The notes below the pieces were generated by a model that saw only the letters and a program-made list of their open reading frames with translations, made no database searches and had not been told where the DNA came from. From Metasolibacillus sp. (GTDB lineage Bacteria; Bacillota; Bacilli; Bacillales_A; Planococcaceae): a stretch of DNA of 64,000 bases. Made by a program: the position numbers and the translations under genes. The DNA lies in NCBI RefSeq assembly GCF_025291715.1, contig NZ_JAMBIZ010000003.1:150724-214723 (forward strand), in the 5' to 3' direction. Positions 1-64,000 of this stretch are shown here, piece by piece (the stretch's first letter is position 1; each line of letters opens with the position of its first letter).

Positions 1-1217
1 GCAATGATTTTCGCCGACCAGGTCTATTTGTCTTAGTATTGACCGCCTTGCCATTTGTGTTAGAAATGATTCGCTTTGCCAATCCAAAGTGGTCAACCCA
101 GCTAGGTACATTGTCTACTTTTTGCAGTGTGACAGGATTAGCTATTTTGTTTATTATTTTAAAAACAAAATTTCTTGCGATTGTGCCAATTGCTAAGCAT
201 ACTGTCTTTGATCGTTTCCCAGAGAGTATCGTCATTATGAATGCTGCTGGTGAAGTGATGGAAAGCAATGCGCAGGGGATTCAATTTTTTAAGTTATTAG
301 GCTATAGCGATATTTATAATCAAAAGGCTTCAGAACTACTTACACAGTGGGCAGCATGGCATCATTTAACACAGACGATGCAGCAAGGTGTTGTCGATAT
401 AGAGGTGTGGATACAAAAGATCAAAAAAATGTATCGTGTCCATGTCTATCCATTGCAAATAGGACAGGGCAGTGTATCGCTTTTGGTAGATATAACAGAG
501 CAACAGCGGCAATTAGAGGAAATAGCGCATTTGAACAAGTTAAAAGATCAGCTTGTTGCGGTCGTGTCCCACGATATACGTAGCCCGTTAGCGATGCAAT
601 ATCAATTAATCGAGCTGCTAGAGGAAGATCGTGCGCATTTTGACAGAGACCATCAGGAAATAATTACAAAGCTTGGTGAGCAAATACGACACACACTTAC
701 TATGTCTAATAATTTACTAGAATGGTTCCGCAGTCAGCGAAATGATGTCGTTTTGCGACCTCAAGTGCTCCTGCTAGTAGATGTTGTGGAGGAATGCTGT
801 CAATTAGTCGCTCTGCAATGTGAGATGAAAAGTTTACATGTTGTCAATGATATGGCACAAGATACATACGTTTATGCAGATAGAGAAATAGTATCGCTCG
901 TCCTGCGCAATTTATTATCCAATGCCATTAAGTTTACGCAAGCTGGTGGAATGATTCAGATTAAGGCGCAGCCATCAGGGGAAATGGTCATTGTATCTGT
1001 ACGAGATAATGGTCTTGGTATGGAGGAACAGCAAATTGAACAGCTATTTCATGAAAATCAAATGTGCTCAACGACTGGCACGGCTGGTGAAAAAGGGGCA
1101 GGTCTTGGCTTATTAGTCAGCAAGCAGTTTATGCAATTAAGTGGTGAAAGTATATGGGCGGAAAGTGCTGTAGGGCAAGGGAGCGTTTTCTATTTTACAC
1201 TGAGAGGTGAGAAGTAA
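1..1217 (+). CDS. Sensor histidine kinase with N-terminal membrane part, PAS, HisKA and HATPase domains (5' partial)
   Basis: The reading frame is open to the left edge of the window (frame from base 3), so the start lies outside. The visible N-terminus is hydrophobic and looks like the last helices of a multi-helix membrane sensor. Counting from base 39, a PAS-like segment covers about residues 60-150. The phospho-acceptor motif VSHDIRSP is near residue 178, and the ATPase domain has LRNLLSNAIKFT (N box), DNGLGM (G1) and GAGLGLL (G2). It overlaps the SD of the response regulator that follows, so the two form a two-component pair. The ligand is unknown. The secreted surface-protein gene downstream is a possible target, which is inference only. 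Confidence 0.9.
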   Translation, partial: NDFRRPGLFVLVLTALPFVLEMIRFANPKWSTQLGTLSTFCSVTGLAILFIILKTKFLAIVPIAKHTVFDRFPESIVIMNAAGEVMESNAQGIQFFKLLGYSDIYNQKASELLTQWAAWHHLTQTMQQGVVDIEVWIQKIKKMYRVHVYPLQIGQGSVSLLVDITEQQRQLEEIAHLNKLKDQLVAVVSHDIRSPLAMQYQLIELLEEDRAHFDRDHQEIITKLGEQIRHTLTMSNNLLEWFRSQRNDVVLRPQVLLLVDVVEECCQLVALQCEMKSLHVVNDMAQDTYVYADREIVSLVLRNLLSNAIKFTQAGGMIQIKAQPSGEMVIVSVRDNGLGMEEQQIEQLFHENQMCSTTGTAGEKGAGLGLLVSKQFMQLSGESIWAESAVGQGSVFYFTLRGEK

Positions 1218-1218
1218 A

Positions 1219-2337
1219 ATGAAGGTGTTGATTGTAGATGACGAGCCAATTATGCTGCTAACGATGAAACGTATGTTAGCAAGTATAGATGGGATTGAGC
1301 TTGTTGGCAGCTTTCAACAAATAAATGAGGCATTGGCTTTTCTTCAGCAGCATGAGGCAGATATCGCGTTTTTAGATATTGAAATCGCTGAGGACAATGG
1401 CATCGAATTAGCGCGCAATTTACGTGCAAACAATGCAAATCTTGATATTGTGTTTACAACGGCCCATGCGAATTACGCGATGCAGGCTTACGATGTTTAT
1501 CCACTTGATTATATGTTAAAGCCAGTGTCGAAAAGCCGTTTGAATCAAACAATTGCAAGAGCTATGAGTAAGCGACGAACAGCGTCTACTACTGAAAATG
1601 CTGTGCAAAATCGCCTTAAAGTGCAAACATTTGGATGTCTCGAAGTAAGTAGTACACAATATGGTGAAGTGAAATGGCGCTCCAAGAAAAATAAAGAATT
1701 GTTTGCTTATTTGTTAATGAAGCGTGGGAAAAGCGTAGCAAAAATGAGGCTGATTGAGGATGTCTTTCCAGAGATGCCTGTAAAAAATGCGGAAACGTAT
1801 TTACATACAGCCGTTTATCAGCTACGTGCGGTATTAAAGGATCATGGCTTTAAGAGTCATGTCATTTCTGGTCAGGAGAAATATCGCTTAGATTTGACGA
1901 ATATGGATGTGGATTTTTTACAATTCGAGCAAGGAGTCGCAATGCTCACACAAATAAACAAAGATAATGAACATGTGGCGCTAGAGCTAGAAAAGCAAGT
2001 AAATGGTGTACTATTTGAGGAACCATATTTCTTATGGGCAGCTTTTGAGCAGGAGAGCATGAGCTTGTTATATACTTCCTTTGCCAAACGTCTTGCTAGT
2101 TGGCTATTACAGAGAGAACGCTATGTAACGGCTGTGGAAATCGTCAGGAAAATAGTAGTATATGATGGCTTTGATGAAGAGGCAAATCAGCTTTTGCTCA
2201 ACCTATATGGAGCAATGAGGGATATGTACGCCTTCCAGCAGCACTATCAGCAATATGTGCAAAGAATGCAGCGAGAGTTACATTTACCACCATCAATGAC
2301 GATGCAGCAGTTATATGAACGATATCAAAAAGCATAG
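1219..2337 (+). CDS. Response regulator: receiver plus SARP/BTAD-like DNA-binding and helical repeat region
   Basis: The receiver domain (residues 1-120) has the acidic pair DDEP, the phospho-acceptor in FLDIEI, the conserved T in FTTAHA and K in LKPVS. A winged-helix-like domain follows (about 135-225, with RSKKNKELFAYLLM and YLHTAVYQLR), then an alpha-helical BTAD-type region to the end. This layout matches the receiver-SARP regulators found beside 7TM histidine kinases in Bacillales. I place the start at the ATG behind GAGAGGTGAG; a GTG four codons earlier sits on that SD. It is paired with the upstream kinase and ends in a terminator. Confidence 0.87.
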   Translation: MKVLIVDDEPIMLLTMKRMLASIDGIELVGSFQQINEALAFLQQHEADIAFLDIEIAEDNGIELARNLRANNANLDIVFTTAHANYAMQAYDVYPLDYMLKPVSKSRLNQTIARAMSKRRTASTTENAVQNRLKVQTFGCLEVSSTQYGEVKWRSKKNKELFAYLLMKRGKSVAKMRLIEDVFPEMPVKNAETYLHTAVYQLRAVLKDHGFKSHVISGQEKYRLDLTNMDVDFLQFEQGVAMLTQINKDNEHVALELEKQVNGVLFEEPYFLWAAFEQESMSLLYTSFAKRLASWLLQRERYVTAVEIVRKIVVYDGFDEEANQLLLNLYGAMRDMYAFQQHYQQYVQRMQRELHLPPSMTMQQLYERYQKA

Positions 2338-2378
2338 GGCAGTAGGTTGATATTTGCCTACTACCCTATGCCTTTTCA
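2332..2378 (+). terminator. Intrinsic terminator after the response regulator
   Basis: GCATAGGG-c-AGTAGG pairs with CCTACT-ACCCTATGC around a short loop and is followed by CCTTTTC. The left arm overlaps the stop codon. Confidence 0.8.
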
Positions 2379-2435
2379 TTTTTCTTTCATTTATCTATGG
2401 TAGCTTTTTATAAATGACAAGAAGGAGAGGTTTGC

Positions 2436-4559
2436 ATGAAAAAAATAGGGCTTTTGCTCGCTATATTCGTATTGATTTTATATGGGAGGAGTTCATCAGT
2501 TAAAGCTGCGGAGGAAAATGGCTTTCATTACAATGTGAATGGTGCAGAAATTGAGATTACAAATTACACGGGGCCAGCAGGGGAGATTGTGATACCCAAT
2601 ACACTAGGCTCAGGGGGAGAGCCTGTTACACAAATTGCAAATGAGGCTTTTCGCAATAAAGGGTTAACAAAGGTGACAGTGCCACATACAGTACAAGTTA
2701 TAGGAAAAGAAGCATTCCAAAATAATCAAATTACCAATGTCAATTTGTCCAGCACAGTAAAAGAGATTCGTCAATCGGCCTTTGCTAACAATGCGTTAAC
2801 AGAAATTATTCTTCCACATAGTGTAACAACACTAGGGGATTATGCGTTTGCTGAGAATCAATTAACAACAGTCGATATCTCACCAAATATAACGAGACTA
2901 TCATCGTTTGCCTTTGCTGATAATCTGTTAACTGATGTCATAATTCCAGTAGGTGTAGAAGAAATTAGTCAAGGTGCATTCTCTAAAAATCGATTAACAC
3001 ATGTCAGCTTCCCCAATACGCTTAAAACGCTAGGACAAGCTGCGTTTAGCAATAATTATTTAACAGATATAACATTTCCAAACTCCTTAAATAATTTAGG
3101 AAACTGGGCATTTCAAGAAAATAATATGCGTACAGTGACATTTAATAGTAGCCCAACTATTGGGCAAGAGCCTTTTCTTAGTCAAGGGAAATATGGAGTG
3201 CAACAAATTTATGGAGGAATGTTTACAGCAGAAGACTTTTTGATAGAGTGGGATTCCTCTGTTCCAACATTACCATTCGTGATTTATGCTAAATATGAAT
3301 ATAAAGTGTCCTTTGATACAATGGGCGGGACAGCAATAAATCCTCTCTATGTACTGTCAAAAGGGAAAATAATAGAACCCGGAGCGCCGAGCAAGCTTGA
3401 TGCGATATTCGATGGTTGGTATGAAAATACAACGTTTAATGATAGATGGGATTTTGCGACAGATGTCGTGACGAAGCCGCTAACATTGTATGCAAAATGG
3501 CAAAGCTATTATCAAGTGTCCTTTGATACAAATGGAGGTTCGGCTGTTGCAATGCAGCATATTATACCTAATGGGAACATTACATTGCCACCTCCACCAA
3601 CAAAAGTAGATCATGTATTTGCAGGCTGGTATAAAGATGTGCTATTTACAGAGCTATGGGATTTTGTAAATGATAAAGTGACGGCAGACACAATACTTTA
3701 TGCTAAATGGACGAAAAATACTTCGCCACCTCCAGTACCAGCACCTATTGAAAAAGAGCGATCCACTTACACAGTAATATTTAATGTCAATGGTGGGACA
3801 ACAGTAGCTAATCAAACGCTTGAGGAACAGCAAAAGGTAGTGGAGCCGACAAAGCCATTAAAAGAAGGCTACACATTTGCAGGATGGTATAAGGATGCTA
3901 TGTTCATAAATAAATGGGATTTTACGCAGGATATCGTGACAGAAAATATGACATTGTATGCAAAATGGGTAGAAAATGTAGTGGATATACCAGATAACTC
4001 AAATGAAATCACAGAGCCTACTCTGGAACAGCCACCAGCATGTCCAATTCAATTTAACGATATCGCCTCACATTGGGCACAAAAAATGATTGAAGATATC
4101 GCAGGACGCTGCTGGGTTAAAGGCTATCCTGATAGCACATTCAAGCCAAACGATTCCATTCAGCGTCAGCATGTAGCAGTAATATTTACTCGAGCATTTG
4201 ATTTACTAGCAGTGCGTGAGATGCAAGAGTTTACAGATATTACGACGAAGCATCGCTATTATGATGCGATTGCTCAAGTGTATCAAGCAGGGGTATTTGA
4301 TGGAACAGAAGGCAAATTTAATCCCGAAGCACCGATGACAAGAGCACATATGGCGAAAGTGCTTGTGGAAGCATTTGATTTAACCTCAGAGCAAACAAGT
4401 ACATTCCAAGATGTGCCTGCTACACATTGGGCATATGCCTATATCTCAATACTAGCAGATCAGCAAATTGCCTTGGGGGATGGCGGATATTTCAAGCCAA
4501 ATGAACCTGTGACACGTGCGCAATTTGTCGCATTTATGTATCGAGCGCTGCAACAATAG
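2436..4559 (+). CDS. Surface protein with BspA-type leucine-rich repeats, three InlB-type B repeats and three SLH domains
   Basis: There is a signal peptide (KKIGLLLAIFVLILY, cleavage near VKAAE). Residues about 50-265 are repeated LRR_5/BspA units of about 23 residues, each with an 'AFxxNxLTxVxxP' core. Three Listeria-Bacteroides (InlB B/Flg_new) repeats follow at about 290-350, 360-415 and 445-500, each with 'FDTxGG' and ending 'TLYAKW'. Three C-terminal SLH domains (about 535-705; FNDIASHWAQ, FTDITTKHRY, FQDVPATHWA) should bind pyruvylated secondary cell-wall polymer. It is probably a cell-surface adhesion or binding protein. The SD is AAGGAGAGG and the gene is monocistronic between two terminators. 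Confidence 0.92.
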   Translation: MKKIGLLLAIFVLILYGRSSSVKAAEENGFHYNVNGAEIEITNYTGPAGEIVIPNTLGSGGEPVTQIANEAFRNKGLTKVTVPHTVQVIGKEAFQNNQITNVNLSSTVKEIRQSAFANNALTEIILPHSVTTLGDYAFAENQLTTVDISPNITRLSSFAFADNLLTDVIIPVGVEEISQGAFSKNRLTHVSFPNTLKTLGQAAFSNNYLTDITFPNSLNNLGNWAFQENNMRTVTFNSSPTIGQEPFLSQGKYGVQQIYGGMFTAEDFLIEWDSSVPTLPFVIYAKYEYKVSFDTMGGTAINPLYVLSKGKIIEPGAPSKLDAIFDGWYENTTFNDRWDFATDVVTKPLTLYAKWQSYYQVSFDTNGGSAVAMQHIIPNGNITLPPPPTKVDHVFAGWYKDVLFTELWDFVNDKVTADTILYAKWTKNTSPPPVPAPIEKERSTYTVIFNVNGGTTVANQTLEEQQKVVEPTKPLKEGYTFAGWYKDAMFINKWDFTQDIVTENMTLYAKWVENVVDIPDNSNEITEPTLEQPPACPIQFNDIASHWAQKMIEDIAGRCWVKGYPDSTFKPNDSIQRQHVAVIFTRAFDLLAVREMQEFTDITTKHRYYDAIAQVYQAGVFDGTEGKFNPEAPMTRAHMAKVLVEAFDLTSEQTSTFQDVPATHWAYAYISILADQQIALGDGGYFKPNEPVTRAQFVAFMYRALQQ

Positions 4560-4565
4560 TATATC

Positions 4566-4597
4566 AAACGGTCGAGAAAACAAGCTCGACCGTTTTT
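4566..4597 (+). terminator. Intrinsic terminator after the SLH/LRR gene
   Basis: AAACGGTCGAG and CTCGACCGTTT form a perfect stem with an 8-nt loop, followed by a T run. Confidence 0.9.
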
Positions 4598-4660
4598 GCA
4601 TTTCAAAAGTGCAGTATTTGTCGTATACTAAAAAGAGAAAAATAGCAAGATGGAGGAATT

Positions 4661-6229
4661 ATGAAAAAGCAACAGAAAAAATGGAAAATTGTAAGTTTTG
4701 TCACGATGATTTTTGTTTTATGTCTATCAACAATCACTGTCCATCCAGCATCAGCAAGCACAGTGCAGCCGAAAGAGGAGATGCGTGCGGTATGGATTTC
4801 AACAGTGCTAAATATTGATATGAAGGCGGGAATGAATAAGGAGCAATATACCGCTTGGGTACGTCAAACATTAGATAAATTAAAAGCAAATAAGTTAAAT
4901 ACGGTGATTTATCAAGTAAGACCAACAAATGATGCGATGTATTCATCAAAGCTCGCACCATGGTCAACCTACATAACAGGGAAAAAACAAGGAACAAATC
5001 CAGGATACGACCCGCTTGCTATTATGGTAGAAGAGGCACATAAACGAGGGATGGAGCTACATGCATGGATGAACCCATACCGCGTAACAATGCCTAGCCA
5101 AAAATTAAAGGATCTTGCACCTGATAATGTCGCAAGAAAAAATCCGAGCTGGGTTGTCAAATATGGCAAGCAATATTATTTAAATCCTGGCTTGCCAGAA
5201 GTGCAAAACTATTTAGTGAAAACAGTAAAAGAGCTAGTAGCAAATTATGATATCGATGCAGTTCATATGGACGATTATTTTTATCCATACAAAATTGCTA
5301 AGGAAGCTTTCCCAGATCAAGCAGCCTACAAAAAATACGGTAGCTCCTTCAAAAAAGTGGAGGATTGGCGACGTGATAATGTGAACCAGCTTGTCAAAAA
5401 GCTTTATACAGCAATTAAAGAAACGAAGCCACATGTGCAATTCGGCATTTCACCATTCGGTGTATGGCGCAATAAATCAGCAGATAAAACAGGTAGCGAT
5501 ACAAAAGCAGGTGTCAACAACTATGACGATTTATATGCGGATGTAAGAGCATGGATTAAAAATGGTACAATTGATTATGTGACACCACAAATTTATTGGT
5601 CGCGCACATTGTCTGTTGCCAAATACGGAACATTGCTTGACTGGTGGAGCCATGAAGTACAAACATATGCGAAAGCACACCCTGTTCATCTCTATATAGG
5701 GCTTGCCGATTATAAAGTAGGCAACGATAGCGATAAAGCATGGAAAAACAAAATGGAGCTACCGAATCAAATTATAGCGAATCGTTCAGCAAAAACAGCG
5801 GCGATGGGACAAATGCACTTTTCTTTGAAAAGTATGCAAACCAATAAACTAGGCTATGCAACAGTTGTTAATCAGCAGCTATATAATTATACGGCGCTAA
5901 CACCAGGTACACCTTGGGTAAATGCGACAGCGCCTGCTGAACCGACTTTTGTACAGGTGACAAAAGAGGCAACTGGTCGCAAAATTGAAATGACAGATGG
6001 AAATAAAAATCAACCACGTAAATATGTTATTTATCGTTTTGCTGGCAATGGTGAAGGCTCATACGATGATCCGAAAAATATTGTAGATGTTGTTTATAAT
6101 ACGAATGGCTTTACAACATTTGTGGACAAGACAGCCTCAGCTAAAAAGAACTACACATATGGCATTAAGGCTGTATCCGCTACAGGTGTAGAAAGTGAAG
6201 CAGCTTTTGTCGTAGTGGAGGGCGAGTAG
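4661..6229 (+). CDS. Secreted glycoside-hydrolase-like family 10 (GHL10, DUF187/YngK type) protein
   Basis: A signal peptide (residues 1-33, ending HPASAS) is followed by a TIM-barrel-like domain starting [13 protein letters not shown], the hallmark start of GHL10 proteins. Family motifs include [17 protein letters not shown] and [10 protein letters not shown], plus DYVTPQIYW. The last 90 residues or so form a fibronectin-III-like domain. The likely role is hydrolysis of a cell-wall or extracellular polysaccharide; the substrate is unknown. It stands alone between terminators. The start ATG follows a GGAGG SD. Confidence 0.9.
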
Positions 6230-6239
6230 CCTGAAAAAG

Positions 6240-6276
6240 TACAGGAGGGAATCTATATGCCTTCCTGTATTTTTTC
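6240..6276 (+). terminator. Intrinsic terminator after the GHL10 gene
   Basis: TACAGGAGGG and CCTTCCTGTA pair (one G.T) and are followed by TTTTTTC. Confidence 0.8.
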
Positions 6277-6356
6277 ATCATTTAGGCAAACATTGTGCTT
6301 TGCCTATTGTTCATAGTATAATGCACTATAGTTTACATTTAGGAGAGAACAATTAT

Positions 6357-8186
6357 ATGAACCGAGAAGAACGTTTGAAACGCCAAGAGAATATCCGAAA
6401 TTTCTCGATTATCGCCCATATTGACCATGGGAAATCAACTTTAGCAGACCGACTTTTAGAATCAACAAAAACAGTAACACAGCGTGAAATGAAATCGCAA
6501 TTGCTTGATTCGATGGATTTAGAGCGTGAGCGTGGCATTACGATTAAATTAAACGCAGTGCAATTAAAATATGTAGCAAAAGATGGAGAAACGTATACAT
6601 TCCATTTAATTGATACACCAGGACACGTCGATTTCACATATGAGGTATCACGTTCTTTAGCGGCATGTGAAGGTGCTATTTTAGTTGTCGATGCAGCACA
6701 AGGTATCGAAGCACAAACATTAGCTAACGTCTATTTAGCGCTTGATAATGATTTAGAAATTATGCCCGTTATTAATAAAATTGACTTACCAGCAGCTGAC
6801 CCAGAGCGTGTTAAGCAGGAAATTGAGGACGTTATTGGCTTGGACGCATCAGATGCCGTTTTAGCATCAGCGAAGGCTGGTATCGGGATTGAGGAAATTT
6901 TAGAGCAAATTGTAGAAAAAGTACCTGCACCAACAGGTGATCCAGATGCCCCATTACAAGCGCTTATTTTTGACTCTGTCTATGATGCCTACAAAGGTGT
7001 TATCATTTCCATTCGTATTGTTAACGGTACAGTGAAGCCTGGAGATAAAATTCGTATGATGGCAACAGGTGCAGAGTTTGAGGTAATTGAAGTAGGAATT
7101 CATACACCAAAGGCTGTGCCACAAGCGGAATTAACAGTTGGTGACGTAGGTTATTTAACAGCATCCATTAAAAATGTTGGCGATACACGTGTAGGGGATA
7201 CGGTAACGTTTGCAGGTAATAAAGCAGCAACAGAGGCATTACCCGGCTATCGTAAATTAAATCCAATGGTGTTCTGCGGCTTATACCCAATCGATACAGC
7301 GAAATACAATGACTTACGTGAAGCGCTAGAAAAATTAGAGCTAAACGACTCTGCCTTACAATATGAGCCAGAAACATCACAAGCATTAGGCTTCGGTTTC
7401 CGCTGTGGCTTCTTAGGCTTGTTGCATATGGAAATTATTCAAGAGCGTATCGAGCGTGAGTTTAATATCGATTTAATTACGACAGCACCTTCTGTTATTT
7501 ATGAAGTATTTATGACAGATGGCTCGTCGATTCGCGTTGATAACCCATCGATGATGCCTGATCCACAAAAAATTGACCGCATTGAAGAGCCGTATGTAAA
7601 AGCAACGATTATGGTGCCGAATGATTATGTAGGTGCAGTTATGGAGCTTTGCCAAATGAAGCGTGGGAATTTCATGGGCATGGATTATCTTGATACATCA
7701 CGTGTCAGCATTCAATACGAAATTCCACTTTCGGAAATCGTTTATGATTTCTTCGATTATTTAAAGTCAAACACGAAAGGCTATGCATCATTTGACTATG
7801 AGTTAATCGGTTACAAGCCATCGAAGCTTGTGAAAATGGATATTTTATTAAATAGTGAGCAAGTCGATGCATTAAGCTTTATCGTACACCGTGACTTTGC
7901 TTATGAGCGTGGTAAAGTGATTGTAGAAAAATTAAAGGAATTAATCCCAAGACAGCAATTCGAAGTGCCTGTTCAAGCGGCTATCGGACAAAAGGTTGTG
8001 GCGCGCTCGACAATCAAAGCCATCCGTAAAAACGTACTTGCTAAATGTTATGGCGGTGACATTTCGCGTAAACGTAAGCTTCTTGATAAGCAAAAAGAAG
8101 GTAAAAAGCGTATGAAGCAAGTAGGCTCTGTGGAAGTTCCACAGGAAGCATTTATGGCTGTGTTGAAGATGGATGATAGTAAATAA
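6357..8186 (+). CDS. lepA: Elongation factor 4 (LepA), ribosome back-translocase GTPase
   Basis: The GTPase motifs are in order: AHIDHGKST (G1), RERGITI (G2), DTPGHVD (G3), NKIDLP (G4) and SAKAG (G5). The LepA-specific C-terminal region follows ([20 protein letters not shown]). At 609 residues the length is that of the family. I chose the ATG behind AGGAGAGAAC; an upstream in-frame start at 6300 has no SD. In Bacillus lepA lies just upstream of hemW-hrcA; here about 6 kb of other genes separates them. Confidence 0.97.
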
Positions 8187-8226
8187 GAAATAGTAGCAGA
8201 GCAATATGACTCTAGCTATAGTTAAT

Positions 8227-8266
8227 AGAGCACTTAACCTTTTTTACGGTTAAGTGCTCTTATTAT
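8227..8266 (+). terminator. Intrinsic terminator after lepA
   Basis: AGAGCACTTAACC and GGTTAAGTGCTCT form a perfect 13-bp stem followed by TATTAT. Confidence 0.85.
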
Positions 8267-8368
8267 CGTAATTTATTAAAATTATTTGAAAAATTAAAGG
8301 GATTTAACAAAAAATATAGAATATAACAATTTGAAAGACGAATTTTGAATATAGGAGGAAATAAATCA

Positions 8369-8539
8369 ATGAAAAAGAAAAAAACATTGTTATCAGTTGC
8401 CGTTGCAACTTTTCTGCTTTTCGGTTTGTCATTTAGCTCAGGTGCAAGCGCTGCGAATGATCAAGGTGCAGGAGGCGGAGGCTATACGCCGCCACCACCA
8501 AAATGCCAACCTGGAAAGGCATGTCCAATCTTAGCATAG
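8369..8539 (+). CDS. Small secreted Gly/Pro-rich peptide (56 residues), unknown function
   Basis: It starts with a lysine-rich n-region and a hydrophobic core, then a signal-peptidase site near ASAAND. The mature part is only about 25 residues: a run of glycines, YTPPPP, and two cysteines in CQPGKACPILA. The SD TAGGAGGAAATAAATC supports the ATG chosen here over an upstream in-frame TTG. It stands alone between two terminators. Small secreted peptides of this kind can be signals, bacteriocins or spore-related; nothing in the sequence decides between these, and no processing or export gene is adjacent. Confidence 0.7.
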   Translation: MKKKKTLLSVAVATFLLFGLSFSSGASAANDQGAGGGGYTPPPPKCQPGKACPILA

Positions 8540-8565
8540 CTTAACAATTCGATATTGAGAAATAG

Positions 8566-8613
8566 AGCACGTAAATGAGTTTGGCTAGCCACATTCATTT
8601 ACGTGCTTTTTCT
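8566..8613 (+). terminator. Intrinsic terminator after the small secreted peptide
   Basis: AGCACGTAAATGA pairs with TCATTTACGTGCT, followed by TTTTTC. Confidence 0.87.
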
Positions 8614-8758
8614 TGTAACAAAATAAAACTTGTCCTATGTTTCACTCCCGATTGCTAGTACATCATCTCCAGCAACAATCCACTAATAGACATTCGTACA
8701 AAAGATGTGCAAGCAGCAGAGTATACTAGATTAGATGAAGAAGATAGGGAGGGAGAGT

Positions 8759-9291
8759 ATGTCATTTAATCATAGCAACAAAGGCTGTCATAAAATAAAA
8801 TATTGTCCGATTGAGACTAGATTTTTTGGTAAATTTATTGCTGGTGACTATGTTGCACCTAATATACCACCTGAAGAGCGTACAATGGCCTTTGGTTCAT
8901 TACGCAGTAATACATTGGAAGATACAGCAACCGTGCAGACCCCTGTATCATTCGATATAGTAGGCCCTTTATCGAATGTGACAGTGAGCCAACAGGAAAT
9001 GAATTAGTGATCAATGAGAGCGGTGTATATCAAGTAACAGTATCGATAAATGCTATAGCATTTGCTGCACCAGACCCAACGGACGGTTATTTATCAGCAA
9101 CTATTACAGTCAATGGAATGCCTATTTTTACTCAAGGTATTGCCGTCTTTAATATTACAAGTAGAAATAGCTCAGCTTATATTGTGCAAGCGGCTTTAAA
9201 TGTGGGGGATCAAGTAGGGGTTAGTGCAGCCTCAGAAGCCTTTCTATTTGGTTATATGAACCGTTCATTGACGCTTCTACAATTGCAGTAA
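8759..9291 (+). pseudogene. Jelly-roll (C1q/TNF or BclA-C-terminal-like) protein, split by a one-base frameshift
   Basis: Two overlapping frames together read like one protein of about 177 residues. The first part (to 9007) has IPPEERTMAFGSLRS and ends in GPLSNVTV; the second (from about 8986) continues with EPTGNELVINESGVYQVTVS. That is the usual beta-strand sequence of C1q/TNF-like and exosporium BclA C-terminal domains. The frame changes at about 8980-8988 (gtgacagtgagcc), consistent with one missing base. The start ATG at 8759 follows AGGGAGGGAGAG. A sequencing error would restore an intact gene. Family placement is moderate. Confidence 0.6.
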
Positions 9292-9359
9292 ACCTGCTAG
9301 TAGAGGTTAATTGACGGGCATCAGCATAGGAAAATAGGTGTTGGATAAATAGTTTCGGT

Positions 9360-9393
9360 GCACCTTCTTTATTAAAATGGAGGTGCTTCTTTC
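9360..9393 (+). terminator. Intrinsic terminator upstream of the peptidase gene
   Basis: GCACCTTC pairs with GGAGGTGC across an A/T loop, followed by TTCTTTC. Confidence 0.7.
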
Positions 9394-9395
9394 CC

Positions 9396-9423
9396 TTGAC
9401 AAATTATTGAAATGATTTATGCT
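9396..9423 (+). promoter_or_regulatory. SigA-type promoter for the peptidase E gene
   Basis: TTGACA, 16 bp, TATGCT, placed just after a terminator and 30 bases before the start codon. Confidence 0.6.
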
Positions 9424-9455
9424 GTATGTTAAGAATTTACAAGGAGAGTGGCAAT

Positions 9456-10163
9456 ATGAAGCAAATTATTGCATTGGGTGGTGGCGGATTTTCAATGGAG
9501 CCAGATAACCCCTTATTAGACCAATATATTTTACAGCAAAGTAGTAAAGCAAAGCCGAAAATTTGCTTTTTAGCAACGGCGAGTGGAGATTCACAGGATT
9601 ATATTGCACGCTTTTATCAATTTTTTGAGCAACAGTCGTGTGAGCCAAGTCATTTTTCACTATTTAATCCATCTACAAGGGATATAGAGTCATTTTTACT
9701 TGCACAGGATATTATTTATGTTGGTGGGGGGAACACGAAAAATTTACTCGCTTTATGGAAAGAGTGGGGCATTGATCAAATATTACATAAAGCTTGGGAG
9801 CAAGGCATCATATTAGCGGGTATTAGTGCAGGCTCGATTTGTTGGTTTGAAGAAGGTGTGACAGATTCCTTTGGAGATGGACTAGCACCATTGCAATGTC
9901 TAGGCTTTTTACAAGGGAGCAATTGTCCACATTATGATGGGGAAGCCAATCGTAGACCGAGCTACCATCAACTAATCGCAGCACAGCAAATTCAAGCAGG
10001 CTACGCAGCAGATGATGGTGTTGGAATTCATTTCATCGAGCAGGAAGTACATGCTGTTGTTAGCTCAAGGCCATATGCAAAAGCATATAAAGTTACCTAC
10101 ACTCAAGAAGTGCGAGAAATGGAGCTTGAAACAAATTATTTAGGAGTTCAAAAAAATGCATAA
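9456..10163 (+). CDS. Peptidase E family (S51) serine peptidase
   Basis: The N-terminus is IALGGGGFSMEP. IIYVGGGNTKNLLALW and the nucleophile elbow AGISAGSICWF (Ser about residue 130) are typical of S51 dipeptidase E-like peptidases, which cleave Asp-X dipeptides in the cytoplasm. No signal peptide is present. At 235 residues the length fits. The ATG follows AAGGAGAG. The last 8 bases overlap the next gene, so the two are probably translated together. Confidence 0.88.
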   Translation: MKQIIALGGGGFSMEPDNPLLDQYILQQSSKAKPKICFLATASGDSQDYIARFYQFFEQQSCEPSHFSLFNPSTRDIESFLLAQDIIYVGGGNTKNLLALWKEWGIDQILHKAWEQGIILAGISAGSICWFEEGVTDSFGDGLAPLQCLGFLQGSNCPHYDGEANRRPSYHQLIAAQQIQAGYAADDGVGIHFIEQEVHAVVSSRPYAKAYKVTYTQEVREMELETNYLGVQKNA

Positions 10164-11007
10164 AGAAACCGCTATAAATATCAGAGAAAGTTTAAGCGCT
10201 GATTGTTCACAATGCTTTGGGCTTTGTTGTACAGCGTTGAATATTGTGGCATCAAGCGATTTTGCCATCAATAAGCCGGCAGAGACGCCATGTCCAAACT
10301 TACAGCAAGACTTTCGCTGTAAAATACATAAAAACCTAAGGACACAGGGCTTTAAAGGCTGTACAGTATTTGATTGTTTAGGCGCTGGTCAAAAGGTTTC
10401 ACAGCACACCTTTAAAGGGCAAAGCTGGCGTGAGCATCCTGAGGTTTCTAAGAAAATGTTCAACGTTTTTCCTGTGATGGAGCAGCTTTATGAAATGATT
10501 GCCTTTGTCGCAGCAGCGTTAACGTATACGATTTCAGATACATTAAGACAAAGGCTAAGTGAGCAGCTAGAAAAGCTACAAGGCTTAACGGATTTAGAGG
10601 CAGAGCAATTATTAGCGATAGATATGATTAGCTGTCGACAGCCTGTCAATATGCTGTTGCTGGAAACAAGTGAGTACATCCGTAGTGAGTTGAGTGCAAA
10701 CGTTTTTAAAATAAAAAAAGGTAAGCAATATCGAGGTATTGATTGGGTTGGGAAAAATTTAAAGGGGAAAGATTTAAGAACAACTGATTTACGAGGTGCC
10801 TATTTAATTGCAGCAAATTTGCAAAATGCGGACTTAAGAGGTGTCGATTTGATTGGTGCTGATTTACGTGATGCCAATATTAGCGGGGCAAATCTCTCGA
10901 CAAGCCTGTTTTTAACACAAATGCAGATTAACTCAGCTAAAGGAGATAAACAGACGAAATTACCGACATATATTCAGTCTCCAACGCATTGGCTGTCTGG
11001 AACATAA
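10156..11007 (+). CDS. Pentapeptide-repeat protein with N-terminal cysteine cluster
   Basis: The N-terminus has CSQCFGLCC, then more cysteines (CPNL, CKIH, CTVFDC), similar to YkgJ-type CxxCxxxCC metal-binding proteins. The C-terminal part (about residues 185-260) has pentapeptide repeats of the A(D/N)Lxx type: KDLRTTDLRGAYL, ADLRGVDLIGADL and ANLS. It overlaps the peptidase E gene by 8 bases. The function is unknown; quinolone-protection pentapeptide proteins are built entirely of repeats, so that role is unlikely here. Confidence 0.82.
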   Translation: MHKETAINIRESLSADCSQCFGLCCTALNIVASSDFAINKPAETPCPNLQQDFRCKIHKNLRTQGFKGCTVFDCLGAGQKVSQHTFKGQSWREHPEVSKKMFNVFPVMEQLYEMIAFVAAALTYTISDTLRQRLSEQLEKLQGLTDLEAEQLLAIDMISCRQPVNMLLLETSEYIRSELSANVFKIKKGKQYRGIDWVGKNLKGKDLRTTDLRGAYLIAANLQNADLRGVDLIGADLRDANISGANLSTSLFLTQMQINSAKGDKQTKLPTYIQSPTHWLSGT

Positions 11008-11029
11008 TGTGATTCCAGACAGCTTTTTC
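10992..11029 (+). terminator. Intrinsic terminator between convergent genes
   Basis: GCTGTCTGGAA and TTCCAGACAGC form a perfect 11-bp stem followed by TTTTTC. The left arm overlaps the end of the pentapeptide gene. Confidence 0.88.
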
Positions 11030-12067
11030 TTATTCTCCAAAGAAATAAAGGAAAAGTGATAACAATGTGGCAAAGAAGAAAACGGTACCGATAACATAAA
11101 GATGACGCTTTTTCCCCATTACGACAATCGCTATATATTCACGAATCATCGCATTAGGCCAATAGTAAAATGCAGTTTTTGAGCCAATTCCTTGGCTGTT
11201 TAGACCTGCTCGTCGTGCATACAAGCCTGCTCGGAATAAATGGAAATTATTTGTTGTGAAAATACTGCTATGCTGAGGCTTTAACGAATCCATTAGGCGT
11301 TTAGAAAAGAGCATATTTTCATAGGTGTTCACTGATTCATTTTCCTGCAATGTATGCTCAATTGGAATTCCTTTTTCGAGCGCATAGCTTTGCATTGCCT
11401 CTGCCTCAGAAAGCCCCTCATTTGGACCTTGTCCACCAGAAAAAATAATGGTTGGTGGCGTTGTAGCCTTCGCTTGTTTATTATAAAATTCTATTGCTTT
11501 ATTAATGCGGCTCGCTAATAATGGCGGCACTTTATCATGAATTAATCCGCTGCCCAACACGATAATAAAATCTTGATTCAAGCGTGGACGATTGAACTGA
11601 TATAAAAAATAAGCTGCTAAGAAGTTCGATGCATGAATTAAAAAATAGAAAATAATAAAAGAAACTGCCATGAAAAATGGCTGAAATTCCAGAGACAAGC
11701 GCCCGCTTAAATTGAAAAGGCCAATAAAAAAGTAAGCAACAATCGCAATGCCTAACAACAATGTTAAGGAATTGGAAAAGCGTCGTCCTTCCTTACGAAA
11801 CAACGTGCGAGCATTTAGAAAAAGAGTTACAGTAAATGCTACAGTTGCAAAGGGAATTAATAACACTAGCGCACCGATAGGAATGGCAATCGCTAGCTGT
11901 AATAGATGATTATCAGATGAGAGCGATGCAACAAGGCAAAACATTAAAAATGACATAAGAAAAAAGTTAAATAAAAGTCCATTTATTAATTTCCTAGGGT
12001 CAATGAAATATGAAATCATAAAAACGATAAATAAAATAAGTGGAATAATTCCAAAATATAAATACAT
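11030..12067 (-). CDS. YdcF/SanA-like (DUF218) membrane protein
   Basis: The first 160 residues or so hold about five membrane helices. The DUF218 domain follows: DFIIVLGSGL, a conserved IIFSGGQGPNEG, SEAEAM, ESVNTYENMLFS and FTTNNFHLFRA. These proteins are implicated in envelope or vancomycin-related functions in other bacteria, but their activity is not well defined. A last membrane helix is at the C-terminus. The start is the ATG behind GGAGGTGTC; an upstream in-frame TTG/ATG extension lacks an SD. It is the only gene on the minus strand in the first 55 kb. Confidence 0.85.
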   Translation of the reverse strand: MYLYFGIIPLILFIVFMISYFIDPRKLINGLLFNFFLMSFLMFCLVASLSSDNHLLQLAIAIPIGALVLLIPFATVAFTVTLFLNARTLFRKEGRRFSNSLTLLLGIAIVAYFFIGLFNLSGRLSLEFQPFFMAVSFIIFYFLIHASNFLAAYFLYQFNRPRLNQDFIIVLGSGLIHDKVPPLLASRINKAIEFYNKQAKATTPPTIIFSGGQGPNEGLSEAEAMQSYALEKGIPIEHTLQENESVNTYENMLFSKRLMDSLKPQHSSIFTTNNFHLFRAGLYARRAGLNSQGIGSKTAFYYWPNAMIREYIAIVVMGKKRHLYVIGTVFFFATLLSLFLYFFGE

Positions 12068-12209
12068 CGTAGACACCTCCAATTTTATGATGAAGGCAAA
12101 AAAGCCATTCGTCAACATTCTATATATTTTCTAGCATAATGGATTATCATCTTACCATTTTTTCGTTATAATTGGGGGAACTGAATGAATTTAGCAGAAG
12201 GAGCATGAG

Positions 12210-14528
12210 ATGAAAAAAAGTTTAAAGCAGATTTTTACTATCTATACGAGCGATATAAAAAATATAGCAACTAATTGGGTAGCGCTTGTTTTAATTGGTG
12301 GCTTAGTATTTTTACCATCGCTTTATGCATGGTTTAATATTTATGCATCATGGGACCCATATGGACAAACGAATCAAATGCAAGTGGCAATTGTCAACGA
12401 GGATATAGGTGCTACTGTGCGTGGCGATGAAATCAATGTCGGAAATGAGCTCATCGTCCAGTTAGCAATGAACAAAAATTTTGATTGGAAATTTACCGAC
12501 CGCAAAGAGGCAATCGATAAATTAACGGTAGGCGATTATTTCGCGACGGTTATCATTCCCGCAGATTTTTCTGCAAAGCTGGCTTCTGTACTGGCAGATA
12601 CGCCAGAGAAGGCAAAAATCGAATATTATGTCAATGAAAAAATTAACTCGATTGCACCTAAAATTACAGATAAAGGAGCAAGCGGCATTGCCGAGCAAAT
12701 CTCAAGTGAATTTATTGCGACGGTCAATGGAACGATTTTTACTATTTTTAATGAATTAGGGGTTGAAATCGAAAAGGAAGTACCAAACTTCGAAAAGTTT
12801 GAGGAGTACGTCTTTTTAATTGAAGAGCATTTACCTGATATTGAGCACACATTAAATAAGGCAGCGCAGGATAGCGATCAAGCAGGTGAAATGATTACAG
12901 AAGGCTTAGCCATGATGCCAAAGGTGCAGGAAACGACGAATGAAGGCTTAGCGACTGTGCAAAGCGCCATGCTATTATTGAATGAAGCAGAAGTAACATT
13001 AAATGCGCTATCCCCGATTGTAGAAAGGGATTTGCAGCGGGTTCAAAAGGTATCGAGAGATGTAGAGAGCTTTTTGGCACAATTAGGGAATGTTAATATT
13101 GATACGACAAAGCTAGATCAAGCATTAACGGATTTACAAAGTCGACTAACAGTTGCTGACAAAGGTGTTGATGAGCTAATCACACATGCAGAGGCCATTG
13201 GACAAATTACACAAGATGCGGAAAATGTCCGCTTAACCTTAAAGCAAAAAGTGCAGCAAGCAATTGATGAGCTTCTTGCAATGAACCCACAAATTGATGA
13301 AGAAAAAATAGCAAATACGAAAATGGTGCAGAGGCTACAGGAAGTATTAGCACATGTGGAAAGCTTGCCAACTGCAAAAGAGCGTGAGCAGCTTGTAGTC
13401 GATCAACTGTACAATTTAAAGTCGAGCATGGCAGATTTTTCGCGTCAAATTGATGCATTGGGCAAAATGGATGTCAATGATGCGACGCTAAAGCAAGGCT
13501 TGAAAAATTTACAGCAAGTCGCAGCGAACATCGATTTACAAATTGATGGCTTTTTATCACAATATAAAAGTACGTTAGAGCCAAAAATTAAGTCAATGCT
13601 AGGTGATGCTAAAAAAAGCTTAACAGGTGCATCCGATATTTTAACGAAAGTACAAAGCCTAGTTCCAGAAGTGACACAAATTTTAAAAAATGCAGACGAA
13701 TCGTTAGCAAAGGCAAACGACACGCTTGCACAAATTCAAGCGAACTATCCTGCGTTGAGTGAGAAGATAAAAGATTTGGCGAATAAATTACGCACACTAG
13801 ATAATGAAGCAAATATCCATGAAATTATTACATTGCTGAAAAACAATGCATCGGCAGAGCGTGACTTCTTTGCAAATCCTGTTGAAGTAGAAAACCATAA
13901 GCTATTCCCAATTGATAAATATGGTACAGGGATGATTCCGTTTTATACGGTTTTATCAATTTGGGTAGGCTGCTTATTACTTATTTCCTTACTGTCTGTC
14001 AACGTACATCGTGTGGGGGAGTTTTCCATTCGTGAAGTGTACTTTGGGCGCTTGCTAACATTCGGGTCATTTGCGTTACTGCAAACGACAATTATTACAA
14101 TGGGTGATATTTTCTTATTTGATGGCACATTAGCCTCACCTGTTTTATTCGTTTTATTTGGGCTATTTATTGCGAGCGTCTTTATTACAGTTGTTTATAC
14201 ACTCGTATCCGTCTTTGGAGATGTCGGTAAGGCAATGGCTATCGTCATGCTTGTATTGCAAATTGCAGGTTCAGGTGGTACGTATCCTGTCCAGCTATTG
14301 CCGAAGTTTTTCCAAATGATTAATCCGTTTTTACCGTTCACGTATGCGATTGAATTAATGCGTGAAGCAGTTGGAGGAATTGTTTGGTCAACAGTTGCGC
14401 TCGATATGCTTGTTTTATTCATTGTAGGGGTGTTATTCTTGCTGTTTGGTACATTCTTTAAAAAGATTTTAAGCGAGAAAACGGAGGCCTTACTAAAAAA
14501 ATCGAGAGAGACGGATATTATCCATTGA
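12210..14528 (+). CDS. YhgE/Pip-type membrane protein
   Basis: One membrane helix near residue 25-45 (VALVLIGGLVFLPSLYAWFN) with the family signature ASWDPYG. A long extracytoplasmic part is rich in heptad-like coiled coil (about 190-540). Five or six C-terminal helices (about 570-755) resemble the ABC-2 permease fold. This is the architecture of YhgE, Pip and EsaA, large envelope proteins linked to phage adsorption or type VII secretion. No WXG100 or EssC genes are nearby, so a type VII role is not supported here. The length of 772 residues is typical. The SD is AAGGAG. Confidence 0.88.
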   Translation: MKKSLKQIFTIYTSDIKNIATNWVALVLIGGLVFLPSLYAWFNIYASWDPYGQTNQMQVAIVNEDIGATVRGDEINVGNELIVQLAMNKNFDWKFTDRKEAIDKLTVGDYFATVIIPADFSAKLASVLADTPEKAKIEYYVNEKINSIAPKITDKGASGIAEQISSEFIATVNGTIFTIFNELGVEIEKEVPNFEKFEEYVFLIEEHLPDIEHTLNKAAQDSDQAGEMITEGLAMMPKVQETTNEGLATVQSAMLLLNEAEVTLNALSPIVERDLQRVQKVSRDVESFLAQLGNVNIDTTKLDQALTDLQSRLTVADKGVDELITHAEAIGQITQDAENVRLTLKQKVQQAIDELLAMNPQIDEEKIANTKMVQRLQEVLAHVESLPTAKEREQLVVDQLYNLKSSMADFSRQIDALGKMDVNDATLKQGLKNLQQVAANIDLQIDGFLSQYKSTLEPKIKSMLGDAKKSLTGASDILTKVQSLVPEVTQILKNADESLAKANDTLAQIQANYPALSEKIKDLANKLRTLDNEANIHEIITLLKNNASAERDFFANPVEVENHKLFPIDKYGTGMIPFYTVLSIWVGCLLLISLLSVNVHRVGEFSIREVYFGRLLTFGSFALLQTTIITMGDIFLFDGTLASPVLFVLFGLFIASVFITVVYTLVSVFGDVGKAMAIVMLVLQIAGSGGTYPVQLLPKFFQMINPFLPFTYAIELMREAVGGIVWSTVALDMLVLFIVGVLFLLFGTFFKKILSEKTEALLKKSRETDIIH

Positions 14529-14552
14529 TTGTTTTTAGTTGACGCCATGTTT

Positions 14553-14594
14553 CCACTATGTTTCTCTGTAAATGGAGAAGCATAGTGGATTTTT
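14553..14594 (+). terminator. Intrinsic terminator after the YhgE-like gene
   Basis: CCACTATGtTTCTC and GGAGAAgCATAGTGG pair, then ATTTTT. Confidence 0.85.
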
Positions 14595-14646
14595 AACTGT
14601 AATAACAAAGCACAAAGAAATAGATTATAAAAGGGAAGTGATTTTA

Positions 14647-15786
14647 TTGGCAAGAGGTGTTTACATTCATATTCCCTTCTGCCATCAAATTTGCCACTAC
14701 TGTGATTTTAATAAAGTATTTTTTAAAAATCAGCCAGTAGACGCATATATTGAGGCGCTTGGACAAGAAATAGCAACAACTGTAACACAATATCCGAACG
14801 AATTTACACAAGTAGAAACGATTTTTTTAGGTGGTGGAACACCGACAGCGCTATCTGCCGCACAAATTCAGCGCTTACTTGAAATAATTCGAAACTTTAT
14901 CCCGATGCAAAACGTAAAAGAATTTACATCGGAAGCAAATCCTGATGAGCTAACAGTGGAAAAATTGCAGGCTTTATTTAATGGTGGAGTTAATCGTCTA
15001 AGCATGGGCGTGCAGTCATTCGATGCGGGCTTGCTCGAAAAAATTGGGCGCACACATAGCAATGGGCATGTTTATAAGGCAATTGACAATGCGAAGCAAG
15101 TGGGCTTTACGAATATTAGTATTGATTTAATGTACGGCTTACCTGGACAAACGATGGCGCAGTGGCAGCACACATTGCAAACGGCTTTAGCGTTAAAGCT
15201 ACCGCATTACTCTGCCTATTCATTAATTGTGGAGCCGAAGACGGTATTTTATATTCAATATGCGAAAGGCAAGCTGCATTTGCCGACACAAGATTTAGAA
15301 GCTGATATGTATGATGTATTGCTACAGGAAATGGAAGCAGCAGGCCTGGCACAATATGAAATTAGTAATTTTGCTGAGGAAGGACATGTGTCGATTCACA
15401 ATAAAATTTATTGGGATAATGACGAGTATGCAGGCTTCGGTGCTGGTGCGCATGGCTACTTGGCAGGCATACGTTATTCTAATCATGGGCCTATCAAAAA
15501 ATATATTGAAATCGCTCAATCAGGTGTGCGTCCAATTGTGCATGAGAATCAAGTAACACACGAAGAAAAAATGGAAGAACAAATGTTTTTAGGGCTGCGC
15601 AAAGTAGAAGGTGTATCATTTGAAGCCTATGAAAAGAAACTGAAGGAGCCGATGCATAAGCGCTATGGTGACATTATTGAACAGCTTGTCAAAGATGGTC
15701 TTTTACAACAGGACGAGCATGGCATTCGTTTAACAAGGCAAGGGCGCTTTGTAGGCAATGAAGTGTTTCAACAGTTTTTAACCTGA
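14647..15786 (+). CDS. hemW: HemW, radical SAM heme chaperone (coproporphyrinogen III oxidase-like)
   Basis: VYIHIPFCHQICHYCDF carries the CxxxCxxC Fe-S cluster motif of radical SAM proteins. GGGTPTAL and GVQSF follow, and a HemW C-terminal domain is at about 300-379. HemW proteins bind heme and are probably not true HemN enzymes, so I use hemW. The TTG at 14647 behind GGGAAGTG gives the conserved start ARGVYIHIPFC. It lies upstream of hrcA as in Bacillus. Confidence 0.93.
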   Translation: MARGVYIHIPFCHQICHYCDFNKVFFKNQPVDAYIEALGQEIATTVTQYPNEFTQVETIFLGGGTPTALSAAQIQRLLEIIRNFIPMQNVKEFTSEANPDELTVEKLQALFNGGVNRLSMGVQSFDAGLLEKIGRTHSNGHVYKAIDNAKQVGFTNISIDLMYGLPGQTMAQWQHTLQTALALKLPHYSAYSLIVEPKTVFYIQYAKGKLHLPTQDLEADMYDVLLQEMEAAGLAQYEISNFAEEGHVSIHNKIYWDNDEYAGFGAGAHGYLAGIRYSNHGPIKKYIEIAQSGVRPIVHENQVTHEEKMEEQMFLGLRKVEGVSFEAYEKKLKEPMHKRYGDIIEQLVKDGLLQQDEHGIRLTRQGRFVGNEVFQQFLT

Positions 15787-15914
15787 TTCTTTTGTGTCAA
15801 TAGTGAAGCATCATAATATAGATGCCCAAATGCTCGTTAGCAGCACACAATACTTTGAAATGTAGAATATTTACTTACTTTCTTAATAGTCGATAAAAAC
15901 ATCGGGCGATTTCG

Positions 15915-15943
15915 TTGACATCAATAGAGAGATTTGTTAATTT
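15915..15943 (+). promoter_or_regulatory. SigA promoter of the hrcA heat-shock operon
   Basis: TTGACA, 17 bp, TAATTT with an extended TG motif (TGTTAATTT). It lies directly upstream of the CIRCE operator. Confidence 0.78.
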
Positions 15944-15953
15944 ATTATTAGTA

Positions 15954-15980
15954 TTAGCACTCCATTAAAACGAGTGCTAA
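15954..15980 (+). promoter_or_regulatory. CIRCE operator (HrcA binding site)
   Basis: TTAGCACTC, 9 bp, GAGTGCTAA: a perfect match to the CIRCE inverted repeat. It sits between promoter and hrcA, so HrcA should repress its own operon until heat shock occupies the chaperones. Confidence 0.97.
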
Positions 15981-15994
15981 CAGAGGTGATGAAA

Positions 15995-17014
15995 ATGCTA
16001 ACAAATCGTCAATTGCAAATTTTGCAGGTCATTGTTGATGACTTTGTAACATCTGCTCAGCCTGTTGGCTCACGTCAAATATCGAAGAGAGAGGGTATTA
16101 CGTACAGCCCAGCGACGATTCGCAACGAAATGGCGGATCTTGAGGAGCTTGGTTTTTTAGAAAAAACCCATACATCTTCAGGGCGTGTTCCGTCGGAAAA
16201 AGGCTATCGTTTTTATGTCGATCATTTATTACAGCCTCATATGATTCATGCTGAAGAAATAAGCCAAATCCAATCTGTGTTCCATCATCGCATTGGGGAG
16301 ATGGAGGAGCTTATTCGAGAATCAGCTAATATATTGTCGGAATTAACGACATATACGGCGATTCTACTTGGACCAGACGTGCAGCAGCATAAAGTGAAGA
16401 AATTTCAAATTGTGCCACTCGCAGATGATAAGGCTGTTGCCATTATCGTAACGGATAACGGTCATGTAGAAAATCGCATCCTCACATTGCCGCAAGGGTT
16501 TAGCCCTTCGGATATTGAAAAAATGGTTAATATTTTGAATGACCGATTAACTGGTGTGTCGCTGCATGAGCTACACATCAAGCTTGAGGCTGAGGTGCTA
16601 AGTATTTTAAAGCAACATATTGCAACAGCAGAAACAATCGTTCAATCATTAGTAGATGTTTCGAAAAATCAAAAAGAAGGAAAAATCTACTATGGTGGTA
16701 AAACGAATATGTTAAACCAGCCAGAGTTTCACGATTTAAATAAAATTCGTATGCTAATGGAGTTAATGGATAAAGAAAGTCAATTGCAATCTTTATTCCA
16801 GCCAAATCAAGCGGGAATTCAAATTCGCATCGGCTCTGAAAACAATCTTCTAGCAATGGAAAACTGTAGCGTTATTACAACGGCCTTTTCAACTGGGGAT
16901 GAGCAGCATGGTGCGATTGCTATCATTGGACCAACACGCATGGACTATCGACGCGTCGTGACATTATTAGACATGATGCAAAATGGTTTGACACGTGCTT
17001 TCAAAAAACATTAG
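15995..17014 (+). CDS. hrcA: HrcA, heat-inducible transcription repressor
   Basis: The N-terminal winged helix has LTNRQLQILQVIVDDF and PVGSRQIS, with the family motif SPATIRNEMADLEELG. The C-terminal part is the GAF-like HrcA domain. The 339-residue length is normal. The start ATG follows AGAGGTG; an in-frame ATG six bases earlier is too close to that SD. It is the first gene of hrcA-grpE-dnaK-dnaJ. Confidence 0.96.
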   Translation: MLTNRQLQILQVIVDDFVTSAQPVGSRQISKREGITYSPATIRNEMADLEELGFLEKTHTSSGRVPSEKGYRFYVDHLLQPHMIHAEEISQIQSVFHHRIGEMEELIRESANILSELTTYTAILLGPDVQQHKVKKFQIVPLADDKAVAIIVTDNGHVENRILTLPQGFSPSDIEKMVNILNDRLTGVSLHELHIKLEAEVLSILKQHIATAETIVQSLVDVSKNQKEGKIYYGGKTNMLNQPEFHDLNKIRMLMELMDKESQLQSLFQPNQAGIQIRIGSENNLLAMENCSVITTAFSTGDEQHGAIAIIGPTRMDYRRVVTLLDMMQNGLTRAFKKH

Positions 17015-17037
17015 CAACGCTTTAAGGAGGATACAGA

Positions 17038-17589
17038 GTGTCAGAAAAAGTGGAAAATCAAGAGCTAGAGCAACAAACTAATGAACAAGCGGAAGAAATA
17101 ACAGAGGAAGTAGTCGAAGAAGTTGCACTAGATGAAAACGAGCAAAAAATCGCTGAGCTTGAAGCGAAATTAGCGGAGCAAGAGGATCGCTATTTACGAC
17201 TGCGCGCTGACTACGATAATATGGTGCGTCGCAATAAATTGGATAGAGAGGCAGCTGAAAAATTCCGTGCCCAAAGCTTATTAACGGATTTAATTCCTGT
17301 TCTAGATAATTTAGATCGCGCCTTACAAGTAGAAGTGACATCAGAAGAAGCTACTTCATTATATACTGGTGTAGAAATGGTATATCGTCAATTCATCGAT
17401 GCAACAGCAAAAGAAGGCTTAGAGGTTATTGCATCTGAAGGTGAGCCATTCGATCCGAATTTCCATCAAGCGGTAATGCAAGAGCAAGATAGCGACAAAG
17501 AGTCTGGCATTGTTTTACGCGAACTGCAAAAGGGTTATAAGTTAAAGGATCGTGTATTGCGACCAGCAATGGTTTCTGTTAATGAATAA
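17038..17589 (+). CDS. grpE: GrpE, nucleotide exchange factor of DnaK
   Basis: An acidic, Gln/Glu-rich N-terminus precedes a coiled coil (about 40-90; [16 protein letters not shown]) and a beta domain with [10 protein letters not shown] and [17 protein letters not shown], the GrpE signature. It starts with GTG behind AAGGAGG. It has 183 residues and lies between hrcA and dnaK. Confidence 0.96.
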
Positions 17590-17646
17590 ATTCGTGTGCA
17601 AGTGCAGCTAATGCACCTAAAAATAAATTAATTATACTGTGTCTAA

Positions 17647-19500
<1,854 letters not shown>

Positions 19501-19507
19501 TATTATC

Positions 19508-19543
19508 TTGCTTTAGCGGGTGTTCTAACACTCGCTGAAGCAA
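19508..19543 (+). other. Stem-loop after dnaK without a T run
   Basis: TTGCTTtAGCG and CGCTgAAGCAA pair, with GTG/CAC extending the stem. No uridine tract follows, so it is more likely an RNA stability or processing element than a terminator. Confidence 0.45.
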
Positions 19544-19594
19544 AATAGAGCCTTATATAATTGCTCAAAAATTCAATTGAGGCGTAATCGATAA

Positions 19595-19626
19595 AAAGCC
19601 AAAGACCGCTTGCGGCTTTGGCTTTT
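19595..19626 (+). terminator. Terminator between dnaK and dnaJ
   Basis: AAAGCCAAAG and CTTTGGCTTT flank CCGC/GCGG in a near-perfect stem, followed by a short T run. It may attenuate rather than stop transcription into dnaJ. Confidence 0.75.
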
Positions 19627-19720
19627 CACTGTTTAAATGAGTTTTTGGATAAATATAGAGCAGTTTTTGTCGTTGCATGGTAAAATAAACTTTATGCAAA
19701 AAAGATCGGAGTGTAATGAA

Positions 19721-20839
19721 ATGAATAAGCGCGATTATTATGAAGTGCTAGGCCTTACGAAAGGTGCCAGTAAAGATGAGATAAAAAAAGCTTATCGCAA
19801 GCTATCTAAGCAATATCATCCGGATATTAATAAAGAGCCGGGAGCGGATGAAAAATTTAAAGAAATCGCAGAAGCCTATGAAGTGTTATCAGATGATCAA
19901 AAGAAAGCTCGTTATGATCAATTCGGCCATGAAGATCCAAATGCTGGCTTTGGTGGTGGTGGCTTCGGAGGCGGCGGCTTTGGCGGCTTTGAAGATATTT
20001 TTAGCTCATTTTTCGGTGGTGGCCGACGTCAAGACCCAAATGCACCGCGCAAAGGTGATGACCTACAGTATCGCATGAATCTTAGCTTTGAGGAAGCTAT
20101 TTTCGGTAAGGAAGCAGAAATTGAAATTCCGCGCGACGAGCCTTGTGATACATGTCATGGCTCAGGTGCAAAGCCTGGCACAACGCCACAAACATGTTCA
20201 CAGTGTAACGGTGCAGGACAAATCAATCAAACTGTCGATACACCATTAGGTCGTATTGTCAATAAGCGTAGCTGTCCAAGCTGCCGTGGTACAGGTAAAA
20301 TTATCGTTGAGAAATGTTCAACTTGTCGTGGGGCAGGAACGGTGCAAAAGCGCAAAAAAATTAAAATTACTGTACCAGCAGGTGTTGATGATGGTCAACA
20401 ACTGCGTGTAGCAGGTCAAGGGGAGCCGGGCGTTAACGGTGGACCAGCTGGTGATTTATATATCGTCTTCGCTGTCCGCAACCATGAGTACTTTGAACGC
20501 GATGGCGACGATATTTACTATGAATTAAAGCTGACATTCCCACAAGCTGCTTTAGGTGATGAAATTGAAGTACCAACAGTGAATGGTAAAGTAAAATTAA
20601 AAATTCCAGCAGGTACGCAATCAGGCAAGCAGTTCCGTTTAAAAGATAAAGGGATTAAAAATGTACATGGCTATGGAGTAGGACATCAATATGTTGTCGT
20701 AAATGTTGTTACACCAACAAAGCTAACAGAAAAACAAAAGCAATTGCTGCGTGATTTTGCAGAAATTAGTGGCGATATTCCAGAAGAGCATGGCAGTTCA
20801 TTATGGGGTCAGCTAAAGAAAAAATTAAAAGGTGAATAA
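19721..20839 (+). CDS. dnaJ: DnaJ (Hsp40) co-chaperone
   Basis: The J domain has [13 protein letters not shown] and HPD (YHPDINK). A G/F-rich region ([19 protein letters not shown]) and four CxxCxGxG zinc repeats ([32 protein letters not shown]) follow. I set the start at the ATG giving [10 protein letters not shown]; the longer in-frame N-terminus upstream is not conserved in the family. It has 372 residues. Confidence 0.97.
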
Positions 20840-20860
20840 TGATAAGAGGAGTGGTTGCAA

Positions 20861-21799
20861 GTGAAATGGACAGAGCTGTCAATTTTAACAACGCATGAAG
20901 CAGTAGACGCAGTATCAAATATTTTGCATGAGGCTGGTGCAAGCGGTGTTGTTATAGAAGATTCAATCGAACTAACGAAGGAAAGAATAGATCAATTTGG
21001 TGAAATTTACGCACTAAATCCAGAGGACTTCCCGAAGAATGGTGTAGTAGTGAAGGCATATTTATCTGCTACAAGCTTTTTAGCTGAAACGATTGAAGAA
21101 ATTCGACTTGCAATCGCAAATCTTGTGAACTTTGATATTAATATTGGCGAAAATGTATTAACGACAAACGAAGTCCATGAGGAAGATTGGGCGACAGCTT
21201 GGAAGCAATACTATCATCCTGTGAAAATTTCAGAGCGCTTTACAATTGTTCCAACATGGGAAGACTACACGCCTGTTTCTACAGATGAGCTGATTATCGA
21301 GCTAGACCCAGGTATGGCTTTCGGTACAGGGACACACCCAACAACGGTGATGTGCTTACAAGCGCTTGAAAAGGTTGTAAAAGAGGGGCATAGTGTTGTT
21401 GATGTTGGCACAGGCTCAGGTGTCTTATCCATTGGCGCAGCAATGCTCGGCGCAAAATCGGTGCATGCGCTTGATTTAGATGAAGTCGCAGTAAAGTCAG
21501 CACAGGAAAATATTCAGCTCAATAAAGTGGAGCATGTTGCAGAAGTATTCCATGGCAATTTACTTGATACAGTAAAGGAGCCAGCGGACGTCGTTGTTGC
21601 CAATATTTTAGCTGAAATTATTATGAGCTTTACAGATGACGCTTTTTCCATTGTGAAGCCTGGGGGCGTTTATGTAACATCAGGTATTATCGGTGCGAAA
21701 AAAGATGAAGTAAAAGCAGCACTTGAAGCATCGGGCTTCCAAATTGAGGAAGTGTTAATGATGGAAGATTGGGTAGCAATTATTTCACGTAGACCTTAA
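20861..21799 (+). CDS. prmA: Ribosomal protein L11 methyltransferase (PrmA)
   Basis: The N-terminus [17 protein letters not shown] is that of Firmicute PrmA. The SAM-binding motif is [16 protein letters not shown], and [10 protein letters not shown] carries the catalytic-loop NILA motif. The GTG at 20861 matches the usual N-terminus; a TTG two codons upstream is an alternative. It follows dnaJ by 21 bases. Confidence 0.94.
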
Positions 21800-21808
21800 A
21801 AATTTGAG

Positions 21809-21844
21809 AACCAGCAGCTTACCAATGAAGCTGTTGGTTTTCTC
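21809..21844 (+). terminator. Intrinsic terminator between prmA and rsmE
   Basis: AACCAGCAGCTT pairs with AAGCTGTTGGTT, followed by TTCTC. Confidence 0.75.
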
Positions 21845-21865
21845 TTCATCAGAAGGAGAGAGCGT

Positions 21866-22609
21866 ATGCAACGATATTTTGTAAATGAACAATTCGATGA
21901 ACAACAGCAGCTCGAAATGGTTGGAGAAAACGCAAAACATATAAGTAAAGTGATGCGCATGCAAAGCGGTGATGAAATCGTTGTTGTCACAAATGGACAA
22001 GCCTATATTAGCGAAATTGTAGAAATTGACATAGCCGTCATTGTTCGTAACACAGGTCGCACAGTGCCGTCGCCAGAAATGCCGATTAAGGTTGATATTG
22101 CCTGTGGCTTACCAAAGGGAGATAAGCTAGAGTTAATTGCACAAAAAGCGACAGAATTAGGGATGCACGCATTAATTCCATTTGCAGCAGAGCGCTCCAT
22201 CGTGAAATGGGATGACAAAAAAGGTGAGAAAAAAACGGAGCGTCTGCAAAAAATTGCACAGGAGGCAGCAGAGCAATCACATCGTACATATGTCCCTGAA
22301 ATTCAGCAGCCTATTTCATTTAAGCAATTGTTAGCGCTTGTGCCACAATACGACGCTGTTTTTATTGCCGATGAAGAAGATGCAAAGCAAATCAAACGCA
22401 CAAAGTTTGCGGACAAGCTAAAAAAAGTGTATGATAGTAAATCGGAATCAATCTTATGTATTTTTGGTCCAGAAGGTGGCATCTCTCGTCAAGAAGCAGC
22501 AAGCTTATTACAGGCAGGTGCTGAAACGATGTCGCTTGGTCCTAGAATTTTACGCGCAGAAACCGCACCATTATATGCGCTTTCTGCCATTTCATATGAA
22601 TTTGAATGA
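21866..22609 (+). CDS. rsmE: 16S rRNA m3U1498 methyltransferase (RsmE)
   Basis: The N-terminal PUA-like part has QRYFVN and HISKVMRMQSGDEI. The SPOUT fold carries KGDKLELIAQKATELG, ERSIVKWD, the knot motif FGPEGGIS and LGPRILRAETAPLYAL. It has 247 residues. Its stop overlaps an ATG at the start of the mtaB frame (ATGA). Confidence 0.95.
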   Translation: MQRYFVNEQFDEQQQLEMVGENAKHISKVMRMQSGDEIVVVTNGQAYISEIVEIDIAVIVRNTGRTVPSPEMPIKVDIACGLPKGDKLELIAQKATELGMHALIPFAAERSIVKWDDKKGEKKTERLQKIAQEAAEQSHRTYVPEIQQPISFKQLLALVPQYDAVFIADEEDAKQIKRTKFADKLKKVYDSKSESILCIFGPEGGISRQEAASLLQAGAETMSLGPRILRAETAPLYALSAISYEFE

Positions 22610-22629
22610 AAGAAAGAGGTGTCGAAGTC

Positions 22630-23964
22630 TTGGGAACAGTAGCATTCCAAACGCTGGGCTGCAAAGTAAATCACTACGAAACTGAGGCAATTTGGCAATT
22701 ATTTAAAGAGCAGCAATACGACCGTATCGACTTTGAACAGCAGGCAGATGTCTATGTCATTAATACATGTACGGTAACGAATACGGGAGACAAAAAATCG
22801 CGTCAAGTGATTCGTCGTGCAGTGCGTCGCAATCCAGATGCCGTTATTTGTGTAACAGGCTGCTATGCGCAAACATCACCAGCAGAAATTATGGCAATTC
22901 CAGGGGTCGATATTGTAGTTGGTACACAAGATCGCCATAAGCTGCTTGGCTTAATCGAGCAATACCGTGAGGAGCGTGAGCCAATTAATGCAGTGCGCAA
23001 TATTATGAAAAATCGAGTTTATGAGGAATTGGATGTCCCTGCATTTACAGACCGTACGCGCGCATCTTTAAAAATTCAAGAAGGCTGTAATAACTTCTGT
23101 ACATTTTGTATTATTCCTTGGGCACGTGGCTTAATGCGCTCACGCGATCCACAGGAAGTGATTCGTCAAGCACAGCAATTAGTCGATGCAGGCTATTTAG
23201 AAATCGTTTTGACTGGTATTCATACAGGTGGTTATGGGCAAGATTTTAAAGATTACAATTTAGCACAATTATTGCGTGATTTAGAGGCGCAAGTAAAAGG
23301 CTTAAAGCGCCTGCGTATTTCGTCAATTGAAGCATCGCAATTAACCGATGAAGTGATCGATGTATTACGCAAGTCAAATATTGTTGTAAATCATTTGCAT
23401 ATTCCGATTCAATCAGGCTCAGATACGGTATTAAAACGTATGCGTCGTAAATATACGATGGCATTTTTCTCTGAGCGCATTACGAAATTGGCAGAAGCGT
23501 TGCCAAATTTAGCGGTAACATCTGATGTGATCGTTGGTTTCCCAGGTGAAACAGAGGAGGAGTTTATGGAAACATATAACTTCATCCGCGACCATAAGTT
23601 TTCTGAGTTACATGTCTTCCCATATTCGAAGCGTACAGGCACACCAGCTGCACGTATGGAAGACCAAGTGGATGAGGAAATTAAAAATGAGCGCGTGCAT
23701 CGCTTAATTGCCTTAAACGACCAGTTAGCGAAGGAATACGCAGCTCGCTTTGAAAATGAAGTGATGGAAGTGATTCCAGAGGAGCGCTTCAAAGAAGGCG
23801 AAAACGCAAATCTATATGTTGGCTACACAGACAACTATTTAAAAGTAGTCTTTGAAGGCACGGAAGACATGATTGGCAAATTAGTCAAAGTAAAAATCAC
23901 AAAAGCAGGCTACCCATACAATGAAGGGCAATTCGTTCGTGTATTAGAGGAGCAAATGAGTTAA
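22630..23964 (+). CDS. mtaB: MtaB, tRNA t6A37 C2-methylthiotransferase
   Basis: The N-terminal UPF0004 domain has FQTLGCKVNHYETEA, TCTVTN and VTGCYAQTSP, contributing three cysteines. The radical SAM motif is CNNFCTFCIIP, followed by a TRAM domain near the C-terminus. It converts t6A37 to ms2t6A in ANN-decoding tRNAs. The TTG behind AGAGGTG gives the conserved start GTVAFQTLGCK. An ATG at 22606 overlapping rsmE would add eight residues. Confidence 0.94.
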   Translation: MGTVAFQTLGCKVNHYETEAIWQLFKEQQYDRIDFEQQADVYVINTCTVTNTGDKKSRQVIRRAVRRNPDAVICVTGCYAQTSPAEIMAIPGVDIVVGTQDRHKLLGLIEQYREEREPINAVRNIMKNRVYEELDVPAFTDRTRASLKIQEGCNNFCTFCIIPWARGLMRSRDPQEVIRQAQQLVDAGYLEIVLTGIHTGGYGQDFKDYNLAQLLRDLEAQVKGLKRLRISSIEASQLTDEVIDVLRKSNIVVNHLHIPIQSGSDTVLKRMRRKYTMAFFSERITKLAEALPNLAVTSDVIVGFPGETEEEFMETYNFIRDHKFSELHVFPYSKRTGTPAARMEDQVDEEIKNERVHRLIALNDQLAKEYAARFENEVMEVIPEERFKEGENANLYVGYTDNYLKVVFEGTEDMIGKLVKVKITKAGYPYNEGQFVRVLEEQMS

Positions 23965-23971
23965 GAGAAAG

Positions 23972-24003
23972 CACAGTCTACATTGCGTAGGCTGTGTTTT
24001 TTT
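23972..24003 (+). terminator. Intrinsic terminator after mtaB
   Basis: CACAGTCTAC pairs with GTAGGCTGTG and is followed by seven T. It closes the heat-shock/RNA-modification run and directly precedes a repeat array. Confidence 0.88.
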
Positions 24004-24009
24004 GCAAGG

Positions 24010-24182
24010 TGCTGATATATTATGGATTTCGCTGATATATTTCTAAAAAGCGCCGATGTATCGCAGCAAGCCCTTGATATTTTGTGAAACGCAGATAAGT
24101 GCTAGAAATTCGCAGATAACCTAGCAAATTTCGCAGATAACTCTACGTAAAACGCAGATATATTTTTAAAAATCGCAGATAA
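24010..24182 (+). repeat. Intergenic array of a short word at 21-nt spacing (CGCAGATA type)
   Basis: The word CGCAGATAA recurs at 24090, 24111, 24132, 24153 and 24174, exactly 21 bases apart. Degenerate copies are at 24030 and 24051 (also 21 apart), with looser ones at 24010 and 24072. Between the words the sequence varies but tends to end in AAA. The words carry stop codons in one frame and the stretch is not a gene. It fills most of the 322-base gap between mtaB and the UvrA-like gene. Confidence 0.85.
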
Positions 24183-24286
24183 ATAATCCCTCTAAAAATT
24201 CACGCAGCTTTTCTCTAGCTCATTCTTGCCATCTCTTTCAACTTACGCTAAAGTTAGAAAGCATCACTTTTAAAGGAGGAACTTCC

Positions 24287-26539
24287 ATGGCGCAAACGTA
24301 TATTGAAATTGTCAATGCGAGAGAAAACAATTTGGAAAATGTCAGCCTGCAAATTCCGAAAGGGAAACTCACTGTTTTCACAGGGGTATCAGGTTCAGGG
24401 AAATCATCTATCGTTTTTGATACAGTGGCGCAAGAAGCAGGGCGTCAATTGAATGAAACGTATAGTAGCTTTGTCCGCACATTTTTGCCAAAATACCGCA
24501 GACCTGAGGCGGATGCAATTCATAATTTATCGACAGCGATTGTCGTTGACCAAAAGCGCTTCGGTGGTAATGCACGTTCAACATTAGGCACTGCAACAGA
24601 TATCAATTCACTGTTAAGACTATTATTTTCACGCTTTGCTACGCCGAGCATCGGCTATGGAAATGCTTATTCCTTTAATGATCCGAGCGGCATGTGTTTG
24701 CAATGTGAAGGCATTGGTAAAATTATCACATTGAATATCGACACAACATTAAATAAAGAAAAATCATTAAATGACGGAGCTATTTTGCTTCCAGGCTTTG
24801 GTGTAGGCACATGGCAATGGAAGGCGTATGCAGAATCAGGCTTCTTCGATAATGACAAAAAAATACAAGATTACACCGAGCAAGAGCTGCATCAATTAAT
24901 GTATGCAGAGCCGCAAAAAGTAACAGTAACGTATCAAAACAGCGAAATAAATGCCACTTATGAAGGTATTGCAGTAAAGTTTATGCGACAAAATGTCAAA
25001 ACGGATAAAGATACAACAAAGGCAGCCGCAAGTAAATTAGAGCAATTTACAACGATGTGTAGCTGTCCAACATGCGATGGTAAACGCTATAATGAGCAAG
25101 TGCTTTCTTCAAAAATATTAGGTCATTCGATTTATGATATGACGGCGATGCAGCTAGATGAATTGATGGCAGTTTTGCAAAAAATTGAAGAGCCTTTAGC
25201 AAAGGAGCTAGTTGTAGGAATTACAGAAAGGCTGCAAAGTTTATGCGATATCGGGCTTGGCTATATGACGTTAACGCGCGAAATGCCAACATTATCAGGC
25301 GGGGAATCGCAGCGTGTAAAAATGGTCAAATATTTATCTAGCAATTTAACAGGCTTAATCTATATTTTTGATGAGCCGAGTACAGGCTTGCATCCACACG
25401 ATGTCTATCGCTTAAATGATTTGCTTATTAAGCTACGCGATAAAGGTAATACGGTTTTAGTTGTAGAGCATGACCCAGATGTCATTCAAATTGCAGATCA
25501 TGTGATTGATGTTGGTCCAGCTGCTGGTTCACATGGTGGGCAAATTATGTTTAGTGGTAACTACGAGGAGCTGTTAAAAGCAGATACGCTAACGGCACAA
25601 TATTTAAAATCGGAAGCAACAATCAAAGCGAATCCACGTCCTGCTACAGAATTTTTAGAGAGTGACAAAAGCACATTGCACAATTTGAAAAATGTTAGCT
25701 TGCGAGTGCCAACAGGTGTATTGACGGCGGTTACTGGTGTAGCTGGCTCAGGAAAAAGCACGCTTGTACATGAAGTGTTTGCAAAAAAATATCCTGAGGC
25801 CATTCGCATCGATCAAAGTGCTGTCCATGCAAATAGTCGCTCAAACCCATTGACCTATACAGGCGTGATGAATTCCATTCGCAAAGCCTTTTCTGATGCC
25901 AATGGGGTGGATGCAGGGCTGTTTAGTTATAATTCAACGGGTGGCTGCGAGAGCTGTGGTGGTACAGGGACGGTAGAATTAAATTTATCATTTATGGATA
26001 AAGCAGAGGTTGTATGTACACAATGTAATGGAACACGCTATAAACAAGAAGTGCTGCAATATACGTATAAAGATAAAAATATTGTCGATGTAATGGATAT
26101 GACAGTGGCAGAGGCGGTAGAATTTTTCGAGGCAAAGGATATTAAGCGCAAATTAACAAGCTTAAATACGGTAGGTTTATCCTATTTAACGCTAGGACAA
26201 CCACTCAACACATTGTCAGGCGGGGAATGCCAGCGTTTAAAGCTCGCGAAGGAAATGTCAACGAAGGGCAATTTATATATTTTAGATGAGCCAACAACAG
26301 GCTTACATATGTCAGATGTAGCGACAATTTTAAATATTATGAATACGCTTGTTGACAAAGGCAACACGGTTATCGTTATTGAGCATAATTTAGATGTAAT
26401 TCGCCATAGCGACTGGATTATTGATATTGGTCCAGAAGGTGGAATTGGTGGCGGTGAAATTTTATTTGAAGGACCACCAGTAAATATTGTCAATTGTGAG
26501 CGTTCAATTACAGCGAAGCACTTAACGGCAATAAGCTAG
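24287..26539 (+). CDS. Short UvrA-like ABC ATPase (excinuclease UvrA family)
   Basis: It has two ABC ATPase halves. Half 1 has GVSGSGKSS, LSGGESQRVK and IFDEPSTGLHP; half 2 has GVAGSGKST, LSGGECQRLK and ILDEPTTGLH. A zinc-finger pair typical of UvrA lies in half 2 (CESCGGTG ... CTQCNGTR). At 750 residues it is about 200 shorter than true UvrA, which runs to about 950. It is not beside uvrB. Short UvrA paralogues of this type have been linked to drug resistance in some bacteria; the role here is unknown. The ATG follows AAAGGAGGAAC. Confidence 0.88.
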   Translation: MAQTYIEIVNARENNLENVSLQIPKGKLTVFTGVSGSGKSSIVFDTVAQEAGRQLNETYSSFVRTFLPKYRRPEADAIHNLSTAIVVDQKRFGGNARSTLGTATDINSLLRLLFSRFATPSIGYGNAYSFNDPSGMCLQCEGIGKIITLNIDTTLNKEKSLNDGAILLPGFGVGTWQWKAYAESGFFDNDKKIQDYTEQELHQLMYAEPQKVTVTYQNSEINATYEGIAVKFMRQNVKTDKDTTKAAASKLEQFTTMCSCPTCDGKRYNEQVLSSKILGHSIYDMTAMQLDELMAVLQKIEEPLAKELVVGITERLQSLCDIGLGYMTLTREMPTLSGGESQRVKMVKYLSSNLTGLIYIFDEPSTGLHPHDVYRLNDLLIKLRDKGNTVLVVEHDPDVIQIADHVIDVGPAAGSHGGQIMFSGNYEELLKADTLTAQYLKSEATIKANPRPATEFLESDKSTLHNLKNVSLRVPTGVLTAVTGVAGSGKSTLVHEVFAKKYPEAIRIDQSAVHANSRSNPLTYTGVMNSIRKAFSDANGVDAGLFSYNSTGGCESCGGTGTVELNLSFMDKAEVVCTQCNGTRYKQEVLQYTYKDKNIVDVMDMTVAEAVEFFEAKDIKRKLTSLNTVGLSYLTLGQPLNTLSGGECQRLKLAKEMSTKGNLYILDEPTTGLHMSDVATILNIMNTLVDKGNTVIVIEHNLDVIRHSDWIIDIGPEGGIGGGEILFEGPPVNIVNCERSITAKHLTAIS

Positions 26540-26548
26540 TTTTAGAAT

Positions 26549-26573
26549 AGTGAGGAGGAATCCTCGCTTTTTT
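26549..26573 (+). terminator. Intrinsic terminator after the UvrA-like gene
   Basis: AGTGAGGA and TCCTCGCT pair (one G.T) around GGAA, followed by TTTTTT. Confidence 0.85.
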
Positions 26574-26608
26574 ATATAAAATAACGCATTTATAGACAAA
26601 CTATGATA

Positions 26609-26626
26609 TAGTTGTACGGACAACTA
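26609..26626 (+). promoter_or_regulatory. Perfect inverted repeat upstream of deoC, possible operator
   Basis: TAGTTGT, ACGG, ACAACTA: a perfect 7-bp dyad with a 4-bp spacer about 20 bases before the deoC start. The size and TTGT...ACAA halves resemble GntR-family operators. No regulator gene is adjacent. Confidence 0.5.
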
Positions 26627-26645
26627 ATATTTTTAAGGAGCGATC

Positions 26646-27317
26646 ATGATGACTCAAAATTATGCAAAAATGATTGACCACACTTTATTAAAGGCAGATG
26701 CGATACGCGAGCAAATTGCGAAAATTTGTGAAGAAGCAAAGCAATATGATTTTGCCTCTGTTTGCGTAAATCCAACATGGGTGAAATATAGCGCAGAGCT
26801 TTTAACAGGCACGGATGTGAAAGTATGTACGGTAATCGGCTTCCCATTAGGTGCATCTACTTCTGCAACAAAAGCATTTGAAACAAAAGATGCGATTGCA
26901 AACGGTGCGGGTGAAATTGATATGGTTATTAATATTGGCGCATTAAAAAATGGTGAATATGAGCTTGTACGTGAGGATATTAAGGCGGTTGTAGAGGCTG
27001 CAAACGGAACGCTTGTAAAGGTAATTATTGAAACATGCCTACTGACAGAGGAAGAAAAGATAAAAGCATGTCAATTATCTGTTGAAGCTGGTGCGGACTT
27101 CGTAAAAACTTCTACAGGCTTTTCGACAGGTGGTGCAACAGCTGAGGATATCGCATTAATGCGCAAAACTGTAGGGCCAGAGCTTGGTGTAAAAGCATCT
27201 GGTGGTGTTCGTAATTTAGAAGATATGAAAAAAATGGTGGAGCACGGAGCAACGCGTATTGGCGCAAGCTCAGGTGTAGCAATTATGAATGGCTTAACTT
27301 CTGAATCTAATTATTAA
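26646..27317 (+). CDS. deoC: Deoxyribose-phosphate aldolase (DeoC)
   Basis: Class I aldolase TIM barrel: [64 protein letters not shown] with the Schiff-base lysine, and VKASGGVRN. It cleaves 2-deoxyribose 5-phosphate to acetaldehyde and glyceraldehyde 3-phosphate. The length of 223 residues is standard. Two ATG codons are adjacent behind AAGGAGCGATC; either may be used. No other deo genes are adjacent. The acetaldehyde product is also the substrate of eutE downstream, but joint function is only conjecture. Confidence 0.95.
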
Positions 27318-27351
27318 TACTGGCACGATTTTTATGAAAGTATCATTCAGC

Positions 27352-27417
27352 CTCCGTTAGCTATCGCAGATTTTACAAGCTTGCTTGAAGAAAATCTGAA
27401 TATAGTGACACGGAGGT
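27352..27417 (+). other. Long interrupted stem-loop between deoC and rpsU
   Basis: CCTCCGT (27352) pairs with ACGGAGG (27411), and the inner CAGATTTT pairs with AAAATCTG around a 16-nt loop. The two stems are separated by an unequal internal loop. No T run follows, so it is not a typical terminator. Confidence 0.5.
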
Positions 27418-27440
27418 ATAATTGATTTATATAGTTTCTG

Positions 27441-27469
27441 TTGACTGAAAGCATATATTAAGTTATAAT
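27441..27469 (+). promoter_or_regulatory. SigA promoter for rpsU
   Basis: TTGACT, 17 bp, TATAAT: near consensus, 68 bases before the rpsU start codon. Confidence 0.85.
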
Positions 27470-27479
27470 TCTCTAGTAC

Positions 27480-27501
27480 ACACTAACGAAGTTGTTAGTG
27501 T
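27480..27501 (+). promoter_or_regulatory. Perfect inverted repeat in the rpsU leader
   Basis: ACACTAAC, 6 nt, GTTAGTGT. It begins 11 bases after the -10 box, so it would form a hairpin at or near the 5' end of the transcript (mRNA stabiliser), or could be an operator. Confidence 0.5.
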
Positions 27502-27536
27502 TGTATTGACGTGTGTTCGGAGGGAGGGAAAGAGAG

Positions 27537-27710
27537 ATGTCAAAAACTGTCGTTCGCAAAAACGAATCGCTTGAAGATGCTCTTCGCCGCTTCAAACGTA
27601 CTGTATCAAAAAGTGGTACAATTCAAGAAGTTAGAAAGCGCGAGTTCTACGAAAAACCTAGCGTAAAACGTAAAAAGAAATCAGAAGCTGCACGTAAACG
27701 TAAGTGGTAA
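27537..27710 (+). CDS. rpsU: Ribosomal protein bS21
   Basis: 57 residues: [18 protein letters not shown] then a very basic C-terminus ([15 protein letters not shown]), typical of S21. The ATG behind GGAGGGAGGGAAAGAG is chosen; the upstream in-frame start adds residues not seen in the family. It has its own near-consensus promoter and a strong terminator. Confidence 0.97.
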
Positions 27711-27776
27711 TTTTTTCCTAAAATCCCTACGTTCAAAACACGCAATTTGATGATTCACTGAGCAGACAACAATGAT

Positions 27777-27820
27777 ACACCCCGATTTTTACATTGTAAA
27801 AATCGGGGTGTTTTGCGTTT
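27777..27820 (+). terminator. Strong intrinsic terminator after rpsU
   Basis: ACACCCCGATTTTTACA and TGTAAAAATCGGGGTGT form a perfect 17-bp stem, followed by TTTTGCGTTTT. Confidence 0.93.
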
Positions 27821-27895
27821 TATTGCTTTATAGTTAGTTAAATCGATAAAATTCTTAAAAATGCATAATTTTTGTTCATAAAAAACAAATTGCTA

Positions 27896-27925
27896 TTGAA
27901 AATTGAATAATGTTATGGGTATAAT
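27896..27925 (+). promoter_or_regulatory. Promoter candidate for the eut operon
   Basis: TTGAAA, 18 bp, TATAAT, ending 53 bases before the eutW start. It is the only clear SigA-like site between the rpsU terminator and eutW. Confidence 0.6.
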
Positions 27926-27978
27926 AATGACAAAAATTCAGTACAAATTTGTGTATTTTGTAACAGGGGGTTTTTGGC

Positions 27979-29403
27979 CTGTCAAAAATAGAAAAGCTTT
28001 GTAGAAAATATACGAATCTATCTATATCAGATATTGCAAAGCTGCAACAACTAGAAACTACACTTGCATATTATGCTGAATTGGCAGAATGCTATATGTT
28101 TATTGACTGTATGGTGGACAACCAATCTCATGCGATTGTCGTAGCTGAAGCATTTCCTAAAGGGCAAAATCATTTATACGAACAATCTGTAATTGGCAAA
28201 ATTGTTTTTGAAAGCTTTGAACCAGCTGTATTTTCTGCTTTTCGAAAAGGGGAGAAGGCTTCTGTTTCTAGGGCAATCACACAAGAAGGGATTACAGTTG
28301 AGCAGCATGTCATTCCTATTTTTAATGACGATGAACAAGTGATTGCTGTGTTGATTAAGGAAAAGCGGATGGAAGCACAAGAGAAGAGCGATGAAGTTGT
28401 TCAACAAATGCCATTTGCATTGATTGAGCATATCGTAAAGCCTGATTTTCAGCCAGTGCCTGTTGTTTCTGATTTATTAGTAGAGTCGATTATTTTAACA
28501 AATCATGAAAATAAAGTGATTTATACGAATCCTGCTGGCTACCGCTTTATATCTGAGCTATCAGGACGAGATTCATTTGATAATATAGCACTAGATGAAA
28601 TTTTTCCATTTTTACAGCAAGTTTATAATCAAGACGACGATGTCTTTTTTTTAGAAATTACTGTAGATGGAAAATCATTTATCGTTAAAAAGATACCGAT
28701 TCGCAATCAAAGCGACAAGGTGACATTGCTTATTATTCATGATTTGACAGAGCTGAAATTGAAAGAAAATGAGCTGATGATGAAAACCTTCGCCATTCGT
28801 GAAATTCATCATCGTGTGAAAAATAATTTGCAAACGGTAACAAGCTTACTACGCCTGCAAATGCGTAACGCTGTATCAGCATCACACACAGCGGCTTTTC
28901 AAGAAGCACTAAATCGAATTTATAGCATTTCTTCCGTATATGAGCTTATTTTAGAAAATGAGGATAACGCAGAGGAAAAGGTAGATGTTATTGCATTAGC
29001 GAAAAAAATTGGCAACAAAATGATTGATACAGCACATACAGCAAATGTTCAATTACACGTTCAACACGATAATTTGCAGCTGTTTTGTCATTCTAAAAAA
29101 GCGGTGTCGCTTGCGATTATCATTTGTGAATTAGTGCAAAATGCATTAAAATATGCTTTTACAAGTCATCAAGAAGGTTTAATCAGCATTCATTTTTGCC
29201 AAGAAAATGCGGCTGTATCGCTTCATATTTCCGACAACGGTGTTGGTATGCATGAAGCAAAGCCATCATTAGGTATGGAAATTGTTACACGGCTTGTTGA
29301 ATATGATCTAGCGGGTACTTTTACGATTATCCCTAGCGATAGAGGTACACATACTCAAATTCAGTTCCCTGTATGTGAGGAGGTATTTATTCTAAATGAC
29401 TAG
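27979..29403 (+). CDS. eutW: EutW-type sensor histidine kinase (probable CTG start)
   Basis: The N-terminal domain (KIEKLCRKYTNLSISDI ... YMFIDCM) fits the histidine-kinase N-terminal family of EutW. A PAS-like segment follows at about residues 165-250, then HisKA_2 with EIHHRVKNNLQTV, and a HATPase with ELVQNALKYAF and DNGVGM. No membrane helix is seen, so it is a cytosolic sensor. The family-conserved N-terminus lies upstream of the first TTG (28081), where the only usable in-frame initiator before a stop is CTG at 27979, 8 bases after AGGGGG. It phosphorylates EutV, whose gene overlaps by 8 bases. Confidence 0.85.
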   Translation: MSKIEKLCRKYTNLSISDIAKLQQLETTLAYYAELAECYMFIDCMVDNQSHAIVVAEAFPKGQNHLYEQSVIGKIVFESFEPAVFSAFRKGEKASVSRAITQEGITVEQHVIPIFNDDEQVIAVLIKEKRMEAQEKSDEVVQQMPFALIEHIVKPDFQPVPVVSDLLVESIILTNHENKVIYTNPAGYRFISELSGRDSFDNIALDEIFPFLQQVYNQDDDVFFLEITVDGKSFIVKKIPIRNQSDKVTLLIIHDLTELKLKENELMMKTFAIREIHHRVKNNLQTVTSLLRLQMRNAVSASHTAAFQEALNRIYSISSVYELILENEDNAEEKVDVIALAKKIGNKMIDTAHTANVQLHVQHDNLQLFCHSKKAVSLAIIICELVQNALKYAFTSHQEGLISIHFCQENAAVSLHISDNGVGMHEAKPSLGMEIVTRLVEYDLAGTFTIIPSDRGTHTQIQFPVCEEVFILND

Positions 29404-29974
29404 GAAAGTAATGATTGTTGAAGATGAATCGCTTATTGCAATTGATTTGCAATTTATTTTGGAAGATAACGGCTACGAGGTTGTAGCACATGCAAAAAAT
29501 GGAGAAACGGCAATTGAACTAGCACATCTCTATCGTCCACAGCTAATATTAATGGATATTAAAATGCCTAAATTAGACGGTTTGAAAGCAAGTAAAATTA
29601 TTGAACAGCAGTTTGGCATACCGATTCTTTTCATTTCAGCTTATAGTGAAAAAGAGCTGCTATCCTATATGAAGCAGGATAATGTGCTCGGTTATGTAAT
29701 GAAGCCATTCTCGGAGAAAAATGTACTGCCAGCGTTGGAAGTCGCTTTTCATCAAATTGAGAAATTTGACCGTTTAAATGGCAAATTGCTACAAGCACAA
29801 CATCAAATGGAAAAACGTAAAGTCATTGAGCGAGCAAAGGGGCTCCTAATGCAGTTAGAAAATATTAGCGAAGATCAGGCTTACAAAAGAATTCGTAATG
29901 AAAGCATGCGGACACAGCAGGAAATGGTGCAAATCGCACAACAAATACTCAATACACAACAAGTAAATAGCTAA
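29396..29974 (+). CDS. eutV: EutV, ANTAR-domain response regulator (RNA-binding antiterminator)
   Basis: The receiver domain has EDESLI, the acceptor D in LILMDIKMP, FISAYSE and KPFSE. The C-terminal ANTAR domain runs from about 145 (VIERAKGLLMQLENISEDQAYKRI). In Enterococcus and Listeria, phosphorylated EutV binds paired hexaloop hairpins and prevents termination in eut transcripts. A matching hairpin/terminator follows directly. The ATG overlaps eutW, implying coupled translation. Confidence 0.93.
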   Translation: MTRKVMIVEDESLIAIDLQFILEDNGYEVVAHAKNGETAIELAHLYRPQLILMDIKMPKLDGLKASKIIEQQFGIPILFISAYSEKELLSYMKQDNVLGYVMKPFSEKNVLPALEVAFHQIEKFDRLNGKLLQAQHQMEKRKVIERAKGLLMQLENISEDQAYKRIRNESMRTQQEMVQIAQQILNTQQVNS

Positions 29975-30020
29975 GCAAAGGCGCTTAAAGAAAAAATATT
30001 TTCTTTAATGCGCCTTTTTT
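29972..30020 (+). promoter_or_regulatory. ANTAR hexaloop hairpin overlapping a terminator, upstream of eutH
   Basis: TAAGC, loop AAAGGC, GCTTA: a 5-bp stem with a six-base loop having A at position 1 and G at position 4, the ANTAR signature. It shares bases with the left arm of a terminator (GGCGCTTAAAGAAAA pairs with TTTTCTTTAAtGCGCC, then TTTTTT). The two structures exclude each other, so EutV binding should allow read-through into eutH and the rest of the operon. I did not find a convincing partner (P1) hairpin upstream. Confidence 0.8.
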
Positions 30021-30054
30021 ATATAGATAAAACAAAAAAGGGGTGTGTAAATCT

Positions 30055-31287
30055 ATGGAAATGATAGGAACAGTCATTGTTTATATTATTATGATTTGTG
30101 CAGTTTTAGGAGCAATCGGTGCAATCCGAGATGCTGAATATGGAATTGGGAAAGAGTTCATGAATGGTTTACATACAGTAGGTCATATTTTCGTACCTGC
30201 TGCGGGTATTATGGCAGCTATTCCATATTTAACTTGGTTTATAAGCAATTTTATAAGCCCAATTTTTGAAGTGATCGGGGCTGACCCAGCAATTGCTGCA
30301 ACAACAATTTTAGCCTCAGACATGGGTGGTTATCAGCTAGCAAACGCATTAAAAACTTCCTATGAAGGCTGGGTTATGGCGTTAGTAGTTGGCTTTATGT
30401 CGGGAGCAACGATCGTTTTCTCTATTCCAATGGGACTTGCGATGTTGGACAAGCGCGACCATAAATATATGTCGTTAGGTATTATGGCTGGGGTACTAAC
30501 AATTCCGATTGGTGCATTCATTTCATCTATTATGATTGTGGCATTTAACACGGAAGTTCGCGAAGTAATTAGCACGACAGAGGCACCTACATATGTATTT
30601 GCCATTTCCGTTTTGCAAATTTTAATTAATTTATTACCGCTATTTATTTTTGTTATTTTAATTGCACTTGGTTTAAAATTGATTCCAAATATGATGATTA
30701 CAGGATTTATGCTATTTGGACGCCTTATGGATGCAGGGATTAAAATTGTATTAGTACTTTCAATTGTCGAAATTTTCACAGGGCTTTTCACAAAGATATT
30801 TGGCGCATGGGGCTTTGATCCAATCATGGCAGATGAAATTGACCAATTCCGTGCATTAGAAACGGCTGGTTATATCGGGATTATGCTAGCAGGTGCGTTC
30901 CCAATGGTGTACTTAATTCGTAAATATGCTTCAAAGCCATTAGAGGCAATGGGTGGAAAACTTGGTTTATCAGCAGCAGGAAGTGCGGGTCTTTTAGCAA
31001 CTGTTGCCAATATTTTAGCGATGTTTACACTCGTACGTGATATGCCACCAAAAGATAAAGTAATCAATATCGCATTTGGTGTGTGTTCAGCCTTCTTATT
31101 AGGAGATCATTTATCATTTACAGCAAATTTCCAACCAACGATTATTTTACCAGTAATCGCAGGGAAGTTTTTAGCGGGCGTTATTGCGATATACTTAGCT
31201 TATAAGTTATCTGTACCAACTGCTTTAAAGCTTGAGGCAGAGGATCGCAAAGCTGGCATTATTAAAGAGGGCGAATACTTATCTTAA
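30055..31287 (+). CDS. eutH: EutH, ethanolamine permease
   Basis: Hydrophobic throughout, with about ten membrane helices; GHIFVPAAGIMAAIPYL, ASDMGGYQLA and FLLGDHLSFTANFQP are EutH-family motifs. It takes up ethanolamine across the membrane. About 410 residues from the ATG at 30055; an in-frame GTG at 30043 lies on the SD (AAGGGG). It is the first gene after the ANTAR-controlled terminator. Confidence 0.93.
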   Translation: MEMIGTVIVYIIMICAVLGAIGAIRDAEYGIGKEFMNGLHTVGHIFVPAAGIMAAIPYLTWFISNFISPIFEVIGADPAIAATTILASDMGGYQLANALKTSYEGWVMALVVGFMSGATIVFSIPMGLAMLDKRDHKYMSLGIMAGVLTIPIGAFISSIMIVAFNTEVREVISTTEAPTYVFAISVLQILINLLPLFIFVILIALGLKLIPNMMITGFMLFGRLMDAGIKIVLVLSIVEIFTGLFTKIFGAWGFDPIMADEIDQFRALETAGYIGIMLAGAFPMVYLIRKYASKPLEAMGGKLGLSAAGSAGLLATVANILAMFTLVRDMPPKDKVINIAFGVCSAFLLGDHLSFTANFQPTIILPVIAGKFLAGVIAIYLAYKLSVPTALKLEAEDRKAGIIKEGEYLS

Positions 31288-31337
31288 GCTAGTAGCAGTC
31301 CGCTTCAAAAATATAGAAAAAGTTAGGAGTTGATGGT

Positions 31338-31679
31338 GTGGGCGAGGAGAAAAAACGATTTATACAGGAATTCGTTCCTGGTAAACAATTAACATTAAGT
31401 CATTTGATTGCAAACCCAGATCCAGATATGTTTCAAAAATTAGGAATACAGGAGGCAGGGGCATTAGGCATTATGACATGTACACCGAGTGAGACAGTAA
31501 TTATTGCAGGTGATTTAGCAACAAAGTCTGCCAATGTTCGCCTCGGCTTCCTTGATCGCTTTACAGGTAGTCTAGTCATTGTAGGAAGCGTATCAGAAGT
31601 GGAAATGGCAATGCTTGAAATTAATCGATTTTTATCTGAAAACCTAGGCTATACACCATCACAAATAACGAAGTCATAG
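31338..31679 (+). CDS. eutS: EutS, microcompartment shell protein
   Basis: Closely follows EutS: RFIQEFVPGKQLTLSHLIANP, EAGALGIMTCTP, IIAGDLATKSA, LGFLDRFTGSLVI. It is a single BMC domain of the circularly permuted type that forms bent hexamers. The GTG follows TTAGGAGTTGATG. Confidence 0.96.
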   Translation: MGEEKKRFIQEFVPGKQLTLSHLIANPDPDMFQKLGIQEAGALGIMTCTPSETVIIAGDLATKSANVRLGFLDRFTGSLVIVGSVSEVEMAMLEINRFLSENLGYTPSQITKS

Positions 31680-31689
31680 AGGTGCCGAT

Positions 31690-32187
31690 ATGAAAAATCG
31701 TGTCATGATCATCGGCGGAGTTCAAACAGGCAAATCGACGTTAATGAATGCGTTACTAGGCAAAGAAAGCACTGCCAATAAAACGCAGGCGCTTGTATAT
31801 GAGGATTGGATTGTTGATACACCAGGCGAATATATTGAAAACCCGATGTATTACCGTAATATTATGGCGACATCACTAGAAGTGACACATGTCATTTATT
31901 TACAGGATGCAACATCTTCACGTAGCGTCTTTCCACCACAATTCAGTCTTGGCATTCCGAAAATACAAATCGGCGTCATTACAAAAATTGATCACCCGCA
32001 AGCGGATGTGGAGCGAGCGGCAAGCTTGTTGAAAAATGTGATGATGCAAGGTCCAATTGTTAAAACCTCTGCGTTAGAAAAACGCGGAATCGAATTTATC
32101 GCACCGTTGATTGAGCTTAATGATATAGCCGCTATTAAGCAATTTGTGCAAGAAAGTGCAAGCCCGTATCTTGAATATCGCGAATAA
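31690..32187 (+). CDS. eutP: EutP/PduV-type P-loop GTPase-like protein
   Basis: The P-loop GGVQTGKST, DTPGEYIENP (G3) and ITKIDHPQ (G4) identify the EutP/PduV family, 165 residues. Proteins of this family are associated with the compartment, and acetate kinase activity has been reported for EutP. It is spaced 10 bases after eutS and ends just before the eutA SD. Confidence 0.93.
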   Translation: MKNRVMIIGGVQTGKSTLMNALLGKESTANKTQALVYEDWIVDTPGEYIENPMYYRNIMATSLEVTHVIYLQDATSSRSVFPPQFSLGIPKIQIGVITKIDHPQADVERAASLLKNVMMQGPIVKTSALEKRGIEFIAPLIELNDIAAIKQFVQESASPYLEYRE

Positions 32188-32208
32188 TGAATGGAGGGGA
32201 AGGGTGAG

Positions 32209-33624
32209 GTGACAACAGAAGAAATTTTGAGTGCAGGAATCGATATTGGTACGAGTACAACGAAGATGGTTGTAAGTCGCTTTGTGCTACGCAATGTAGC
32301 TGGCTTAACGCATGTGCCACGTATTGAAATTATTGAGAAAAAGCTCATACACCAAAGTCCGATTATTAAAACACCCTTTACGAGCAAAGAAGTCATTGAT
32401 ATGGCGAAAATAGAACAATTTATTTTTGAGCAATATCAATTGGCGAATGTTTTACCAGAAAATATTGCGACTGGTGCCATTATTATTACGGGTGAATCCG
32501 CCACAAAGCATAACGCAAGTGAAGTTATTCATACGATTTCCAATAGCGCAGGTAATTTCCTCGTAGCGACGGCAGGCCCTGACTTAGAGGGCATCATTGC
32601 GGCAAAAGGCTCTGGTACTGTCAAAAAATCCAAGCAAACGGGAAAAATTATTGCCAATATCGATATTGGTGGAGGGACAGCAAATATTGCTGTTGTGCAA
32701 TATGGTGAAGTCATTGGTACTTGTACATTGCATATCGGTGGTCGATTAATCGAGTTTCACAATGGTGTCATTCATTCCATTTCACCACCTTTAGCGCGCT
32801 TAATGCAGCGCTGGGATAATCCACTCAAAGTGGGCGATGCCGCAAATGATCTGCGTATTGATAAATGTATAGAGGAAATGGTGACAGTGCTTGCTGATGT
32901 GCTTAACAATCAATTGCATGATGCACAGCATCCTTTATTATTAGGGCATTTGCCAAATTGGACAAAGCAAGTGGAGGCAGTCGTTTTTTCTGGCGGAGTC
33001 GCAGCTTGTATTTATGAAGATAATTGCTCGATGCGTCAATATGATGATATCGGTGAAAGGCTGGCGAAAGCACTGCAACAGCATGAATCGCTGCAATCGT
33101 TTTTATGGATAACACCAGAGGAAACGGCACGCGCCACTGTCACAGGAGCCGGCACACAAACAACCGATATTAGCGGTGCCACAATTCAAGTGGATGCGGA
33201 AGTTTTACCATTGAAAAATGTCCCTGTTTTTCAATGTAATATGAACGCGTCAATGGCGCATATTGAGCAAATTATTGCAAATGCTGTAAAGCAAGCAAAT
33301 ACGCTATTTTCTGTGCAAGAAAATGACACACCCTTCGCTTTGTATTTTAGTCAATTACCTTACTTGAGCTTTCAAGATGTGCATAAGCTATGCGAGATAC
33401 TTTTGCAGCAATTTACTACAAATAACGTACCGCTTATTTTAATATTGCAAGCGGATTATGCGAAGGTCATTGGGCAAACGATTCAAGCGATTGATGCAAC
33501 GAAGCCAATCATTTGTATTGATCAAATTAAGGTAGAAACAGGTGACTATATCGACATCGGTGAAGTATTGCCATCAGGCGTTGTGCCCGTTGTTGTGAAA
33601 ACACTTGCATTCCACTCACAGTAA
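32209..33624 (+). CDS. eutA: EutA, ethanolamine ammonia-lyase reactivase
   Basis: ASKHA-fold protein: SAGIDIGTSTTKMVVS (phosphate 1), IANIDIGGGTANIAVV (phosphate 2), VVFSGGVAACIYE. It exchanges damaged cobalamin on EutBC using ATP. I prefer the GTG at 32209, 9 bases after GGAGGGG; an ATG at 32191 overlaps the SD itself. It has 471 residues and is followed by eutB after 12 bases. Confidence 0.94.
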   Translation: MTTEEILSAGIDIGTSTTKMVVSRFVLRNVAGLTHVPRIEIIEKKLIHQSPIIKTPFTSKEVIDMAKIEQFIFEQYQLANVLPENIATGAIIITGESATKHNASEVIHTISNSAGNFLVATAGPDLEGIIAAKGSGTVKKSKQTGKIIANIDIGGGTANIAVVQYGEVIGTCTLHIGGRLIEFHNGVIHSISPPLARLMQRWDNPLKVGDAANDLRIDKCIEEMVTVLADVLNNQLHDAQHPLLLGHLPNWTKQVEAVVFSGGVAACIYEDNCSMRQYDDIGERLAKALQQHESLQSFLWITPEETARATVTGAGTQTTDISGATIQVDAEVLPLKNVPVFQCNMNASMAHIEQIIANAVKQANTLFSVQENDTPFALYFSQLPYLSFQDVHKLCEILLQQFTTNNVPLILILQADYAKVIGQTIQAIDATKPIICIDQIKVETGDYIDIGEVLPSGVVPVVVKTLAFHSQ

Positions 33625-33636
33625 AGGAGGATGAAC

Positions 33637-34998
33637 GTGAACTTATCAGTTATATTGGGTGGAGAAAAATACAATTTTAAATCACTGAAAGAAGTAATGG
33701 CGAAGGCGAATGAAGAAAAATCAGGCGATCGCCTTGCAGGAATTGCAGCAGAGACGGTGCAGGAGCGCATCGCAGCAAAGGCTGTATTAAGTGAATTATT
33801 AGTAAAAGACATTCGTGAAAACCCACTTATTCCAGAGGATGATGAAGTATCACGCATCATTGAAAAAGATGTTAATGAACAAATTTATGGAGAAATTAAA
33901 AACTGGAGCATTGAGCAGCTACGTGAATATATTTTATCCAACACGACTGGCGATCGAGAGCTAAAGCGCCTTAGCAAAGGAATGAACTCTGAAATTATCG
34001 CTGCTGTTACAAAGCTCATGTCCAATTTAGATCTTGTGCATGCTGCAAATAAAGTGGAGATTTTATCGACATGCAATATTACCATTGGACAAAAAGGCAC
34101 GCTATCTTCACGCTTACAGCCGAATCACCCTACAGATAATATCGATGGAATTATCGCCTCGCTAAAAGAAGGCTTATCTTACGGTATTGGGGATGCTGTT
34201 ATTGGCATTAACCCTGTAGACGACTCAGTAGAAAGCGTAAAAAGAGTGCTACATGCAACAAAAAACTTTATTAATGAATGGGATATTCCAACGCAAAACT
34301 GTGTGCTAGCGCATATTACGACACAGATGAAGTCTATTCAGCAAGGTGCGCCAGCAGATATGATTTTCCAAAGTATCGCAGGTACAGAAGTTGCAAACCG
34401 CTCGTTTGGTATTTCAGCCGATTTAATTCGAGAGGCTGAAGAGCTTATTAAAAAGCAGGGCACAGGCACTGGACCAAATTTATTTTACTTTGAAACAGGG
34501 CAAGGTTCAGAGCTATCTGCTGAAGCGCATTATGGTGTTGACCAATTAACACTAGAGTCGCGCAACTATGGCTTTGCTAGACATTTTAATCCATACATCG
34601 TGAATACGGTTGTTGGATTTATTGGACCAGAGTATTTATACAATAATAAGCAAGTAATTCGTGCAGGTCTTGAAGATCATTTTATGGGGAAAATGCACTG
34701 CCTACCAATGGGAGTAGATATTTGCTACACGAACCATATTAAAGCAGATCAAAATGATATTGAAGATTTAGGCGTGCTATTAACCGCCGCTGGTGTTAAT
34801 TTCATTATCGCTGCGCCAATGGGTGATGATGTTATGCTCAACTATCAATCAATGAGCTATCATGATGTAGCAACATTGCTGCAAACTTTAGGGAAAACAC
34901 CAGCACCAGCCTATTTAGCTTGGCTAGAAAAAATGGGCATTTATGAAAATGGTCGTCTTTCTTCGAGAGCTGGCGATTTATCGCTGTTTGAAAGGTAG
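33637..34998 (+). CDS. eutB: EutB, ethanolamine ammonia-lyase large subunit
   Basis: Matches the large subunit throughout: RLAGIAAETVQERIAAK, IKNWSIEQLREYILS, LQPNHPTDN, YFETGQGSELSAEAH, NTVVGFIGPEYLYN and AGLEDHFMGKMHC. With EutC and adenosylcobalamin it converts ethanolamine to acetaldehyde and ammonia. AAAGGAGG abuts an ATG at 33631, so the GTG at 33637 is the likelier start (453 residues). Confidence 0.97.
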   Translation: MNLSVILGGEKYNFKSLKEVMAKANEEKSGDRLAGIAAETVQERIAAKAVLSELLVKDIRENPLIPEDDEVSRIIEKDVNEQIYGEIKNWSIEQLREYILSNTTGDRELKRLSKGMNSEIIAAVTKLMSNLDLVHAANKVEILSTCNITIGQKGTLSSRLQPNHPTDNIDGIIASLKEGLSYGIGDAVIGINPVDDSVESVKRVLHATKNFINEWDIPTQNCVLAHITTQMKSIQQGAPADMIFQSIAGTEVANRSFGISADLIREAEELIKKQGTGTGPNLFYFETGQGSELSAEAHYGVDQLTLESRNYGFARHFNPYIVNTVVGFIGPEYLYNNKQVIRAGLEDHFMGKMHCLPMGVDICYTNHIKADQNDIEDLGVLLTAAGVNFIIAAPMGDDVMLNYQSMSYHDVATLLQTLGKTPAPAYLAWLEKMGIYENGRLSSRAGDLSLFER

Positions 34999-35007
34999 GT
35001 GGATGAT

Positions 35008-35970
35008 GTGAATGAAGAATTAGTAGCGAAAATTACACAGCTAGTAATGGAAAAAATGAATGGACAGGCTGAGCCACAGCAGACAGCAGAAACACAGCAA
35101 AGCAACACGACATTGCGCATTCTTGAAACGCCAGATACAGTAGTAGCTGACGAATCCAATACGTTAATTAAGCTATATAGCAGTGCGCCAGCAAGCGAGC
35201 AAACAAGCTATGCAGAGCCTGCAGAAGCTAACGCAAAAGCCTTCCGATTTGAAGAGGACAACCTTTCTGAAAGTGTACAAGCAGCCCGCAAAAATACACC
35301 AGCAAGAATTGGTGTAGGGCGAGCGGGAACAAGACCGAAAACAAAAACATGGTTGCAATTCCGACTTGACCATGCGGCAGCGGTAGATGCGGTATATGGC
35401 GAAGTATCCGAAGAGCTACTACAAAAGCTTAATGTTTCAACGGTAACGACGCGTGTAACGGATAAAGAGGAATACATTACACGACCAGATTTAGGGCGAC
35501 GCTTATCGGATGAATCAAAGGAATTTATTCAAGCGAATTGCAAAAGCAACCCGCAAGTGCAAATTATTATTTCGAACGGTTTAAGCGCAAGTGCAATTGA
35601 AGAAAACATAATGGATGTTTACTTATCGCTGCAGCAAAGCTTAAGCAATTTGAATATTGAAATGGGGACAACGTTTTATATTGATAAAGGGCGTGTCGCA
35701 TTGATGGATGAAATCGGTGAAATTTTACAGCCTGAAGTCGTTGTTTACTTAATTGGAGAGCGTCCAGGACTTGTTTCTGCTGAATCAATGAGTGCTTATT
35801 TATGTTATAAGCCACGCATTGGCACAGTGGAGGCGGAGCGTATGGTTATTTCTAATATCCATAAAGGCGGTATTCCACCATTAGAGGCTGGCGCTTATTT
35901 AGGAACCGTTGTACAAAGAATTTTACAACACAAGGCGAGCGGTGTCGCACTTGTAGAGAAAGAAAGCTAG
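35008..35970 (+). CDS. eutC: EutC, ethanolamine ammonia-lyase small subunit with N-terminal targeting helix
   Basis: The C-terminal two thirds follow EutC: PARIGVGRAGTRPKT, FRLDHAAAVDAVYGEV, IISNGLSASAIEEN, YLIGERPGLVSAESMSAYL and VISNIHKGGIPPLEAG. The first 20 residues (NEELVAKITQLVMEKM) form an amphipathic helix of the encapsulation-peptide type, followed by a long Gln/Thr/Ser-rich linker. EutC carries such a targeting peptide in enterics. GTG codons at 34999 and 35008 are both possible; the second is better spaced. Confidence 0.93.
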   Translation: MNEELVAKITQLVMEKMNGQAEPQQTAETQQSNTTLRILETPDTVVADESNTLIKLYSSAPASEQTSYAEPAEANAKAFRFEEDNLSESVQAARKNTPARIGVGRAGTRPKTKTWLQFRLDHAAAVDAVYGEVSEELLQKLNVSTVTTRVTDKEEYITRPDLGRRLSDESKEFIQANCKSNPQVQIIISNGLSASAIEENIMDVYLSLQQSLSNLNIEMGTTFYIDKGRVALMDEIGEILQPEVVVYLIGERPGLVSAESMSAYLCYKPRIGTVEAERMVISNIHKGGIPPLEAGAYLGTVVQRILQHKASGVALVEKES

Positions 35971-35981
35971 GGGGCTATCAT

Positions 35982-36632
35982 ATGAATCCTCAAAAAATAA
36001 TGGCAGAAATTTTGGCGATGCAAATTATTCCTCGTGTCAATAACGAGCTTGCGGAGCAGCTATCATTGCAGCCACATCATACAAGCTTAGGGCTTGTGAC
36101 ATTAACGATTGATGATGTAGGCTATGTGGCCTTGGATGAAGCAACGAAAAAAGCCGATGTCGACGTCGTTTATGCAAAAAGCTTTTATGCGGGCGCTGCG
36201 CATGCTTCTGGCCCATTATCAGGTGAGGTAATTGGCATTATTGCAGGTAGCTCTCCCGATGAAGTGCGCAGTGGCTTAGAGGCAATTGAGCAAAAGGTGC
36301 AGTTCGATACGTATTTTGAAGCGATTCTTGGCAACGATGGGCATGCATTATTTGCACATACTGTTGCTAGCTGCGGCACATATCTTGCACAGCAAGCGAG
36401 CGTACCAGTTGGAACAGCAATCGCTTACTTAATTGCTCCGCCGCTTGAAGCAGTTGTCGGTTTGGATGCTGCATTAAAGGCAGCAGATGTCGAGCTAAAA
36501 GCATTTTTCGGACCGCCATCTGAAACGAACTTTGGTGGTGGACTATTGAGTGGCTCGCAATCCTCTTGCCAAGCGGCTGCGGACGCATTTAGAGAAGCAA
36601 TCGAAAACCTGGCAAGAAACCCAATCATTTAG
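35982..36632 (+). CDS. eutL: EutL, trimeric microcompartment shell protein
   Basis: 216 residues with two BMC domains: ILAMQIIPRVNNELAEQL, VGYVALDEATKKADVDVVY, SGEVIGIIAGSSPDEV and PSETNFGGGLLSGSQSSC, a characteristic EutL C-terminus. Trimers have a large gated pore. The SD is AGGGGG. Confidence 0.95.
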   Translation: MNPQKIMAEILAMQIIPRVNNELAEQLSLQPHHTSLGLVTLTIDDVGYVALDEATKKADVDVVYAKSFYAGAAHASGPLSGEVIGIIAGSSPDEVRSGLEAIEQKVQFDTYFEAILGNDGHALFAHTVASCGTYLAQQASVPVGTAIAYLIAPPLEAVVGLDAALKAADVELKAFFGPPSETNFGGGLLSGSQSSCQAAADAFREAIENLARNPII

Positions 36633-36648
36633 AAAGGAGGCGACGCAA

Positions 36649-38142
36649 GTGCCTACATTAGATCGAGATTTATTAGCAATACAGGAGATGCGTGATGCGG
36701 TGAAAAAAGCAAGCGAAGCCCAAGCGGCTTATATGCAATTTTCACAGCAGCAAGTTGACAAAATTGTCAAAGCGGTAGCAGATGCAGCTTTTAAGGAAGC
36801 CGATAGATTAGCAAAAATGGCTGTAAAAGAAACTGGCATGGGCGTTCCTAATCATAAAAAAATAAAAAATGAAGTAGCTTCACGAGATTTATATGAAGAT
36901 ATTAAAGACTTAAAAACAGTAGGTATCGTTGGCTATGACCGCGCTGCAAAGGTAACAGAAATTGCTAGCCCATTCGGTGTTGTTGCGGGCATCATCCCAA
37001 CAACAAACCCAACGTCAACAGCGATTTTTAAAGCGATGATTTCATTGAAAACACGCAATGCGCTTGTTGTTAGTCCACACCCATATGCGGTAAAATGTAC
37101 GGAGGAAGCGTTAAACGTTTGTCGTATCGCCGCAGAGCAAGCAGGTGCACCAGAAGGCTTGTTACAATGCTTAACAATGGCTTCAATGGATGCGACACAG
37201 CAATTGCTGAAGCACCCACAGGTGAACTTGATTTTAGCAACAGGTGGTGGGGCGCTCGTTAAAGCTGCCTATAGCTCTGGTAAGCCAGCGTACGGTGTCG
37301 GTCCAGGGAATGTACCAGCATATGTTGAGAAATCAGCGAACATCATAAAGGCTGCGCAGCATTTAGTGCAAAGTAAATCATTTGATAATGGTACAATTTG
37401 TGCAACAGAGCAGTCCATTATAGTGGAGGAAGCTGTTTCAGAAAAATTAATGGCTGAGCTACAAAAAAACGGTGCCTACATTTTATCAGCTGAAGAAAAG
37501 AAAAAAATGGAAAAGCTCATTTCTCCTACACCAGGTAAAGTGAATCCAAAAATTGTTGGGAAATCGGCTGCTTGTCTAGCGGATTTAGTTGGCTTGACAG
37601 TACCGCAGGGAACGAAGGTACTGATTGGCTTAGAAACAAAAGTAGGAAAGGAAATTCCATTCTCACTTGAAAAGCTATCACCAATTTTCGCTCTTTACAC
37701 AGTGAAGGACAGTGTAGAGGCGAAGAAAGTCATCACGGATTTACTCAATATCGGTGGGCGTGGACATACGTGCTCAATCCATACTGAAAATGCGGCATTA
37801 GCAGAGCAATTTGCAGTGGATTTACCCGTATCACGTATTGTCATTAACACATTATCATCGATTGGAGCAGTTGGTGGCACAACTGGTTTAGCACCATCCT
37901 TCACACTTGGCTGTGGCACATTCGGTGGCAACATTACATCTGATAATGTGACAGCAAGACATTTAATCAATATTAAGCGCATGGCATATGGCACGAAAAA
38001 TGTAACAGTGCCAGAGCCAGAATACGAGCCGTTAGAGGCGATTGTAGAAAAGCAAGTTGCTCAGACAGAAGCGGTTGATGCTGATATGGTGCAGCAAATT
38101 GTAGATCAAGTATTAAAACAAATTACATTACAAAACAAATAA
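36649..38142 (+). CDS. eutE: EutE, CoA-acylating acetaldehyde dehydrogenase with C-terminal targeting-like helix
   Basis: The catalytic Cys is in FDNGTICATEQS; GIIPTTNPTSTAIFKAM and GGALVKAAYSSGKPA follow the family. It makes acetyl-CoA and NADH from acetaldehyde. The last 40 residues add a linker and the amphipathic helix ADMVQQIVDQVLKQI, which resembles an encapsulation peptide placed at the C-terminus. The start is the GTG behind AAAGGAGG; an earlier in-frame ATG lies inside eutL and has no SD. It has 497 residues. Confidence 0.95.
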   Translation: MPTLDRDLLAIQEMRDAVKKASEAQAAYMQFSQQQVDKIVKAVADAAFKEADRLAKMAVKETGMGVPNHKKIKNEVASRDLYEDIKDLKTVGIVGYDRAAKVTEIASPFGVVAGIIPTTNPTSTAIFKAMISLKTRNALVVSPHPYAVKCTEEALNVCRIAAEQAGAPEGLLQCLTMASMDATQQLLKHPQVNLILATGGGALVKAAYSSGKPAYGVGPGNVPAYVEKSANIIKAAQHLVQSKSFDNGTICATEQSIIVEEAVSEKLMAELQKNGAYILSAEEKKKMEKLISPTPGKVNPKIVGKSAACLADLVGLTVPQGTKVLIGLETKVGKEIPFSLEKLSPIFALYTVKDSVEAKKVITDLLNIGGRGHTCSIHTENAALAEQFAVDLPVSRIVINTLSSIGAVGGTTGLAPSFTLGCGTFGGNITSDNVTARHLINIKRMAYGTKNVTVPEPEYEPLEAIVEKQVAQTEAVDADMVQQIVDQVLKQITLQNK

Positions 38143-38157
38143 TTGGAGGAATGAAAA

Positions 38158-38445
38158 ATGAACAGAGAAGGTACAGCTTTAGGAATGGTAGAAACAAAAG
38201 GTCTTGTAGGAGCAATTGAAGCAGCTGATGCAATGGTAAAGGCAGCTAGCGTAAACTTAGTAGGTAAAGTACATGTTGGTGGCGGTATTGTAACAGTATT
38301 AGTACGTGGTGATGTAGGTGCAGTAAAGGCAGCAACAGATGCAGGTGCAGCAGCAGCAGAGCGCGTAGGCGAATTATTATCTGTACACGTAATCCCACGC
38401 CCACATAACGAGTTAGAATTAATTTTACCAAAGTATGAAGGATAA
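38158..38445 (+). CDS. eutM: EutM, hexameric microcompartment shell protein
   Basis: 95 residues, one BMC domain: [39 protein letters not shown] and [15 protein letters not shown]. It is the likely main facet-forming hexamer. The SD is GGAGG. A terminator-like stem follows, so shell protein may be made in excess of downstream products. Confidence 0.97.
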
Positions 38446-38460
38446 TTAAGTAGCTAAAAC

Positions 38461-38503
38461 GGGGCTTGTCTAAAATTTATCAACAAGCCCCATGCTTTAT
38501 TTT
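38461..38503 (+). terminator. Internal terminator between eutM and pduL
   Basis: GGGGCTTGT and ACAAGCCCC form a perfect 9-bp stem followed by the weak tract ATGCTTTATTTT. It lacks an ANTAR hexaloop, so it probably attenuates rather than being under EutV control. Confidence 0.75.
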
Positions 38504-38504
38504 C

Positions 38505-38588
38505 GTTGAGCGAATTTAGTTGGTGGTTGAGCGATTTTCCACGTTCGTTGAGCGAATTTTGGCTTTGGTTGAGCGAATTATTACTTTG
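38505..38588 (+). repeat. Intergenic array of a short word at 21-nt spacing (GTTGAGCGAATTT type)
   Basis: GTTGAGCGAATTT or a close variant starts at 38505, 38526, 38547 and 38568, each exactly 21 bases apart, with variable sequence between. It starts one base after the terminator tract. It is in frame with pduL and open from 38520 but has no SD, so I do not treat it as coding. Confidence 0.87.
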
Positions 38589-38621
38589 GAACTATACAAA
38601 TTCAAATCAGAGGTGACTCGC

Positions 38622-39206
38622 ATGAGCATAAAAACAATTCCTGTTGCGATTTCAGCGCGACATATTCATGTAAGTGAAGAAGATTTGCAAACGCTTTTTG
38701 GTCCAAATGCGAGCTTAACAAAGGATTTTGACCTTTCACAGCCAGGGCAATATGCAGCAAAGGAACGCGTATCGATTGAAGGACCAAAAGGTATTATTCA
38801 TAATGTGCGTATATTAGGACCAGCAAGACCTGCAACACAAGTAGAAGTAAGCAAAACAGATGCGCTAAAGCTTGGTATCAATCCACCATTAAGACAATCA
38901 GGTGATGTTGAAAACTCAGCAAGCATTAAAATTATCAATGGTGATAAAGCGATTACAATTAAGCAAGGTGCCATTATTGCACAAGCGCACATCCATATGA
39001 CGGAAGAAGACGCAAAACAATTCAATGTAGAAAACAATGAGATTGTTTCAGTTGAAGTGGAAAGTGAGCGTCCTGTTACATTGCGTGGTGTTGTTGTGCG
39101 CGTATCTAACAACTTCAGCTTAGAAATGCATATCGATACAGATGAAGCGAATGCTGGCTTTATCGAGCAGCAGGCTAAAGGTACGATTTTTAAAACAACA
39201 AAGTAA
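38622..39206 (+). CDS. PduL-type phosphotransacylase, short form without targeting extension
   Basis: Two PduL domains with zinc-binding histidines: ISARHIHVSEED and AQAHIHMTEEDA, plus FDLSQPGQYAAKE and MHIDTDEANAG. PduL converts acyl-CoA and phosphate to acyl phosphate and CoA. This copy begins directly at the catalytic domain (SIKTIPVAISARH) with no encapsulation-peptide-like helix, in contrast to the next gene. It may be cytosolic. The start ATG follows AGAGGTG; 194 residues. Confidence 0.93.
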   Translation: MSIKTIPVAISARHIHVSEEDLQTLFGPNASLTKDFDLSQPGQYAAKERVSIEGPKGIIHNVRILGPARPATQVEVSKTDALKLGINPPLRQSGDVENSASIKIINGDKAITIKQGAIIAQAHIHMTEEDAKQFNVENNEIVSVEVESERPVTLRGVVVRVSNNFSLEMHIDTDEANAGFIEQQAKGTIFKTTK

Positions 39207-39218
39207 GGAGGAGGTTTG

Positions 39219-40079
39219 ATGCAAGAGAACCTAGTACAAAAAATTGTAGAAGAAGTGTTACAGCAAGTGTTGAAAAATCAGCCTTCCCTTCAGCATGATC
39301 ATCAAATTCCAGTCGGCGTCTCAGCACGTCATGTTCACTTAGCACAAACAGAGGTAGAGCAGCTATTTGGGCAAAACTACCAACTAACACCGAAATTTGA
39401 GCTTTCACAGCCTGGTCAATTTGCTGCAGAGGAAACGGTTGTTATTGCTGGTCCAAAAGGCTCGATTGAGCGAGTACGAATTTTAGGACCAGCACGCTCT
39501 TTATCCCAAGTGGAAGTTAGCTTCACAGATGCTATTAAGCTAGGCGTAGCACCACCACTTCGCATTTCTGGTGATGTAAAAGGCTCAAGCCCTATCACCT
39601 TAATTGGACCAAAAGGTAGTGTGGTGTTGAAGGAAGGGCTTATTGTAGCAAAGGCACATATCCATATGACGCCAGCTGACAGCGCTCGCCTACAAGTAAA
39701 AGACGGACAAAGCGTACAAGTAAAGCTAAGTGGTATAAGACCAATTATTTTATCAGATGTCATTATTCGTGTATCAGAGCGCTATCGCTTAGAGATGCAT
39801 ATTGATACAGACGAAGCAAATGCCGGCTTAATTAAGCAAGGGGCTTGCGCTGAAATTGTGCAAGCACAGTCTATTGAGCAAGCGCCGCAGCCAGTCATGC
39901 AGCCTACAATACCATCACCTGAGCAAAAATCGGTGTATCACTTTACAAAAAAACTACTTTCACAAGTGCAAGTAGCGGCGATTGAAGAGCAGGAAATTGT
40001 CGTATCAAAAAAGACGATTGTGACAGCATTAGCACATGATAAAATTCGGGAATTGAATAAAACATTAACAATAGTGTGA
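39219..40079 (+). CDS. PduL-type phosphotransacylase, long form with N-terminal targeting-like helix and C-terminal extension
   Basis: The core matches the preceding gene (VSARHVHLAQTE, FELSQPGQFAAEE, AKAHIHMTPADS, MHIDTDEANAG). In addition, residues 1-20 (QENLVQKIVEEVLQQVL) form an amphipathic helix like an encapsulation peptide. A C-terminal extension of about 70 residues follows a Pro/Gln linker and ends with IVTALAHDKIRELNKT, which recalls 'ITPLAxD' tails of other microcompartment proteins. This is the likely luminal enzyme that recycles CoA for EutE. The SD is AAGGAGGAGG. Confidence 0.92.
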   Translation: MQENLVQKIVEEVLQQVLKNQPSLQHDHQIPVGVSARHVHLAQTEVEQLFGQNYQLTPKFELSQPGQFAAEETVVIAGPKGSIERVRILGPARSLSQVEVSFTDAIKLGVAPPLRISGDVKGSSPITLIGPKGSVVLKEGLIVAKAHIHMTPADSARLQVKDGQSVQVKLSGIRPIILSDVIIRVSERYRLEMHIDTDEANAGLIKQGACAEIVQAQSIEQAPQPVMQPTIPSPEQKSVYHFTKKLLSQVQVAAIEEQEIVVSKKTIVTALAHDKIRELNKTLTIV

Positions 40080-40110
40080 GTGCCAGGCACACAAACAATT
40101 CTGACAATTC
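40080..40110 (+). repeat. GTGCC(A/T)GGCAC palindromic repeat, copy 1
   Basis: The 11-base palindrome GTGCCAGGCAC is followed by ACAAACAATTCTGACAATTC. The same sequence, with few changes, recurs at 52382. It starts immediately after the stop of the long pduL gene. Confidence 0.8.
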
Positions 40111-40137
40111 ATGAATGCAGAATAGAGGGTGAAGCAA

Positions 40138-40422
40138 ATGCAGATAGGAAGAGTGATTGGCAATGTTTGGGCAACTCGTAAAGAGGATGGCTTGAACGGC
40201 TTAAAATTATTAATTGTTCAACCAATCGATTCCAATCAACAGCCGATACGAACTGAGCTTGTTGCTGCCGATCGTATCGGTGCAGGGATAGGCGATGACG
40301 TTCTAGTTACAAGTGGTGGATCTTCACGCTATATTATGAAGGATAATCCGCTACCAATTGATGCGGTCATCATAGGAATTATAGATTCTACAGAAGTAAT
40401 GCGAGGTGAAGACGATGAGTAG
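40138..40422 (+). CDS. eutN: EutN/CcmL-type pentameric shell vertex protein
   Basis: 94 residues: MQIGRVIGNVWATRKEDGLNG, KLLIVQP, AADRIGAGIGDDVLVTSGGSSR and DAVIIGIID are EutN/CcmL signatures. It caps vertices of the shell. The ATG at 40138 follows AGAGGGTG; a GTG three codons earlier sits too near the SD. The 3' end overlaps the next gene by 8 bases. Confidence 0.96.
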   Translation: MQIGRVIGNVWATRKEDGLNGLKLLIVQPIDSNQQPIRTELVAADRIGAGIGDDVLVTSGGSSRYIMKDNPLPIDAVIIGIIDSTEVMRGEDDE

Positions 40423-40768
40423 TGCAATCGGTATGATTGAAACAAAAGGGCTAGTAGGCTCTATCGAAGCAGCAGATGCAATGATTAAAGCTTCCGATGT
40501 AACAATTGTGAAGCAGGAGTTTGTAGATGGTGGTATTGTGACGGTCGTTGTTCAAGGCGATGTTGGCTCTGTACAAGCAGCAGTTGAGGCAGGGAAAGCG
40601 GCGGCGACACGTGTAGGTGAATTATTATCCGCACATGTTATTCCTCGACCTGATGGCGATGTCTATCAAATGATTAAAGGCCAAGAGCCACCAAAGAAAA
40701 AGCCAGCTCCAGCACGTGGAAAGAAAGTGACAGAAACAGCTCCAACAGAAAGTGGCGGTGAAGCATAA
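40415..40768 (+). CDS. Second EutM-like shell protein with basic C-terminal tail
   Basis: The BMC domain (residues 1-90: [48 protein letters not shown]) parallels EutM. It is followed by a 27-residue tail rich in Lys, Pro and Ala ([13 protein letters not shown]). The position and the tail recall EutK, but the helical DNA-binding-like domain of enteric EutK is absent. The tail could face the lumen or cytosol and bind nucleic acid or cargo; this is inference. It overlaps both neighbours by a few bases. Confidence 0.9.
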
Positions 40769-41712
40769 TGTCATTTCAAAAGCATAAAATTGCAGTTATT
40801 GGTGCAGGGCATACAGGGGCAACACTGAGCTTATTTTTAGCGCAAAAGGAGCTAGGCGATGTTGTGCTACTTGATATTCCAGATGCAGAAAACCCAACAA
40901 AAGGGAAGGCGCTGGATTTATTGCAAACAGGTCCAATTGAGAAGTTTAATGTTTCTGTAAAAGGGACTAGCAATTACGAAGACATTGCAGGCGCTAGTAT
41001 CGTGGTGATTACAGCAGGTATTCCTCGTAAGCCAGGGATGAGTCGCGATGATTTAGTAACAACAAATGCCAATATTATTAAGCAAGTATCTGCGCAAATT
41101 AAAAGGTATGCACCTGACAGCATTGTGCTGATTTTAAGCAATCCAGTAGATGCGATGACATATGTGTGCTATAAGGAAACAGGCTTTCCGAAAAACCGTG
41201 TCATTGGTCAGTCAGGTGTTTTAGATACAGCACGCTTCAATACGTTTGTCGCACAGGAATTACAGATTGCACCTGAGGACGTATCAGGCTTTGTATTAGG
41301 TGGACATGGAGACGAAATGGTTCCATTAATCCGCTATTCCTATGCAGGCGGTATTCCTTTAGAAAAGCTTATTCCTCAGCAACGACTAGAGCAAATCGTT
41401 GAGCGCACGCGCAAAGGTGGCGGTGAAATCGTTGGCCTTCTTGGCAATGGTAGCGCCTACTATGCACCGGCAGCAGCCTGTGCACAGATGGTGGAAATCA
41501 TTATGAAAGACCAGCGTAAAATCATCCCATCAATTGCTTTATTGGAGGGCGAGTACGGCTATAATGATTTATTTTTAGGCGTACCAACGATATTAGGTGG
41601 TAACGGCATTGAGTCTGTCATTGAATTACAGCTAACAGCAGAGGAAAAGCAAGCGCTACAGCATTCCGCGCAAGCGGTACAGCAAGTCATTGAGATTTGC
41701 CGTAATATTTAA
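40768..41712 (+). CDS. NAD-dependent malate dehydrogenase-like enzyme, last gene of the eut operon
   Basis: [13 protein letters not shown] (NAD fold), Asp in LLDIPD (NAD preference), [16 protein letters not shown] (substrate Arg pair of malate dehydrogenase rather than Gln of lactate dehydrogenase), [10 protein letters not shown] and catalytic His in GGHGDEMV. It has 314 residues. Its ATG overlaps the stop of the preceding shell gene (ATGT/TAATG), so it belongs to the operon. A likely role is regenerating NAD from NADH made by EutE, with oxaloacetate as acceptor. No encapsulation-like extension is seen. Confidence 0.9.
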
Positions 41713-41713
41713 T

Positions 41714-41754
41714 AAAAAGCAGTGAGGAAAATTTTTATTTCTTCACTGCTTTTT
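41714..41754 (+). terminator. Terminator of the eut operon
   Basis: AAAAAGCAGTGAgGAAA pairs with TTTCTTCACTGCTTTTT. It is A-flanked and T-tailed, so it could work in both directions. Confidence 0.88.
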
Positions 41755-41837
41755 CTGTTGTTTGTCAGCATATCATTATTGTTACACAAATAAATAGGCT
41801 ATACTTTAAAGTGCAAGGAAAGTTTTTATACTTTTTT

Positions 41838-41865
41838 TGAAACTTTTAGACATTTGCTTCGTATA
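41838..41865 (+). promoter_or_regulatory. SigW-type promoter of nfeD-floA
   Basis: TGAAAC, exactly 16 bp, CGTATA: an exact match to the ECF sigma-W consensus TGAAAC-N16-CGTA. In B. subtilis the orthologous yqeZ-yqfAB operon is a SigW regulon member (established). Confidence 0.88.
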
Positions 41866-41900
41866 AACAGGTAATCGAATTTATAGAAAGGGGAGACGAG

Positions 41901-43226
41901 ATGAAAAGGATGAGAATACTTAGTTGGCTCTTCTTGCTGATGCTATCCATTGCCTTAGCTTTTCCTACACAAGCATTTGCCGAAAGCAAAGTTTACCATG
42001 TACCGATTGAAAATAATGTAGAAAAAGGGTTAGAAGCATTTTTACAACGTGCATTTCAGGATGCAGAAAGTCATGGGGCGGAAGCAATCGTACTTGAAAT
42101 ACATACTCCCGGTGGCTTTACAGATGCAGCAGATAATATCGCAAAAATCATCAAGCAATCCGATATACCTGTCATTGCCTTTATCAATACGAAAGCGCAT
42201 TCAGCAGGAGCATTTATCGCATTGAATGCAGATAAAATTTATATGACACCAGATGCGACAATCGGTGCAGCAGGTGTTGTGGATGGTGCTGGCAATGCAG
42301 CGGAGCTAAAGGCACAAAGCGCTTGGATTGCGCAAATGATGGCTGCGGCTGAAAGCACAGGGCGAAAAACTGAATATGCGCAAGCGATGGCTGATCCATC
42401 CATTGATATGAGTGAATACCGAGCACCTAAAGGTGAATATTTAACACTATCAGCCACAGAAGCATTGGAAGTGGGCTACTCCAATGGCACTGTGAAGGAC
42501 TTGCAGGAAGTTTTAATAGCAGAAAATTTAGCGGATAGCAAAATCATTGATATGGAGCCAACAATTGCGGAGCACATTACGCGCATTGTGACGAATCCAA
42601 TCGTTATCCCGATTTTATTATCGATTGCCAGCCTCGGCTTAGTTATTGAGCTATATTCACCAGGCTTCGGGGTTTCTGGCATTATGGGCTTATCAGCGCT
42701 AGGGCTATTCTTCTTTGGGCATTTAATTGCAGGGTTTGCAGGATATGAATCAATATTATTACTATTTATTGGTATCATTCTAATCATTGCAGAATTTTTC
42801 GTCCCAGGTGGCATCGTCGGCATTATAGGTGGTGCACTAGTTATATTAAGCTTGCTTTTAGCAGGCGCTAATTTTGTCCAAATGGGCTATTCAATTTTAA
42901 TTGCGATGTTCATCGCGGTTGTAGGAATGGTGATTCTTATGAAATTCTTTGGCAAAAAGTTGCATATGTTTAACAAGCTTGTGTTAAAGGATGCAACGAC
43001 GACGGAGGAAGGCTATGTATCCAACGTCAATCGAATTGAGCTTATTGGTAAAAAAGGGAAAACGATGACGCCATTTAGACCAGCAGGTGTTGTTTCCGTT
43101 GATGGAGAGCGCATTGATGCCGTGTCAGATGGTAGTTATATTGATGCTGGTAAGCAAGTAGAAATTATTAAGGTAGAAGGCTCACGCATTGTTGTGCGAG
43201 CAATAGAAGAAATGGAGGAGTTATAG
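41901..43226 (+). CDS. nfeD: NfeD-type membrane-bound serine protease
   Basis: Signal peptide, then an N-terminal ClpP-fold S49-like domain ([13 protein letters not shown] and the Ser of [10 protein letters not shown]). About five helices follow at about 225-350, then the C-terminal OB-fold NfeD domain ([13 protein letters not shown]). It has 441 residues, the long form. It precedes floA by one base gap, the usual partner in membrane-microdomain function and envelope stress. Confidence 0.94.
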
Positions 43227-43227
43227 T

Positions 43228-44223
43228 ATGTTTGAAACAGCAGGAGTAGTTGGTTTAACAATTATTATCATTGCTATTTTTATCGTTTTAGCAATCTTCT
43301 TCACATTCGTTCCAGTAACGTTGTGGATTAGTGCATTAGCAGCAGGTGTTCGTGTAAGTATTTTCACATTAATCGGGATGCGTTTACGTCGCGTAATTCC
43401 ATCGCGCATTGTTAACCCTTTAATTAAGGCGCATAAGGCGGGAATTGAAGTAACGATTAATCAATTAGAGTCACATTATTTAGCAGGTGGTAACGTAGAC
43501 CGCGTAGTCAACGCATTAATCGCTGCACACCGCGCTAATATTGAATTATCATTTGAGCGTGCGGCTGCAATCGATTTAGCAGGTCGTGACGTATTAGAGG
43601 CAGTACAAATGTCGGTTAACCCAAAAGTAATTGAAACGCCGTTTATTGCAGGTGTAGCAATTAACGGGATTGAAGTAAAAGCGAAAGCACGTATTACAGT
43701 GCGTACAAACTTAGATCGTTTAGTCGGTGGTGCAGGTGAGGATACAATTATTGCGCGTGTTGGTGAGGGGATTGTCTCAACAATTGGTTCCTCTAAATCA
43801 CACTCAGTTGTATTAGAAAACCCAGATTTAATTTCACAAACAGTGTTATCAAAAGGCTTAGACTCAGGTACAGCGTTCGAAATTTTATCCATTGATATTG
43901 CAGATGTAGATGTTGGTAAAAATATTGGTGCAGAGCTACAAATTGAGCAGGCACAGGCAGATAAAAACATTGCACAGGCAAAAGCTGAGGAGCGTCGTGC
44001 GATGGCAGTAGCAACAGAGCAGGAAATGGTTGCGAAAGTTCAAGAGATGAAGGCGAAAGTTGTTGAAGCAGAGGCGGAAGTACCAATGGCAATGGCGGAA
44101 GCTTTACGCTCAGGCAACCTTGGTATTATGGACTATATGAACTATAAAAACATTCAAGCGGATACGATGATGCGTGATTCTATTGCGAAATCAACAAATG
44201 ATGACAATACGCAAAATAAATAA
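43228..44223 (+). CDS. floA: Flotillin-like protein FloA
   Basis: The N-terminal membrane hairpin ([19 protein letters not shown]) is followed by an SPFH-like domain ([32 protein letters not shown]) and an Ala/Glu-rich coiled-coil ([34 protein letters not shown]). It has 331 residues, the YqfA/FloA family, and organises membrane microdomains. Translation is coupled to nfeD. Confidence 0.97.
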
Positions 44224-44255
44224 GTATCGCATCATTTAGAAGGGAGGTTGCTTAA

Positions 44256-44717
44256 ATGGAATCGTTAATTATTTTTGCGGTTATTGCGATTATCTCCTCT
44301 TTATTCGGTAAAAAGGAGAAGTCTAAAAACACGAAAAGCATGCCACCATTTAATCAATCACAATCTCAACAGGAGCAGCGTCAGCCTAAACCGAAGCAAG
44401 CTCGATCTTTAGAGGATTTCGCTAATGAAATTTTTGGGCAGCTTGAGCAAAAAAAGGCGGAGGTACAGCAGCAATGGGAAGCGCCTAAACCTGTGCAAGT
44501 GGAGCGAGCTGTAGTGGAAAAGATAGAACTACCAAAAGACGCTCAAAAGCCACCAACAACGCGACCAAATATTGAAAAATCAACACGCGTTGTGCAGATG
44601 AAGGAGCGAGAAGCGGCTGTATTCACACCACCAACAACGAAAAAAGCGCTCGTGCAAGCGATTGTTGCTGCAGAAATTTTAGGTCCACCAAAAGCAAAAC
44701 AGCGTCAAGTACGTTAA
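44256..44717 (+). CDS. Membrane-anchored Gln/Lys-rich protein of unknown function
   Basis: One N-terminal helix (LIIFAVIAIISSLFG) is followed by a polar tail of about 135 residues rich in Q, K, E and P, with AxLEDFANEIFGQLEQKK as the only ordered-looking segment. It follows floA by 32 bases with SD GGGAGG. It occupies the place of yqfB in B. subtilis but does not look like it. A helper of the flotillin system is possible from position only. Confidence 0.75.
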   Translation: MESLIIFAVIAIISSLFGKKEKSKNTKSMPPFNQSQSQQEQRQPKPKQARSLEDFANEIFGQLEQKKAEVQQQWEAPKPVQVERAVVEKIELPKDAQKPPTTRPNIEKSTRVVQMKEREAAVFTPPTTKKALVQAIVAAEILGPPKAKQRQVR

Positions 44718-44727
44718 ACTTATACAT

Positions 44728-44773
44728 GCCTCCTTTTTCTAATGCATATAGTACGAGAAAGGGAGGCTGTTTT
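44728..44773 (+). terminator. Terminator-like hairpin that also covers the yqfC ribosome binding site
   Basis: GCCTCCTTTTTCT pairs with AGAAAGGGAGGC around a 14-nt loop, then TGTTTTT. The right arm contains GGGAGG, the SD of yqfC, whose ATG follows the T run directly. It may terminate, or hide the SD when the transcript comes from floA. Confidence 0.7.
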
Positions 44774-44774
44774 T

Positions 44775-45008
44775 ATGAAAAAATTATTTCAAATGGCTGC
44801 TATATTTGAAATGACCAATTTTCAATTATTTAAATGGCAGGGTAACTATCGCATTTTAGCTGCATCAGAGGCGAGCTGCTCATGTATGATTGAAGATTAT
44901 GTCGTGCATATTATGGGAGAACGCATTATTGTAACGGTTTTAGCGACAAATGGCTTCACCGTTTCCTGTGAAAAATTACATGCACTACAAATTGAAAAAC
45001 ATGCATAA
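44775..45008 (+). CDS. yqfC: YqfC, sporulation-associated protein
   Basis: 77 residues; the position before yqfD and the pattern VHIMGERIIVTVLATNGFTVSCEKLHAL match the YqfC family (related to YabP). In B. subtilis yqfCD are expressed in the mother cell under SigE. The ATG behind GGGAGG is chosen over a longer in-frame start that lies in the hairpin. Confidence 0.88.
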   Translation: MKKLFQMAAIFEMTNFQLFKWQGNYRILAASEASCSCMIEDYVVHIMGERIIVTVLATNGFTVSCEKLHALQIEKHA

Positions 45009-46098
45009 AATCGATTATCGACGCGTTCGTGTATCGGTGGCGAAAAATCCAAAAACAAATGATTTACTACAATATTTACATAGCCATCATATCGCCATTC
45101 ATCATGTGCGAACAACGAAGGATGCGCTACAATTTGAGATAGCCCGACAGCATATTAGCGTATTACGCAAAGCTCGCAGCAAATATGGCGTCAAAGTAAA
45201 GCTAGATTATTTAACAACAGACGAGCTTCTGCCAAGACGTTTCATCACGCTAATTAGCTTGCTTTGTCTTTGGCTAATACCGATATTTTGCAATTATTGG
45301 ATTTGGGAAATTGACATACAAGCAACAACACCTGAGGAGAAACTTGCCATTGAACGCTTAGTGCAGGAGGAGTTTGCTGCACCTATTTTAAAAAATCGTT
45401 TACCAGCAGACCAAGAGGTGCGGGAGCTTATTATGCAAAAGTTTCGTGAATATTCGTGGGTGCACGTCGCAAAAGTAGGCAGTAAAATGACGATTCAGCC
45501 ACAGCTAGCACCAAAAAATGAAGTGCAGGAAAATAAAGATGACTACTATCATCTCATTGCGAGAAACAGCGGTGTGATTACACACTTTGATATAAAAAGT
45601 GGTGAACGCAAAGTAACGCCAAATATGACTGTCTATAAAGGAGATACGCTCGTATCCGGACTTATGGTCGTAGGAGAGAAGCAGTTGTTAATTGGTGCAG
45701 TTGGGGATGTCTATGCCGATTATTGGCTTGAAAGTGATTTTGTTATTCCGCAAAAAGTGCAGTATGAAGTCGTGACAGAGGAAGCATGGCATATTGCTTT
45801 TGCGAAGGACGGACTACCAACCGAAGTAAAATCGCTGGCATTGCCTAAGTGGCTAGCGCGTTATGTGCGTGTCGTAAAGGTAGAGACAAGAAAAAAAGTT
45901 GTTGAAACATTGACAGAGGAACATATTGAATCACGTATTTTACCATTGCTGCATGAAAAAATGAGTCAATCATTGCCAATGAAAAGTAGAATTAAGAAAG
46001 AAAACCTTTTACACATTCAATTTGAAGGTGGTAAAGTAAAGGGGAAGGTTCTTTATTTAATAAATGAAAATATTGCAAAACCTTATCCTATTCATTAA
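45001..46098 (+). CDS. yqfD: YqfD, sporulation membrane protein
   Basis: About 365 residues from the ATG overlapping yqfC by 8 bases. A basic N-terminal domain comes first (VRVSVAKNPKTNDLLQYL). One helix follows at about 85-100 (LISLLCLWLIPIFCNYW), then the family's extracytoplasmic part with WVHVAKVG, IARNSGVITHFDIKSGE and VYKGDTLVSG. An upstream in-frame ATG at 44950 is inside yqfC. It is needed for normal sporulation in related bacteria. Confidence 0.9.
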   Translation: MHKIDYRRVRVSVAKNPKTNDLLQYLHSHHIAIHHVRTTKDALQFEIARQHISVLRKARSKYGVKVKLDYLTTDELLPRRFITLISLLCLWLIPIFCNYWIWEIDIQATTPEEKLAIERLVQEEFAAPILKNRLPADQEVRELIMQKFREYSWVHVAKVGSKMTIQPQLAPKNEVQENKDDYYHLIARNSGVITHFDIKSGERKVTPNMTVYKGDTLVSGLMVVGEKQLLIGAVGDVYADYWLESDFVIPQKVQYEVVTEEAWHIAFAKDGLPTEVKSLALPKWLARYVRVVKVETRKKVVETLTEEHIESRILPLLHEKMSQSLPMKSRIKKENLLHIQFEGGKVKGKVLYLINENIAKPYPIH

Positions 46099-46109
46099 GG
46101 AGCGTTGGA

Positions 46110-47069
46110 ATGTCAGAAAAAATTTCACAGTTACAGCTAGATAATCCGAATGAAGCCGTGATGCTATTAGGCATGTCGGATGCAAATATTAAATTAATTG
46201 AAGAAACGTATAATGTACAAGTGATTACACGTGGAGAAGTTGTGCAAATCGCAGGTGATAATGAAGCAAAGAAGGAGCAGGCGACATCTGTTTTATATGC
46301 TTTATTGCAAGTTATTCGAAAAAATATTAATGTTGACCAACGTGATGTGTCAACAGCGATTGAAATGGCTAATAAAGGAACGATTGAATACTTCCCTGCA
46401 CTTTATGAGGAAGAGATTGCACGCAATACGAAAGGTAAGCCGATTCGTGCAAAAACGATTGGGCAGCGTGAGTATATACGTGCCATCCGCCATCGTGATT
46501 TAATTTTTGGCATCGGTCCTGCGGGTACAGGTAAAACGTATTTGGCGGTCGTGATGGCAACACAGGCATTAAAAAATGGGCATGTGAAGCGCATTATTTT
46601 AACGCGACCTGCTGTAGAAGCGGGTGAATCACTAGGCTTTTTACCAGGGGATTTAAAAGAGAAGGTCGATCCGTACTTGCGCCCACTGTACGATGCACTA
46701 CATGATATTTATGGCGTGGAGCAAACGCAGCGTTTAATCGAGCGCGGGACAATCGAAATCGCACCGTTAGCCTATATGCGTGGTCGTACGTTGGATGATG
46801 CATTCGTTATTTTAGACGAGGCGCAAAATACAACACATCAACAAATGAAAATGTTTTTAACGCGTTTAGGCTTCGGATCGAAAATGGTCATTACAGGTGA
46901 TAAAACACAAATTGACTTGCCGAAAAATACAGAATCAGGTTTGATTATCGCAGAGCGCACATTGAAATATGTGAAAGATATTCATTTCCAAATTCTTGAG
47001 CAGGGCGATGTCGTGCGTCACCCACTTGTAGCAAAAGTAATCCAAGCATACTCAGAACAAGAGCTATAG
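46110..47069 (+). CDS. phoH: PhoH-family ATPase
   Basis: A KH-like N-terminal segment and PhoH core: GIGPAGTGKTYLAV (Walker A), LTRPAVEAGESLGFLPGDL, FVILDEAQNTT (Walker B) and MVITGDKTQIDLP. It has 319 residues. A predicted RNA-related ATPase, in the conserved yqfD-phoH-pgpH-ybeY order. Confidence 0.95.
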   Translation: MSEKISQLQLDNPNEAVMLLGMSDANIKLIEETYNVQVITRGEVVQIAGDNEAKKEQATSVLYALLQVIRKNINVDQRDVSTAIEMANKGTIEYFPALYEEEIARNTKGKPIRAKTIGQREYIRAIRHRDLIFGIGPAGTGKTYLAVVMATQALKNGHVKRIILTRPAVEAGESLGFLPGDLKEKVDPYLRPLYDALHDIYGVEQTQRLIERGTIEIAPLAYMRGRTLDDAFVILDEAQNTTHQQMKMFLTRLGFGSKMVITGDKTQIDLPKNTESGLIIAERTLKYVKDIHFQILEQGDVVRHPLVAKVIQAYSEQEL

Positions 47070-47089
47070 TGAACATGGAGGCTGTTTGA

Positions 47090-47120
47090 AAAGAGCTATA
47101 CTTTTCAAGCAGCCTTTGTT
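47090..47120 (+). terminator. Intrinsic terminator after phoH
   Basis: GGCTGTTTGAAAAG pairs with CTTTTCAAGCAGCC, then TTTGTT. Confidence 0.75.
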
Positions 47121-47218
47121 GCTATTCAATAAAGCATTTTTCCTAGTCCACGAAAATGACATGAAATAAACATGAAATCACGCTCAAAAATTGGTAAAAT
47201 AAGAAGTGGAGGTGTGCA

Positions 47219-49318
47219 ATGAAAAAACAATTAAAAAACATAATGCAAATCGTTCAATTTCGTTATTTTTTAATCGTAGTCCTCTTCATTACAGCGACGA
47301 TTCAATTTCTATTTATGACAGGTAATGTAAGGGGCATTACATATGATATACAATTACTGCAACTTGCACCCGAAACAATCCGCTCGGTGAAAACAGTAGA
47401 AGATACAGTTAAAACAGAAAGAGAGCGTGATAATGCGGAAAAATCTGTCGAGCCTGTGTATGTTTTTAATGAAGAGGTGGTAGACCATCGGACAGCCATT
47501 GTTACATCCGTTTTTGATATTGTGCTAGATGTACGAAGAGAAACAAAAGATGATACAATAGAAAAAAAGATTGAAGAGCTAAAAGAGGGCTTGAAGGATA
47601 TTACAGAAGCTCAAAATTCCTTAAGCTTTAGCAATACGCAGCTTGAAGTATTGTTAACAATCGATGAGGAGCTATTAATTCATACGAAGGAAAGCTTAGC
47701 ACAAATTGTCGAAAATGCGTTAGATCGTCCGTTTCGTAAAGATCAAATATTAACAATCCGCAATGAAATTGATAGTAAAATACGTCAGCAATCAACAATC
47801 GCAGAGCCACTGCTCAACACAGCGATTACGCTTGGACGAGCCGCAATTATTGAAACGGAAGTGTTGGATGAGGAAAAGACGGCTTTACGTGTGCGACAAG
47901 CCCGCGAAATGGTGGAGCCAACACGTATTTTACAAGGGCAAATTATTGTGCAAGAGGGTGAGCTCATTGATCGCGAGGTATACCGACAATTAGAGCTATT
48001 AGGCATGCTTGATACGAAGGAATCGTTAAAGCCTGTTTTCGGCTTGCTTATTTTAATATTCCTGCAAATGTCCTTTATTTATATCGTTTTTGATCGTTCA
48101 AAAAAACCGATAGCTAAGCGTCGAAATGAATTGCTTGTAACAACAATTGTTTACACGTTATGCATCGTAATGATGAAATTAATGAGCATCGTGGCAGTTA
48201 ATTTCGATGTGATAATTGCCTTTTTATTCCCAACAGCTCTTGCAACAATGCTGATTCGCTTACTTGTAAATGACCGTGTTGCGGCAATTATTACTGTAAT
48301 GACTGCAACATCAGCAGGTATTATGTTCCATAGCGGCTATGCAGCCGTGTTGCAGATGGATATTGCCTTGTACATTTTGTTTGGAGGCTTCGCAATGTTG
48401 TACTTTATGCGCAACCTTGAAAAGCGTTCTGCTTTGTTGCAGGCATGCGGCATTTTAGCGATTATGAACATTTTATTTATTAGCTTCTATTTACTAATGT
48501 CGCAAACAGGCTACGGTTTAACAGAGGTTGGCTTCTACTTTACAGCAGCAGTCATTTCAGCAGTGCTTTCTGGCGCGTTGACAATGGGGCTACTACCGTT
48601 CTTTGAGTCAGCATTTGGTATTTTATCAACAATGCGCTTAATTGAGCTATCAAATCCGAACCATCCGTTGCTTAGAAAACTATTAACAGAAACGCCAGGG
48701 ACTTATCATCATAGCATTATGGTAGCGAACTTAGCAGAGGCAGCATGTGAAGCGATTGGTGCTGATGGACTATTAGCGCGTGTCGGCTGTTATTACCATG
48801 ACCTTGGCAAGACGAGAAGACCTACTTTCTTTATTGAAAATCAAATGTCAGGCATTAATCCACATGACACATTGCCGCCACAATCGAGCGCAGATATTAT
48901 TATTGCGCATACAACAGATGGAGCAGCACTATTGCGCAAGCATAAAATGCCGCAGGAAATTATTGATATTGCTTTACAGCACCATGGTACAAGCTTATTA
49001 AAGTTTTTCGTTTATAAAGCGAAGGAAGAGGGCATGAATGTTGATGAGTCAGCATTCCGTTATCCAGGTCCGAAGCCGCAGACGAAGGAAGCAGCGGTGA
49101 TTAGCATTGCAGATAGTGTGGAGGCAGCGGTCCGTTCAATGAAGGAGCCTACTGCTGAAAAAATTAAAAAACTTATACAGTCTATTATTCAGGACCGTGT
49201 ACAGGATGACCAATTTGATGAATGTGATATTTCATTAAAGGAATTAAAATTAATTGAAGATGTATTATGTACAACATTAAATGGGACATTCCATTCTCGC
49301 ATTGAATATCCAAAATAG
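47219..49318 (+). CDS. pgpH: PgpH, 7TM-HD family cyclic-di-AMP phosphodiesterase
   Basis: An N-terminal helix and a large extracellular domain (to about 265) are followed by seven helices (about 275-465) and a cytosolic HD domain ([50 protein letters not shown]). It has 699 residues (YqfF). It hydrolyses c-di-AMP in Listeria and Bacillus. Confidence 0.95.
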
Positions 49319-49329
49319 GAGGACCATTG

Positions 49330-49806
49330 ATGGCATTAATAATTGACTTTTTAGATGAAACAAACACTGTGCAAGAGGCACATATTAACTTAGTAGAGCA
49401 TTTACTGCAGCATGCAGCAAACGAAGAGCAGCTAGATGATGGCAGTGAGCTATCTGTTACATTTGTGACAAATGAAGCCATTCATGAAATCAATCGAACG
49501 TACCGTGATAAAGATCAACCAACAGATGTGATTTCCTTTGCGTTAGAGGAGCTAGGAGAAGGAGAAATTGAAATTGTTGGCGAAGGTATACCGCGTGTTT
49601 TAGGCGATATTATTATTTCGGTGGAGCGCACACAGGAGCAAGCAGATGACTACGGTCATTCATTTGAACGAGAACTAGGCTTTTTAGCTGTACACGGCTT
49701 TTTACATTTACTAGGCTATGATCATATGAATGAGCAAGATGAAAAAGAAATGTTCGCTAAACAAAATGCGATTTTAACTTCCTTTGGCTTAGGACGCGAG
49801 GTATAA
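49330..49806 (+). CDS. ybeY: YbeY, endoribonuclease/rRNA maturation factor
   Basis: The zinc motif [11 protein letters not shown] (HxxxHxxxxxH), with [16 protein letters not shown] and LGDIIISVE. 158 residues from the ATG after GGAGG; a TTG just before is the alternative. It takes part in 16S rRNA 3' maturation and ribosome quality control. Confidence 0.96.
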
Positions 49807-50156
49807 TGGATATCCGCAAGTTTATGCGCTCCTTTGTTTACGCATTTCAAGGAATGATAGCGGCAACAAAGGAGCAAAATATGCGCTTTCATTTAATAAG
49901 TGCATGTATCGTCAGCATTGCAGGCTTTTTCACAGGCTTAACGACAATGGAATGGATAGCGATTGTGGTGGCAATAATGCTTGTCATTGGAGCAGAGATG
50001 ATAAATAGTGCCATTGAGCGCGTCGTTGATTTAGCTACAGCAGAGCTTCATCCATTGGCAAAGGCTGCAAAAGATATAGCAGCAGGCGCGGTACTTGTAT
50101 TTGCAATTGGCAGTGTTATAATCGGGGTACTCATTTTTTTCCCAAAATGGTTTTAA
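49806..50156 (+). CDS. dgkA: Undecaprenol/diacylglycerol kinase (DgkA family)
   Basis: Three helices and the signature AEMINSAIERVVDL. In Bacillus this protein phosphorylates undecaprenol. Its ATG overlaps the ybeY stop by one base. It has 116 residues. Confidence 0.95.
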   Translation: MDIRKFMRSFVYAFQGMIAATKEQNMRFHLISACIVSIAGFFTGLTTMEWIAIVVAIMLVIGAEMINSAIERVVDLATAELHPLAKAAKDIAAGAVLVFAIGSVIIGVLIFFPKWF

Positions 50157-50161
50157 TGTAG

Positions 50162-51491
<1,330 letters not shown>

Positions 51492-51500
51492 GGAAAATGA

Positions 51501-51530
51501 AAACTCCCGCTGCAATGTGGGAGTTTCTTT
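51501..51530 (+). terminator. Intrinsic terminator after era
   Basis: AAACTCCC and GGGAGTTT form a perfect stem, followed by CTTTTG. Confidence 0.8.
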
Positions 51531-51547
51531 TGCTTACATTGGGGGAA

Positions 51548-51631
51548 ACGTGGAATAAAACTGAAAAAACGTAGAATAAACTTTCGAAAACGTGGAATAA
51601 ATCTCGAAAAATGTGGAATAAAAGGGAGGTG
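51548..51631 (+). repeat. Intergenic array of a short word at 21-nt spacing (ACGTGGAATAAA type)
   Basis: ACGTGGAATAAA or a one-base variant starts at 51548, 51569, 51590 and 51611, each exactly 21 bases apart. The variable part ends A-rich. The last unit runs straight into the recO SD (AGGGAGGTG). It begins 17 bases after the era terminator. Confidence 0.87.
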
Positions 51632-51639
51632 CAATCAAA

Positions 51640-52413
51640 ATGCTACACAAATGGGAGGGAATCGTCCTCAAGGCAAGAGCCTATGGTGAGTCCAACAAAA
51701 TCGTCACATTGCTAACGCGTGAGGCAGGGAAAATCGCTGTGATGGCACGTGGGGCCAAAAAGCCAACAAGTCGCTTAGCAGGTATTACACAGCCCTTCAT
51801 GTATGGCTTGTATTTAGTGCAACGTACAACAGGAATGGGCACATTGCAGCAAGGAGAGCATTTAAATGCAATGCGTACGCTGCAAACGGATATCCGTGCA
51901 ACAGCTTATGCAAGCTATATCGGAGAGCTTGTCGACCGCTTAGTAGAAGAAGGTGAACCACAGCCCTTCGCCTTTGAAGTAGTTAGACAAGCACTACTGG
52001 CTATCGATGAAGGCTATGACCCAGAAGCGATTGCCTTATTTGTAGATTGGAAAATGCTGCCGTTCGCAGGAGTACAACCAATTTTACATGCGTGTGCAAG
52101 CTGCGGCTCCTCAGATGGAGAATTCGCCTTCTCCTTTGCACAGGGAGGCTTTTTATGCCATCGCTGCTTCCACCATGATCCATATATCATTCGCTTATCA
52201 CCAACCCAGCTTAAGCTGATTCGGATGTTTTATATGATGCCAATTGAGCAAGTAGGGAAGCTTGATTTAAAGCCGCAAACGAAGATGTTTATTAAAAAAA
52301 TTGTGACAACAATTTATGAGGAGCAAACGGGCATTCGTTTGAAGTCCAGAAGCTTTATCGAGCAGCTAGACAAAATGGGAGGTGCCTGGCACACAAACAA
52401 TTCTGAAAATTAA
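51640..52413 (+). CDS. recO: RecO, recombination mediator
   Basis: N-terminal OB fold (GIVLKARAYGESNKIVTLLT) and a helical domain with a zinc cluster (CASCGSSDG ... CHRCFHH). 257 residues. The natural-looking end is SRSFIEQLDKMG; the last nine residues (AWHTNNSEN) are encoded by a palindromic repeat that also supplies the stop codon. Confidence 0.95.
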   Translation: MLHKWEGIVLKARAYGESNKIVTLLTREAGKIAVMARGAKKPTSRLAGITQPFMYGLYLVQRTTGMGTLQQGEHLNAMRTLQTDIRATAYASYIGELVDRLVEEGEPQPFAFEVVRQALLAIDEGYDPEAIALFVDWKMLPFAGVQPILHACASCGSSDGEFAFSFAQGGFLCHRCFHHDPYIIRLSPTQLKLIRMFYMMPIEQVGKLDLKPQTKMFIKKIVTTIYEEQTGIRLKSRSFIEQLDKMGGAWHTNNSEN

Positions 52414-52420
52414 GGACAAT
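52382..52420 (+). repeat. GTGCC(A/T)GGCAC palindromic repeat, copy 2, inside the recO 3' end
   Basis: GTGCCTGGCAC is followed by ACAAACAATTCTGAAAATT and then GGACAATTC. It is nearly identical to the copy at 40080. Here it is translated as the end of RecO. Confidence 0.8.
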
Positions 52421-52493
52421 TCGAAATTATTAGACATCCATACTTGGCAAGCGATAAAATAAAGTAGAAGCATGACAAAAGGGGATGGGAGAA

Positions 52494-53639
52494 ATGAAAT
52501 TACCAGTTGTGCAGTTTACGAGAGAGCAGCAAGCATTTCGTTTAGAGGTACGTGCTTTTTTACAGCAGCATCTTAAAGCGGGGACATTTCAAACGAAATG
52601 TGATTCATGGTTAAGTGGAAGTGATTCAGCCTTTTCAAAGTTAATCGCAGCACAGGGCTGGATTGGTATGACATGGCCAAAGCATTATGGTGGGGCAGAG
52701 CGCAGTACAATTGAGCGCTATATTTTAACGGAGGAATTTTTGGCAGCTGGTGCACCTGTTGCAGCACATTGGTTTGCTGATAGACAGACAGGGCCTTTGT
52801 TGTTGCGTTTTGGCACAGAGGAGCAGCGCCAATTTTTCTTACCCAAAATCATTCAAGGGGAATGTTTTTTTGCAATTGGCTTAAGTGAGCCAAATAGCGG
52901 CTCTGATTTGGCGTCTGTACGAACGAAGGCCGAAAAGGTGGAGGGGGGCTGGCTTGTCAATGGCGCAAAAACGTGGACGAGTAACGCACATGATGCGCAC
53001 TATATGGTGACACTTGTGCGCACAGCGCCTTATGATGAGCAGCATAAGCATAAAGGTTTAAGTCAATTAATCATTGATTTGCATGCACCTGGTGTAACAA
53101 TTACGCCGATTCCTTATTTAACAGGTGAGCGTCATTTTAATGATGTGTTTTTCGATAATGTTTTCATTCCTGATAATATGGTTGTTGGGACACTTGGCAA
53201 TGGTTGGGCGCAAGGCTTGGCAGAGCTTGCCTTTGAGCGTAGTGGACCTGAGCGCATTTTAAGCACATTTCCATTATTAAATGAATTAATTGCGGAGCTA
53301 AAAAAGGCTAATGATATAGTTGGCTTAGCAACTGCCTCCAAACTATTAGCCGAAATGTGGAGCTTACGCAATTTATCGCTCGGCGTTGCACAGGTGTTAG
53401 AAGAAGGTGGCGAAGTAGCAATTCTAGCAGCGCTCGTCAAAAGCATCGGTACAAAATTTGAACAAAAAACACCTGAAATCGCAAGGCTCCTCGTGCGAGC
53501 ATATCCGAGCCTGCAAGCGGAGCGTGCATTTGACCGCTATATGGCACAATCCATTTTGCATGCGCCAGGCTTTACAATAAGAGGCGGTACATCAGAAGTA
53601 CTGTACGGCATTGTAGCGAAAGGGGTTATTGCGCAATGA
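52494..53639 (+). CDS. Acyl-CoA dehydrogenase (first of a pair)
   Basis: FAD-binding acyl-CoA dehydrogenase fold: FFAIGLSEPNSGSDLASV, KTWTSNAHDAHY, FERSGPERIL and a C-terminal IRGGTSEVLYGIVAKGV. 381 residues from the ATG at 52494; an ATG nine bases earlier touches the SD. It overlaps the next, shorter dehydrogenase by 4 bases. Such large/small pairs form heteromeric enzymes in sterol or branched acyl-CoA breakdown in other bacteria; the substrate here is unknown. Confidence 0.92.
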   Translation: MKLPVVQFTREQQAFRLEVRAFLQQHLKAGTFQTKCDSWLSGSDSAFSKLIAAQGWIGMTWPKHYGGAERSTIERYILTEEFLAAGAPVAAHWFADRQTGPLLLRFGTEEQRQFFLPKIIQGECFFAIGLSEPNSGSDLASVRTKAEKVEGGWLVNGAKTWTSNAHDAHYMVTLVRTAPYDEQHKHKGLSQLIIDLHAPGVTITPIPYLTGERHFNDVFFDNVFIPDNMVVGTLGNGWAQGLAELAFERSGPERILSTFPLLNELIAELKKANDIVGLATASKLLAEMWSLRNLSLGVAQVLEEGGEVAILAALVKSIGTKFEQKTPEIARLLVRAYPSLQAERAFDRYMAQSILHAPGFTIRGGTSEVLYGIVAKGVIAQ

Positions 53640-54628
53640 GTGAAATGCTAGAAATCGTTTCAGATGTGTTTGAAAAAATGTGCAAAGACTTCGTTACAAA
53701 GGAGACAGTAGATTTACTAGAGGAAGGACAATGGGCAAGTGCACTTTGGCAGCAGCTAGAGGACAATGAGCTGTTGAAAGTCGCTGTAACAGAGCAACAC
53801 GGTGGAGCAAATGGCGATATTGCAGATTTATTAGCGCTCTATCAGCTAGTAGGCTACTATGCTGTGCCAGCACCTATACTGGAGCATACACTTGCTAACT
53901 TTATATTGGAAGCGATGGGACTTACCCCTTATTCAACAGTAACAACAATTTTATTTGATGAGCAGTATGATAAGGCGGATGGTACCCTGCATCATGTTCC
54001 ATGGGCAAGGGTTGCACAACAGCTTGTCCTTGTGGCAAAAAAGCAGCTAATGGTCATTGATTTATCACAGGCAACCATTACACAAGCAACGAATTTAGCA
54101 GCCGAACCGCGCGATACGGTCAGCTTCCAACAAGCTGGGATTATCGCACAGGTAGCTTTATCTAAGCAGCAACTGCAACAACTTATTAGCTATAGCACTG
54201 CAGCGAAGCTAGCTGCAATGAGTGGTGCACTCGATAAAGCATTCCAGCTGACAGTGCGTTATTCAAAGGAACGTGAGCAATTTGGTCGTCCTATTCATCG
54301 CTTCCAGCTCATCCAGCAACACATAGCGATTCTTGCAGGGGAAGCTGCGATTGCAACAGCAGCAATTGAAAATATAGCACATGGAATGGAACGATCTGAA
54401 ATAGCATTCGCCAGCATCCGTCTAGATGAAGCAAGTAAAATCGTGGCAACCTCTGCACACCAAGTGCATGCCGCAATCGGTGTGACATATGAGCATAGCT
54501 TACAGCACTACACACGCCGCCTATGGGCATGGCGCGATGAAGGCTTCACTGCACATCACTGGCAAAACCAGTTAGCGCAAGAATTGCTACAAATAGAAGA
54601 CCTATGGGCATGGATGACGACGAAATAA
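53636..54628 (+). CDS. Acyl-CoA dehydrogenase-like protein (second of a pair)
   Basis: 330 residues with weaker family motifs: VAVTEQHGGANGDIADLLA (N-terminal part), SGALDKAFQLTVRYSKEREQFGRPIHRFQ and QVHAAIGVTYEHSLQHYTRR. The middle beta domain is short. The ATGA overlap with the preceding gene suggests a fixed subunit ratio. It is probably a partner subunit rather than an independent enzyme (inference). Confidence 0.88.
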   Translation: MSEMLEIVSDVFEKMCKDFVTKETVDLLEEGQWASALWQQLEDNELLKVAVTEQHGGANGDIADLLALYQLVGYYAVPAPILEHTLANFILEAMGLTPYSTVTTILFDEQYDKADGTLHHVPWARVAQQLVLVAKKQLMVIDLSQATITQATNLAAEPRDTVSFQQAGIIAQVALSKQQLQQLISYSTAAKLAAMSGALDKAFQLTVRYSKEREQFGRPIHRFQLIQQHIAILAGEAAIATAAIENIAHGMERSEIAFASIRLDEASKIVATSAHQVHAAIGVTYEHSLQHYTRRLWAWRDEGFTAHHWQNQLAQELLQIEDLWAWMTTK

Positions 54629-54640
54629 GGGGGACTTTGA

Positions 54641-55450
54641 ATGGCTGACTTATTATTCGATGTACAGGACGGAATTGCAACAATTACGCTCAATCGCCCT
54701 GAAGCAATGAACGCATTTAGCGAGGATATGCTTACAAGGTGGATTCAAGCACTTGAAACGGTACGCGATGATGATGCAATTCGTGTACTAATCGTCAAAG
54801 GGAATGGTAAATGCTTTTGTGCAGGTGGCGATATTAAAGCGATGGCGGCAGGTAAAGGCTTTTTTGAAAGCAAGGCTGATATTACATCAACGGCCCTTGC
54901 CCGCAAAAATTCTCTATGGAAGCGTGTTCAACGTGTACCTTTGTTACTGGAGGAAATCGATAAGCCAGTTCTTGCACAAGTGCACGGCTTTGCCTTTGGT
55001 GCAGGGCTTGATATGGCGTTAATGTGCGATATTCGCATTGTTGCACAGTCTACGAAATTTTCCGAGAGCTATGTTAATGTTGGTATTGTGCCAGGCGACG
55101 GTGGCGCATACTTTTTACCGAAGCTTGTTGGCATTGATAAAGCACTTGATATGCTATGGACAGCACGTATATTATCTGCGGATGAGGCGAAAGAGGCAGG
55201 GCTTGTCACATTTGTTGTACCGGACGAGGAGCTAGCGCAATACACACAAGCCTATGCAGAAAAGTTAGCAAATGGACCAACAACGGCGATTCAGTTTATT
55301 AAACGCGCTGTTTATCAAAGCCAAACGATGTCCTTACGTTCATCGCTTGACTATATATCCTCACAAATGGGGCTTGTCACAGAGCTTGCTGATTTTCATG
55401 AGGGTGTGCAAGCAGTGGTGGAGAAGCGTAAGCCGAGGTTTACGGAATGA
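54641..55450 (+). CDS. Enoyl-CoA hydratase/isomerase family protein
   Basis: Crotonase fold: ATITLNRPEAMNAFSEDM, CAGGDIKAM (oxyanion hole), QVHGFAFGAGLDMALMCDI, and ESYVNVGIVPGDGGAYFLPKLVG. 269 residues. It stands 12 bases after the dehydrogenase pair, so the three probably work in one beta-oxidation-like route. Confidence 0.94.
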   Translation: MADLLFDVQDGIATITLNRPEAMNAFSEDMLTRWIQALETVRDDDAIRVLIVKGNGKCFCAGGDIKAMAAGKGFFESKADITSTALARKNSLWKRVQRVPLLLEEIDKPVLAQVHGFAFGAGLDMALMCDIRIVAQSTKFSESYVNVGIVPGDGGAYFLPKLVGIDKALDMLWTARILSADEAKEAGLVTFVVPDEELAQYTQAYAEKLANGPTTAIQFIKRAVYQSQTMSLRSSLDYISSQMGLVTELADFHEGVQAVVEKRKPRFTE

Positions 55451-55902
55451 GTAAAATAAACTATGCATGGTTATCAAGCATTGTGTTTGTTATTTCTAGC
55501 GCTTGTGCATGAATTAAATCGGTTAGAATTTCATTTAACAGATGAGGAATTACTGAACCATATGCTTGAACAATGGCTTCTTCAACAAATCGCGAATGAG
55601 TCAAATATGCAAGTCAGCGATGATGAGGTGATGGACTATGCACTTCAAACTAAAATGGGATTCCGACAAACCTACTCACCACAAATGCAAGAAATCATAG
55701 AATTGTTAGCAGAAAAATATAATGTGTCAATAGATGATTACTTCACACACTCAGATATATTAGCACAATAGGAAAATACTTTGAGAGTAGAGAAGCTAAT
55801 CAATCAGATGACGGTAGAAGAAAAAATAACAGCTAATTATACGGTGGATCATTCGGTTGAGGATTTGCTAAAGCAATATAAGGATTCTATGAATAGTCAT
55901 TA
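55447..55902 (+). pseudogene. Secreted SurA-N-like protein, broken by a frameshift and an in-frame TAG
   Basis: An ATG overlapping the hydratase stop opens a signal-peptide-like frame (YAWLSSIVFVISSACA) that stops after 21 residues. The +1 frame continues with LNRLEFHLTDEELLNHM and NMQVSDDEVMDYAL ... YNVSIDDYFTHSDI, which looks like the helical N-domain of SurA/PrsA-type chaperones. A TAG at 55769 interrupts it; read through, the frame goes on with LINQMTVEEKI and ends at 55902. Two lesions make a sequencing error less likely. Family placement is moderate. Confidence 0.6.
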
Positions 55903-55907
55903 AAATT

Positions 55908-55944
55908 AAAAAGCAACTACCATAAAAAGGGTAGTTGCTTTTTT
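55908..55944 (-). terminator. Bidirectional terminator at the end of the com locus
   Basis: AAAAAGCAACTACC and GGTAGTTGCTTTTT form a perfect stem with A and T flanks, so it can serve the pseudogene on the plus strand and comA on the minus strand. Confidence 0.9.
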
Positions 55945-55947
55945 AGG

Positions 55948-56553
55948 CTATTGTGTATTAAGTAAGCCATCCTCCATCGCCTTTAATACAATTTGCATGC
56001 GATTATCTACATGTAGTTTGCGCATAAGTGAGGTAATATGATGCTCCACTGTGCGTTTGCTAATATGGAGTGTTTCACTAATTTCTATATTGCTTTTTCC
56101 TGCCGATAGCCAGTGTAAAACTTCCTGCTCTTTCGACGTTAACAAAAAATCAACTTGTCCTTCTACAAATGGAGGAAATACAGAACTTCCCTCATAGACG
56201 GATTTAATTGTAGCAATCAGCTCTTGTGGCGGTTGGTCCTTCGCTACAAAAGAGCGAGCTCCTGCATTATAGGCCCCCTGTAAATAGGCATCATCGTTAT
56301 AGCCTGACAGCATAATAATCGCCAGCTCCTTATTACTTTTTAAAAGCTGCTTTGTTAAAAGTAATCCGTTATAGCCCTTCATTTGAATATCCATTAAAAT
56401 AATATCGGGTTGAAGTTGATCTATGGTATTCGCAAGCGTACTAGGATCTGAAATCATAGCAATAACGTGTATTTCCGCATCATTTTCTAATAGCTTTTTC
56501 AATCCTTCCAGCACGACGATATGGTCATCTACAAGCAATACATTAATCGCCAT
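55948..56553 (-). CDS. comA: ComA-like NarL/LuxR-family response regulator
   Basis: The receiver has VDDHIVVLEGL, the acceptor in IILMDIQMKG, and K of VAKDQ; the C-terminal LuxR helix-turn-helix has LTSKEQEVLHWLSAGKSNIEISETL and SKRTVEHHI. 201 residues from the ATG behind AAAGGAATG. It overlaps comP by 11 bases. It is assigned as ComA from its place behind comX-comQ-comP. It probably acts on the symmetric site upstream of comX. Confidence 0.88.
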   Translation of the reverse strand: MAINVLLVDDHIVVLEGLKKLLENDAEIHVIAMISDPSTLANTIDQLQPDIILMDIQMKGYNGLLLTKQLLKSNKELAIIMLSGYNDDAYLQGAYNAGARSFVAKDQPPQELIATIKSVYEGSSVFPPFVEGQVDFLLTSKEQEVLHWLSAGKSNIEISETLHISKRTVEHHITSLMRKLHVDNRMQIVLKAMEDGLLNTQ

Positions 56554-58609
56554 CTGTTTCATTCCTTTCAAGTGGTAGCGTAATAGTTATTTTTGTACCC
56601 TGTTGCAAGACTGAAGAAATCATCATTGTTCCAGCAAATTGCTCTGTTCTACGCTTTAATGTAAGTAAACCAAAATGTTGCTCAGCATATAAATATTCGT
56701 CATCTGGCAGTGTGAAGCCATCACCATTATCCTCTACAATTATAACAAGCGAGTCTAGATAAGCTTCAAGTGTCACTGTAATCGATGTCGCATTTGCATG
56801 TTTTCCTGCATTTTGCAGTAGCTCCTTGATGCTACGATAAATATGTTTGGCAAGCTCTGGTGCTAGAATGGTATCATCTATGTCACAAGATAGGTAGATA
56901 GGGATTTGATATTGTGTTTGCAAGCTTTTTTGTAATGACTGTAAACTTAATCTTAGCCCTAAATTTTCGACAATGGTTGGATATAATTCCTGACATCTCT
57001 CACGAATTGTAGCAATTGTTTGTGCTAACGGCTCATCTAGAACTTGATAAGAGTTAGTTGCACGTATTTCATATAATAGTACAAGCAGTTGCTGTAAAAT
57101 ATCATCATGTAAAAAGATAGAAAGGTTTTTTCGCTCGTCCTCCACACTAGCAAGTAATCGTTTATTAGTATGTCGTATAAGGGAAGAAGCATGTTCAGTG
57201 GATTTTAACTCTTGTTCGAGTTGTACTAAAGCTTGGGCATGCAAAAATAATTGTAATACCTCAAAATAAATGCTCTCTAGTAAAATTAACTCATCTTTTG
57301 TCCATTCTGCCAAATTTATTTTTTGTCCAATAACTACAAGTCCAAGTAATTTAGATTCATCTGTAATCGGTAATAGATGATAAGGATATTGGTAATTTAT
57401 TTGGCTTGTATTTTCATATTTTTTTAACAATGACTGAATATCCTGCTTCTCCAAAAGCCCAGTATCATACAAAACAGTTGCCATAGGGCTAGCCCAAATA
57501 ACGGCAACATGTTGCACATCAAGCATACGCTGTATTAGTTTTACCGTATGTTCCGCGCAAAGTGGTAAAAAGGTTTGATGATACAATTCTTTGAGCATCT
57601 GTCTTCGTTGTTGATGCATGGCAATAAGTTGTACCTCTATGCGCGGTTTTTCTAAGCGTCTGAGTCCCTTATGTATAAGAAGAAAAAGGGTGAAACCACT
57701 TCCTAAAATAATAAGATTCTGCATTATTTGTTTAGTTGGTAGCTCCACAATAAAATGTAAAATAGTAATTAGCACACTCAGCATCAAGACCAATGCACTT
57801 ACAGGAATCAATACTCGACTAGCCAAATAACTAAAATCGAAAACTTCTTGTTTTGTTAGTAAATACATTAACGTAAGAGGAAATAGAATGATAGTAAGTA
57901 TTGTATAGTTAAATGGCAAATTTTCAAGGTGGAATAGCCCATCTAAAATTAAACTACCTAGTAATGGGCTAAATGCTAGAATAGAGCTAACAAGAAAAAT
58001 AGCTAATTGATTACGAATCCATTTTGTATTGAAGCACCATAAGCGAATGATTAAGACAGTGCATGAAAGCAATGTAATCAGTAGGTTGGTAATTAATAAT
58101 ATAGGAATTAATCTACTGAACAAGGTGCTATCTTGAAGGCTAAGTAACCCTCTAACTATTTCTAAAATATTAATAATAAGAGCAAGTCCAAACATAAACC
58201 ATTTTATTTGATAGAACAATTTTGATTGATTTGTTGTAGGAAAACGTTCAAAAAAATACAGTAAAAAATAAGCAGAAAAACTCACAGCAAGTGTTTCAAT
58301 TTCATAGGCAATAGGAATTCTATAACTTGAAGGTTTCGCATAGGTAATCGCAATTCCTGCAACAGACATTAAATAAAAATAGCGCTGTATGACAATGGAT
58401 TTTGGCTTTTTCGTATACGTATAAAAGCCAATAATTAAAAATGCTGCTCCAATAAAATAAGTAGAATCGTTATATAGTGTAATGATTATAAAATCCCTGA
58501 TACTGGAATTTTCTATACTAGTGTAAGACAGGCGATATGCATAGCCATGCCAAAAAGCAAATACCCAAATCGTCAGTAGTGCTATAAATAGTAAAATATG
58601 TCGATACAT
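56543..58609 (-). CDS. comP: ComP-like membrane sensor histidine kinase
   Basis: 688 residues. The N-terminal half has about eight to ten membrane helices with an extracellular loop early on (YRLSYTSIENSSIRDF). The C-terminal half has HisKA_3 with NLSIFLHDDILQQLLVLLYE and a HATPase with LLQNAGKHANAT and VEDNGDGF. It should sense the isoprenylated ComX peptide and phosphorylate ComA. The SD is AGAGG; 12 bases from comQ. Confidence 0.9.
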   Translation of the reverse strand: MYRHILLFIALLTIWVFAFWHGYAYRLSYTSIENSSIRDFIIITLYNDSTYFIGAAFLIIGFYTYTKKPKSIVIQRYFYLMSVAGIAITYAKPSSYRIPIAYEIETLAVSFSAYFLLYFFERFPTTNQSKLFYQIKWFMFGLALIINILEIVRGLLSLQDSTLFSRLIPILLITNLLITLLSCTVLIIRLWCFNTKWIRNQLAIFLVSSILAFSPLLGSLILDGLFHLENLPFNYTILTIILFPLTLMYLLTKQEVFDFSYLASRVLIPVSALVLMLSVLITILHFIVELPTKQIMQNLIILGSGFTLFLLIHKGLRRLEKPRIEVQLIAMHQQRRQMLKELYHQTFLPLCAEHTVKLIQRMLDVQHVAVIWASPMATVLYDTGLLEKQDIQSLLKKYENTSQINYQYPYHLLPITDESKLLGLVVIGQKINLAEWTKDELILLESIYFEVLQLFLHAQALVQLEQELKSTEHASSLIRHTNKRLLASVEDERKNLSIFLHDDILQQLLVLLYEIRATNSYQVLDEPLAQTIATIRERCQELYPTIVENLGLRLSLQSLQKSLQTQYQIPIYLSCDIDDTILAPELAKHIYRSIKELLQNAGKHANATSITVTLEAYLDSLVIIVEDNGDGFTLPDDEYLYAEQHFGLLTLKRRTEQFAGTMMISSVLQQGTKITITLPLERNETDGD

Positions 58610-58621
58610 GATTTAAAACCT

Positions 58622-59500
58622 CTATTCAATCATTGCCATGATATGTGCAATTTCTCGCGGTTTATTTGGATACTGTTGCTGTAATAATATTTTTGCCTGC
58701 TTACTATATTTTTTAGCTAAAATTGTACAATAATCTATCGCACCTGTTTCTTTTATGTATGTTTGGACTTCTTTTACATCAAAATTGGGAAGTTGCAATT
58801 GTGCCCTTAACCAACCGTCATCTTTTTTTAATGCCATAATAAGCGGCAAAGTCGCTTTTTTCTGTTGTAAATCATTTTTATTTGATGCAAAAATGTCTCC
58901 TATATCATTAGCTAATTGCGCTGCATAGCCAATTGTTGTTGCAATTTCAATTAAGACTGGATTTTGTTTTGTATTATACAGCTCAAAAATAAGCTGTATA
59001 AAGGAACAGGATTTTTTCTCTATCATTTGAAAATAGTATTGTTCTGTTGCGGTAGGATGATCAGCGGTAATTGAAATATCGAGCCACTGTCCGTTACTTG
59101 CCTGCTGTAAATTTTGATAAATACAGTTCCAAGTTGTAGGAAATGACTGTGTTGTTTCTTGCCTAAACAAATGGAGCGCTTCCATTAATAAGGCAGGTGC
59201 TAGAACACCTTGTTTCGCAGGAGACAATGATTGTGGATTATCTCCATCAACAAAATCATCAAATAAATCAGTTGCTAATAATAATAATTCCATTGCGGCT
59301 GCTTGAGAAATAAGAGATTCTCCCACAATTAAAAAGGAAATGTGATAAGAAAACTCTCCCCAAGTGAACTGGCTATTTTCGTGAAATATTTTCCCTTCAC
59401 TATGTAATAAGCCAAAAATGATTTGTTTCATTTTTGGGTGCAAATTCCTTGTGACTAGAAAATTTTTTATAAAGAGTTGGATTGTTTTTTTTGTTGTCAT
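58622..59500 (-). CDS. comQ: ComQ-like isoprenyl transferase for ComX maturation
   Basis: An isoprenyl-synthase fold: first Asp-rich motif in ATDLFDDFVDGDNPQ (DDxxD) and second in QLANDIGDIFASNK (NDxxD). 292 residues. ComQ cleaves or modifies pre-ComX and attaches a geranyl or farnesyl group to its Trp. It starts 12 bases after comX with only a weak SD, so it is probably coupled to comX translation. Confidence 0.9.
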   Translation of the reverse strand: MTTKKTIQLFIKNFLVTRNLHPKMKQIIFGLLHSEGKIFHENSQFTWGEFSYHISFLIVGESLISQAAAMELLLLATDLFDDFVDGDNPQSLSPAKQGVLAPALLMEALHLFRQETTQSFPTTWNCIYQNLQQASNGQWLDISITADHPTATEQYYFQMIEKKSCSFIQLIFELYNTKQNPVLIEIATTIGYAAQLANDIGDIFASNKNDLQQKKATLPLIMALKKDDGWLRAQLQLPNFDVKEVQTYIKETGAIDYCTILAKKYSKQAKILLQQQYPNKPREIAHIMAMIE

Positions 59501-59512
59501 AAAAGATTTAAA

Positions 59513-59677
59513 CTATTTCCATTGCTCAGAAATTAGTTGAATTTTTCCCTCCATTTGTTCCTTCAATAATTGAAACATATCCGTATCTAATACTTCTTCC
59601 GCATATGCCCATTCCGCTTGTCCAATAAAATTTTTTTCCTTAAAAAGTTGAATAACTTCCCATAATTTTTGATTCAT
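59513..59677 (-). CDS. comX: ComX-type pre-pheromone, 54 residues
   Basis: ATG behind a perfect AGGAGG, 54 codons, ending ISEQWK. The penultimate Trp is the residue that ComQ isoprenylates in known ComX peptides, and length and position beside comQ fit. The body is acidic and helical (GQAEWAYAEEVLDT, FQLLKEQMEGKIQL). It is too short for routine gene finding. It lies upstream of comQ, the reverse of the comQ-comX order in B. subtilis. Confidence 0.9.
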   Translation of the reverse strand: MNQKLWEVIQLFKEKNFIGQAEWAYAEEVLDTDMFQLLKEQMEGKIQLISEQWK

Positions 59678-59710
59678 TGTGAAAACCTCCTAATTTATTT
59701 CATTTATGAG

Positions 59711-59818
59711 ATTTTAACATAGTTCTAAATGAATGTATATCCGTATTTACCGTAATAAAACAAATTATTAAAATTGCGGTAAATACGGATATTCATGAGT
59801 TATAAGTTTTGCTAAAGT
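59711..59818. promoter_or_regulatory. Mirror-symmetric divergent promoter/operator between comX and the secreted-protein gene
   Basis: Two 22-nt inverted arms lie at 59734-59755 and 59774-59795 with an 18-nt spacer; the core of each is CCGTATTTACCG or its complement. Exactly 17 bp outside each arm is an extended -10: TGtTAAAAT toward comX (59711-59716, minus strand) and TGcTAAAGT toward the secreted gene (59813-59818, plus strand). The outer ends of the arms (TATACA, TATTCA) are where the -35 boxes would be. This is the layout of an activator or repressor site acting on both promoters; ComA is the obvious candidate. Confidence 0.8.
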
Positions 59819-59942
59819 ATAGTTAAGCAATATGTACGATACTTTCGTACAACAATCTGGATGCGCACCAGTTGTTATGATGTCGAAAAGTGTTATTTGT
59901 ATTGCTTAAATTAGTTTCAATAGTAAAGGAGAGTAATTTAAA

Positions 59943-60326
59943 ATGAGAAAAATGAAGTTAATTTTAATGGTAGTTGTAAGCTTTATGAGCATATCATTAT
60001 TTAATTTGAAAGATGCTAGTGCATCAGAATTTCAAGAAGTAGCTCCAGCTGCGGCGGGGTGGCAAAATTTGGGCACTTGGTCTATGAAAAGTGTTGTTGC
60101 ATTTGGATCAGACGGTGGCAATCTTAAAGCATGCGTCGCAGGAACAGATAAAGTTACTTTTAATTTAGCTAGAGATATCGGAATACCACTACCGGGAACA
60201 TTGGCTACAACATCAGGAGTTTCAGGGGATAATTGTGCAAATTGGAGTGGGCTATCTAGGGGAGCTTACAATTTACACAAAGATAATTTCAGAACTGTGT
60301 ATCATATTGTAACTGTATGGGATTAA
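59943..60326 (+). CDS. Secreted 127-residue protein divergent from comX, unknown family
   Basis: A signal peptide (KLILMVVVSFMSISLF, cleavage near ASASE) and a mature part of about 98 residues, Gly/Ser/Asn-rich and probably beta-structured (WQNLGTWSMKSVVAF, TVYHIVTVWD at the end). Two cysteines (ACVAG, DNCANW) could form one disulfide. I do not recognise the family. It has a GGAGAG SD, shares the symmetric operator with comX and has its own strong terminator. A quorum-controlled secreted effector such as a bacteriocin is a guess from context. Confidence 0.75.
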   Translation: MRKMKLILMVVVSFMSISLFNLKDASASEFQEVAPAAAGWQNLGTWSMKSVVAFGSDGGNLKACVAGTDKVTFNLARDIGIPLPGTLATTSGVSGDNCANWSGLSRGAYNLHKDNFRTVYHIVTVWD

Positions 60327-60375
60327 GATTACATATATTGTTATTTTGATCTGCAACATATAAATAATTCAATAT

Positions 60376-60425
60376 AAAAAGAATTCATTTTGATGAAAGA
60401 TTAAACAAAATGAATTCTTTTTTTT
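60376..60425 (+). terminator. Strong intrinsic terminator after the secreted-protein gene
   Basis: AAAGAATTCATTTTG pairs with CAAAATGAATTCTTT, followed by a further run of T. It is A-flanked, so it may also stop leftward transcription from the FtsW-like gene. Confidence 0.9.
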
Positions 60426-60556
60426 ATGAAAAATTTAAATGCAATATCTTATGATAAATATGTAAGAACAACGTATATTACATATACACAAAATAATAAG
60501 GTTATACATAAAAAAAAAGAACATAAACCCGAACCTTAAGTTGTTTTGAATCCATT

Positions 60557-61738
60557 TTATTCTTCCTCTCCCGTATTCTCAAACATAAAGTATCTATATG
60601 AATTTTTGATAGAGATTATTATCCCGACTAACATCATATTCGAAAGCAGAGAACTTCCTCCATAACTTAAAAAAGGAAGTGTGACACCAGTTACAGGTAA
60701 TAATCCTATTGTCATTCCTACATTTTGAAATACCTGAAATGAAAGCAAACCAATAATTCCTGATATCAAGAGAATAGCGAATTGTGTATTGACAAGCAAT
60801 GCAATTTGTACAAATCGAAAAATTAATATGAATAATAATATTATTATTACAGAAGCACCCAAAAATCCAGTTTCTTCTGCAATATTAGCAAAAATAAAAT
60901 CGGTATGCTTTTCGGGAATATATACATTATTTTTCATAAATCCTTTTCCATATATTTCACCTGAACCAATCGCTAATAATGCCTGTTTGGTTTGATAAGC
61001 AGAGTCCCCATGATTGAAAGGGTCAAGCCAACCATTAATTCTAGAAATTTGATGAGGTGATAGAAGACTGAGTATTTTATTTTGATAAAATTCATGGAAA
61101 AATAAGTAACAAGTTACGATAAAACTTATCAGAATCAAGGGTATACCCAAGATTGAAATTAGAATTCTTTTTTGGATACCTGAAAAAAATAACATTGGAA
61201 ATAGCATTGATACATATAACAAAATCATTCCTGTATCAGGTTGTATATACACTAAAATAACAGGAGGTAAAGTAAGAATACCTATTTTTAAAAGTAATAG
61301 AATGTCTGACTTAAATGTATGCACTTCATATTTTGTATTGTGATGAACAACTATCCAACTAGTTATTATCAAAAAAGAAAATTTTAAGAATTCTGATGGT
61401 TGGAAAGTGCCGATAAAAGGAATTTGATACCATGCTTTTGCTCCATTAACAGGTCGAGCGATACTTTCGGGTGCAAAGATTAGACCTATTAACGAAATAA
61501 ATAAAATAAAATACATAGCTAAAGAGATGGCTTTTATTTGTTTGGCATCTAATTGTGAGATGAAAATTATTAGTATAAACCCTACAATATAGAATATTAT
61601 CTGTTTATAAACAAAATTAATAGCCCCTACATATTGTCCATTTATCGAGCTGCTTGAATAAATAAATAAACAACTCGCTATACAAAGCAAAAAAATACAA
61701 GTAATGATTAAATAATCTAGTTTTATTTTAAATTTCAT
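60557..61738 (-). CDS. FtsW/RodA/SpoVE-family peptidoglycan polymerase paralogue
   Basis: About ten membrane helices and SEDS-family motifs: WYQIPFIGTFQPSEFLK, VYIQPDTGMILLYVSM, KHTDFIFANIAEETGFLGA, VGMTIGLLPVTGVTLPFLSYGGSS. 393 residues from the ATG behind TAGGAGTTAG. It stands alone in the accessory region rather than in a division cluster, next to a possible secreted effector. It could be a spare or protective SEDS enzyme (inference). Confidence 0.9.
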   Translation of the reverse strand: MKFKIKLDYLIITCIFLLCIASCLFIYSSSSINGQYVGAINFVYKQIIFYIVGFILIIFISQLDAKQIKAISLAMYFILFISLIGLIFAPESIARPVNGAKAWYQIPFIGTFQPSEFLKFSFLIITSWIVVHHNTKYEVHTFKSDILLLLKIGILTLPPVILVYIQPDTGMILLYVSMLFPMLFFSGIQKRILISILGIPLILISFIVTCYLFFHEFYQNKILSLLSPHQISRINGWLDPFNHGDSAYQTKQALLAIGSGEIYGKGFMKNNVYIPEKHTDFIFANIAEETGFLGASVIIILLFILIFRFVQIALLVNTQFAILLISGIIGLLSFQVFQNVGMTIGLLPVTGVTLPFLSYGGSSLLSNMMLVGIIISIKNSYRYFMFENTGEEE

Positions 61739-61754
61739 AAAGCTAACTCCTAAA

Positions 61755-62191
61755 ATTGTGTATAAAATGGTTATTCTATAATGATAAATTTGTATTGAAT
61801 AATTCCATTTCTTGCACAACAAAAATAGTGATGATTACTACTATTTCTCCTTTTCTTTAATATTTAATTTTAAATGCGAAAAAATATAATTATAAAGAGG
61901 TATGTTACTAATCACTCGTTGTTAGAGATTTTGAATAAACAGTTAAATTGCTTTACGATGTGCCATAAGAAATCAATGCGACTGTTCTGAAATATGATTA
62001 ATAACATCCTTGGTCTGTTTCCGTAATAATTGAAATGTATCCGCACCTAATGTCTCTTCAACTATACTTTTTTTATGAAGAAAGTATAATGATTTCCAGT
62101 GATTTTTTAGTTCATGTTAAAAACCTCCTAATTATTTCATTTGGAAATTCTAGCATAATTCCAAATGAATGTATATCCGTATTTACCGCAA
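61755..62191 (-). repeat. Long direct repeat, copy A (carries a comX relic and one operator arm)
   Basis: About 437 bases nearly identical to 63185-63639, starting ATTGTGTATAAAATGG and ending at TTACCGCAA. On the minus strand it holds one operator arm (62170-62191), the extended -10 TGcTAGAAT, a consensus SD and a dead comX. The second operator arm is missing. With the tail to 62320 (A/T-rich, nothing seen) it fills the gap between the FtsW-like gene and the cysteine hydrolase. Confidence 0.85.
61973..62115 (-). pseudogene. comX-like pseudogene A
   Basis: The start codon behind AGGAGG is followed at once by a stop (ATG AAC TAA). The neighbouring frame reads ELKNHWKSLYFLHKKS then VEETLGADTFQLLRKQ and ends HISEQSH. 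This parallels comX (AEEVLDTDMFQLLKEQ ... LISEQWK). The modified Trp (TGG) is Ser (TCG), and the start is out of frame. About 18 bases are missing relative to copy B. Confidence 0.8.
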
Positions 62192-62320
62192 TAGAGTAAG
62201 TTATGGGAATTAATGAATATTTTCTCTTAATATATTTACCCCTCTAAACTTTTAATCGACAAATATTTGAAGATTTTTGATATACCGATGTTTTCTATAT
62301 AAATGGAATGATACTACAAG

Positions 62321-62355
62321 AAAAAGCAACCACCAAAAAAGGGAGGTTGCTTTTT
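62321..62355 (-). terminator. Terminator after the cysteine hydrolase gene
   Basis: AAAAAGCAACC and GGTTGCTTTTT form a perfect stem with A and T flanks, probably bidirectional. Confidence 0.85.
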
Positions 62356-62358
62356 CTA

Positions 62359-62880
62359 TTAACTCTCTAAATACTCTTCCATATCTAGCACTTCAATGAC
62401 ATTCGACCAATGCAGCACAGTGCCAACAAAATCCCGAATATCTAAGCCTGTCATTTCGTAGGTTTCGACATTATTCACTGTATTTGTTGCATCCTCGATA
62501 AAGGTTGTGCGGAAGCCTCGATCATAGGCAGCAATCGCTGTAAATTGACAGCAAAACTCCGTATTAAAGCCTGTAATATAGACATGCTCAACACCAAAAT
62601 TCCCTAACAGCTCCTGCAAGTTTGTTTGATAGAAGGCACTTGGTGTTTTTTTGATCACAAGATGCTCTATATATGGTTGAAAGCGTTCGATAATTTGTGC
62701 GCCTTTGTTAGTAGGATGAAGCACGCTTTCCTGTGCCTCGTCGAAATGCTGAATAAAAATAATAGGCTTTTCCTGTACCTGAAATGTTTGAATACATTGT
62801 TCGATTTTTGTTAATGTATCGTCACATTGTGTTAAATCAACTAAGCCATTTTGTACATCGATGATGAATAAAGCTTGCAT
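62359..62880 (-). CDS. Isochorismatase-like cysteine hydrolase
   Basis: Catalytic Asp in LFIIDVQNGLVD, Lys in HLVIKKTPSAFYQT and Cys in VYITGFNTEFCCQFTA: the triad of the isochorismatase-like (nicotinamidase-related) family. 173 residues, strong SD GGAGGAGG. The substrate is unknown. Confidence 0.93.
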   Translation of the reverse strand: MQALFIIDVQNGLVDLTQCDDTLTKIEQCIQTFQVQEKPIIFIQHFDEAQESVLHPTNKGAQIIERFQPYIEHLVIKKTPSAFYQTNLQELLGNFGVEHVYITGFNTEFCCQFTAIAAYDRGFRTTFIEDATNTVNNVETYEMTGLDIRDFVGTVLHWSNVIEVLDMEEYLES

Positions 62881-63005
62881 GAAGTTTCCTCCTCCAATTT
62901 GAATTTAAATTGAGGATGCTGTAAATGGTGGTGTTTTCATCTAGTTATTTGCTCCTTTAAGTTATCTATATTAATATATTCTATTTGATTCTTGTTTTTC
63001 CTTTA

Positions 63006-63188
63006 TTAAGCAAAATATTGATAATAAATGCTTTTTGCCTGTTGTATATCGGCAGTGCCATGTACGAAGACACGGCCATCCTTAAATGCGGTAAGCTGAT
63101 ACTCTTTTACATGAAAGCTAATAAGAAAATCATTGCAATGGGTGATCTTCTCTGCTGGTAGCTGCTCTTTTAATGCGAATAAATATTG
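63006..63188 (-). pseudogene. 3' remnant of a ThiF/MoeB-type adenylyltransferase gene
   Basis: The last 58 codons or so read FALKEQLPAEK, FLISFHVKEYQLTAFKDGR and VFVHGTADIQQAKSIYYQ then YFA and stop. The HGTxDIxxAKxxYxxYF ending is that of Bacillales ThiF/MoeB. The frame ends abruptly where the long direct repeat begins, so about five sixths of the gene is lost. No other thi gene is nearby. Confidence 0.75.
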
Positions 63189-63639
63189 TGTATAAAATGG
63201 TTATTCTATAATGATAAATTTATATTGAATAATTCCATTTCTTGCACAACAAAAATAGTAATGATTACTACTATTTCTCCTTTTCTTTAATATTTAATAT
63301 TAAATGTGAAAAAAATATTAAAAATTATAATGAGGTATGTTACTAATCACTCGTTTTTAGAGATTTTGAATAAACAGTTAAATTGCTTTACGATGTGCCA
63401 TAAAAAATCAATGCGACTGTTCTGAAATATGATTAATAGCATCCTTGGTCTGTTCCCGCAATAATTGAAATGTATCGGCACCTAATGCCCTTCAACATAT
63501 GCTTATCCATTAAACTTTTTTTCTGAAGAAAGTCTAATGATTTCCAGTGATTTTTTAGTTCATTTAAAAAACCTCCTAATTATTTCATTTGAGAATTCTA
63601 GCATAATTAAAAATGAATGTATATTCGTATTTACCGCAA
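63185..63639 (-). repeat. Long direct repeat, copy B (carries a comX relic; continues into a full operator)
   Basis: About 455 bases nearly identical to 61755-62191, with 18 extra bases inside the comX relic. The left border abuts the thiF remnant. Unlike copy A it runs on into the spacer and second operator arm. Confidence 0.85.
63408..63563 (-). pseudogene. comX-like pseudogene B
   Basis: Behind AGGAGG the start reads ATG AAC TAA, as in copy A. Other frames give ELKNHWKSLDFLQKKS, then FNG-stop-AYVEG (comX: FIGQAEWAYAEE), then ALGADTFQLLREQTKDA and HISEQSH. It thus has a dead start, an internal stop, a frameshift and Trp to Ser at the modification site. It keeps more of the comX length than copy A. 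Confidence 0.8.
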
Positions 63640-63702
63640 AAAACTTAAATTTGGAAATTGCGGTAAATACGGATATACACTGTTTATTGATTTTGTTAGA
63701 GT
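63591..63702. promoter_or_regulatory. Second full copy of the symmetric comX-type operator
   Basis: Arms at 63618-63639 and 63658-63679 with an 18-nt spacer, the same geometry as the copy at 59734-59795. Extended -10 boxes again lie 17 bp outside each arm: TGcTAGAAT leftward and TGtTAGAGT rightward (63697-63702). The dyad is better preserved than in the first copy, although the comX beside it is dead. Confidence 0.8.
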
Positions 63703-64000
63703 TATGATAAGCAACATTATTCCATAGATAAACTGGTGCGCAACGGTTGTTTGAAATGTTGCTGAAATCTCTGATATTGTTTCAATCGTCATAAATTTAA
63801 GGAGGTTACGAATTATAAAATAAATCTCAATAGGACTCGGTTTATTGCTAGAGTTTCCTAAAGGAACAAGATGAATTCATTACAGGTTATTTTTGTGAAT
63901 AATTTTATAAAAATATCCAAACTCACTAGTGTCGCATTAAAATAATTCAACGCTTTATAAAAATCTAAATTTTCAGTAATTTTATCTTTGCATAAAAAAA
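63703..64000 (+). other. Leader-like region after the second operator; no gene seen
   Basis: The first 110 bases resemble the leader of the secreted-protein gene (CTGGtGCGCAACGGTTGTT against CTGGatGCGCACCAGTTGTT, and GTTTCAAT before AAGGAGG). An SD-like AAGGAGG at 63801 is followed by no ATG and only short frames with stops. It is probably a decayed or replaced target gene. Nothing else is seen to the window end. Confidence 0.5.

Follow-up and report, generated by a model that had tools for sequence, protein, structure and literature searches.

The window (the whole 64,000-nt stretch of Metasolibacillus DNA that was analysed) contains three intergenic arrays of short, directly repeated words, and the features surrounding them are collected in Table 1. 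The words of array 1 follow one another, from first to last, at steps of 20, 21, 21, 18, 21, 21, 21 and 21 nt. A preliminary description had reported five copies of a single word in the later part of this array; their positions and the 21-nt step are correct, but the copy at 24153 reads CGCAGATAT and not CGCAGATAA, differing in the last base. Array 2 follows a hairpin that was missed by the forward terminator scan, its stem being recovered in the reverse scan. In array 3 the core GTRGAATAAA is found at 51550, 51571, 51592 and 51613, and the array ends immediately 5' of the ribosome-binding region of recO. Between mtaB and era, at 28-44 kb of the window, lies a cluster with an EutM-like microcompartment shell gene.

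Table 1. Arrays 1-3 and their neighbours, in coordinates of the window.
Feature	Position	Strand	Basis or remark
mtaB, tRNA methylthiotransferase, upstream neighbour of array 1	22606..23964	+	TIGR01579 above cut-off
mtaB intrinsic terminator, 5' of array 1	23970..24003	+	Terminator scan and sequence
Array 1, nine words	24010..24182	+	Read from sequence; last five are CGCAGATAW at an exact 21-nt step
Array 1, degenerate words	24010 TGCTGATAT, 24030 CGCTGATAT, 24051 CGCCGATGT, 24072 CCTTGATAT	+	
Array 1, later words	24090, 24111, 24132, 24174 CGCAGATAA; 24153 CGCAGATAT	+	
UvrA-like protein gene (750 aa), downstream neighbour of array 1	24287..26539	+	TIGR00630 barely above cut-off
Microcompartment shell gene, upstream of array 2	38158-38445		
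Hairpin and T-rich tail, between shell gene and array 2	38460..38503	+	By eye
Array 2, four TTGAGCGAATTT-type words, step 21	38506..38581	+	Starts 38506, 38527, 38548, 38569
era, upstream neighbour of array 3	50574..51491	+	NF000908 above cut-off
era intrinsic terminator, 5' of array 3	51500..51532	+	Terminator scan and sequence
Array 3, four CGTRGAATAAA-type words, step 21	51546..51622	+	Last word starts TGT
recO, downstream neighbour of array 3	51640..52413	+	TIGR00613 above cut-off

The longest chains of words at one step contain 5, 4 and 4 copies in arrays 1, 2 and 3, compared with 3, 2 and 3 when each of the three intergenic stretches was subjected to 500 dinucleotide shuffles with steps of 10 to 60 nt allowed. 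With any step in that range permitted, the best chain falls at step 21 in all three arrays. A coding repeat with the same 21-nt step, four copies of TGCGAAAGT at 44031-44114 of the window, lies within an open reading frame (43228-44223) and is present in relatives too. This is a heptad-like protein repeat and was kept out of the array counts.

The ruler is not confined to the window. In 22% of the same genome (94,385 intergenic bases within 851,526 bases) we find 27 intergenic arrays with a step of 20-22 nt, a density that is biased upward because some stretches were picked for containing CGCAGATAA. The period detector is blind to word sequence, and the table of 27 arrays omits the coding repeat described above. 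Its runs, sorted by centre period, number 30 at 20, 30 at 21, 18 at 41 and 15 at 42; the double-step region of 39-43 holds 7-18 runs at each period, and periods of 13-18, 23-38, 44 and 45 hold 0-1 each. Five shuffled intergenic sets gave no runs at periods 20-22, so the excess of periodicity over shuffled intergenic DNA, which had been proposed as a check, is found. Pairs of the form CGCNRATAW-N10-12-CGCNRATAW (class A, the most frequent family of words) have 338 matches in this genome and 333 in strain G002 of the same species, and the reversed pattern has none in either. The 20-21-nt peak recurs in four further sets of stretches and in named era loci. The central claim of the preliminary description, that different words share one ruler, thus holds at 20-21 nt across the genome and in several genera.

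The steps are mostly 20 or 21 nt, with 22 or 18 rare. There are arrays of 15-53 units that hold a 20-nt step almost all the way, and a helix of 10.5 bp per turn therefore cannot present all their units on the same side. This makes rigid two-helical-turn phasing along the whole array, which had been suggested, unlikely; we infer that the constraint must act between neighbouring units. Predicted curvature, from a dinucleotide wedge model, averages z = -1.76 over the 27 arrays, and 0.01 over 60 background stretches. The arrays nevertheless do not have curvature in common: those on a 20-nt step are straight, and any repeat of 21 nt comes into phase. Protein coding by the arrays was also rejected: a 20-nt step is common and alternating arrays have one of 41 nt, so the reading frame rotates along the array.

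Several words are set on this ruler. Those of Metasolibacillus include CGCAGATAW, CGCAAATAW, CGCTGATAT or CGCCGATAT, TTGAGCGAATTT and its reverse, CGTRGAATAAA, GTGATCAAATAA and ATTCGCCCRC. Elsewhere the word is CGCTGATAA in the Lysinibacillus-like genome G092 and in L. odysseyi (G039), CGCGGATAA in G016, CGCCAATAA in G236 and TTACGTGCG in L. antri, and AATACTGTCCG occurs at four Planococcus/Planomicrobium loci 3' of the gene immediately downstream of era, which synteny identifies as recO. In G092 some 675 bp (L250:14874-15549) carry the adjacent word families CTATCCACGA and TTTCCGTCGC, both on a 21-nt step. One word is used at many unlinked sites. CGCAGATAA has 39 copies in arrays in the stretches of our own genome, with 2 more in intergenic DNA (a two-word array) and 8 in coding sequence.

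The unit is more than its word. It had been thought that only about the first 9 bases are conserved, a view that the T at position 11 and the RAAA at positions 16-19 correct. Among class A units at step 21 (n = 44) positions 4, 9 and 11 carry 1.49, 1.04 and 1.06 bits of information, and a second, A-rich block at positions 16-19 reaches 0.81-1.73 bits; positions 10, 12, 14 and 15 have only 0.03-0.18 bits. Positions 1-3 and 5-8 are largely set by the search pattern and do not count as independent evidence. An A-rich block 5' of the word and a terminal ATAA can also be seen by eye with the CGTRGAATAAA and GTGATCAAATAA words. The trinucleotide GGG precedes the first word in 17 of 77 arrays, against 73 of 1,197 background 14-mers, many of the 17 coming from one genome, G113.

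The spacers alternate with a period of 41-42 nt. In 49 of 63 arrays the variable columns of alternate units (lag 2) resemble each other more closely than those of adjacent units (lag 1); among short arrays this holds for 32 of 43 (binomial p = 0.002). Six G002 loci orthologous to our own and arrays flagged as coding were removed from this set; the cases are not all independent, because some further orthologous pairs (L209 and L217, for example) were retained. Such alternation would arise if arrays grow by blocks of two units, and equally if the bound unit is a dimer.

Close relatives, to which the preliminary description had looked for a comparison, do carry arrays, with differing words and copy numbers. 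The Era protein encoded here is 98% identical to that of Metasolibacillus meyeri and to that of a record named Bacillus ndiopicus, and two strains of the same genus, G003 and G004, match the M. meyeri and B. ndiopicus records at 100% over 3,915 bases. The array between era and recO has four words in our strain, five in M. meyeri and one in B. ndiopicus. At the mtaB site G002 is missing one of the first array units, G003 carries CGCAGATAA, G004 alternates CGCTGATATA with CGCCGATAAA, and no array was seen in G001. A comparison with G002 was possible for 21 of our 27 arrays; 14 are of equal length and 7 differ, by approximately 1, 1, 3, 3, 9, 13 and 14 units, the second 3-unit case also involving an exchange of word. 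At the C28 site our strain is two units short relative to G002. At C27:9702 there are four copies of CGCAGATAA in our strain and three of CGCCAATAG in G002, on the same 21-nt step, between flanks that are 95-98% identical, all units having changed word together; the terminator differs, and in G002 its 5' arm is formed by the last word. Substitutions between the two strains fall at 4 of 560 core sites and 2 of 245 other positions (6 changes in 8 arrays). Core and remainder thus change at similar frequency, but so few substitutions give the comparison no power to show selection on the word.

These differences bear on the simplest alternative, that the arrays are functionless minisatellites produced by slippage in tolerant DNA, with a preferred slippage length of 20-21 nt and conversion within each array keeping its words alike. 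The variation in length at 7 of the 21 sites, the block structure of long arrays and the lack of any excess of substitutions outside the core are all as such a process would leave them. Yet it does not account for unrelated words sharing one step when other periods are absent, for a single word at many unlinked sites, or for neighbours that are less alike than alternate units in 32 of 43 short arrays, contrary to duplication by one unit. We regard this explanation as rather unlikely. The earlier contention that this is not ordinary tandem duplication is accordingly half right: strains gain and lose whole units as slippage would have it, but slippage alone leaves unexplained that the word persists where other columns vary, that unrelated words have a 20-21-nt step in common and that one word serves many unlinked sites.

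Beyond the species, a scan of 261 genomes from 19 genera of one family, covering the class A word only, found a pattern of three such words in 43 genomes and 8 genera, scattered within genera, and arrays with the same step and identical or other words are found in Lysinibacillus, Planococcus and further relatives. Near era there are also eight-copy tandem arrays of other unit length, 44 nt at L044:6069 (Lysinibacillus fusiformis) and 52 nt at L113:17399 (Cytobacillus eiseniae). The class A triple pattern gave two matches on viral contigs, both of them ordinary perfect tandem repeats, and viral carriage was rejected.

The scattered distribution could be taken as the mark of a REP-like dispersed element, in which an enzyme that recognises the word copies whole arrays to new sites. 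G113 also speaks for this. Its arrays at unrelated loci have a common order of spacers (counted from either end, none of 300 shuffles reaches the value for 10 arrays), and at unrelated loci (L277-L283, L245) some 20 nt resembling ATGGGGATTTTTGGGGATT form a leader before the first word, as if arrays had been copied whole. Against it, our own genome has no common spacer order (for 13 arrays the value is equalled in 41 and 40 of 300 shuffles), and none of the 21 sites compared with G002 is completely empty. Across 34 genomes chosen by hand and classed as array-rich or array-poor by the class A word only, the Y1 transposase family PF01797, in which RAYTs are pooled with other Y1 proteins, is lacking in 5 of 18 rich genomes but occurs in 12 of 16 poor ones. 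The reverse transcriptase family PF00078 is more frequent in rich genomes (16 of 18) than in poor ones (9 of 16); as 2 of the 18 rich genomes lack it, reverse transcriptase is not required, and copying by such an enzyme was rejected. Co-occurrence thus points to neither family, and a REP-like origin seems to us improbable.

The arrays had been described as lying right after a terminator. This is so for about half of those in our own genome, where a predicted terminator separates the stop codon from the array in 14 of 28 cases by scan, with one more (array 2) by eye; what the arrays there have in common is a place at the 3' end of a gene, before or after its terminator. In 7 of the 28 the array starts no more than 8 nt past the upstream stop codon. 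The flanking genes, taken as open reading frames of at least 80 codons with three assignments corrected by hand, are co-directional on the leading strand for 17 arrays, convergent for 8 and on the lagging strand for 2, with no array between divergent genes. None of about 60 divergent spacers is occupied, against 8 of 38 convergent ones (Fisher p = 0.0003, and 0.004 against all other spacers). Placement at gene 3' ends is not general, because 4 of 10 arrays in G113 sit between divergent reading frames. In G002 the last CGCCAATAG word at one locus (L276, G002:C1:1878001-1890000) is the 5' arm of the next terminator hairpin, so array and terminator have common sequence there. As a general rule the word does not serve as a terminator arm, its reverse complement being near just 3 of 75 arrays.

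Those 7 arrays close behind a stop codon would be transcribed, and this, with the strand opposite the main word appearing pyrimidine-rich by eye, raises an RNA-level alternative in which sense or antisense transcripts are bound or ended at the array, for example by Rho acting on the pyrimidine-rich strand. Rho requires less than a fixed word, which counts against it. Ten foldings gave z values from -1.78 to 1.19, no better than shuffles, and the window has no Rfam match at gathering thresholds; RNA structure and a known structured RNA were both rejected on these grounds. One array, C11:45802, is moreover antisense, between two lagging-strand genes. We consider an RNA-level element very doubtful.

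In Metasolibacillus the main word has a direction along the chromosome. The G002 chromosome is 3.96 Mb long with dnaA at 1.010 Mb, and the 52 CGCAGATAW pairs, which occupy 16 sites, are without exception directed away from dnaA if the terminus lies within 2.71-3.27 Mb. For the wider pattern, every plus-strand match among those listed (70 of 72) lies at 1.32-2.71 Mb; the minus-strand matches listed are 30 of 261. In the stretches of our own genome 155 of 155 class A words within arrays have the same orientation, which GC skew places on the leading strand. The set includes seven convergent spacers and C11:45802, and because these conform, gene direction alone is insufficient to explain the polarity. 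The exceptions, both CGCYGATA variants on the lagging strand, are C11:190628, a remnant of two words, and C33:90215, where one word stands alone; the TTGAGCGAATT word is found in both directions. Strict polarity is seen only in Metasolibacillus. In G113, where strand was inferred from four skew values, 17 of 22 sites are on the leading strand; in G236, with 10 plus and 8 minus sites, 9 of the 10 plus sites lie below 1.3 Mb and 6 of the 8 minus sites above 2.3 Mb. These two trends could be explained by gene strand bias.

Minisatellites and VNTR loci change in length by whole units between strains, and so do the arrays, at the seven sites noted above; here, though, a single step serves unrelated sequences, and the unit is not alike over its full length, since short arrays keep the core while columns 10, 12, 14 and 15 carry 0.03-0.18 bits. 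Plasmid iterons are direct repeats about two helical turns apart to which one protein binds. The fixed step of about that length is found here as well, in arrays that differ in being chromosomal, dispersed over many sites and written in several words. CRISPR repeats are some 23-50 nt long, with unique spacers; the unit is 20-21 nt in all of our arrays.

No description of such arrays was found among the papers listed by searches of the open-licence literature of PubMed Central. They belong with the dispersed intergenic repeats, where the nearest are REP/BIME elements and the TAACTGA repeats, both of which fail on defining features. According to PMC2817692, REPs are short, extragenic and species-specific, with more than 100 copies per genome and regular spacing in composites, and have been proposed to help organise the chromosome and terminate transcription. 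The arrays resemble them in being short extragenic repeats of many copies and regular spacing. They differ in that REP/BIME elements, as presented there, are palindromes of alternating orientation, whereas our words are non-palindromic and run in one direction at a 20-21-nt step. Consistent with this, the arrays fold no better than shuffles, all 155 class A words point the same way, and the Y1-type transposases associated with REP/BIME elements are those missing from 5 of the 18 array-rich genomes. The TAACTGA repeats of Beggiatoaceae (PMC4679880) are direct repeats of one heptamer lying mostly just 5' of start codons. Those heptamers are adjacent and of one sequence; here the words are 9-13 nt, spaced, variable between arrays with several per genome, and mostly at gene ends.

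The reading we prefer, tentatively, is that the array words may well be recognition sites for a putative sequence-specific DNA-binding protein seated head to tail. Slippage does not account for a step common to all words, for the recurrence of a word at many unlinked sites or for unlike neighbours, and the simplest addition would be a reader that requires both word and step. A trans-acting reader would hold word and step constant, while slippage would alter copy number. The tolerance of 20 or 21 nt suggests that adjacent protomers touch and do not all share a single rigid face of the helix, and the 41-42-nt alternation of the spacers would reflect either a dimer as the bound unit or growth two units at a time. 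An occupied array at the end of a gene might then act as a boundary or polar block against stray transcription, which is the weakest part of the scheme. Several observations count against this reading: long arrays on a 20-nt step would not keep to one helical face, strict polarity fails in other genera and has two lagging-strand exceptions even in our own genome, some G113 arrays lie between divergent reading frames, and in the two-strain comparison the core is no more constant than the other positions.

A bolder and distinctly less likely extension is that these are address arrays, in which a 20-21-bp ruler grown in two-unit blocks carries interchangeable words for fast-evolving protein readers, so that each array at a gene end could be re-addressed in one piece, as in the exchange of word between the two strains, and the main word is laid out from origin to terminus.

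On the reading we prefer, 27 arrays of many words at a fixed step in a fifth of one genome would point to a previously unrecognised DNA-reading system in the family. The arrays of four or five words, the natural exchanges of word, the length variants and the oriented set together provide material for finding how the ruler arises, and the polarity in Metasolibacillus makes a link to the movement of the replication fork testable.
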